Assembly: GCA_030378105.1 (NCBI GenBank)
Contig: JAUCGL010000033.1
Location: 1-36,215 of the forward strand
Direction of reading: 5' to 3'
DNA from: Candidatus Halobeggiatoa sp. HSG11
GTDB taxonomy: Bacteria; Pseudomonadota; Gammaproteobacteria; Beggiatoales; Beggiatoaceae
DNA: 36,215 nt
Part shown: piece after piece, positions 1 to 36,215 of the stretch
How the letters are laid out: each line of letters opens with the position of its first letter
How positions within the stretch are numbered: position 1 is the first letter of the stretch
Program-made: the position numbers and the translations under genes
The notes under the pieces: model-generated
Database searches by the model: none
Seen by the model: only the letters and a program-made list of their open reading frames with translations
What the model was told of the DNA's origin: nothing

Positions 1-199
1 CATGAATTCCTGTTATGTCTCTCAACCATTTAATTTTATTGGATATATATCGAAAAATGCTGGATACTGTTGAACGTCCTACCAGCATTGCCAAAATAAC
101 AGATGCTATAACGAAAGGAAGCGAATGCCGTTTGCCTCTTTCATCACGTGGGTCTGTCAATTCACCCAGTACATTTATGAAATTGATGATTTTTTCGTC
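1..199 (-). pseudogene. 5' part of an ISAs1-type DDE transposase, cut by the window edge
   Basis: The minus strand is open from about 325 to the window edge. From 199 downward it encodes a stretch that reads FINVLGELTDPRDERGKRHS, then a hydrophobic helix and IKWLRDITG. This matches the N-terminal domain that precedes the DDE catalytic domain in ISAs1-type transposases (the DDE_Tnp_1-associated domain, pattern DPR-x(4)-RH-lP). The catalytic part would lie outside the window. No ATG is seen in frame before the homology starts, so the gene is either broken at its 5' end or uses an unusual start. Its upstream flank is repeat copy A. The plus-strand frame at 15-254 is the antisense shadow. The family call rests on motif memory. 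Confidence 0.6.
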
Positions 200-204
200 C
201 GCTG

Positions 205-482
205 CGAGACATGGAGAGGCGAAGCCGAAGTCGAGTAGTCCGCGACTTGCGTGAGAGTTCTTAAATTTGAAGAAATAGTTAAACGGAGTGTATTTCTTGA
301 AATTTTGAACAAGCTCACCGTTAAGTCATGGTGGAGTCGGTGAGACGGAGCTGCTTCAGTGCGGAGTCGCCCGATGAGACCGGACGTGTCGAGGCAAGTA
401 ATAACCGGTTTCGCTGAAAAATTGATTAGTCAACGGGACATGGACGTTCCGGGGACATCATGAAATTTCTGCGAAACTCATC
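205..482 (-). repeat. Long dispersed repeat, copy A
   Basis: Read on the minus strand from 482, this begins GATGAGTTTCGCAGAAATTT, passes through a segment with TTTTTCAGCGAAACC and CTCATCGGGC, and ends near CCATGTCTC at 205. The same succession of blocks occurs at 867-990 (shorter) and 26671-26893 (with an internal deletion of about 50 bases). Copies A and B face each other around the ISL3 remnant. The copies are diverged but collinear, as expected of an old mobile element or the untranslated flank of one. Confidence 0.75.
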
Positions 483-534
483 GGAAATTGCCTATATGTT
501 TCAGAATAATTTGACCAAAATTTTTGATACCTAA

Positions 535-847
535 ACATCCAGAAGTGGCGGAAAACGTAGAATAAAAAACTGGATAGTTCAAGTTGAGAATAGCTGTTTG
601 GTTTGTTATGACAGATTCCTTTCAACATTGAAATCTCATTTGGAAGATATTGTGAATTATTTTGTCGAACGACATACAAGTGGGGTTGTTGAGGGATTTA
701 ATAACAAAATCAAACTTATAAAACGACGTTGCTTTGGGATTATTAATGTTGGGCATTTGTTCCAACGCATATTTTTGGATACTTCAGATAGAAAATTATA
801 CGCTATATAATTAATATGTTATGTCTAACGCAAATTACCAAAGAGCC
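535..847 (+). mobile_element. 3' remnant of an ISL3-family insertion sequence
   Basis: Frame 535-810 encodes the C-terminal end of an ISL3-type transposase: KRRIKNWIVQV, then FVERHTSGVVEGFNNKIKL and IKRRCFGIINVGHLFQRIF. The signature TSG-x-VEG-x-NNKIK-x(3)-RRC-x-G-I and the HLFQRIFLD tail are typical of the ISL3 DDE domain end. An in-frame stop lies at 532-534, so most of the transposase, including the first catalytic acids, is gone. About 20 bases after the stop codon, ACCAAAGAGCC at 837-847 fits the usual ISL3 terminal inverted repeat (GGCTCTTTGGT when reversed). No matching left end is visible. The element is a dead 3' fragment lying between inverted copies A and B of a longer repeat. Confidence 0.8.
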
Positions 848-866
848 AATAATTATGAAGAAAATA

Positions 867-990
867 GATGAGTTTCGCAGAAATTTCATGATGTCCCGGA
901 ACATCCATATTCCGTGAACTAATAAATTTTTCAGCAAAACCTGTTATTATTTGCCCCGACACGTCAGGTTTCATTGGGATACTCCACCAT
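867..990 (+). repeat. Long dispersed repeat, copy B
   Basis: Plus-strand copy of the repeat at 205-482, in the opposite orientation. It starts GATGAGTTTCGCAGAAATTT and shares the blocks CATGATGTCC, GGAACATCCAT, ATTTTTCAGC and the CCACCAT end. It stops after about 124 bases, where copy A continues. It lies about 20 bases beyond the ISL3 terminal repeat. Confidence 0.75.
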
Positions 991-1013
991 TGTTAACACA
1001 AGATTCCAATCTA

Positions 1014-1091
1014 TTATTCCACCTTATACAACGTTGTTTTACCTATATTAAAATACTTTACTGTCTTTTCATAACTTAACTTTCTTTCCAT
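1014..1091 (-). pseudogene. Possible 25-codon helix-turn-helix fragment
   Basis: A short minus-strand frame starts at ATG 1091 after AGGAAAAA. It reads MERKLSYEKTVKYFNIGKTT and then LYKVE before two stops. The spacing resembles a helix-turn-helix of the kind found at the start of transposases. It is too short to be sure of and may be chance. The surrounding 811-1271 stretch otherwise holds repeat copy B, a short inverted-repeat element and the yjbQ promoter. Confidence 0.2.
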
Positions 1092-1117
1092 TTTTTCCTC
1101 AAGATAAAGTTGAGATA

Positions 1118-1215
1118 TATAGCAATTATGAATGGTTAATTATTAATTAAATTCTACAAAAATATCAATTATTTATTTTGTATTACTGTAATCTATTTAA
1201 TCTGGAAATGCTATA
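1118..1215 (+). repeat. Short inverted-repeat element (TATAGCAATT family), copy 1
   Basis: A 98-base AT-rich element begins TATAGCAATT and ends GGAAATGCTATA, so its ends are near-perfect inverted repeats. Related copies lie at 22302-22386 and 35996-36090 and share internal blocks such as TAATTAAATTCTA, AAAAATATCA and a GGAAATGCTAT-like end. The right end runs straight into the -10 box of yjbQ. No coding capacity; MITE-like. Confidence 0.65.
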
Positions 1216-1217
1216 AT
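1209..1217 (+). promoter_or_regulatory. Extended -10 promoter box for yjbQ
   Basis: TGCTATAAT is a perfect extended -10 element (TGn plus TATAAT), 54 bases before the yjbQ start codon. No good -35 is visible, which extended -10 promoters tolerate. Its first seven bases are the terminal repeat of the element at 1118-1215. The same nine bases precede the SDR gene (10363) and gyrB (23957). Confidence 0.6.
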
Positions 1218-1271
1218 ATCTTTTGCTTCATAATCTTAAAGTTTCAAATTAACTTAATTATTAAAAATACT

Positions 1272-1673
1272 ATGCCAATTATATACGTACAAACAACTAG
1301 CCAAGGATTATTTGAGTTTACTCAACAGATTACCTCTATAGTGAACAACTCTGAAGTAACAGAAGGTTTATGTACATTGTTTATTCAACATACATCAGCT
1401 AGTTTAACAATTCAGGAAAATGCTGACCCATCAGCGAAAAGAGATTTAGAAGCTTGGTTAAGTTGTTTAGTTCCAGAAGGTGACTCATTGTATACTCACA
1501 GACTTGAGGGTACAGATGACATGCCTGCTCATATAAAATCTGCTTTAACTGCAACTAGTTTGTCAATTCCTATAATAAATGGTCAACTTGCATTAGGAGC
1601 TTGGCAAGGAATTTTTTTGTGGGAACATCGTCATCAAGGTGGACAACGTTCTGTGGCAGTTCACATTGGTTAG
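1272..1673 (+). CDS. yjbQ: YjbQ family protein (UPF0047)
   Basis: A 133-residue protein, the full usual length of the YjbQ/UPF0047 family. The family folds into a small beta-barrel-like trimer, and some members have weak thiamine-phosphate synthase activity; the cellular role is not settled. Family motifs are present in order: the HTSASLTIQENADP block near residues 40-53, the EGTDDMPAHIKS block near 78-89, and LGAWQGIFLWEHR near 107-119. The conserved His and Asp/Glu residues of the putative metal or phosphate site are intact. The gene stands alone between decayed mobile DNA and the chemotaxis operon on the other strand. There is no clear Shine-Dalgarno; the start is set by the family N-terminus. 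The promoter appears to be the extended -10 box at 1209. Confidence 0.9.
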   Translation: MPIIYVQTTSQGLFEFTQQITSIVNNSEVTEGLCTLFIQHTSASLTIQENADPSAKRDLEAWLSCLVPEGDSLYTHRLEGTDDMPAHIKSALTATSLSIPIINGQLALGAWQGIFLWEHRHQGGQRSVAVHIG

Positions 1674-1712
1674 CCATAAAAAAATAATGGACAATTATTT
1701 TGAGAAAAAGTA

Positions 1713-1809
1713 CCATAGGTTTCACCTATGGCTATTCAAGTTTAACCCCATTGAGGTTGTTCAAATCCTGAAAGGATTGAATGTGAATAGCCACCGATAA
1801 TATCGGTGG
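1713..1809. repeat. Cluster of four nested hairpins between yjbQ and cheB
   Basis: Consecutive inverted repeats fill the gap: CCATAGG/CCTATGG at 1713-1731, AACCCCATTGAGGTT at 1744-1758, AATCCT/AGGATT at 1764-1778 and CCACCGATA/TATCGGTGG at 1791-1809. GGCTATTCA at 1730 also pairs with TGAATAGCC at 1784, closing the two middle hairpins in one outer stem. It lies between the ends of two convergent genes. No U-tract follows on either strand, so it is better described as a structured repeat than a simple terminator. Confidence 0.7.
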
Positions 1810-1867
1810 AATATATTAAGTCCTACCATAACTTTCAATTGTTTGGGATACAAAAATTAGTCAAAAT

Positions 1868-1887
1868 AGCTGTTTTTCGACAGGCTA
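1868..1887 (+). repeat. 20-base repeat, copy 1
   Basis: AGCTGTTTTTCGACAGGCTA occurs here, just after the cheB stop, and identically at 18031-18050. Its origin is unknown; it could be a terminal fragment of an insertion sequence. Confidence 0.6.
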
Positions 1888-1895
1888 GGGCTGCT

Positions 1896-2972
1896 CTATT
1901 TTTTACGTTGTAAAATATTTATCAATTTATCTGCAATAGCGTGTAAAGGAAGCACATGATCTATCCCCCCTCGTTTAACCGCTTCGCCGGGCATACCCCA
2001 TACAACACTAGTTTTTTTATCTTGAGCTATGGTAACTGCACCAGCATCGTGCATTTCTTTTATACCTCTAGCACCATCATCACCCATGCCTGTTAAAATT
2101 ATCCCAATAGCATTTGGGCCAACATTTTGAGCGACAGAACGGAATAATACATCAACTGAAGGCCGGTGACGATTAACTGCTTCGCCTTGATTTAAAGAAC
2201 AAACATAGCGTGCTCCATAGCGTTTAACTAATAAATGTGAATCGCCCGGAGCAATATAAACATGGCCCGGTAAAATTGCTTGTTTATCTTTAGTTTCACA
2301 CACTGTCATAGCAGAAATCTGATTCATGCGTATTGCAAATGAACGACTAAAATTGATTGGTATATGTTGACTAATAACAATGCCAGCAGTATCGGGTGGT
2401 ATTTGATTAAGTAAGGCTCGAATTGCTTCAGTGCCACCGGTAGAAGCTCCTATAGCAATAATTTTATCTGTAGTTTCAAAATGTTGTTGTATTGAAGTAT
2501 GTTTAATAATAACATCAGCTGAATATTTAGGAGGAACAGTGAGCTTTTTTTTAACAGAATAAGCATGGACTTTAATTTTCGCTGCTAGTCTGAGTTTAGC
2601 TAAAATTTCTTCTGCATAATTTCCAAATGTATTAGAAATATCAAGTTGTGGTTTGGTTATAAAATCTATTGCCCCATATTCCAAAGCTTGTAAGGTAGTA
2701 TTTGCTCCTTTTTCAGTTAAAGCCGATATCATTATGACCGGCATTGGACGTAATCTCATCAAATTACTTAGAAAATCCAAACCATCCATACGTGGCATTT
2801 CTATATCTAAAGTTAAAACATCTGGATTTAATTGCTTAATTTTTCTTCTAGCAATATATGGGTCTCCAGCAGTACCAACAACTTCCATATCATGAGATGA
2901 ATTAATTATTTTTGTTAACATTTGCCGAATTAAGGCAGAATCATCAATGATTAATACTTTTATTTTTGACAT
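1896..2972 (-). CDS. cheB: CheB, protein-glutamate methylesterase/deamidase
   Basis: Removes methyl groups from (and deamidates) chemoreceptor glutamates, opposing CheR. The N-terminal receiver domain (about 1-120) has the acidic pair D10-D11 and phospho-acceptor D56 in the TLDIEMPRMDG block. The C-terminal methylesterase domain shows the catalytic Ser in AIGASTGGTEAI, the His in ISQHIP and the Asp in GMGDDGARG. I place the start at 2972 (MSKIKVLIIDDS), 358 residues, because it fits the family and is preceded by AGGAG. The frame is open further upstream (to 3005), but those extra residues overlap cheD and look like read-through. It is the last gene of STAS-cheR-cheD-cheB, 7 bases after cheD. 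Confidence 0.95.
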   Translation of the reverse strand: MSKIKVLIIDDSALIRQMLTKIINSSHDMEVVGTAGDPYIARRKIKQLNPDVLTLDIEMPRMDGLDFLSNLMRLRPMPVIMISALTEKGANTTLQALEYGAIDFITKPQLDISNTFGNYAEEILAKLRLAAKIKVHAYSVKKKLTVPPKYSADVIIKHTSIQQHFETTDKIIAIGASTGGTEAIRALLNQIPPDTAGIVISQHIPINFSRSFAIRMNQISAMTVCETKDKQAILPGHVYIAPGDSHLLVKRYGARYVCSLNQGEAVNRHRPSVDVLFRSVAQNVGPNAIGIILTGMGDDGARGIKEMHDAGAVTIAQDKKTSVVWGMPGEAVKRGGIDHVLPLHAIADKLINILQRKK

Positions 2973-2979
2973 TAATCTC

Positions 2980-3597
2980 CTAAAATAAATCAACATCACC
3001 AGCAACAGGCTGATTTTCTAAATTGCGTCTATATTCTGTTTCACGTTCAAGTATTACCGGTTGGGTTGCTCGTAATTTTTTAACTTTTGCCAAACCAGTA
3101 TTAGGGAAAAACAATATTTTACGTGGGTAAACACTGCCAAGGTCTTCAGCTGATAATTTTAAACCTTCCATTTTTACATAATTTTTAACAAAATTAATAT
3201 TTTGCTGACCTATATTACCTATATTTTGCATAATGCTTCCACCACCAAATAACTTTACTTCAAGGTTTTCTTTCTTACCACCATGTTTTAAAATTTCATT
3301 GATTAAATATTCCATGGCAACACTTCCATAGCGACTGGCTATATTAGCACGAGTATGCTCCCACTTATCACTAGTATTATGCGGCAACATAAAATGGTTC
3401 ATACCACCAATTCCAATTGTTTTATCACGGATACAAGCAGCCACACAAGACCCAAGTACCGTCATTAAAATTTCATTATGATAAGTAACATAATATTCAC
3501 CCGGCAAAATTTTAGCAACATAACCACTACTACGATAATCCCAATAGCGTTTTATATGTTTATAACCCGGTAAAGCACGTGGTGGCTTTATTGACAT
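2980..3597 (-). CDS. cheD: CheD, chemoreceptor glutamine deamidase
   Basis: Deamidates glutamines on methyl-accepting chemotaxis proteins so that CheR can methylate them. The 205-residue sequence has the catalytic Cys in LGSCVAACIRD (about residue 51) and the His in GIGGMNHFMLP (about 68), the CheD Cys-His pair. The FGGGSIM block and the NFVKNYVKMEGL region also fit the family. It begins inside the last codons of cheR (10-base overlap) and is followed 7 bases later by cheB, so the three are very likely cotranscribed and translationally coupled. Confidence 0.93.
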   Translation of the reverse strand: MSIKPPRALPGYKHIKRYWDYRSSGYVAKILPGEYYVTYHNEILMTVLGSCVAACIRDKTIGIGGMNHFMLPHNTSDKWEHTRANIASRYGSVAMEYLINEILKHGGKKENLEVKLFGGGSIMQNIGNIGQQNINFVKNYVKMEGLKLSAEDLGSVYPRKILFFPNTGLAKVKKLRATQPVILERETEYRRNLENQPVAGDVDLF

Positions 3598-4406
3598 TTC
3601 ACGTATACCGTTTGTTTAAGCAAGCGAAAACGGGTAGTTAACTGGAATAAATTTTCAGAATGTCCAATTAATAAATAACTGTTATTATCAAGGATATTAG
3701 CAAATCGATCAAATAATATTTTCTGAGTAGGCTTGTCAAAATAAATTACTACATTGCGACAAAAAATAATATCAAATGGTCCTTGCATTGGCCACTGGTG
3801 CATCAAATTTAAATGTTTAAAAGTAACCAAAGAACGCACTTCTGAAGTAACTTGTAATTTATTAGTTTTTGGAATAGTTTTAAACCAGTTTTTTAAACGA
3901 ATTGGTGATATTTTTTTGACTTTTTCTGAGGTATAAATTCCTTGTTTACCGGTTGTAACTACCGATGAATCCAAGTCAGTGGCGAGAATTTTAACATCCC
4001 AACCACTTGGCATTGCCTCTTTAATAACCATTGCAATTGAATATGCTTCTTCCCCACTAGAACAACCAGCCGACCATATACGAATTTTTCGAGAAGCAGA
4101 ATTTTTAGCTAATAAACGTGGCAATAATACTTGTTCTAATAAAGTAAAATGATGTGATTCACGAAAAAAAGCAGTTAGATTGGTAGTAATAGCATTAATA
4201 AAATTAATTATTTCTTCATCATCTGATTTAAGCATTTCATAATAACTAGCAAAGCTATTCAAACCTAAAGAACGTAAACGTCGGGATAAGCGACTGTAAA
4301 GCATTTCTTGCTTATGATCAGATAATTTAATACCAGTATGTTCATTTACTAGTTGACGTAGTTTTTCAAAGTCATGTTTAGTAAAATGAAATTCTCGTTC
4401 ATCCAT
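3588..4406 (-). CDS. cheR: CheR, chemotaxis protein methyltransferase
   Basis: S-adenosylmethionine-dependent methylation of receptor glutamates. The N-terminal helical domain (about 8-75) carries the KLRQLVNEHTGIKLSDHK start and RLSRRLRSLG. The NAITTNLTAFFRESHHF block links to the Rossmann-like catalytic domain. The SAM-binding loop is RIWSAGCSSGEEAYSIAM, followed by ILATDLDSS and FDIIFCRNVVIYF. 272 residues is the usual length and no TPR tail is present. It follows the STAS gene by 21 bases. No cheA, cheW or receptor gene lies next to it in this window. Confidence 0.95.
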   Translation of the reverse strand: MDEREFHFTKHDFEKLRQLVNEHTGIKLSDHKQEMLYSRLSRRLRSLGLNSFASYYEMLKSDDEEIINFINAITTNLTAFFRESHHFTLLEQVLLPRLLAKNSASRKIRIWSAGCSSGEEAYSIAMVIKEAMPSGWDVKILATDLDSSVVTTGKQGIYTSEKVKKISPIRLKNWFKTIPKTNKLQVTSEVRSLVTFKHLNLMHQWPMQGPFDIIFCRNVVIYFDKPTQKILFDRFANILDNNSYLLIGHSENLFQLTTRFRLLKQTVYVKCQ

Positions 4407-4428
4407 TGAAATTACTCATAATAAATCG

Positions 4429-4767
4429 TTAATTTTCTTGCATTGGGACACTAACTACTGCTGATAGCCCTAATAATTTAGATACATTACATAATTCAGG
4501 TGATGGATCAACCCATGCAACAGTAACATCTGGACTATTGGTAAAAGCTAATAATAACTGAAAAGCAGCAGTATCTATCCGTTCAACTTGTTGTCCTGAT
4601 ATTTGAACTCTACAATTTTTATATTGCTCAAGCTGTGTTTTTAAGTCATCTAATTGCGGTATAGTTATTATTGGTTCCAGTTCAAGTTTAATCCATTCAC
4701 TTTTGAATTGTTCTGCTTCTTCAACATTTTGATATGATTCTTCTGTTATTTCGTCTGAGGTATCCAT
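4429..4767 (-). CDS. STAS domain protein linked to chemotaxis
   Basis: A 112-residue protein made of a single STAS domain (the fold of anti-anti-sigma factors and MlaB) after an acidic N-terminal tail of about 25 residues. The family core is seen as VQISGQQVERIDTAAFQLLL; the IDTAA turn is where SpoIIAA-like proteins carry their phosphorylated Ser/Thr, here a Thr followed by Ala. It is the first gene of the cheR-cheD-cheB operon. STAS proteins commonly head chemotaxis clusters in environmental proteobacteria, but their exact role there is not established. It could bind the sensory array or a regulatory kinase; both are inference. Confidence 0.8.
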   Translation of the reverse strand: MDTSDEITEESYQNVEEAEQFKSEWIKLELEPIITIPQLDDLKTQLEQYKNCRVQISGQQVERIDTAAFQLLLAFTNSPDVTVAWVDPSPELCNVSKLLGLSAVVSVPMQEN

Positions 4768-4931
4768 TGATATTATTCCGTTTTTTTATATGAATTTAAT
4801 CTGAATATGTTTCGCTTATTTAACTTGCATAAAAATGTCCAATTAACATACATCTTGATTAAAGTTTAGACTCCTTTTTTCTTAACGTCTATGTCAATTT
4901 TTAAAAAGCTGGGAATATAATTATAACATTG

Positions 4932-5477
4932 CTACATCAGTCCTAAAGACACTCGTTCTTTAAGGGCAATAATATTTCGTTGTATAACAGTTACCGGACA
5001 TTGCAGACGCTCATCATAACATAAACCTTGTACAATAATATTAAGATGTTCCATATAAGATTTATTTAATGCAGCCTTGCCAGATTCATACACAAGAGGG
5101 ATAGCTGGTTGTATAACTATAAGTTTGGAAAAAATCTGGTTAGTTACCATAAAACATTCAGTTAAATAAGCTTCTAGTTCTATAAAATCAACTTCAGTAT
5201 TGCCCTGAATATCTGCCAAAGTATAAGCCATAAAATCTATAGGAGTACGATCCGTAACAAAGTTATCGGTTTGCCAAATTTTAACCGCAGCTTGAATAAT
5301 CAGTTTTTGAATTTTTAAGCGAGTAGGAAAATCTAAAGGTTGGGAAGGGTGTAAACCTTGTTGAACAAATATTGCATTAGTATCAGTTTTAAGTAGGTTT
5401 ATTCCAGTTTTATCTGCAATAGCCTGAGCTAAAGTTGTTTTACCAGTCCTATGACTGCCACAAATTCCTAGTTTCAT
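4932..5477 (-). CDS. Small AAA/P-loop ATPase of the AAA_28/NadR-like type
   Basis: About 181 residues from the start at 5477 (MKLGICGSHRTGKTTLAQAI). The P-loop GSHRTGKT starts within the first ten residues, as in AAA_28/NadR-type nucleotide kinase-like proteins. A second conserved stretch NFVTDRTPIDFMAYT resembles the acidic/Arg substrate-site loop of those kinases. The substrate is unknown. A TTG at 5498 would add seven residues and overlap mltG; I prefer the ATG because the P-loop position then matches the family, although neither has a strong ribosome site. It lies directly downstream of mltG, where many gammaproteobacteria carry tmk, but it lacks clear thymidylate kinase motifs. Confidence 0.75.
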   Translation of the reverse strand: MKLGICGSHRTGKTTLAQAIADKTGINLLKTDTNAIFVQQGLHPSQPLDFPTRLKIQKLIIQAAVKIWQTDNFVTDRTPIDFMAYTLADIQGNTEVDFIELEAYLTECFMVTNQIFSKLIVIQPAIPLVYESGKAALNKSYMEHLNIIVQGLCYDERLQCPVTVIQRNIIALKERVSLGLM

Positions 5478-5484
5478 TATTATA

Positions 5485-6546
5485 TTAGGAGCAAGCAAAG
5501 CATTTTGGATATTTTTTACAACGACTTCTGTAACGGCGAGGATTTTTATTTTTGATTTGATATTCTATAACTGCACATTCATGTTCTTTAAGAGTAACGG
5601 AAAAATAATGTTTGCCGCCACCTTTAGCCACAAAATATAACGCATCTCCACCAGTTGGATTTGTGGCAGCTTCTAGTGCAGCACGACCCGGCATAGCGAT
5701 TGGAGTAGGAGGTAATCCTTTGTTTTTATAAGTATTATATGGATTATTTACTCTTAAATCTTTTCGGCGTAAATTACCATCGAATTTTTCTCCTAAAGCA
5801 TAAATCACTGTTGGGTCCGTTTGTAAACGCATATTTTCCTTCAATCTTCTCATAAAGACTCCAGCAATTAAAGGTCGTTCTTCAACTGCTGCTGTTTCTT
5901 TTTCAACTATGGATGCTAATATTAATGCTTCGTATGGAGTTTTTAATAATAAATCCTCTTTACGTTTTTCCCAAGTTTTAGCTAATATTTTTTCCATCAT
6001 TCTATAGGAACGTTTTAAAAATTTAACATCTGTTGTGCCAGTTGCAAAATGATAAGTATCTGGGTAAAAACGTCCTTCATGATGTTGATCAGGCCAGCCA
6101 AGCACGGTCATTATTTCTTTATTATTCATACCTTCCAAAGTTTGTACAATTTCCGGATGTCCACGTATTGCAACCATCATTTGTTTAAAATTCCAACCTT
6201 CTGGAATCATTAAAGTGTGGCTAATTGCCTTACCAGAAATCATAATTTCTAACATTTGTTGCGGAGTTGTACCAACTGGAATTAAATATTCACCAGCTTT
6301 TATTAAATGGGCTCTTTTTTGAAATCGAGCTAATGATATCCAAGTTAAACCAGTTGGATAGTTCATCAATTCTTTATCAATTAAATCAATGGTTATTTGG
6401 CGTAAATTTGAATTGGGTTTAACCACATAACGCAAATCGTCAAATATAGGTAACGGTTCAACAAGATAAGTTTTATAAATCCAATAACCAGAGCCACCTA
6501 TAGAACTGATTATTAATAAGATAAGTAGGAATAGGGTTCTTAACAT
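5485..6546 (-). CDS. mltG: MltG, endolytic peptidoglycan transglycosylase
   Basis: Cleaves nascent glycan strands in the periplasm, acting as a terminase for peptidoglycan synthesis. One N-terminal membrane helix (about residues 3-23) anchors it in the inner membrane, followed by a LysM-like subdomain (GEYLIPVGTTPQQMLEIM). The catalytic YceG/MltG core contains GRFYPDTYHFATGTT and the acid Glu in LASIVEKETA, then AGVFMRRLKENMRLQTDPTV and NPYNTYKNKGLPPTPI. At 353 residues it is family length. It follows fabF, as in the common fab-pabC-mltG-tmk order, but pabC is absent from the 120-base gap. Confidence 0.95.
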   Translation of the reverse strand: MLRTLFLLILLIISSIGGSGYWIYKTYLVEPLPIFDDLRYVVKPNSNLRQITIDLIDKELMNYPTGLTWISLARFQKRAHLIKAGEYLIPVGTTPQQMLEIMISGKAISHTLMIPEGWNFKQMMVAIRGHPEIVQTLEGMNNKEIMTVLGWPDQHHEGRFYPDTYHFATGTTDVKFLKRSYRMMEKILAKTWEKRKEDLLLKTPYEALILASIVEKETAAVEERPLIAGVFMRRLKENMRLQTDPTVIYALGEKFDGNLRRKDLRVNNPYNTYKNKGLPPTPIAMPGRAALEAATNPTGGDALYFVAKGGGKHYFSVTLKEHECAVIEYQIKNKNPRRYRSRCKKYPKCFACS

Positions 6547-6665
6547 AGTTTTAATATTTTGTGAATGGTTTCTGTGATATTGAACTTAAGAATAAGTTTC
6601 TGTATTACAAATACATTTGATTGATTAATAATCTTAAATTCAATATCAAGAAAAATCTACTATAA

Positions 6666-7910
6666 TCACTCAAAACGCTTAAACACCAACGTTCCATTAG
6701 TACCACCAAAACCAAACGAGTTAGAAATTGCCACGTCAATTGACATTTCTTTAGCTTGATTGGCTGCATAATCCAAACCAGCACATTCAGGGTCAAGGTC
6801 AAACAAATTCATTGTTGGTGGTGCAACTTGATCTCGAATACTAAGGACAGTAAAAACAGCCTCTAAACCACCGGCAGCTCCTAACAGATGCCCAGTCATA
6901 GATTTAGTTGAGCTAACTACTAAATTTTTAGCATGGTCTGCAAAAGCCGATTTAACTGCTAAAGATTCCGCTTTATCGCCAGCCTGAGTTGAAGTCCCAT
7001 GAGCATTAACATAATTAACTTGCTCTGGATTAATTTTAGCATCCTTCATAGCATTTAACATACAACGACATGCCCCTTCACCATCTTTAGGTGGTAAAGT
7101 CATATGATAAGCATCACCACTCATACCAGAGCCAATCAATTCAGCATATATTTTAGCTCCCCGTTGTTTAGCAGTCTCATATTCTTCTAAAACTAATACA
7201 CCAGCCCCATCACCAAGTACGAAACCATCTCGTCCTTTATCCCAAGGTCTACTTGCAGTTTCAGGAGAGTCATTTCTGGTAGATAAAGCTCTGGCTGCAG
7301 AAAAACCACCCAATCCCATTGGACTACTTGCCATTTCTGCCCCACCAGCAATCATAATATCTGCATCACCGTACTCAATCAAACGTGCAGCATTACCGAT
7401 ACTATGAGTTCCGGTTGAACAAGCTGTTGTTATCGCATAGTTTGGGCCTTTTATGCCATATTTAACTGATAAATTACCAGCTATCATATTAATAATATTA
7501 CTTGGCACAAAAAATGGTGATATTTTTCTTGGCCCACCTTTTAAATAAGCCGAATGTCCCTTTTCAATTCCCGGCAAACCACCGATACCAGAACCAATTG
7601 ACACACCTACCCGTTCAGCATTAATTTCAGTTATTTCTAAACCAGCATCTTCAATGGCATGAGTCCCGGCTGCTATACCATAATGGATAAAAGGGTCCAT
7701 TTTTCTTGCTTCTTTAACAGACAAGTATTTACTTACATCAAATCCTTTAACTTGCCCGGCAATCTGACTGGCAAAATTAGCTGGATCGAATCCGGTAACA
7801 GTTGTTATACCAGTTTTACCAGCCAATACTGTATTCCAACTTTCTTGAGCTGTTAAACCCACTGGGGAAACAGCAGCAACTCCAGTAACAACAACACGTC
7901 TTTTAGTCAC
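6666..7910 (-). CDS. fabF: FabF, 3-oxoacyl-ACP synthase II
   Basis: Condenses malonyl-ACP with acyl-ACP in fatty acid elongation. The thiolase-fold protein of 414 residues has the nucleophile C164 in [10 protein letters not shown] and the two catalytic histidines in [12 protein letters not shown] and [14 protein letters not shown], plus the terminal [12 protein letters not shown] loop. Translation starts at GTG (7908-7910), fixed by the family N-terminus TKRRVVVTG. It lies downstream of acpP on the same strand, with a terminator-like hairpin in the 49-base gap between them. Frame 6605-6802 is a shadow. Confidence 0.96.
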
Positions 7911-7924
7911 AAATTATTTTCCAA

Positions 7925-7950
7925 ATAAAAAAGGCCACAAAATATGGCCT
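7925..7950 (-). terminator. Intrinsic terminator/attenuator between acpP and fabF
   Basis: On the minus strand, AGGCCA and TGGCCT pair around a 7-base loop and run into TTTTTTATTT. This is a classic stem plus U-tract placed after acpP and before fabF. It would let the cell make far more acyl carrier protein mRNA than fabF mRNA while allowing some read-through. Confidence 0.8.
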
Positions 7951-7959
7951 AACACAAAA

Positions 7960-8199
7960 TTATTCGTCGCTATTTTTCTTTATGTAATCAATTGCCTGTT
8001 GAACAGTTTGAATTTTCTCAGCCTCTTCATCAGGAATTTCGGTTTCAAACTCTTCTTCAAGTGCCATTACCAACTCCACTGTATCAAGAGAATCTGCACC
8101 AAGATCATCAACAAAAGAAGAATCAAAATTCACTTCTTCATCTTTAACGGATAGTTGTTCAACTACAATTTTCTTGACACGTTCCTCAATGGTACTCAT
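7960..8199 (-). CDS. acpP: Acyl carrier protein
   Basis: The 79-residue acidic carrier holds growing acyl chains on a phosphopantetheine arm. The attachment Ser is S37 in the invariant [18 protein letters not shown]. Helix III and the C-terminus ([20 protein letters not shown]) are standard. AGAGG lies a few bases before the ATG. It leads fabF and mltG; fabD and fabG, its usual upstream neighbours, are not here. Confidence 0.97.
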
Positions 8200-8385
8200 A
8201 TTTGCCTCTTTAAAATATCAATAAATTAAGTTAATTTTTACAGGTTTAGTTTATTTTAAGAATATTTAATCTAAAAATCGAATCTTTAAAAAATCAAGAG
8301 TTCCTGTACAAAAATTTTAACAGATTTGCTAAATTATGCAATTATAACATATCAAATATTATCAAAACTAGATTTTTTCAAATTG

Positions 8386-10161
8386 TTATGCTTGTATAAC
8401 ATCTTGTCCATCTTTCAAAGCTTCGCTCCACCCACCAATAAGGCCAGCACATTTACGCAAGTATTTACCGTAGTTTTCACTCCATTCTTCTAATCCCTGC
8501 ATGAGACTATCATTAGCTGGATCACCAACCATTAATCTCACTTTTGTTAAAACTTGTTGCAATAATACAACGTCCAAAGCATCCCACACGCTGTTCATAT
8601 CTAAAAGTTGTAAATTTTCTAAACAACGCTTTAAAGAATCAGCAGCTCGCAAGGAAAACATAGCATTTTTATATTTAAGCAAAACATCTAATTCTTCAAT
8701 AGCCATTATTTGTTGTTCATTCATTTCACCATACAGTCTAGCTCGTTCTAAAGTTATCCTTGGCTCTAAAGTTAATTCAATTATAGAGGCTCGATCTAAA
8801 ACTCGTGGTGATAATGATAAAGTTGTATGATCATTATTAATAGTTGCAACAAAACGTAAAGCTGGCGAAATTGATACTTTACTACCGTTTGTAGTTATTC
8901 CACGAATGCTTTTACCACCTAATTCAATAGTTCGCATTTTATCTTGATCATCCGGATATTGAGATCGCACCAAAATATCAGCAAACCAATATTCAGGTTG
9001 ACTTAGGTTAAATTCTTCAAAAATAACCAAATAAGGCCGCTTGTCATTTTTACGCCATGCGGTCTCTGCTTTACATAAAAACTTAGTAAAATCAGTTGGT
9101 TCAAATTCGTTACTGATTGGATTCACATAACCAAGTAAATCTTCTCTACCTCGCCAAGTAGAGCCAACCGATACAATCAATTTACGCTCTTGATCATCTA
9201 TTAAGTCTATTGCTAAGGTACTTTTACCGACCCCGGGATTGCCAGTAATAATCAAAATATTTTTAGTTAATGAAACTGCTAATACAGAATCAAGTACTTC
9301 TTTGCTATAGTTGGCTTTAAGTTTTTCTTTAACAGAATCTTTTTCAATTAATGGATAAGCTGTAGTTGTTTTTACTGGTTTAGTAGTGGTTGTTGTTGGG
9401 CTAATAGTTTTTTTGACATCTAAACTTTTTAAACCATCAAATGGACTTTTTATTGTGGGTGAGGAATTAGTCTTAGCATAAGGACGTACTACATTTTGTT
9501 GTAATTTTTGAGCACTTTCTCTAGCAACTTCAAACCAGTCGTGTAAATTAGAATGAAAATGTTCAAATCGTTCAATATCCTTTTGATTACTCCAGTTTGG
9601 ATTTGGATTTTTGGATTGTTCAGCCGCTTTTTCAAACATATTTTCTACGGCTACCCGATTAACTTCTTTAAGATAAACCCCACCAATTATACTTTTGTAA
9701 TATACAGTTAGAATATACGGCAATTGAAAACGTGCCCAACCGTCCGGATAAGGTTCTATTTTCCACAGGGTTTTAAACTCATTAATTTTTTGAGGCGAAA
9801 CATTTAAAACTCGATAAGCTCCGAAAACATAATCTTTAGGTCTGGCGTTTATATCACTTATTCCTCTTGGTTCTTGAAAACGTTTGCCCCAAAATAATAG
9901 AATCTGATTATTCAAAACTTCTGGATATGGCTCAAGTAACCAACCAATGCCCAAATCATCAATTAAACAATAAGGATTGGCCTCTTCAAAAATATGAATA
10001 TGATAACAACGTGGATCACCTTGCTGACAATAATCAGTACGAAATTGTTGTTTAGCGGAACAATTCCAAGTTTCAGCATTTTTACAAATACTACCTTCCC
10101 AACCACGACGATGTGAATTAATTGTACAACCTAATGCGTTACCAACTGTAATAAAACTCAT
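8386..10161 (-). CDS. McrB-like AAA+ ATPase with a novel Cys-rich N-terminal domain
   Basis: A 591-residue protein. The C-terminal AAA+ module has Walker A GNPGVGKS (307-314), the WRGREDLLGYVNP stretch (336-348) typical of McrB-like ATPases, Walker B YLVIFEEFN (about 377-385), a sensor strand RFVATINNDHTT (436-447) and an Arg finger region SPRVLDRAS (451-459). Residues 230-275 form a Thr/Ser/Pro/Lys-rich linker. The N-terminal ~215 residues match nothing I recognise; they contain six Cys (12, 26, 34, 45, 52, 65) and His 54/56, then a beta-rich stretch with LLFWGKRF and YVFGAYRV. AAGGAAT precedes the ATG. No McrC-like nuclease gene is adjacent; the neighbours are acpP (downstream) and a divergent sugar operon. 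Whether it serves DNA restriction or a different remodelling role cannot be decided from the sequence. Confidence 0.75.
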   Translation of the reverse strand: MSFITVGNALGCTINSHRRGWEGSICKNAETWNCSAKQQFRTDYCQQGDPRCYHIHIFEEANPYCLIDDLGIGWLLEPYPEVLNNQILLFWGKRFQEPRGISDINARPKDYVFGAYRVLNVSPQKINEFKTLWKIEPYPDGWARFQLPYILTVYYKSIIGGVYLKEVNRVAVENMFEKAAEQSKNPNPNWSNQKDIERFEHFHSNLHDWFEVARESAQKLQQNVVRPYAKTNSSPTIKSPFDGLKSLDVKKTISPTTTTTKPVKTTTAYPLIEKDSVKEKLKANYSKEVLDSVLAVSLTKNILIITGNPGVGKSTLAIDLIDDQERKLIVSVGSTWRGREDLLGYVNPISNEFEPTDFTKFLCKAETAWRKNDKRPYLVIFEEFNLSQPEYWFADILVRSQYPDDQDKMRTIELGGKSIRGITTNGSKVSISPALRFVATINNDHTTLSLSPRVLDRASIIELTLEPRITLERARLYGEMNEQQIMAIEELDVLLKYKNAMFSLRAADSLKRCLENLQLLDMNSVWDALDVVLLQQVLTKVRLMVGDPANDSLMQGLEEWSENYGKYLRKCAGLIGGWSEALKDGQDVIQA

Positions 10162-10362
10162 AATATTCCTTATTTAATAATTAAATTTAATTATTGTGGT
10201 AATTTTTTAAGCTTACCAATTTATATCTATAAACGCAATTTCATTGGTAAACAAGCTAAATCTCTGAACAAATAATAAAAAAATACTCTCATACTATAAT
10301 AACATAGGACTTGGCATATATTGATAAAATATTCTTTTTGTATAATGCGAGAATCGGAAAAA

Positions 10363-10371
10363 TGCTATAAT
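10363..10371 (+). promoter_or_regulatory. Extended -10 promoter box for the SDR/WbpL-like pair
   Basis: TGCTATAAT lies 39 bases before the start codon at 10411. The divergent gene at 10161 shares this 249-base gap. A second TATAAT at 10341-10346 could be an alternative start point. Confidence 0.55.
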
Positions 10372-10410
10372 ACGACAAAGCAATGGATAATCACATATAT
10401 TTTTTAAAAC

Positions 10411-11250
10411 ATGTCAAATATAATTGTAGCTGGTGCCACCAATCAAATTGGTCATTTTTTATTATTAAGATTACAAAAAGCAATCGCTATAAGCCGCCAA
10501 ACATACCCAAATACTGATAATATAACTTGGTTAAAAATTGATTTAAAAACCGAAATTTTGCCACTTGAAACACCAAGTAAGTTATTCTATTCAGCACCTT
10601 TACCATTATTACCACCACTGTTAGAACGTTTACCAAAAACAACTTTATTAAAGCGAGTCATTGTCTTAAGTTCAACTAGCTGTTTTACTAAAGAAAATTC
10701 AACTGATTTCAACGAGCAAGCCATAGCTAATCAGTTAATTCAAGCTGAATTAGCGTTGATAAAAGAATGTCAACAGCGTAATATAGCTTGGACAATCTTA
10801 AGACCAACCTTAGTTTATGGCTGTGGGCTGGATAAAAACATAACCTTTATTGCTAATTTTATTCGCCGATTTGGTTTTTTTCCTATTGTTGGACAAGGTA
10901 GTGGATTACGCCAACCAGTTCATGCAGACGATTTAGCCAAAGCCTGTATTCAGGTTGCTTCATCCGAAAACACAATTAACAAAACATATAATTTAACTGG
11001 CGGACAAACTCTTAGTTATCGTGATATGGTCATAACTATTTTCAAATTTTTAGGCAAAAAACCACATATTATATCTATTTCACCATCATTATTTAAAGCT
11101 ATAATAAGTTGTATATCTTGGCTACCTAAATATTCCCACTTATCAACTGCAATGGTGACACGCATCAACCAAGATTTATGTTTCGATCATACAGCAGCCC
11201 AACATGATTTTGATTACCAACCAAGAAAATTTATGGATTTGGGATTATGA
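10411..11250 (+). CDS. SDR-like nucleotide-sugar epimerase/reductase homologue
   Basis: A 279-residue Rossmann-fold protein of the extended short-chain dehydrogenase type, with the dinucleotide loop GATNQIG at residues 8-14. Family stretches include RVIVLSSTSCF, AWTILRPTLVYG and GLRQPVHADDLA. The usual catalytic YxxxK is not seen: the place where it is expected, after the SST block, reads QLIQAELALI. The N-terminal half is also short (about 70 residues between the Rossmann loop and the SST strand). The gene overlaps the next by ATGA, so the pair is translationally coupled. In Pseudomonas-type O-antigen loci a WbpV-like reductase precedes WbpL, which suggests lipid-linked sugar synthesis, though catalysis is doubtful without YxxxK. 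Confidence 0.75.
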   Translation: MSNIIVAGATNQIGHFLLLRLQKAIAISRQTYPNTDNITWLKIDLKTEILPLETPSKLFYSAPLPLLPPLLERLPKTTLLKRVIVLSSTSCFTKENSTDFNEQAIANQLIQAELALIKECQQRNIAWTILRPTLVYGCGLDKNITFIANFIRRFGFFPIVGQGSGLRQPVHADDLAKACIQVASSENTINKTYNLTGGQTLSYRDMVITIFKFLGKKPHIISISPSLFKAIISCISWLPKYSHLSTAMVTRINQDLCFDHTAAQHDFDYQPRKFMDLGL

Positions 11251-12227
11251 TTTTTATATGTTTAGCTTTTTTGCTATCAGCCGGCTTAACTTTATATCTT
11301 AGTCATCCAAAAACTCCTTTGTGTATTCTTGATAAACCGAACGAACGTTCTTTACATGACAAACCAACTCCAGTAACTGGTGGAGTGGCAATATTATTAG
11401 CATGTGCAATAACGTTATTGCTTGTTGATTTATTTTATATATCCATTCATGAATATTTATGGTTGTTTATCAGTTGCTTATTAATTGCTATTATTTCTTT
11501 TATTGATGATTGCAAACAAATTTTTATTCCTTATCGCTTATTAACTCATTGTATTGCTGCTGTTTTATTGCTGTGGAACTATGATTTAAGCATTCTATTC
11601 AGCTTGGAAATACCAAAATTTTTACAAGTCATTATTTCATTCTTATTTGTTGTATGGATGACTAATCTATATAACTTTATGGATGGCATGGATGGTTTTG
11701 CTGGAGGCATGGCAATTTTTGGCTTTGGAACTTTTGCTATCTTAGGTGGATTAGCTGAACAGCAGTTATTTATGTTAATTAACTTAATAATAATCAGTGC
11801 AGTAGGAGGTTTTTTAATATTTAATTTTCCTCCAGCAAAAATTTTTATGGGTGATGTTGGAGCTTCCAGTTTAGGATTTTTAGCAGCAGCTTTAAGCTTA
11901 TGGGGTAATCACGAAGGAATTTTTTCCTTATGGATCGCATTGTTAATCTTTTCACCGTTTATCGTAGATGCAACAGTTACTTTATTAAGACGTTTATTTG
12001 CTGGTGAAAAAATTTGGTTAGCCCATAAATCTCATTATTATCAACGTTTAGTTGAACTTGGTTGGGGACATAAACGTACTGTATTATTTGAATATGTTTT
12101 AATGGCTATTTGTTGTATTTCAGCTTTGCTGGCAGTATTGTTAAATATGCAATGGTATTTTCTATTGGCTTGGTTTTTTATTTATATAACATTGATTTAT
12201 ATAGTTAATACAATATTTGACTCTTAA
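11247..12227 (+). CDS. WbpL/WecA-like sugar-phosphate transferase to undecaprenyl phosphate
   Basis: A multi-span membrane enzyme (326 residues, about ten helices) of the MraY/WecA/WbpL family. It transfers a UDP-sugar phosphate to undecaprenyl phosphate, starting O-antigen or other surface polymers. Seen in order: PNERSLHDKPTPVTGG near residues 28-43, the Asp pair in FIDDCKQIF, NLYNFMDGMDGFAGG, the FMGDVGASSLGF loop, and a cytoplasmic basic loop HKSHYYQRLVELGWGHKR. The H-x-SH-x-YQ loop favours the WbpL subgroup over MraY or WecA. The sugar is unknown. Start ATG overlaps the stop of the SDR gene. Confidence 0.85.
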   Translation: MIFICLAFLLSAGLTLYLSHPKTPLCILDKPNERSLHDKPTPVTGGVAILLACAITLLLVDLFYISIHEYLWLFISCLLIAIISFIDDCKQIFIPYRLLTHCIAAVLLLWNYDLSILFSLEIPKFLQVIISFLFVVWMTNLYNFMDGMDGFAGGMAIFGFGTFAILGGLAEQQLFMLINLIIISAVGGFLIFNFPPAKIFMGDVGASSLGFLAAALSLWGNHEGIFSLWIALLIFSPFIVDATVTLLRRLFAGEKIWLAHKSHYYQRLVELGWGHKRTVLFEYVLMAICCISALLAVLLNMQWYFLLAWFFIYITLIYIVNTIFDS

Positions 12228-12266
12228 CCGCCTTCAAGTTTCCCCTTTTTATTAATTGATTGATTC

Positions 12267-12375
12267 AATACCTTCGCCAATCTCAAAAATTTTTGTTTCG
12301 GGAATGAGGTATGATTTCCTAAAACTCCTATATAACCCTGATTTCGGGAAATACGTTTCGCCCCATTCTCGAAAC
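12267..12375. repeat. REP-like long palindrome, copy 1
   Basis: After AATACCTTCGCCAAT, the core 12295-12375 starts GTTTCGGGAATGAGG and ends CCATTCTCGAAAC, its imperfect reverse complement. Each arm is itself palindromic (GTTTCGGG...CCTAAAAC and ATTTCGGG...CTCGAAAC). Copies are at 26425-26508 and 36092-36198. It sits between the converging ends of the WbpL-like gene and the hybrid kinase, the usual place for REP elements. Confidence 0.75.
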
Positions 12376-12400
12376 AACTATCAAATCAGAAAACTATTTA

Positions 12401-15400
12401 TTATTGATACAACCAAACTCGCATTAATGAAATTAACTTATTAGAATCAATTGGTTTAGCTAAATAATCATTAGCTCCTGCTTCGATACATTTAGTTTTA
12501 TCACCTCGCATTGCTTTAGCGGTCAAAGCTATAATTGGTAATTTTTTGTACCGAGGTTGTTTACGAATTTTTTGCATGGTTTCATAACCGTCCATTGCTG
12601 GCATCATGATATCCATTAAAATAATTGCAATATCCTCATGCTCATCTAATAGGTCCAGAGCCTCCTCACCATTTTGAGCAACAACAACTTCCATATCTTT
12701 ATCTTCCAATGTTGTTACTAACGCAAAAACATTACGTATATCATCATCCACAACTAAAGCTTTTTTATCCTTCAAAATGGCAGTTTTATTATGTACCATT
12801 TTCAACATATCCTGCTTTCCTTCTGGCAGTTTAGCTTCCAATTGATGCAAAAATAAAGTTGCTTCATCTAATAATCGAGCTGGAGAACGAGAAGATTTTA
12901 AAATCAAATTATCCGCACATTTTTGTAATAAAATCTCTTCATCTGGAGTTAATTCTTGTTCTGCATAAATAATAACTGGAGTCTTACAAGAATCTGGAGC
13001 ATCGTGCATCTGTTTGATTAGCCTAGTGCTTGAACGATGTTCTATATCCATATCCAAAATTATACAATCATATTCCGTAGTTTGAATATAATGCAAAGCA
13101 TCGTCTATTGTTATTGCCTGAGTTATTTCAATCTCAGTGTTTTTTATCAAATCTAAAATTTGCTGTTTATGTGGTTCCAAATCTGAAATAATTAAAAGGT
13201 TTTTAACCTGTTTGGTTATCAATTGTTCTATCTGTTTAAATGCTGTAGAAAGCTGCTCCATATCAACTGGTTTACGCAAATAACCAACTGCCATATCCGC
13301 TACATCACCACTCAATTCAGATGCTGAAATGAAATGGACCAGAATATCCTTAGTATTAGGATTTTCCTTCAGCTTTTCCATAACTGTTAAACCATCTATT
13401 TTTGGCAAGTTGACATCAAGAATAATGGCATCTGGTTTATATTGTTCAGCTAATTGTAAGCCAGTTTCACCATCATCAGCAACTAAACATTTGAATTCTT
13501 TATCTCGAGCTGTTTCTAGCAGAATATTAACAAACGCAAAATCATCTTCAATAATTAATAAAGATTTCTCGTCATCAGTTAAATTATCTCTATCATCAAT
13601 AAAAATATTGGATTTAGAAGAAGTTGGCTTAAGAATATCAGATTTAGGAACATCTTTAAAAGTATTGATTTCTGCTTTTTCTATTGAACCTGATTCTTCA
13701 AGTTTTTGAGGTAAATATAAAGTGAAGGAACTACCTTTTCCTTCCTCGCTTCGTAATTCTAATTCCCCACCTAATAAATGTGCTAATTGACGTGAAATTG
13801 ATAAACCAAGACCAGTACCACCATAATTACGACTAGTTGTACCATCAGCCTGTTGGAATGCTGCAAAAATAGATTCCTGTTTTTCTTCTGGAATGCCAAT
13901 TCCAGTATCAGTAACTCCAATAACAATAGTTTCACTTGGCTTATACTTAATAATGTCATTGCGTCTTGATGGATGGCGGATGGTTATTTTGATCTCACCT
14001 TTAGAAGTAAATTTAAAAGCATTAGAAAGTAAATTATTGATTATCTGCTTTAAACGTTGGCCATCAGTATATAAAATCTGTGGAATATCATCCGCAATCG
14101 CTATCTGGAAACCTAAACCTTTGCTTTCTGCAAATGGGCGAAATTCTTTTTCAAGATTCATAACTAAATCAGTTAGTAATATATCTTCAATATTTATTTC
14201 AATCTTACCAGCTTCCACCTTAGATAAATCCAAAATATCATTAATAAGTCTAAGCAAATCAATTCCAGAATTATGAATCGTTCTAGCATACTCAACCTGC
14301 TTATCAGTCAAATTTTTATTCTTATTATCAACCAATAATTGAGCCAAAATAAGCAAACTATTCAAAGGAGTACGCAATTCATGTGACATATTAGCCAAAA
14401 ATTCAGACTTATATTTACTGGCCAATTCTATTTCTTTAGCTTTGGTTTCAATGTCATGTTTAACTTTTTCTAAAGTAGTATTTTTGTCAGCTATTTCTTG
14501 TTTTTGACGTTCTAACTCATTAGTACGTTCTTCCAGAGATTCATTAGACTGCCGCAATTCTTCCGATTGGCTTTGTAATTCTTCAGTTTGATTTTGTAAT
14601 TCCTCAGATTGACTTTGTAATTCCTCATTATTATGCTTTAATTCTTCCTGTTGCTGTTCCAGTTCTTGAGTTTGAATCTGAGTTTGTTGTAACAGTTCTT
14701 GCATTTTATTGCGAGCTTCAACTGAATTAATAGCGACTCCAACAGTTGGCATTACTTGGTTGATAAATTCCAAGTGAGTATTAGTTAATTTTTGGAGATT
14801 ACCCAATAAAATAACACCTTTAACCGAGTTTTCATATAAAAATGGTATGATAGTTATGTATTTAGGTACGGCATCACTTAAATTAGAATCTACTTCAATC
14901 GCAATAATTTTTTGTTCCTTGACAGACCTTTCAACCAATCCTTTACTAAATTCAAATTCATCCGCAATATTTTTACGTCGATTATGGGCATAACTTGCAA
15001 CTAGCTTAATAAAGTTAAGATTAGTTGATTTTTCCACCAAGTAACATAAACCAATTTGAGCATCTAAATATAAAGTTAAAAAAGAAACTGTATTATGAGT
15101 TAATTCAACAATATTTTGTTCACCACTCATTTGATCATTAAGTTGATTTTGACCAGTTTTAAGCCAATCTTGCAGACTATTTCTTTTAGTTGCTTTAACT
15201 AATTGTAATGAAGCATCTTTTAAGGCAGTTTCAATTTGAGTAAAATCTCCTACATATTCAGCCTGTGGAGTGATCTCTTTACCGACAGATAAATCTTGTG
15301 AAGCATGTACAATATCTGTAACCAAAAATTTTAAATTAGATGATAAAGTTGCCAAAACTCCTTCAATTTTAACAAAATCACCTCTATATTCAGTTTCAGA

Positions 15401-17230
15401 AATAGAATCAAATTTCCCTAGCAGTAATTCTTCAGATATGCGTACTATATCTTCAATAACTTTGCGTTGATCTGATAACGCTATTGTTAAAGCTGCTTGA
15501 ATTTGAACAAAATCACCGTGATATTCGGTAGTTTTTGGTATGGTGTTTAAATTACCAGCAGCTAAACCTTTAGAAACTAACACAATATCTTTAATAACTG
15601 CACATAAACTACATAAAGCCATTTCTAAAGATTGTTTTATCTTAATAAAATCTCCACGATACTCTCCTTTAGCAACAACATTCAAATTCCCATTCGCCAA
15701 ACCTTGCGACACTTGAACGATATCTTCCACCACTAAATGCAAATTATTCAATGCAATTTCTAAAGAATCTTTTATTTTAACAAAATCTCCCTTATATTGA
15801 GCTTTAGAATTTAAACGTAAATTACCATCTGCTATTCCTTGAGAAATTTGCACAAAATCTTCAATTATTTGCTGTTGATTATGTAAAGCCATGTTCAAAA
15901 CATTTTTTATTTGTACAAAATCACCTTGATAATTAAATTTAGGTTTAATACCAAGGTTCCCATTCGCTAGTCCGGTGGACACTTGGACAATATCATCAAT
16001 TATTTCTAATATATTATTAACCATTTGTTGGAAGGTTTTGGCTAATTGTCCAATTTCGTCACTTCGATTTACCTCAACCGATACCATCATATTGCCAGTT
16101 ATTAAATTATTTGCTGCATTAGTTATCGCTTTGATTGGGCTAATAAAAGAGTCACTGACTAATATGGCAATGCTAATAACTATTATAACGCTTATTCCAA
16201 CGATGAAAATGCTCCACAACAACATAAATTGCAAACCACTTATGGCTTCATTCCAATCAACTTTGGCATGTAATGACCAATTTAATCCCGACATTTGCAA
16301 GGGAGTGTATGCAACTAACATTTTTTTACCGTCATAGTCAATAATTGTTTTGACATCAGTTTTACCTTTATCTCGACTAGCCGGATTATCCAGTTTTAAT
16401 CTTAATAAAGTTTCTTGTTCAAAAAAACGGGAATTAGAACGCAATAAATAATCATCTTCTCCAATTAATACTGTTTCTCCATTTCTACCTAAACCACTGT
16501 TATCTTGCATAATAGCATCAATCTTATGGATAGGTAATTGCAATACAACTACACCTATTACTTTAGAAGCATTAAAAATTGGAGCTGCAACAAATGATAC
16601 AACTGATTGAGAGGGGACATAATATGCAAAATCTTCCAAGCTAGTTACGTCTTTATTTTTGGCATCCACTACAGCTTTAAAAACACGACCTATATTAGTA
16701 TCTGCATAATCTCCATTTAACAGTGAAGTTCCAAAATCTTCCTTCTTTTCAACAGCATATAAAATATTACCTACATGTGGTTCAATTATAAAAACGTCAT
16801 AATAATCATGGATTTTTTTATAATTACTAAAAATTGGATGATATTGAGAATGAATTTTGTCATAAGCATTTTCGTTAGTCATCAAATCGGATTTATTTAA
16901 ATACTTGGTTCGATAAGTCTTCATACCAACAACTTCATCCTTATTTTCCATAGTTTTATGGATTAATTCTTCAAAATCTTGGGCAGCTTTAATAGTGGTT
17001 GGATTTTGAGCTAACAGTTTAATATCATTAACTGCTTGAGTAAAATATCCCTTTATTTGTTGAGCTTTAATATTGCGTATGGTAACTAATCGATTAGTTA
17101 TTTCTTTGGTTAATAAAGTCTGTGATTGGTTATAAAGTAATACTCCAACTATGAGTAATGGCAACAAAGTAACCATTAAAAACAAAACGATAAGTTTACT
17201 TCGCATTGATTGAAAAATATTGAAATTCAT
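12401..17230 (-). CDS. Hybrid histidine kinase: dCache, poly-HAMP, GAF, HisKA/HATPase, three receivers
   Basis: A 1609-residue membrane sensor. Order: helix TM1 (about 10-30), periplasmic dCache-like sensor (to about 330), TM2 (about 335-360), canonical HAMP, then six ~45-residue HAMP-like repeats each with GNL or GKF and GDF-[VI]-x-I (nucleotides 15195-16000), GAF (about 700-850), a long coiled coil with QSEELQ-type repeats, HisKA with phospho-acceptor H950 in ANMSHELRTPLNS, HATPase (RLKQIINNLLSNAFKFT, DTGIGI, GTGLGLSI), and three receivers. REC1 phospho-site is D1272 (LDVNLPKIDG) and REC3 is D1540 (LMDIMMPAMDG). REC2 is degenerate at its acidic pocket (IISD) but keeps an Asp and a Lys. No output domain or partner regulator is adjacent. 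AGAGGAA precedes the ATG. The ligand is unknown. Confidence 0.92.
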   Translation of the reverse strand: MNFNIFQSMRSKLIVLFLMVTLLPLLIVGVLLYNQSQTLLTKEITNRLVTIRNIKAQQIKGYFTQAVNDIKLLAQNPTTIKAAQDFEELIHKTMENKDEVVGMKTYRTKYLNKSDLMTNENAYDKIHSQYHPIFSNYKKIHDYYDVFIIEPHVGNILYAVEKKEDFGTSLLNGDYADTNIGRVFKAVVDAKNKDVTSLEDFAYYVPSQSVVSFVAAPIFNASKVIGVVVLQLPIHKIDAIMQDNSGLGRNGETVLIGEDDYLLRSNSRFFEQETLLRLKLDNPASRDKGKTDVKTIIDYDGKKMLVAYTPLQMSGLNWSLHAKVDWNEAISGLQFMLLWSIFIVGISVIIVISIAILVSDSFISPIKAITNAANNLITGNMMVSVEVNRSDEIGQLAKTFQQMVNNILEIIDDIVQVSTGLANGNLGIKPKFNYQGDFVQIKNVLNMALHNQQQIIEDFVQISQGIADGNLRLNSKAQYKGDFVKIKDSLEIALNNLHLVVEDIVQVSQGLANGNLNVVAKGEYRGDFIKIKQSLEMALCSLCAVIKDIVLVSKGLAAGNLNTIPKTTEYHGDFVQIQAALTIALSDQRKVIEDIVRISEELLLGKFDSISETEYRGDFVKIEGVLATLSSNLKFLVTDIVHASQDLSVGKEITPQAEYVGDFTQIETALKDASLQLVKATKRNSLQDWLKTGQNQLNDQMSGEQNIVELTHNTVSFLTLYLDAQIGLCYLVEKSTNLNFIKLVASYAHNRRKNIADEFEFSKGLVERSVKEQKIIAIEVDSNLSDAVPKYITIIPFLYENSVKGVILLGNLQKLTNTHLEFINQVMPTVGVAINSVEARNKMQELLQQTQIQTQELEQQQEELKHNNEELQSQSEELQNQTEELQSQSEELRQSNESLEERTNELERQKQEIADKNTTLEKVKHDIETKAKEIELASKYKSEFLANMSHELRTPLNSLLILAQLLVDNKNKNLTDKQVEYARTIHNSGIDLLRLINDILDLSKVEAGKIEINIEDILLTDLVMNLEKEFRPFAESKGLGFQIAIADDIPQILYTDGQRLKQIINNLLSNAFKFTSKGEIKITIRHPSRRNDIIKYKPSETIVIGVTDTGIGIPEEKQESIFAAFQQADGTTSRNYGGTGLGLSISRQLAHLLGGELELRSEEGKGSSFTLYLPQKLEESGSIEKAEINTFKDVPKSDILKPTSSKSNIFIDDRDNLTDDEKSLLIIEDDFAFVNILLETARDKEFKCLVADDGETGLQLAEQYKPDAIILDVNLPKIDGLTVMEKLKENPNTKDILVHFISASELSGDVADMAVGYLRKPVDMEQLSTAFKQIEQLITKQVKNLLIISDLEPHKQQILDLIKNTEIEITQAITIDDALHYIQTTEYDCIILDMDIEHRSSTRLIKQMHDAPDSCKTPVIIYAEQELTPDEEILLQKCADNLILKSSRSPARLLDEATLFLHQLEAKLPEGKQDMLKMVHNKTAILKDKKALVVDDDIRNVFALVTTLEDKDMEVVVAQNGEEALDLLDEHEDIAIILMDIMMPAMDGYETMQKIRKQPRYKKLPIIALTAKAMRGDKTKCIEAGANDYLAKPIDSNKLISLMRVWLYQ
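15195..16000 (-). repeat. Six tandem ~135-base repeats encoding poly-HAMP
   Basis: The plus-strand mark [CT]AAAATC[AT]CC (encoding GDF-x-K/Q-I) recurs at 15241, 15373, 15508, 15646, 15781 and 15916, that is, every 132-138 bases. Each unit encodes one HAMP-like ~45-residue block. Unit length is held in multiples of three, as expected for internal gene duplication under selection. Confidence 0.85.
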
Positions 17231-17500
17231 TTGTTTAATTCCTCTTACAATATAAGATTTATGTGTGTGCTGTTAAAACTTGAATCATAGTTTATTTTAA
17301 ATTTGTATTAAATCAACCATTAACTTTAGCTATTAAAGGATATTAATTGGTTAATTTTTATATTTAATATCATTATATGCTATATTAAATATTTTTGAGT
17401 TAATTGCAATGATTTTAATCATAACTTTGAAGTTTATCAACTATGCAAATAACTTTCCTAGTCAATATAAACATACTAAAACTTTGATAATTTTGAAAAG

Positions 17501-17827
17501 ATGTCTAATATATTCGACAACATACCAAAACAACTACCTGAAGAACTTACAAATATTCTGGTTAATTCCAATGAAGTTAAAATTGAAAGGATTATTTCAC
17601 AAGGTCATAGAACAGAATTTTGGTATGACCAAACTGAAAATGAATGGGTAATTGTTTTAAGAGGATCAGCAAAACTAAAATTTGAATTAGATGACAAAAT
17701 CATTTGTCTCAATGCGGGAGATTTTATCAATATAAAAGCACATGTTAAACATAAAGTTGAATGGACAAGCGAAGAAGTTGTTTGGTTAGCTGTATTTTAT
17801 CCAGCACAACAAGATGTTGAGAGGTGA
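17501..17827 (+). CDS. Small cupin-domain protein
   Basis: A 108-residue single-domain cupin. Cupin motif 1 is seen as GHRTEFWYDQTENEWVIVLRG (His 36, then Glu 48) and motif 2 as LNAGDFINIKAHVKHKV, with a His-rich turn that could complete a metal site. The substrate is unknown; similar small cupins are often metal-binding enzymes or sensors. No operon partner. An overlapping frame at 17409-17651 is a shadow, because only this frame carries the cupin pattern. A short inverted-repeat element begins 28 bases after its stop. Confidence 0.8.
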   Translation: MSNIFDNIPKQLPEELTNILVNSNEVKIERIISQGHRTEFWYDQTENEWVIVLRGSAKLKFELDDKIICLNAGDFINIKAHVKHKVEWTSEEVVWLAVFYPAQQDVER

Positions 17828-17854
17828 AATGGAGGTCTGTAAACATCATGAAAT

Positions 17855-17943
17855 GGTAGTCCTAAAAAAGTAGTGGTGACCTTAAAAAAATACTTACATT
17901 TCAAATACTTAGCAACTTTAACGCTACATATTGCAAGACTACC
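17855..17943 (-). repeat. 90-base MITE-like element (GGTAGTCCT family), copy 1
   Basis: An 89-base element with terminal inverted repeats: it begins GGTAGTCCT and ends AGACTACC. Its reverse complement aligns along its whole length with 35786-35875 (shared blocks GCAATATGTAG, GTTAAA, CACTACTTT, AGGACTACC). No coding capacity. It occupies much of the 346-base gap 17828-18173, which also holds the 20-base repeat and the pal promoter. Confidence 0.75.
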
Positions 17944-18030
17944 TCCTGAATGGGCGAAACATGAATACCATAGTGAAACTGTTGATACTTAAAAAAAATC
18001 AAAAAATGGGAAATTTTAAGACAGAATAAA

Positions 18031-18050
18031 AGCTGTTTTTCGACAGGCTA
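18031..18050 (+). repeat. 20-base repeat, copy 2
   Basis: AGCTGTTTTTCGACAGGCTA, identical to 1868-1887. It lies 64 bases before the -35 box of pal. Confidence 0.6.
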
Positions 18051-18113
18051 CATAAAACCTCTGCGAAACACCATTGTATTTTAAATATGTTTGTGTGCTG
18101 AAAAAACCATCTG

Positions 18114-18142
18114 TTGACTTTCTATATAAGACATAGTACAGT
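18114..18142 (+). promoter_or_regulatory. Sigma-70-like promoter of pal
   Basis: TTGACT (18114-18119) and TACAGT (18137-18142) are separated by 17 bases, about 32 bases before the ATG. AGGAG follows at 18163-18167. Confidence 0.5.
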
Positions 18143-18173
18143 TTAATTCTTAACTTAAAAATAGGAGTTACTT

Positions 18174-18707
18174 ATGAATAAATGGTATTATTTAATATTG
18201 TTAATAGCGTTCACTGGGTGTGCCAGCAAACCTGAAGTTGAAATTACACCTAAACCAGACAAAGCCACCGCAAAAACACCTCCACCAATTTTTGGTCAAG
18301 ATACTCAACCGACTAACATTCCTACTGGTATGACTACTGGTACAGAACCAATTCTTACCGATGACATAAAAACAGCTCCAGAAGAAAAAACCATCTACTT
18401 TGGTTATGATATGGCTAATGTTAAGGTAGCTGCTCAAATTATCCTTAAAAAACATGCCAATTATCTAATTGAAAATCCAAATTTAAATGTTCGTTTAGAA
18501 GGCCATGCTGACGAACGTGGTTCAACTGAATATAACTTAGCTTTAGGAGAATTACGTTCCGAAGCAGCCAAAGAAGAGTTATTAAATTTAGAGGTTCCAA
18601 TAGAACAAATAGAGACCTTAAGCTATGGTGAAGAAAGTCCAATAGTATCTGGACATGGAGAAGAATCATGGCAGCTTAATCGAAGAGTAGAATTAATTTA
18701 CGAATAA
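18174..18707 (+). CDS. pal: Pal, peptidoglycan-associated lipoprotein (OmpA family)
   Basis: An outer-membrane lipoprotein that tethers the membrane to peptidoglycan through its OmpA-C domain. A short signal peptide ends in the lipobox FTGC, with C16 as the lipidated residue. A Pro/Thr-rich linker (about 20-65) leads to the OmpA-C domain (about 70-177) with IYFGYDMANV, VRLEGHADERGSTEYNLALG and the terminal NRRVELIY, including the Asp and Arg that bind diaminopimelate. AGGAG lies 6 bases before the ATG. It is not next to tolB or ybgF here. It ends 1 base before the stop of convergent uup, with no terminator hairpin between them. Confidence 0.93.
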   Translation: MNKWYYLILLIAFTGCASKPEVEITPKPDKATAKTPPPIFGQDTQPTNIPTGMTTGTEPILTDDIKTAPEEKTIYFGYDMANVKVAAQIILKKHANYLIENPNLNVRLEGHADERGSTEYNLALGELRSEAAKEELLNLEVPIEQIETLSYGEESPIVSGHGEESWQLNRRVELIYE

Positions 18708-18708
18708 T

Positions 18709-20583
18709 CTATATATTTTCCAACTCTTCCCAACGTTTATACATTTTTTGTAAGTTAGTTTCAATAGCTTTAATACGATTAAGAGTTTGGTTAACTTGTT
18801 GTGTTTCCTGCTGATAGAATTCAGAACTGCTAACTAATGTCTGTAGCTCGGATAATTCAATTTCCAAAGCTTCAATTTGGTTAGGTAGTTCTGCTAATTC
18901 ACGCTGCTCATTATAGGTTATTTTACGAGATTTAGTTGACTTAGTTTCAATCTGTTTGGGAGTAGTTTTTTTAGAAACCGTAGTAGATTTAGTTATTTGA
19001 GGACGTTGCCGTAGCCAATCTGCATAACCACCTACATATTCAGTCACCTTTCCTTGACCTTCAAATACAATGGTGGAAGTAACAACATTATCTAAAAATT
19101 TACGGTCATGACTGACTAATAACAGAGTTCCAGAATAATTATTAAGCAACTCTTCTAACAGTTCCAAAGATTCCACGTCTAAATCATTAGTCGGTTCATC
19201 TAACACCAATAAATTAGCTGGTTTAGTAAACAAACGAGCTAATAATAATCGGTTCCGTTCTCCACCAGATAGTGACTTAACCGGTGAACGAGCTCTAGCC
19301 GGAGCAAACAAAAAGTCAGCTAAATATGACATTACATGTTTTTTTTGGCCATTAATTGTCAGCATATCTTGGCCTTGACTAACCGCATCCACAACTGTTG
19401 ATTCAGGATTAAGTTGAGTTCGTAACTGGTCAAAATATGCAATGCTAAGTTTAGTGCCGTGTTTGACAGCACCATCATCTGGCTCCAACTCATTGAGTAA
19501 CATTTTAAGCAATGTTGTCTTACCAGTCCCATTAGCCCCAATTAATCCAACTCGATCTCCACGCATAACAATGGTAGAAAAATTTTTAACTAAAACTTTA
19601 TCTTGGTAATTTTTGCCTATGTTTTCAGCTTCAATAACAATGCGACCAGATAATTCTCCACTATCAATATTGAGTTTAATATTACCAATTTGATTACGGC
19701 GTTGAGCTCGTTCAGTTCGTAATTTTTGTAAATTTCGCACTCGACCTTGATTACGGGTACGGCGAGCTTTAATGCCTTGTCGAATCCAAACTTCTTCTTT
19801 AGCTAAATTTTTATCAAATTTGGCAGCTTGAGTCATTTCTGCTTCTAAATTGGCTTCTTTAGTACGCAAATAAATATTATAGTTACTGGGATAACTGGTT
19901 ATTTTTCCTCGATCTAATTCAATAATTCGGGTAGCAATACGTTGCATAAATTGCCGATCATGGCTAACAAATAGCAAACTGCCGTTAAAATCTAACAGCA
20001 TTTCTTCTAGCCAAGTTATAGCCTCAATATCCAGATGGTTAGTTGGTTCATCCAGTAACAATAAATTTGGTTCGGTAACTAAAATCTGAGCTAAAGCAAC
20101 TCGTCTTCGCCAACCACCTGATAATTCAGATAAAGGTTGGTCAGTTGGCAAGTTTAATTTTGACAATATAGTTTCTACTTTTTGTTCCAAACGCCAGCCA
20201 TCCTCTGCTTCCAAACGATGTTGAACTTGCTCTAATTGAGGCAATAATTTAGTTTCATTTTTAGCAACTCTTTGTACCAAATCATGATATTTTTCTATCA
20301 ATTCTCCTAATTTACCCATACCTTTGGAAACAGCATGGAATACTGTATCATCTGGATTGAAATTATGCTCTTGATTTAATAAAGTTATTTTGCAGTTAGA
20401 ACGTTTTTCTAATTTACCATTATCGGGTTGAATTTGGTTACTGATAATCTTCAATAAAGTTGATTTACCTTCGCCATTGCGTCCAATCAAACAAACTCGC
20501 TCTCCTTTTTCTATGCGTAAGTTAACACCATCTAATAAAGTGACATGACCAAAAGCGATACTGATATTATCTAAATTAAGCAT
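18709..20583 (-). CDS. uup: Uup, ABC-F ATPase
   Basis: A soluble ABC-F protein with two ATP-binding cassettes and no membrane domain. These act on ribosomes or DNA recombination intermediates; Uup affects precise transposon excision in E. coli. Cassette 1: Walker A GRNGEGKST, signature LSGGWRRRV, Walker B LLLLDEPTNHLD. Cassette 2: GANGTGKTT, LSGGERNRL, LLVLDEPTNDLD. The inter-cassette linker is highly basic (RQGIKARRTRNQGRVRNLQK). A C-terminal coiled coil of about 90 residues (from about 535) separates Uup from EttA. 624 residues is family length. Confidence 0.93.
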   Translation of the reverse strand: MLNLDNISIAFGHVTLLDGVNLRIEKGERVCLIGRNGEGKSTLLKIISNQIQPDNGKLEKRSNCKITLLNQEHNFNPDDTVFHAVSKGMGKLGELIEKYHDLVQRVAKNETKLLPQLEQVQHRLEAEDGWRLEQKVETILSKLNLPTDQPLSELSGGWRRRVALAQILVTEPNLLLLDEPTNHLDIEAITWLEEMLLDFNGSLLFVSHDRQFMQRIATRIIELDRGKITSYPSNYNIYLRTKEANLEAEMTQAAKFDKNLAKEEVWIRQGIKARRTRNQGRVRNLQKLRTERAQRRNQIGNIKLNIDSGELSGRIVIEAENIGKNYQDKVLVKNFSTIVMRGDRVGLIGANGTGKTTLLKMLLNELEPDDGAVKHGTKLSIAYFDQLRTQLNPESTVVDAVSQGQDMLTINGQKKHVMSYLADFLFAPARARSPVKSLSGGERNRLLLARLFTKPANLLVLDEPTNDLDVESLELLEELLNNYSGTLLLVSHDRKFLDNVVTSTIVFEGQGKVTEYVGGYADWLRQRPQITKSTTVSKKTTPKQIETKSTKSRKITYNEQRELAELPNQIEALEIELSELQTLVSSSEFYQQETQQVNQTLNRIKAIETNLQKMYKRWEELENI

Positions 20584-20820
20584 TATGTTTTAATATGTTA
20601 TTTATGTTTGTCTATTTTTTAATTTTATATAATCTTGGTTGTATTCGTTTATTTCGCTTATTCGTTGTACTTTGTTTAAGCTAAGTGATTATATCACAGA
20701 ACAAATGATACGAAGTGTATACATAAAAATTAGTCGACAAACATAATAATGACAGAATTCTATAAATATAGATTATATATAAATTAACAATTGATGTGAT
20801 TTTTTATAACTATTTGTATT

Positions 20821-20865
20821 TTAACAAATTCAGAAAATAGATATTTTGTCAATGCGTAAATCCTA
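20821..20865 (+). repeat. TAGGACTTA element, copy 1 (left end degraded)
   Basis: Shares TTAACAAATTCAGAAAAT and TTTGTCAATGCGTAA with the intact copy at 22038-22088. The right end is TAAATCCTA; the left inverted repeat has decayed. Confidence 0.7.
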
Positions 20866-20913
20866 ATACCGTATTTTCATGGTAATTATGTGCTTTATAA
20901 TGACTTCTATCAT

Positions 20914-20943
20914 TTGACTTTTAAAGGTTACTAACTGTATACT
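20914..20943 (+). promoter_or_regulatory. Sigma-70-like promoter for the NDUFA9-like gene
   Basis: TTGACT (20914-20919) and TATACT (20938-20943) are separated by 18 bases, about 120 bases before the ATG. AAGGAG at 21049-21054 is the ribosome site. Confidence 0.5.
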
Positions 20944-21063
20944 ATTATTGAGAAACAATGTGAAATATCTTAATCTCAGAAAGACATTTACTCAACAGAA
21001 CATTCATGTTAAAACCATTGTTTAATTAAGGATTGCTGTTACAAATTTAAGGAGTTATTTAAA

Positions 21064-22029
21064 ATGCACAAAATTTGCCTCTTAGGAGGAACTGGATTTG
21101 TTGGTAGACATTTAGCCAGTAATTTGATACGAGCTGGCTGGCAAGTAAGAATACCTACTCAACAGAGAGAACGACATCGGGATTTATTATTGTACTCCAA
21201 TATAGAATTAGTACCAGCAAATATTCATGATCAAGAACAATTAAATAATTTAATTGATGGTTGTGAAGTAGTTATTAATACAGTTGGAATTCTTAATGAA
21301 AGTGGTAATGATGGTAGTGGTTTTCACAAAGTCCATGTTGAACTTCCGCAAAAAATAGTTAATGCCTGTCAAGCAAATGATGTTAACCATTTATTACATA
21401 TAAGTGCTATCAACGCCGATGTTACAGAAGCTCCAAGCCATTACTTGCGTACTAAAGGGATGGGAGAAAATTTGCTTCATTCTGCTGAAGGACTGAATGT
21501 AACTATTTTTAGACCATCAGTTATTTTTGGGAAAGATGATTCATTTTTGAATAAATTCATAGCTTTATTACGAGTCCCATCACCAATATTTATGCTACCT
21601 TCTGCTAACGTTAAATTAGCTCCTATATGGATTGAAGATGTAGCAGCCGCTATGTTGAAAACTATTTACAAACCTGAGCATTACGGAAAATCTTATAATT
21701 TATGTGGGTCAACAGTTTACACATTGCAAGATTTAGTTGCTTATACAGCTAAATTATTACAAGTTAAGCGTTTTATTATCCCATTAGGAAATAGTATTTC
21801 GCATAAAATAGCACTGTTTATGGAGTTAATCCCAGGCAAACCTTATTCCATAGACAACTACAAATCAGCAACATTGAAAAATTCTTGTAAAGACAATAAT
21901 CATTTAGAACAGTTGGGAATAACTCCACATTCTTTAGAAGAAGTTATGTCTAAATATTTCAATATTACTAAAACTCATAAAGAATTATATTCTGATTTTC
22001 GTGACCAAGCACGGAAGAGTGAAGTTTAA
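21064..22029 (+). CDS. NDUFA9-like NAD(P)-binding SDR protein
   Basis: A 321-residue atypical/extended short-chain dehydrogenase of the group related to the NDUFA9 accessory subunit of respiratory complex I, which is widespread in proteobacteria. The Rossmann loop is GGTGFVG at residues 8-14. VVINTVGIL, HISAINAD and a YxxxK in HYLRTKGMGE keep the SDR active-site pattern, followed by VTIFRPSVIFG and IEDVAAAM. The substrate is unknown; a link to ubiquinone or lipid metabolism is a guess from relatives. A strong AAGGAG precedes the ATG. No operon partner; an intact TAGGACTTA element begins 9 bases after its stop. Confidence 0.85.
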   Translation: MHKICLLGGTGFVGRHLASNLIRAGWQVRIPTQQRERHRDLLLYSNIELVPANIHDQEQLNNLIDGCEVVINTVGILNESGNDGSGFHKVHVELPQKIVNACQANDVNHLLHISAINADVTEAPSHYLRTKGMGENLLHSAEGLNVTIFRPSVIFGKDDSFLNKFIALLRVPSPIFMLPSANVKLAPIWIEDVAAAMLKTIYKPEHYGKSYNLCGSTVYTLQDLVAYTAKLLQVKRFIIPLGNSISHKIALFMELIPGKPYSIDNYKSATLKNSCKDNNHLEQLGITPHSLEEVMSKYFNITKTHKELYSDFRDQARKSEV

Positions 22030-22037
22030 TAAGCTGA

Positions 22038-22088
22038 TAGGACTTAACAAATTCAGAAAATGATTGCTTTGTCAATGCGTAAGTCCTA
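22038..22088 (+). repeat. TAGGACTTA element, copy 2 (intact)
   Basis: A 51-base element with perfect 9-base terminal inverted repeats TAGGACTTA and TAAGTCCTA. The interior AACAAATTCAGAAAATG and TTTGTCAATGCG is shared with 20821-20865 and, for the right half, 26514-26547. Confidence 0.8.
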
Positions 22089-22241
22089 AATTTGTATGTA
22101 ATTGATTTTTATATGTTATATTTTTTAATAGGAATTAATTTCTATCCCAAATGATTTAACCCCAAGCAAGACGATATTATTTTGTGAACTTATTATATAA
22201 GTTTTTAGGTTATATAAATTTTCAGAAAAATAAAAGTTCTC

Positions 22242-22278
22242 AGACCTGCCAGATTTCGCAAACCTGACAGGTCTTTTG
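22242..22278 (+). repeat. Hairpin AGACCTG...CAGGTCT with short T-run
   Basis: AGACCTGCCAG pairs with CTGACAGGTCT with one mismatch and is followed by TTTT on the plus strand. It could terminate transcription from the NDUFA9-like gene, about 215 bases upstream, but its sequence also looks like a dispersed palindrome. The rest of the 367-base gap 22030-22396 is repeats and AT-rich spacer. Confidence 0.5.
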
Positions 22279-22301
22279 GCCAGAATATTTATCTGAAAAG
22301 C

Positions 22302-22386
22302 TATAGCAATTCTTAATTAAAATCTATAAAAATATCAGATTCTTGCTTAATATAACTGTTGTCTATCCCAATCAGGAAATGCTATA
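22302..22386 (+). repeat. TATAGCAATT element, copy 2
   Basis: An 85-base copy of the family at 1118-1215. It begins TATAGCAATTCTTAATTAA and ends CAGGAAATGCTATA, just 10 bases beyond the serA stop. Confidence 0.65.
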
Positions 22387-22396
22387 TATGTATTAT

Positions 22397-23572
22397 TCAG
22401 ACACTCAACTTTGTCCGTACTGTCAATACCCCTTCTGTAGCAATCAAACTATCTACCACTTCCTGTGGTATTTCGTTATCGACATCTACTAAAGTACAAG
22501 CAATATCGCCTCGCGAACGGTTCAACATATCCACAATATTTAAATTGTTATTAGCAATTGTTGAAGAAATACGTTCAATCATATGAGGAACATTAGCATT
22601 GACAACTAACAATCTATTACCTATTTCAGTGCGTGGCATCTCCATTTCAGGAAAGTTAACCGAATTTTTAATAGTTCCATTTTCCAAATAGTCTCGCACT
22701 TGGTTTGCCACCATTATGGCACAATTTTCTTCAGCTTCCCCAGTTGAAGCACCAAGATGTGGTAAAGCTACAACTCCTTCATGGCCTATTAATAAATTAC
22801 TAGGGAAATCAGTTATATAATTATTAATAGTTTTAGCTTTAATCGCTTCACTGACAGCAACATCATCCACAATACCATTGCGAGAAAAATTAAGAATTGT
22901 CAGACCAGATTTTGCATTCTGTAACCGTTCTTTGTTAATAAGATTACAAGTAGCATCTATAAAAGGTACATGCAAAGTCAAAAATTCAACTTGTGATAAC
23001 ATATCTTCAACGCTACTAGCTTGCTTCACATGGGCCGAAAGTTGCCAAGCATTTTTAACAGTGATATTAGGATCATAACCAATCACTTTCATACCCAAGG
23101 CATTGGCAGCATTGGCCACTTTAACTCCAATAGCCCCTAAACCAATAACTCCTAAAGTACGTCCAGCTAATTCATAACCAACAAACTGTTTTTTGCCAGC
23201 TTCAACTTGTTTAGAAATTTTAGCATCATCACCTTGCAAACCATTCACATATTGCCAAGCTGGTAATAAATTTCTGGCTGCCAATAACATACCAGCTAAT
23301 ACCAATTCTTTTACCGCATTAGCATTAGCACCTGGAGCATTAAATACCGGGATACCAAGTTTGCTCATTTTATCAACCGGAATATTGTTAACACCAGCAC
23401 CCGCTCGTCCAATTGCTTTTAATGTTGTTGGTATCTCCCAATCGTGCATTTTGAAAGAACGCAATAAAACTGCATCTGGATGGACAATTTCTGAAGCTAC
23501 TTCATAAAGATCGCGTGGTAAACGTTCTAATCCTTTAACCGATATATTATTTAACGTAAGTATTTTATACAT
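22397..23572 (-). CDS. serA: D-3-phosphoglycerate dehydrogenase
   Basis: Catalyses the first step of serine synthesis, oxidising 3-phosphoglycerate with NAD. A 391-residue short-form enzyme: substrate domain, NAD domain with GVIGLGAIGVKVANAA near 140-155, and a C-terminal ACT domain (about 315-391, LLVVNANVPHMIERISSTIA) for serine feedback. The catalytic Arg is in ILNFSRNGIVDD and the His in VVALPHLGASTGEAEE. Between them, where E. coli-type enzymes have Glu, this protein reads YITDFPSN, so the acid may be Asp; that form is known in other short phosphoglycerate dehydrogenases. Monocistronic. The start is the family MYKILTLN. Confidence 0.9.
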   Translation of the reverse strand: MYKILTLNNISVKGLERLPRDLYEVASEIVHPDAVLLRSFKMHDWEIPTTLKAIGRAGAGVNNIPVDKMSKLGIPVFNAPGANANAVKELVLAGMLLAARNLLPAWQYVNGLQGDDAKISKQVEAGKKQFVGYELAGRTLGVIGLGAIGVKVANAANALGMKVIGYDPNITVKNAWQLSAHVKQASSVEDMLSQVEFLTLHVPFIDATCNLINKERLQNAKSGLTILNFSRNGIVDDVAVSEAIKAKTINNYITDFPSNLLIGHEGVVALPHLGASTGEAEENCAIMVANQVRDYLENGTIKNSVNFPEMEMPRTEIGNRLLVVNANVPHMIERISSTIANNNLNIVDMLNRSRGDIACTLVDVDNEIPQEVVDSLIATEGVLTVRTKLSV

Positions 23573-26401
<2,829 letters not shown>

Positions 26402-26424
26402 GAAATTGTTCATTAATTATCTCT

Positions 26425-26508
26425 TTTCGGGAATGTAACGAAGTGGATTTCCTGAAATGATTGCTGGATATGGGTTTCGGGAAATCCGTTTCACTCCATT
26501 CTCGAAAC
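26425..26508. repeat. REP-like long palindrome, copy 2
   Basis: Starts TTTCGGGAATGTAACG and ends CACTCCATTCTCGAAAC. The inner arms GGATTTCC and GGAAATCC pair around the centre. It follows gyrB, in the convergent gap with the NB-ARC gene. Confidence 0.75.
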
Positions 26509-26513
26509 AACTA

Positions 26514-26547
26514 TTCAAATGTTTGTTTTGTCATTCCGTAAGTCCTA
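26514..26547 (+). repeat. TAGGACTTA element, copy 3 (right half)
   Basis: TTTTGTCATTCCGTAAGTCCTA continues directly from the REP-like copy 2. The left half of the element is missing, as if the REP-like unit replaced or interrupted it. Confidence 0.55.
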
Positions 26548-26670
26548 ATTCTGTAATTTTGATTCAGATAGTTTAAGAGGAAAATGAAATACCAATCTAC
26601 CTGCCCTGATTTTCAAATTAAACATCTTTCCTAAATAACTGATGGTTGATGCAGAGAGCATTTTAATTAA

Positions 26671-26893
26671 GATGAGTTTTGCAGAGATTTTATGGTGTGA
26701 ACGGAGGAACATCCATATTCCATTAATTATTCAATTTTTCAGCGAAACAGTTATATGGTTGCCCGGCACAGTCTCATCGGGCAACTCCGTTCCACCATCT
26801 ACACCATGATTTAATGGCTAGTTTGTTCAAATTTTTGAACTCTCACACAAGTTGTGAACTACTTGACTTTAGGGTTAGTCTATCCATGTCTCA
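26671..26893 (+). repeat. Long dispersed repeat, copy C
   Basis: Same orientation as copy B and more diverged: GATGAGTTTTGCAGAGATTT, GGAACATCCAT, TTTTTCAGCGAAACAG, CTCATCGGGCAACTCCG, then GAACTCTCACACAAG and CTACTTGACTTTAG, ending CCATGTCTCA. Copy A has about 50 extra bases in the middle. It fills most of the gap between gyrB and the NB-ARC gene, ending about 60 bases beyond the NB-ARC stop. The rest of 26402-26955 holds the other repeats and no clear gene. Confidence 0.75.
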
Positions 26894-26955
26894 CAACTTT
26901 AGGAAATATTTAATTTAATACAAATCAAAGCTTTGAACTCCAATAAATTTTCCTG

Positions 26956-28815
26956 TTATGTTTTTTGTTTTTCATCCGGAAAACGTGGTTGCCATTGCCA
27001 ATTTGGAGCAACTTCTTTTGCTTGATTTAATAAAGCTTGGATATCTTTATTGTTTTTCAAAGCTTTAACTTCCCACAAACGATCTAATAATTGGGTAGCT
27101 AAATCATTTTTATCAATATTCAAAACAGCAGCAGCTTCATATAAAGCTTTTTTAACAAAATCAAGAGTTTCATCCTCCAACCACTCATAGTCATTTAATA
27201 ATGAATATACGGAAGTTGCGTTTAATTTCTTTTGTATCCAATCAAAATCTAGCAGTAATAATTTTAATTCATTCAAACGGTTGGCATGATGTAAATGCAT
27301 ACATAAATACTCAAAGAAATAACCATCATTTGGCCCACTTAACCAACCATGCTGGTCACATAAACGTCGATAAGCCGCCAGTAGATGAACATGGAGTTTT
27401 TCTATTTCGGATGTATCTGACAACAAATATTCATGTTGGAAGGAATGTAACTTCAAAGTTTTTTGATCTGTTTTTAATAAACTTTTATCTGCCAATTCTT
27501 TAATAAAATTATTAGCTTCTTCATTTGTTAATTGGTATAAATATCGCCATAATATCAAAACTACTGACTGTGGTATTTTAGAATAATCAGCAAACACTCC
27601 TAGTGCTAAGTAATAGTCAGCTGGCTCCCCTAAATCTTCAATATTAAGATGTAATGCCTGCATTAAAGACTGTGGGTACTTATCTGAAAATTCAAAATCA
27701 GCCTCTTCACCTAATCGTCCAATTAATTCAGACCATTCCGAAGTAGGTATATTGTGAGCTACATTAGCAACTAATTTCAAGGTTAAAGGCAAATAATCAC
27801 AGGCATGAACTAAATCTTCTAAATAAACTGGAACTTCTGTACTACCTTGTTTAGCAGATTTCATGAAAAAGTCAATGGACTGTTTCTCAGTTAATGGTGT
27901 CAAATCATGATTGGTAACATTACTGATAAAATATTGAATTATTTCTAACATATTGTTTTCACTAGTTGTAGCTAGTATTTGACTATGTTCAACGACAATA
28001 TTAAATGCCAAAATATCTTGAGAATCACATACATCATCTAAAATTATTAAACATGATTTAGTTTCGCATATTTTATTCAAATATTTAGTTGCTTCTTCAA
28101 TATCAAAAATATTTGGAACAGATTTATTTAGCTTTTTAAGGAGATTTATTTGTTGAGATAGTATATCTGCTTCATTACCTAAATTAATCCAAAAAATTCC
28201 ATCTGGGAATGTTAAACGTACTTCTTCATCGTGAGCTATAGCTGTTGCCATAACAGACTTACCAGCACCACTAGGAGCAGAAATAATTACCGATTTTTTT
28301 TGTCCATCAATAGGTTTGGCCAATAATTCTTTTTTAACTCTATTAAACAATAAAGAAGCTTTTATAATATCAGTTGATAGTTCAGTCACATCATGTAAAA
28401 CTGCTGGCTTAGTTTGTTTTTTAACTTCCCCTAACATACTTTTGTGAGTTTGTACTTCTTTTTCTAAGGTAGTAATAACATTTTGTAACATCAACTTACG
28501 CTTAACAACAACATCAGTCGCTTGATATTCGCGCATATCTTCCAGCATTTTATTTAATAATTCATAATGCTGTTTTATTAATGCCATATTTCCTGAAGAA
28601 GCTACTGTTTTAACCGGTTCTATAACTCCTCCTTTCTTCTTAAGTTGAGTAACAGTGCGTTCTAAGCTTTCTGCGAGCTGAATCACCTTAGCGATTTTAT
28701 CATATAATTCATTAAACTTAACTAAAGACACAAGGACAGCAGTTTTTTTCTCATTTTGGTCAACAACATACTGTGGTTGTAGTGCCTGCCTATCTAAAAG
28801 TTTTTTTAAGTCCAT
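26956..28815 (-). CDS. NB-ARC (Apaf-1-like) STAND NTPase without WD40 repeats
   Basis: A 619-residue signal-transduction ATPase of the type found in Apaf-1 and bacterial antiphage sensors. Residues 12-40 (QPQYVVDQNEKKTAVLVSL, then KFNELYD) resemble the start of Phd/YefM antitoxins. A coiled coil follows (about 40-135). NB-ARC: Walker A APSGAGKS (180-187), Walker B CLIILDDV (255-262), ILATTSENN (280-288) and YLPLTLKL (341-348, the GLPL position), then a winged helix with an MHD-like KLHSFQHEYL (455-464). The region about 490-560 matches the Apaf-1 helical domain (YLCMHLHHANRLNELKLLLL, DFDWIQKKLNAT, LLNDYEWL). The protein ends at WQWQPRFPDE, which in relatives is the linker to WD40 repeats; none follow, and repeat copy C lies just downstream. 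Confidence 0.85.
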   Translation of the reverse strand: MDLKKLLDRQALQPQYVVDQNEKKTAVLVSLVKFNELYDKIAKVIQLAESLERTVTQLKKKGGVIEPVKTVASSGNMALIKQHYELLNKMLEDMREYQATDVVVKRKLMLQNVITTLEKEVQTHKSMLGEVKKQTKPAVLHDVTELSTDIIKASLLFNRVKKELLAKPIDGQKKSVIISAPSGAGKSVMATAIAHDEEVRLTFPDGIFWINLGNEADILSQQINLLKKLNKSVPNIFDIEEATKYLNKICETKSCLIILDDVCDSQDILAFNIVVEHSQILATTSENNMLEIIQYFISNVTNHDLTPLTEKQSIDFFMKSAKQGSTEVPVYLEDLVHACDYLPLTLKLVANVAHNIPTSEWSELIGRLGEEADFEFSDKYPQSLMQALHLNIEDLGEPADYYLALGVFADYSKIPQSVVLILWRYLYQLTNEEANNFIKELADKSLLKTDQKTLKLHSFQHEYLLSDTSEIEKLHVHLLAAYRRLCDQHGWLSGPNDGYFFEYLCMHLHHANRLNELKLLLLDFDWIQKKLNATSVYSLLNDYEWLEDETLDFVKKALYEAAAVLNIDKNDLATQLLDRLWEVKALKNNKDIQALLNQAKEVAPNWQWQPRFPDEKQKT

Positions 28816-28930
28816 AATTTAAGAAAATCATATTTTGATATTAAGAGGAAAGATATAAGTTAAATTTACCAATTTCAAAGGTAATCACAAAGGATTGTCC
28901 CTACAAATCATGTTTAATTAAGCTTAACTT

Positions 28931-28950
28931 AATCGGTTTTTAAACCGGTT
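28931..28950. promoter_or_regulatory. Palindrome between the NB-ARC and channel genes
   Basis: CGGTTTTTAAACCG is a perfect inverted repeat within a slightly longer imperfect one, about 115 bases upstream of the NB-ARC start. No U-tract. It could be an operator. The rest of 28816-29116 (301 bases) shows nothing I recognise. Confidence 0.35.
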
Positions 28951-29116
28951 CAAAACTACTATAATAATATTTATTTAGGTTTGTAAATAGCTTCTTAAGG
29001 ACAACACTAAATAAGATTAAGTATTAGAATTAAAAAAAGTTAAATACAAATTTTTCAATTCCATGTGTGGAATATGACTATATTGTCACATTACACAAAT
29101 TACCAAAGAATCAAGA

Positions 29117-32100
29117 TTAATTTTCTTCCTCTTTCAAACCAAAGAAGTTTTCAATCTTATTTAAAAATCGTTTATAAACTGCTTCTCTTTCAGTTTCAAC
29201 ATTATGCTGTACATGCATTTGAGAACGAGTCAACATTTGTCGTTGAGTCAAAACTCTACTAACCATTTTTGATACCTCTGGTTGTTCTGCAATTAAAGGT
29301 TTAATATCCGCTTTTGTCAACTCAAATACATCAGTATCAACTAATGCAATAACAGTAGCAGTCCGGCTTTCCCCAGTTAATAATGCCATTTCCCCAAAGA
29401 AATCACCAGCACCTAATCGTGCTACTTCCTTGGTTCTACCATCATCAGTTTGTACTTGTACTCCAACCACACCTTCAACAACAATAAACAGTGAATCTCC
29501 TTCATCTCCTTGTTTAACAATGACATCTCCCTGACTAAAATGATAACGCTTAATACTTTCACTAAGAAAAGTTTTAGCTTCCATTGAGAAATGTTTAAAT
29601 ATATCAACTTCTTGTAATAAAGTAATCGGTTTAGTGGCTTCCTTACCACCTCTTTCTTTGATTCCTTTAAACATATAAATTTCTTGCCGTTGTACTGCTG
29701 GAGTAATACCGGCTCGATTAAGATGGAACCAAACTCTGGTCCAAACATCCTCTAAAATAAAGTTTTTATCAGCATAATCATCAGCACAAAATGCTATCCA
29801 ATAACTGGCTGCCCATTCATTAATACCAGTAAACAAGACTACCGGAGCTGGTTCTTTCAGTACTTTATCAGCAGACAATAGTGCATCTAATAATATTTTC
29901 CTAACTCTAGTTGGTGGGTGCATTGGATGTACATATACTGTAGGCCATAACCAATAAACATCATCTGGAAAGCAAAAGTTTAAAATTGCAGATTCAGAAG
30001 CCATACTATTAGGGATACTTAAAATACATTCAGCTCTGGTTTTAATCCTTGTAGTACGCCAAGTTATATCAATAATTTCTCCTTCATCATACTCACCAAT
30101 CTTAACCCAATCTCCAATTCTAAATGGTCTTTCTATATTAATTGCAATCCCAGAAAAAATGTTAGAAATGTTAATCTGAATCGCCAAACCAATAATCATA
30201 GCAATAACACCAGAAGTGGCAAGAATACTGGTTAATTGTTGATCGTAAACAAAAGCTACAATTCCAACTACTGAGAAGAAATAAATCAGAAAAGCCAAAA
30301 ATATTCGCACTACATTTGGAATTAAACGGCCTGATCTTTCTTCTAATGGGGTCCAAATAAAACTCTCTGAAGCAAGGTTAACCATAAAAGCTGGAGTCAA
30401 CCACCATAGAATGTCAAATACCCTGATAATAAATTCCATTTTATAAGTTTCGATATTTTCCATATTGACAAAAACCACTTCTCCAGATAGCAATAGTAAA
30501 AATGCCAAAACTGTTTGGAAAAACCAAATTAATTTGGATAGACTACGAAATTTTTTGGTAGCAAGGTTAAGCAATAAAATGAAAATACCACTTAATACAA
30601 TGATATTTTGAGCATAATTATAAGGTAATTTACCACGCAAGGTAAATTCATTCTTTTTAATTAAAATGGTAGCACTAAACCTAGAATAATCTATAGTTCC
30701 ACCTTGTACATTAAGATATTCTGGGTCTCCTAAGGAAAACTTTTTAGCTACGTCTTGGAAAAATCTAACTTGTTCTGCACTCCAACCACTAGCCGGACTT
30801 AGAACTTGATCATCTTGTAATTTTTTCAGTACTGTATTAGCTTTACCCATACCCAGCACATCAGTAACATAAATTAAGTTATTTCTTGTGAGCTTTTTAT
30901 GATGAAAGCTAACTCCAATAATATGTTGTTTATATGCAAAATTACTTTCTAAAAAATCTGCTTTAAATTTACCCCTAATTTTATACACACTATAAGTTAT
31001 TTGGTCTTTAGTTTTTGGTCCTTCAATCGGATTTTCTAATTGAATTTCTAGCTCTTTAGGATTGATTGCATTTAAAAATTCAATCTGCTGAGGTTTAAAT
31101 TTACCTTGTGAACGAAACCATAGATGAAAATCCAACATTACAGTCAAATTTTTGAAATCAGGTTCACTTATTTCATTTATTTTAATACCCGTATAAACTA
31201 CATTAGTTTTATACATGTGCTTATTACCAATCATTAATACTCGTTCGTTTTTCTTAGCTTCTTCTATATCAGAAATTTCATTGAGATTACGAATAACTTG
31301 AAATTGAGTTAAAGCAGAAACGATGTTTTTATTTTTATAAACACCAATGGCTACTGGTTTTTGAGCATCACGATTATCATCAAAATAATTAAATCCAGTC
31401 GTACCCTCTATAGCTTGATTAATATCGTTAAAACTGGCCAAAGCATCACGCAATTTGGCTCGATCTTCTTTAAGTTTTTCTTGGTTACCATCAACTTCTG
31501 CCTCTATGATAGCTTTCACAAGGACCATCATAGTGTCATAAGCATAAGCTGCTGACCAATCCATTTCTTCAGTACTTGGATATTTTGCTTTATACTGTTC
31601 TTGAAATTTTTGAGCTGTTTGATTCGCAGTATCAAATATCAAAGGAGTAGCAACATAAATATCATTAGTGTAATGGCCGGGATTAATTCTTTCTTGAGGA
31701 AATTTATCAAATCCATCTTTAAAAGCTTGTTCAGAAAAACTAGAACCACCTAAAATAGCATTTGGTATGTTTTCATCTTTGATTTGCTTGACTATTTTAA
31801 CTGCATCAGTGGCTTGAACTGCTACTAAAATAGCTCCAGCTTGTTTTTGATTTTGTTTTATCTGTTGAACAATTTTTTTAATTTCTTGTTCTTTATTATC
31901 ATCTTCTTTGAATTTATAATTGATAGCTTTCATACCTAATTCATCACCGGCATTCTTAAACATTTCTGCCAAATAAGAACCGTATCCACTACTATCATCA
32001 ATAATAGTTACCTGATTAAGTTTAAATACTTGTTTAACATAATTGGCCAAAAATTGACCAGAAGCACTACCTTTATAAATATTTCTAAAATACCATTCAT

Positions 32101-32518
32101 TATCTTGAGTTACCTTAACGCTAACAGAACCTGGAGTGATAGCTGGAATTCCATATTTTTTATATACTTGCCCACCAGTTATAGAGCAGCCACTATACCA
32201 ATGTCCAATAACTGCAAGAGCTTTATTTTCTTCAACTATTCTACGAGCTTCATTATGAGCTGTTCCATCTGTTTTACAATCATTTTTATCATCAAATTCT
32301 AATAGTTTTAACTTTTTATTATTAGGCAGTATTTTCTTTTCATTAGCTTGTTCTATATATAATTTAATAGCATTAGTCATAGTTTTTCCTGCACCTTTTT
32401 CCATAGGACCAGCAAAAGCTACATATATAGTCTCTCCATCTTCTGTGATAATATTTTGAGAGAACCACAGAACAACAAATAGGGCAATAGTAACTATTAA
32501 AAAAATATTAACTTTCAT
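29117..32518 (-). CDS. Receptor-channel: LivJ-type binding domain + pLGIC-like domain + MscS channel + cNMP-binding domain
   Basis: 1133 residues. A signal/anchor helix (about 3-20) precedes a type-1 periplasmic binding fold (about 30-390: [45 protein letters not shown]), the fold of LivJ and of glutamate-receptor N-terminal domains. Residues ~400-560 form a second beta-rich domain with NVVYTGIKI, LDFHLWFRSQGKF and YKIRGKFKADF; its spacing resembles the receptor domain of pentameric ligand-gated channels (inference). Four helices (about 640-765) lead to the MscS pore helix ([20 protein letters not shown]) and beta domain (RPFRIGDWVKIGEYDEGEI, SIPNSMASESAILNF). The C-terminus (about 985-1095) is a cyclic-nucleotide-binding domain with FGEMALLTGESRTATV, including the phosphate-binding Arg. 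It lies 133 bases downstream of its paralogue. The ligand is unknown. Confidence 0.85.
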   Translation of the reverse strand: MKVNIFLIVTIALFVVLWFSQNIITEDGETIYVAFAGPMEKGAGKTMTNAIKLYIEQANEKKILPNNKKLKLLEFDDKNDCKTDGTAHNEARRIVEENKALAVIGHWYSGCSITGGQVYKKYGIPAITPGSVSVKVTQDNEWYFRNIYKGSASGQFLANYVKQVFKLNQVTIIDDSSGYGSYLAEMFKNAGDELGMKAINYKFKEDDNKEQEIKKIVQQIKQNQKQAGAILVAVQATDAVKIVKQIKDENIPNAILGGSSFSEQAFKDGFDKFPQERINPGHYTNDIYVATPLIFDTANQTAQKFQEQYKAKYPSTEEMDWSAAYAYDTMMVLVKAIIEAEVDGNQEKLKEDRAKLRDALASFNDINQAIEGTTGFNYFDDNRDAQKPVAIGVYKNKNIVSALTQFQVIRNLNEISDIEEAKKNERVLMIGNKHMYKTNVVYTGIKINEISEPDFKNLTVMLDFHLWFRSQGKFKPQQIEFLNAINPKELEIQLENPIEGPKTKDQITYSVYKIRGKFKADFLESNFAYKQHIIGVSFHHKKLTRNNLIYVTDVLGMGKANTVLKKLQDDQVLSPASGWSAEQVRFFQDVAKKFSLGDPEYLNVQGGTIDYSRFSATILIKKNEFTLRGKLPYNYAQNIIVLSGIFILLLNLATKKFRSLSKLIWFFQTVLAFLLLLSGEVVFVNMENIETYKMEFIIRVFDILWWLTPAFMVNLASESFIWTPLEERSGRLIPNVVRIFLAFLIYFFSVVGIVAFVYDQQLTSILATSGVIAMIIGLAIQINISNIFSGIAINIERPFRIGDWVKIGEYDEGEIIDITWRTTRIKTRAECILSIPNSMASESAILNFCFPDDVYWLWPTVYVHPMHPPTRVRKILLDALLSADKVLKEPAPVVLFTGINEWAASYWIAFCADDYADKNFILEDVWTRVWFHLNRAGITPAVQRQEIYMFKGIKERGGKEATKPITLLQEVDIFKHFSMEAKTFLSESIKRYHFSQGDVIVKQGDEGDSLFIVVEGVVGVQVQTDDGRTKEVARLGAGDFFGEMALLTGESRTATVIALVDTDVFELTKADIKPLIAEQPEVSKMVSRVLTQRQMLTRSQMHVQHNVETEREAVYKRFLNKIENFFGLKEEEN

Positions 32519-32651
32519 GTTTTATTTACTCTAAAAATAATTCTTGATATTAACAGATAATTTATGTTTTTTTCTATTTTAACAATTGGCTGTTATTTTT
32601 ATTACAAAATGGTAATTAACCAATTTCCTTTTCTTAATAAATTATTTAAGA

Positions 32652-35600
32652 TTAACCACCAACACCAGGTCTACGTTTTCCTTGATCAGGTAACTGTATA
32701 TCAACTTCACTAACAACAGGAATTTTACTATTACCTTTGAACATATGTACTTCTTGCCTCATGACTCCCGGTTCAATATTAGCATCATCCAAATGGTTCC
32801 AGACTTTACTCCAAACATCTTCCAAAATAAAATGTTTATCAGCATAACCATCTGCACAAAATGCAATCCAATACATAGCTGCCCATTCATTAATACCAAC
32901 AAACATAACTACTGGTTCCGGTTTTTGCAAAATTCTTTCTGAATTTAACAGTGCATCCAATAGTATTTTTTTGACTTTTTCTGGATGATGACGAGGGTGA
33001 ATATACACCGTAGGCCATAACCAATATAATTCATCTGGATAATGAAAATTAAGAATAACGGATTCTGAGGCTATACTATTTGGAATACTTAAGGTACACC
33101 CAGCTCTAGTCCTTATTCTTGTTGCTCGCCAATTAATATCTACTACTTCACCTTCTTCAAGCCCAGATATTTGTACCCAATCACTAAGTCGAAATGGACG
33201 TTCCATATTAATAACTATGCCAGAAAACACATTAGAAATATTAACTTGGATTGCTAAACCTATAATCATGGCTAACATACCCGATGCAGCTAATAACGAA
33301 GTAAATTCTTGCTCATAAACAAAAACGACAATACAAGTAACTGCCATTATATAAACTGCCATTGCAAAAAAATTGCGGATGATATTTGGAATTGCTCCAA
33401 CTTTTTCTTCCAAAGGTGACCAGATAAAACGTTCTGCTGCCACATTAATTAAAGCGGCTGGTATTATCCACCATAATATGCCAAAAACTCTGACAATAAG
33501 TTGCATTTGATGAATATTACTACTTTCTGATAACCAATCTGAAAATATAATGACTTCTACCGACAATAAAAATATAAAAGCTAAGATAACTTGAAAAAAC
33601 CAAACAACCTGAGAAAATTTTTGTCTTTTATTGGTGACAATTGCTAATACTATAAATAATATTCCACTTATGATTGCCAAATGATAAGCAAATTTATAGG
33701 GAACCATACCGCGTGGAGTAAATTGTCCCTGTTTAATTTGAACAACCGCATTAAAACGAGAATACTCAATCATGCCATCTGAGGAATTGAGATGATCTGG
33801 ATCACCACCAGAAAATTCTTTAGTTATTTGGGAAACAAACCAAGCTCTAGTCATTAACCAACCAGTAATTGGATTAATAACCTTATTTTTGGTTAAACGT
33901 TGAATTAATTCTTTCTCATTAGTTAACCCCATTCCTAATACATCGGTAACATACACCAAATTATTACGAGTTAAAGAATGATGTCGGAAACTAATCCCCA
34001 AAATATGCTGTCTAAATAAATAATAATCTGAAATAAAATCAGTCTTGAATTTAGCTTTAATTCGATAAACTTTATAAGTAATTTTGTTTTTATCTTTACT
34101 TTCAATTGGATTTTTTAGTTGCTCGGCAATTCTATCCGGCTCAATTGTATTGGAAAATTCTATATCTTCTGGATTGAAATCACCTTGAAATCGAAACCAT
34201 AATTTAAATTCTAAAGTAACTAACAAATTTTTAACATCTATATCAGTTATATTAAAAAAATCTATTCCAGTATAAACCACGTTAGTTTTATACATGTATT
34301 TACCATCAATAAGCAATACACGTTCCTCTTTACGAGCAAGTTTTATATCAGTTATTTCGTTAAGACTACGTACAGGCTGTAATTGGGTTAATGCAGAAAC
34401 TGATCTTTTATTTTTATATACTCCTAATGATACTGGTTTTTGAGCATCTCTCTGTTCATCAAAATAATTCAAGCCAGTTATTCCTTTAATCCCTGCATAA
34501 ACATCATTAAAACTAGCCAAGGTATCTCTTACTTTCTGACGTTCTTCACCAATAGTTTGTTCAATATAACCAATTTCCGCTTTTTTAATAGCTTCAACAA
34601 CTACCATAGCAGAATCATAAGCATAAGCAGCTGACCAATCTGCTTCTTCTTGATATTTGGTTTGATAATCTTCTTTAAACTTTTGAGCTTTTTCGTTAGC
34701 AGTATCAAAGATTAAGGGTGTTGCTACATAAATGTCATTAATATAAAAACCGGGATATTCTTTTTCAATTGGAAAATCATTAAAACCGTCTCGGAATGTT
34801 TTTTCAGATAAAGAAGAAGCTCCCACAATTGTATTACGAATATCAGCATCTTTAATTAATTTAACTAGTTGTACTCCCTCAGTTGCTTGCACTGCTAATA
34901 AAATAACTCCAGCGTCTTTACGGTTAGCTTTCAATTCGGCAACAATTTTTTTAAACTTATCGGATAAATTTTTATCGTTATTATCGTATTGCCAATCATT
35001 TTTTATCGTCATACCTAATTTATGTGATTCTTGTTCAAAAATTTCGGCTAGATAAGAACCGTAAGCAGCTTTTTCACGAATAATAGTGACATTATTTTGA
35101 CGAAATACATTTTTAACATAATTGGCTAAAAATTTACCAGAGGCGGTGGCATTGTAAATATTTCTAAAATACCATTCGTTATCTTTGGTAACTGCTAAAC
35201 TGGCTGAACCGGGAGTGATAGCTGGAATTTTATGTTGCTTATATACTGCTCCGGCACTTATAGAAGCAGAACTATACCAATGTCCGATAACTGCTACCGC
35301 TTTATTTTGTTCTATTATTTTAAAAGCTTGCTCTTTAGCAACTTTAGCATCATTTTTATCATCAAAAGTATCTAATACAATTTTTTTACCATTTATGCCA
35401 CCTTTTTGATTAATTTCATCAAAGTACAATTGAATAGCTTGAATCATCAATTGACCGGCAGCAGCACATGATTCCCAGTCAAATCCCATATCTGAACTGT
35501 TATAACCAATTTTCTTAACTGTTTCGCGTACAACATGTTCTACATCAAGATTGGCATTGGTAGTTATTTCACCAGCTACTACAACCATACCAGTTTTTAT

Positions 35601-35738
35601 CATGGTTTCACAAGCAACTCGTGATTTGATATCTTGAGTTAATAAAGCATCTAAAATGGCATCAGAAATTTGATCTGCCACTTTATCAGGATGACCTTCG
35701 GAAACAGATTCAGAAGTAAAAAGTAACTTTTCAGACAT
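32652..35738 (-). CDS. MetK N-terminus fused to a second LivJ/pLGIC-like/MscS receptor-channel
   Basis: 1028 residues in one open frame. Residues 1-92 are the start of S-adenosylmethionine synthetase. From about 93 ([20 protein letters not shown]) the sequence becomes the paralogue of the gene at 29117: binding domain (to ~450), pLGIC-like beta domain (~455-600, [31 protein letters not shown]), helices (~684-702, 711-732, 746-768, 788-807), MscS pore helix (813-842) and beta domain (~845-900). It ends at about residue 1028 with no cyclic-nucleotide domain. The channel part lacks the ~42 residues holding the signal peptide and first strand of the binding fold, so the receptor domain could not be exported normally. 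The ribosome site AAGAGGA belongs to metK. It is either a genuine deletion fusion or an assembly chimera; the protein is probably non-functional as a channel. Confidence 0.8.
35460..35738 (-). pseudogene. metK: metK, first ~92 codons only
   Basis: Residues 1-92 match the N-terminal domain of S-adenosylmethionine synthetase: [20 protein letters not shown] (ATP/Met-binding His and Asp), [28 protein letters not shown] and [16 protein letters not shown] complete MetK is about 385 residues. The break comes after SCA, where the family continues with a -VL-IG-QSPDI- type stretch. The catalytic loops and remaining two domains are absent. MetK is normally essential, so a complete copy is expected elsewhere. 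Confidence 0.9.
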
Positions 35739-35785
35739 AAATATCCTCTTGTTGGGGTTATTTTAAGTTAATATGTAAAAAATTA

Positions 35786-35875
35786 GGTAGTCCTGCAATA
35801 TGTAGTGTTAAACCTATTAGGTTTTTGAAACTTAGTAGGTTTTTTGAAGCTATCACTACTTTCTATAGGACTACC
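35786..35875 (+). repeat. 90-base MITE-like element (GGTAGTCCT family), copy 2
   Basis: Perfect 9-base terminal inverted repeats GGTAGTCCT and AGGACTACC flank an AT-rich interior. It aligns with the reverse complement of 17855-17943. It lies about 47 bases upstream of the metK start. Confidence 0.8.
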
Positions 35876-35995
35876 AAAAATAATTGGTGTTTAACTATAG
35901 ACTTGACAAGGTTCAAAGAAGTTAAAATATAAGAAAGTTAGTATAGCCGTAACTATAAAAGACTGTTATAATCGAACAAAATCAAAATGCAAGGC

Positions 35996-36090
35996 TATAG
36001 TAATTCTTAATTATGAATACTTAAGTTATTAATTTAAATATCCATTGTTTAATTGGTATTACTGTATTATATTAAACAGGAAAATTCTAT
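35996..36090 (+). repeat. TATAGCAATT element, copy 3
   Basis: Starts TATAGTAATTCTTAATTATG and shares TTGGTATTACTGTA with copy 1. The end has drifted to AGGAAAATTCTATT. It abuts the REP-like copy 3. Confidence 0.6.
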
Positions 36091-36091
36091 T

Positions 36092-36198
36092 AATACCTTC
36101 GCCAATTTGATATTTGTTTCGGGAATGGAGCAAAGTGGATTTCCCGAAACTCTCAACTTAACTTGGGTTTCGGGAAAATCGTACCTCATTCCCGAAAC
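36092..36198. repeat. REP-like long palindrome, copy 3
   Basis: AATACCTTCGCCAATTT leads into arm 1 (GTTTCGGGAATGGAG...GGATTTCCCGAAAC) and arm 2 (GTTTCGGGAAAATCG...CTCATTCCCGAAAC). Arm 2 is the near reverse complement of arm 1, and each arm has palindromic ends. Confidence 0.75.
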
Positions 36199-36215
36199 AA
36201 CAATTTTGGTATTGG

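Follow-up and report, generated by a model that had tools for sequence, protein, structure and literature searches.

Two adjacent genes of Candidatus Halobeggiatoa sp. HSG11, A and B, encode membrane proteins in which the outer, receptor-type half of a ligand-gated channel precedes a pore of the MscS superfamily. They lie on the minus strand of contig JAUCGL010000033.1, within the window, by which we mean the whole 36,215-nucleotide stretch analysed (Table 1). Judging from profile searches, homologues and predicted structure, the assignment of the domains and the arrangement of a receptor module on an MscS pore are close to certain. Sequence comparison showed that the MscS pore stands where relatives of these proteins have a Cys-loop pore, and the resulting channel is probably gated or modulated chemically through its ectodomain. 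Together, the sequences and the models suggest a class of channel under chemical control that has gone unrecognised so far.

Domain organization of genes A and B

A preliminary description of this DNA had proposed that the two genes are adjacent paralogs, each joining in one chain a LivJ-type domain, a second beta domain and an MscS pore. This was confirmed by Pfam and by the structure model, and profile searches recovered both the MscS and the LivJ-type fold. All the domains that it named were present; the cyclic-nucleotide-binding (CNB) domain of gene A and the MetK head of gene B had gone unmentioned.

Gene A matched Peripla_BP_6 (E 1.1e-31; 111.2 bits, cut-off 31.7), PF00924 (E 1.3e-16; 60.8 bits, cut-off 20.2) and cNMP_binding, PF00027 (E 1.6e-25; 89.3 bits, cut-off 27.5). 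Gene B matched S-AdoMet_synt_N at residues 5-97 (E 1.4e-41), Peripla_BP_6 at 92-437 (E 1.5e-38) and the MscS beta domain at 834-899 (E 2e-16; 60.3 bits, cut-off 20.2). Structures were predicted as single chains, and the AlphaFold2 model of gene A (mean pLDDT 86.5, pTM 0.65) placed the second beta domain at about residues 427-622.

Table 1. Positions of genes A and B and of their parts in the window
Feature	Position	Strand	Description and basis
Gene A	29117..32518	-	1133 aa; periplasmic binding domain, Cys-loop-type ectodomain, MscS pore and CNB domain in a single chain
Gene A 1-26	32441..32518	-	N-terminal hydrophobic helix (signal anchor or signal peptide); hydropathy, helix 2-24 in AlphaFold2 model
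Gene A 34-395	31334..32419	-	Type-1 periplasmic binding domain (Peripla_BP_6, LivJ/LivK-like); Pfam profile, PDB sequence and fold matches
Gene A 427-622	30653..31240	-	Cys-loop/pLGIC-type ligand-binding ectodomain; no Pfam match of its own, profile comparison and predicted fold
Gene A 527-532	30923..30940	-	FAYKQH at the position of the pro-loop motif YPxDxQ, motif lost; alignment
Gene A K622	30653..30655	-	Replaces the pre-M1 arginine of pLGICs; alignment
Gene A 633-796	30131..30622	-	Five predicted membrane helices, the last (762-796) the MscS pore helix; model and YnaI alignment
Gene A 784-848	29975..30169	-	MscS cytoplasmic beta domain PF00924; Pfam
Gene A 869-938	29705..29914	-	MscS C-terminal (vestibule) domain PF21082, slightly below cut-off; Pfam, 20.6 vs 21 bits
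Gene A 993-1078	29285..29542	-	CNB domain with motif FGEMALLTGESRTA; Pfam
Gene B	32652..35738	-	1028 aa; paralog of gene A without CNB domain, chimeric 5' end; Pfam
MetK head of gene B	35460..35738	-	MetK N-terminal ~93 codons fused to gene B, outside the channel proper; Pfam, genome search, relatives
Gene B binding domain	34431..35465	-	Periplasmic binding domain; Pfam
Gene B ectodomain	33624..34400	-	Cys-loop-type ectodomain and linker; sequence comparison
Gene B MscS	33042..33239	-	MscS beta domain; Pfam

The periplasmic binding (PBP) domain of gene A matched LivJ/LivK chains of the PDB by sequence (4gnr, E 6.4e-14) and 3td9 by fold (TM 0.88 normalised by target). The PDB chains related to it by fold have amino acids or aromatic acids as ligands; when it was aligned to LivJ/LivK and to a GABA-binding protein, its pocket residues pointed to no specific ligand. 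Genes A and B thus share the type-1 fold and the Peripla_BP_6 profile with the LivJ-type substrate-binding proteins of ABC transporters. Those, however, are separate soluble proteins that deliver to an ABC permease, whereas in A, B and 73 of the 76 loci described below the PBP domain is part of the same chain as a membrane channel.

The second outer domain is of the Cys-loop type

In a Foldseek search with full-length gene A, all 50 matches listed had the type-1 PBP fold and belonged to bacterial binding proteins or to the ectodomains of class C receptors. Since this list was silent on the other domains, the ectodomain was predicted and searched by itself. The isolated model (pLDDT 92.0) matched AChBP, ELIC or the alpha9 nicotinic receptor ectodomain in 50 of the 50 matches listed, with a best E of 8.8e-9 and moderate TM-scores of 0.41-0.50 by query. 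Against a GABA-A receptor it gave a VIA Z of 15.0 (rmsd 3.1 over 164 residues).

A direct sequence link from the MscS-type ectodomain to known Cys-loop receptors was sought and not found: scanned alone, the domain had no Neur_chan family match in Pfam in any of 51 members and matched no PDB chain at E up to 10. The homology therefore rests on paralogs with pentameric ligand-gated (pLGIC-type) pores, on profile-profile comparison and on predicted fold. Residues 402-651 of gene A matched all eight PBP proteins that this genome encodes without an MscS domain (69 to 151 bits). Seven of these have a membrane part of the Cys-loop type, and the eighth, L047, ends at a contig edge. A profile built from these eight intermediates matched GLIC end to end (E 2.3e-24), and L046 exceeded the Neur_chan_memb cut-off (28.7 vs 28.1 bits); three of the eight had no Neur_chan match at E 0.01, and the cut-off was passed by one alone. 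When the MscS-type and pLGIC-type ectodomains were aligned by hhalign, they matched with probability 100 and E 1.6e-53 over 209 columns. A beta-sandwich ligand-binding ectodomain of the Cys-loop family was thus found both by profile-profile comparison and by predicted fold. Neither A nor B matched Neur_chan_memb, the four-helix M1-M4 part, with an E of up to 1, and MscS was found instead.

These comparisons showed, at the level of sequence and model, that a receptor module of PBP and Cys-loop-type ectodomain is common to prokaryotic PBP-fused pentameric channels and to MscS-type proteins. The preliminary description had seen here an independent evolutionary origin of a ligand-gated channel. 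In that wording the view is not supported, as the receptor half is shared and the pore alone differs.

The residues that pLGICs retain where ectodomain and pore meet were mostly lost from the MscS-type proteins. With three proteins of ambiguous pore type excluded, the proline, aspartate and glutamine of the pro-loop and the pre-M1 arginine were each present in 23 of 23 pLGIC-type proteins, compared with 10, 4, 9 and 2 of 91 MscS-type proteins, respectively; A and B lack both the aspartate and the arginine. Conservation of the ectodomain was about equal to that of the MscS part, with mean pairwise identities of 41.5% and 42.5%, respectively.

PBP-fused pentameric ligand-gated channels of prokaryotes are the probable source of the receptor module. 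In a tree of 98 of the 117 rows, each less than 80% identical to any already taken, a single change was still enough to part pLGIC-type from MscS-type proteins. The long-branched MscS-type rows L010, L112 and L133 were separated from the other MscS-type rows by a starred branch and lay on its pLGIC side, and the tree was made by a quick method and is unrooted, so the direction of the swap is an inferred one.

Pore and topology

By phmmer against the PDB, gene A matched YnaI (E 4.8e-14) and MscS (E 2e-13), and its residues 671-845 aligned to YnaI. Both A and B contain the pore helix and PF00924 by which the superfamily is recognised, and both retain the pore-helix consensus of the family. Columns G770, M774, G777, L778, Q781 and N786 were kept in at least 57 of 63 aligned proteins, gene A included, and the mean pairwise identity of the helix was 70.9%. 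The vestibule domain PF21082 also fell short of its cut-off in gene B (20.3 bits), compared with 41 bits in paralog L012. The proteins of the window are like MscS and YnaI in the pore helix, the cytoplasmic beta domain and the YnaI-like membrane part, but add about 600 residues of receptor-type ectodomain upstream and, in A, a CNB domain downstream.

In the AlphaFold2 model, five helices separate the outer domains from the MscS beta domain; one of them (691-729) lay below the hydropathy threshold used. As the number is odd, an MscS cage inside would put the binding domain on the outer side of the membrane, consistent with the extracytoplasmic location proposed before.

The fusion recurs in other genomes

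At least 122 relatives were found, and 76 loci from 56 assemblies were kept. PBP, ectodomain and MscS part were encoded in one frame in 73 of the 76 loci. The PBP domain, though absent from the query, was present in 75. The same fusion was found in the one-contig genome G039 and on circular plasmid records of Azospirillum brasilense Sp 7 and Azospirillum sp. B510. By sequence, the receptor-MscS fusion was thus shown to recur across Proteobacteria in the broad sense, and the B-A tandem, found in 13 of the 76 loci and in G039, to recur in Beggiatoa/Thioploca-type bacteria.

One join on this contig is indeed chimeric. The MetK head of gene B was the sole copy of the MetK N-terminal part in the genome searched. 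The C-terminal domain lies on a separate contig (C144:5156-5572), in a frame whose start is unlike MetK. In three of four genomes of the same genus, the MetK start was found within open frames of 390-402 codons, on contigs distinct from those of the channel genes; it had no match in the fourth genome, which is 87% complete. The N-terminus of gene B was ordinary and hydrophobic in the six relatives looked at. By sequence, the MetK-gene B junction is therefore chimeric, by assembly or rearrangement. That the fusion of receptor and pore could be a chimera of the same kind is already refuted by the 73 loci, G039 and the circular Azospirillum records, which argue against an artefact of the source assembly.

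How the channel may be gated

Chemical gating of an MscS channel had been proposed in the preliminary description, and it is now better supported because the second domain is, by profile comparison and predicted fold, a Cys-loop-receptor ectodomain, and because the same two-domain module occurs on true Cys-loop channels of the same genome. A and B would be subunits of an MscS-superfamily channel with the receptor module outside. The PBP domain would bind a small molecule in the periplasm, as its fold relatives do, and in the bound state would alter the packing of the ectodomain ring. The ring would then pull on the first membrane helix and open or sensitise the MscS gate. Such a channel would integrate membrane tension with an external ligand and, through its A-type subunits, with internal cAMP or cGMP. 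A and B may also co-assemble, though we hold this less firmly.

In its full form, this reading is of a natural transplant, in which a Cys-loop ectodomain, together with its PBP co-sensor, left a five-fold Cys-loop pore for one of the MscS type. It would have founded a distinct class of ligand-gated channel, with gene A also under cyclic-nucleotide control from inside and A and B possibly forming a heteromer. We give it an even chance. Cys-loop channels are pentamers and the known bacterial members of MscS are heptamers, so the symmetries clash; if the transplant is true, a new symmetry would have been adopted by the ectodomain ring or else by the MscS pore.

The loss of the pro-loop and pre-M1 residues from nearly all MscS-type members could equally mean that the ectodomain gates nothing any more. 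The two outer domains would then be a periplasmic collar or anchor, and the pore would answer to tension alone, as the well-conserved pore helix would also allow and as the accessible text of PMC4560390 describes for E. coli MscS. However, both outer domains are present in full length and were modelled with confidence, the ectodomain is as conserved as the MscS part, and the same module tops ligand-gated relatives in the genome itself. The binding-protein fold, kept in all but one of the loci, has no obvious use in a collar. We consider a passive ectodomain unlikely, at a chance of roughly one in five.

Control could also lie inside, with the CNB domain as the true gate control and the outer domains just localising the channel or setting its sensitivity. 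Gene A resembles bCNG channels, an experimentally described MscS subfamily according to reference titles in PMC4560390, in having a CNB domain (PF00027) behind the MscS pore. Within this domain is FGEMALLTGESRTA, which we take to be the cyclic-nucleotide motif; it was present in 27 of the 29 relatives that have the domain, and the genome contains 26 places with the cyclase profile PF00211, two being short fragments. To our knowledge, bCNG channels have neither a PBP domain nor a Cys-loop-type ectodomain. Gene B, however, has both outer domains without a CNB domain, and none was seen in 47 of the 76 loci, among which L077 and L126 end at a contig edge and L117 has no MscS part in frame. Gate control primarily from inside is rather improbable.

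The same genome encodes four MscS-only relatives in tandem, whose pore helix appeared degenerate by eye, indicating that non-conducting members may exist nearby. The window proteins themselves might then be ligand-triggered scaffolds, in which a partner reads the change in ectodomain shape and the pore no longer conducts. This is very improbable, as A and B retain the pore-helix consensus and no candidate partner, or any other gene besides the B-A pair, was common to more than three of 15 loci (blastp of the ORFs surrounding 14 loci and of those in the 16 kb at the right-hand end of the window).

Relation to known channels

Laboratory chimeras, in which one Cys-loop ectodomain is placed on another Cys-loop pore, are an established tool. 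No natural Cys-loop ectodomain on a pore of another superfamily, and no fusion of MscS and PBP, was found by title or abstract in searches of open-access papers. The accessible text of PMC4560390 states that some MscS subfamilies bear "ligand binding domains", which it does not name, so a PBP-MscS protein may have been mentioned before.

The closest known systems are those pentameric ligand-gated channels of prokaryotes that carry a PBP-I domain at the N-terminus (Tasneem et al. 2004, PMC549065). Their two outer domains are the same and are arranged alike, with PBP-I preceding the Cys-loop-type ligand-binding domain, and the window proteins are homologous along both to the PBP-fused pLGICs of their own genome. 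Their pore, in contrast, is a 4-TM Cys-loop pore with pro-loop and pre-M1 arginine, whereas the window proteins have an MscS pore and have lost these residues. DeCLIC, as described in the accessible text of PMC9897478, is likewise a bacterial Cys-loop channel with additional N-terminal domains beside the ectodomain, but these are jelly-roll lobes rather than PBP domains, and its pore is a Cys-loop pore.

Should the MscS pore be gated by the ectodomain, a neurotransmitter-type receptor would consist of two halves that are separable in evolution, MscS gating would become chemically addressable, and the question would arise how a pentamer-forming head fits a heptamer-forming pore. The homologue in A. 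brasilense Sp7 makes the gating question directly testable. Ionotropic glutamate receptors, whose pore is K-channel-like, are similar by analogy. They carry tandem extracellular binding folds on a channel, the outer one PBP-I-like, but their second domain is a PBP-II with the pore inserted (accessible part of PMC549065).

The homologue in Azospirillum sp. B510 is annotated as "ABC transporter substrate-binding protein", and annotation easily hides proteins of this family.

Two adjacent genes for receptor-headed MscS proteins

The minus strand was occupied at 29117-35738 by two paralogous genes, A and B, whose features are listed in the table. The window is one complete contig (C222) of a source genome of 5.2 Mb in 326 contigs. 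The closest named relatives of the protein among the matches listed were Thioploca MAGs, with 89-90% identity over a 390-residue query. The next gene downstream of gene A (26956-28815, minus strand) encodes an NB-ARC protein with matches to APAF1_C and an APAF-1-like winged helix, a bacterial example of an apoptosis-type STAND protein.

Features of genes A and B
Feature	Position	Strand	Length	Remark
Gene A	29117-32518	-	1133 aa	
A, N-terminal hydrophobic helix	start of chain			
A, Peripla_BP_6	residues 34-395			Pfam
A, middle region	between Peripla_BP_6 and MscS beta domain			zero Pfam matches
A, modelled helices	residues 633-656, 658-684, 691-729, 735-757, 762-796			linking ectodomain to MscS beta domain
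A, MscS beta domain	residues 784-848			Pfam
A, cNMP_binding	residues 993-1078			Pfam
Gene B	32652-35738	-	1028 aa	cNMP_binding absent in Pfam scan
B, MetK N-terminal domain	residues 5-97			Pfam
B, Peripla_BP_6	residues 92-437			Pfam
B, middle region	between Peripla_BP_6 and MscS beta domain			same as in gene A
B, MscS beta domain	residues 834-899			Pfam

The MetK head of gene B does not belong to the channel protein. The first ~93 codons of metK (35460-35738), present in a single genomic copy, are joined to gene B, and the C-terminal part lies on another contig (C144; locus L043, 615-1445) in a frame that begins with sequence unlike MetK. Of four genomes of the same genus, three have the MetK start in a full-length open frame (390-402 codons), and the contig concerned carries none of the channel genes; the fourth, which is 87% complete, gave zero matches to it. 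In all six relatives listed, gene B has an ordinary hydrophobic N-terminus, followed by sequence like that of the window's gene B after the junction. The junction arose either in assembly, as a chimera, or through rearrangement within the source material.

The middle domain is a Cys-loop-type ectodomain

Residues 402-651 of gene A were compared with the open frames around the other periplasmic binding domain (PBP) and MscS places of the source genome. The query matched the MscS-type paralogues and eight proteins with the same PBP and middle domain, but without an MscS domain (69 to 151 bits). Seven of the eight have a four-helix-type membrane part, and the eighth ends at the contig end before this part. 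Weak Neur_chan_LBD or Neur_chan_memb matches were found in five, no Neur_chan family was found by Pfam at E 0.01 in the other three, and only one protein (L046) passed the Pfam cut-off (Neur_chan_memb, 28.7 vs 28.1 bits). A profile of the middle and membrane parts of the eight matched GLIC end to end (E 2.3e-24). The eight are PBP-fused pentameric ligand-gated channels (pLGICs), an architecture that a 2004 paper (PMC549065) described in two alphaproteobacteria.

When profiles were compared, the 51 MscS-type middle domains aligned with the pLGIC-type proteins over 209 columns (probability 100, E 1.6e-53). On its own, the MscS-type domain matched no Neur_chan family in Pfam and no PDB sequence, which would account for its staying unannotated. 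The AlphaFold2 model of the isolated domain had a pLDDT of 92.0. Every one of the 50 Foldseek matches listed was to an acetylcholine-binding protein, to ELIC or to the ectodomain of the alpha9 nicotinic receptor; the best E was 8.8e-9, and TM-scores by query ranged from 0.41 to 0.50. In VIA-align, a GABA-A subunit scored Z 15.0 across 164 residues, level with ELIC (14.9) and sTeLIC (14.8). Taken together, these results identify the middle domain as a Cys-loop-type ligand-binding ectodomain.

Junction, topology and pore

We aligned 117 proteins with a long enough PBP and ectodomain: 23 pLGIC-type, 91 MscS-type and 3 without a classifiable pore, which were excluded from the counts. All 23 pLGIC-type proteins had the pro-loop proline, acidic residue and glutamine and the pre-M1 arginine, whereas among the 91 MscS-type proteins these were found in 10, 4, 9 and 2, respectively, the aligned rows being kin and the counts thus non-independent events. 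PMC549065 describes a charge interaction that links the acidic residue of this loop to a basic one immediately ahead of the membrane as apparently universal and possibly involved in gating. Residues of the Cys-loop ectodomain-pore junction were thus lost where the pore differs. In an unrooted tree made from the PBP and ectodomain by a quick method (98 of the 117 rows), one change suffices for pore type, with three long-branched MscS-type rows near the pLGIC side.

Since the number of modelled helices (five) is odd, the model puts the ectodomain and PBP on one side of the membrane and the MscS cage and cyclic-nucleotide-binding (CNB) domain on the other; helix 691-729 fell below the hydropathy threshold used. 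The YnaI alignment covers residues 671-845 of gene A. Conservation across 63 proteins peaked in the pore-helix columns, at a mean pairwise identity of 70.9%; the corresponding values were 57.4% for the CNB domain in proteins that have it, 42.5% for the MscS part as a whole, 41.5% for the ectodomain and 37.8% for the PBP. Aligned with the MscS motif, L778 and M774 of gene A occupy the positions of both leucines of the hydrophobic gate in E. coli MscS. The structural problem of the fusion is symmetry, since five subunits make up a Cys-loop head and seven a known bacterial MscS pore.

By their pore, A and B belong to the MscS superfamily. Their ectodomain is related to that of Cys-loop receptors, but they lack two defining features of those receptors, the pore and the junction residues. 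Gene A has the make-up of bCNG channels. Searches of open-access papers for such a fusion gave no prior account of one.

Gene pairing and proposed mechanism

A CNB-less gene lies ahead of a CNB-bearing gene on the same strand in at least 13 of 76 loci (L058, L059, L062-L071 and L085), a lower bound because many other loci have short flanks; at L063 the first gene is split over two frames. This order is shared by the window and the single-contig genome G039 (4.81 Mb), where a third MscS-type copy exists besides the B-A pair. No other gene around the pairs was common to more than 3 of 15 loci. The pairing suggests that A and B may form a heteromer.

Most likely, binding of a small molecule would close the PBP domain, and the ectodomain ring would relay this closure to the first of the membrane helices. 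The MscS gate would then open, or yield more readily to tension; A-type subunits would add cyclic-nucleotide control. The cyclic-nucleotide motif is intact in gene A and in 27 of 29 CNB-bearing relatives, and the class III cyclase family PF00211 has 26 places in the source genome, two being short fragments. In the main rival explanation, the channel would be gated by tension and its ectodomain would be passive.

Distribution

Scanning one genome per species with a profile covering the ectodomain and membrane helices yielded at least 122 relatives, and 76 loci from 56 assemblies were kept. By record titles, these belonged to Gammaproteobacteria (37), Alphaproteobacteria (15), Desulfobacterota (10), Magnetococcales (7), Betaproteobacteria (3), 'Deltaproteobacteria' (2), SAR324 (1) and Campylobacterota (1). 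According to profiles built from the source genome's proteins, 73 of the 76 have PBP, ectodomain and MscS within one open frame; the frames of L117 and L126 have no MscS part, and L083 no PBP part. The PBP was present in 75 of the 76 loci though outside the query, which itself selected for the ectodomain-pore join. The CNB domain was found in 29. Within the window's order, 30 of 42 genomes, source genome counted, have the ectodomain on either pore type.

The matches (L058-L133) include large or filamentous sulfur bacteria and a cable bacterium, and sampling bias could bear on this list. The magnetotactic groups Magnetococcales, Magnetospirillum and Desulfamplus were also among them. The sulfur, cable and magnetotactic-type groups are dwellers in chemical gradients.

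An Azospirillum query matched 12 records of a plasmid collection: nine, all Azospirillum, over at least 80% of the query, and three from Rhizobium at the MscS end only. All three Azospirillum records examined of the nine (A. brasilense Sp 7, MTCC4038 and Azospirillum sp. B510) have PBP, ectodomain and MscS in a single frame, and the genes of Sp 7 and MTCC4038 are placed alike. The B510 homologue is annotated 'ABC transporter substrate-binding protein'; at locus L169 (2777-9290) of pAB510b, an ABC/HlyD/TolC type I secretion set follows it directly, and a VCBS-domain protein lies beside it.

Other receptor and channel proteins of the source genome

Among 21 Peripla_BP_6 places, the source genome has 15 receptor-headed genes (7 MscS-type, 7 Cys-loop-type and one truncated before the pore). 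In two pLGIC-type proteins (L044, 6297-9863; L050, 2019-5585), the channel helices are followed by another binding protein, SBP_bac_1, that is unrelated to the first, which places a pentameric channel between two different periplasmic binding folds. At locus L167 (13410-17568; contig C260), four small MscS genes in tandem (316-386 aa) lack outer domains and gave strong matches, of 176 to 294 bits, to the MscS part of gene A; by eye, the usual consensus is missing from their pore helices, and their products are possibly regulatory or non-conducting subunits. A further locus (L055, 2531-6487) encodes a protein of PBP fold (ANF_receptor) with a long thrombospondin type 3 repeat array behind it.
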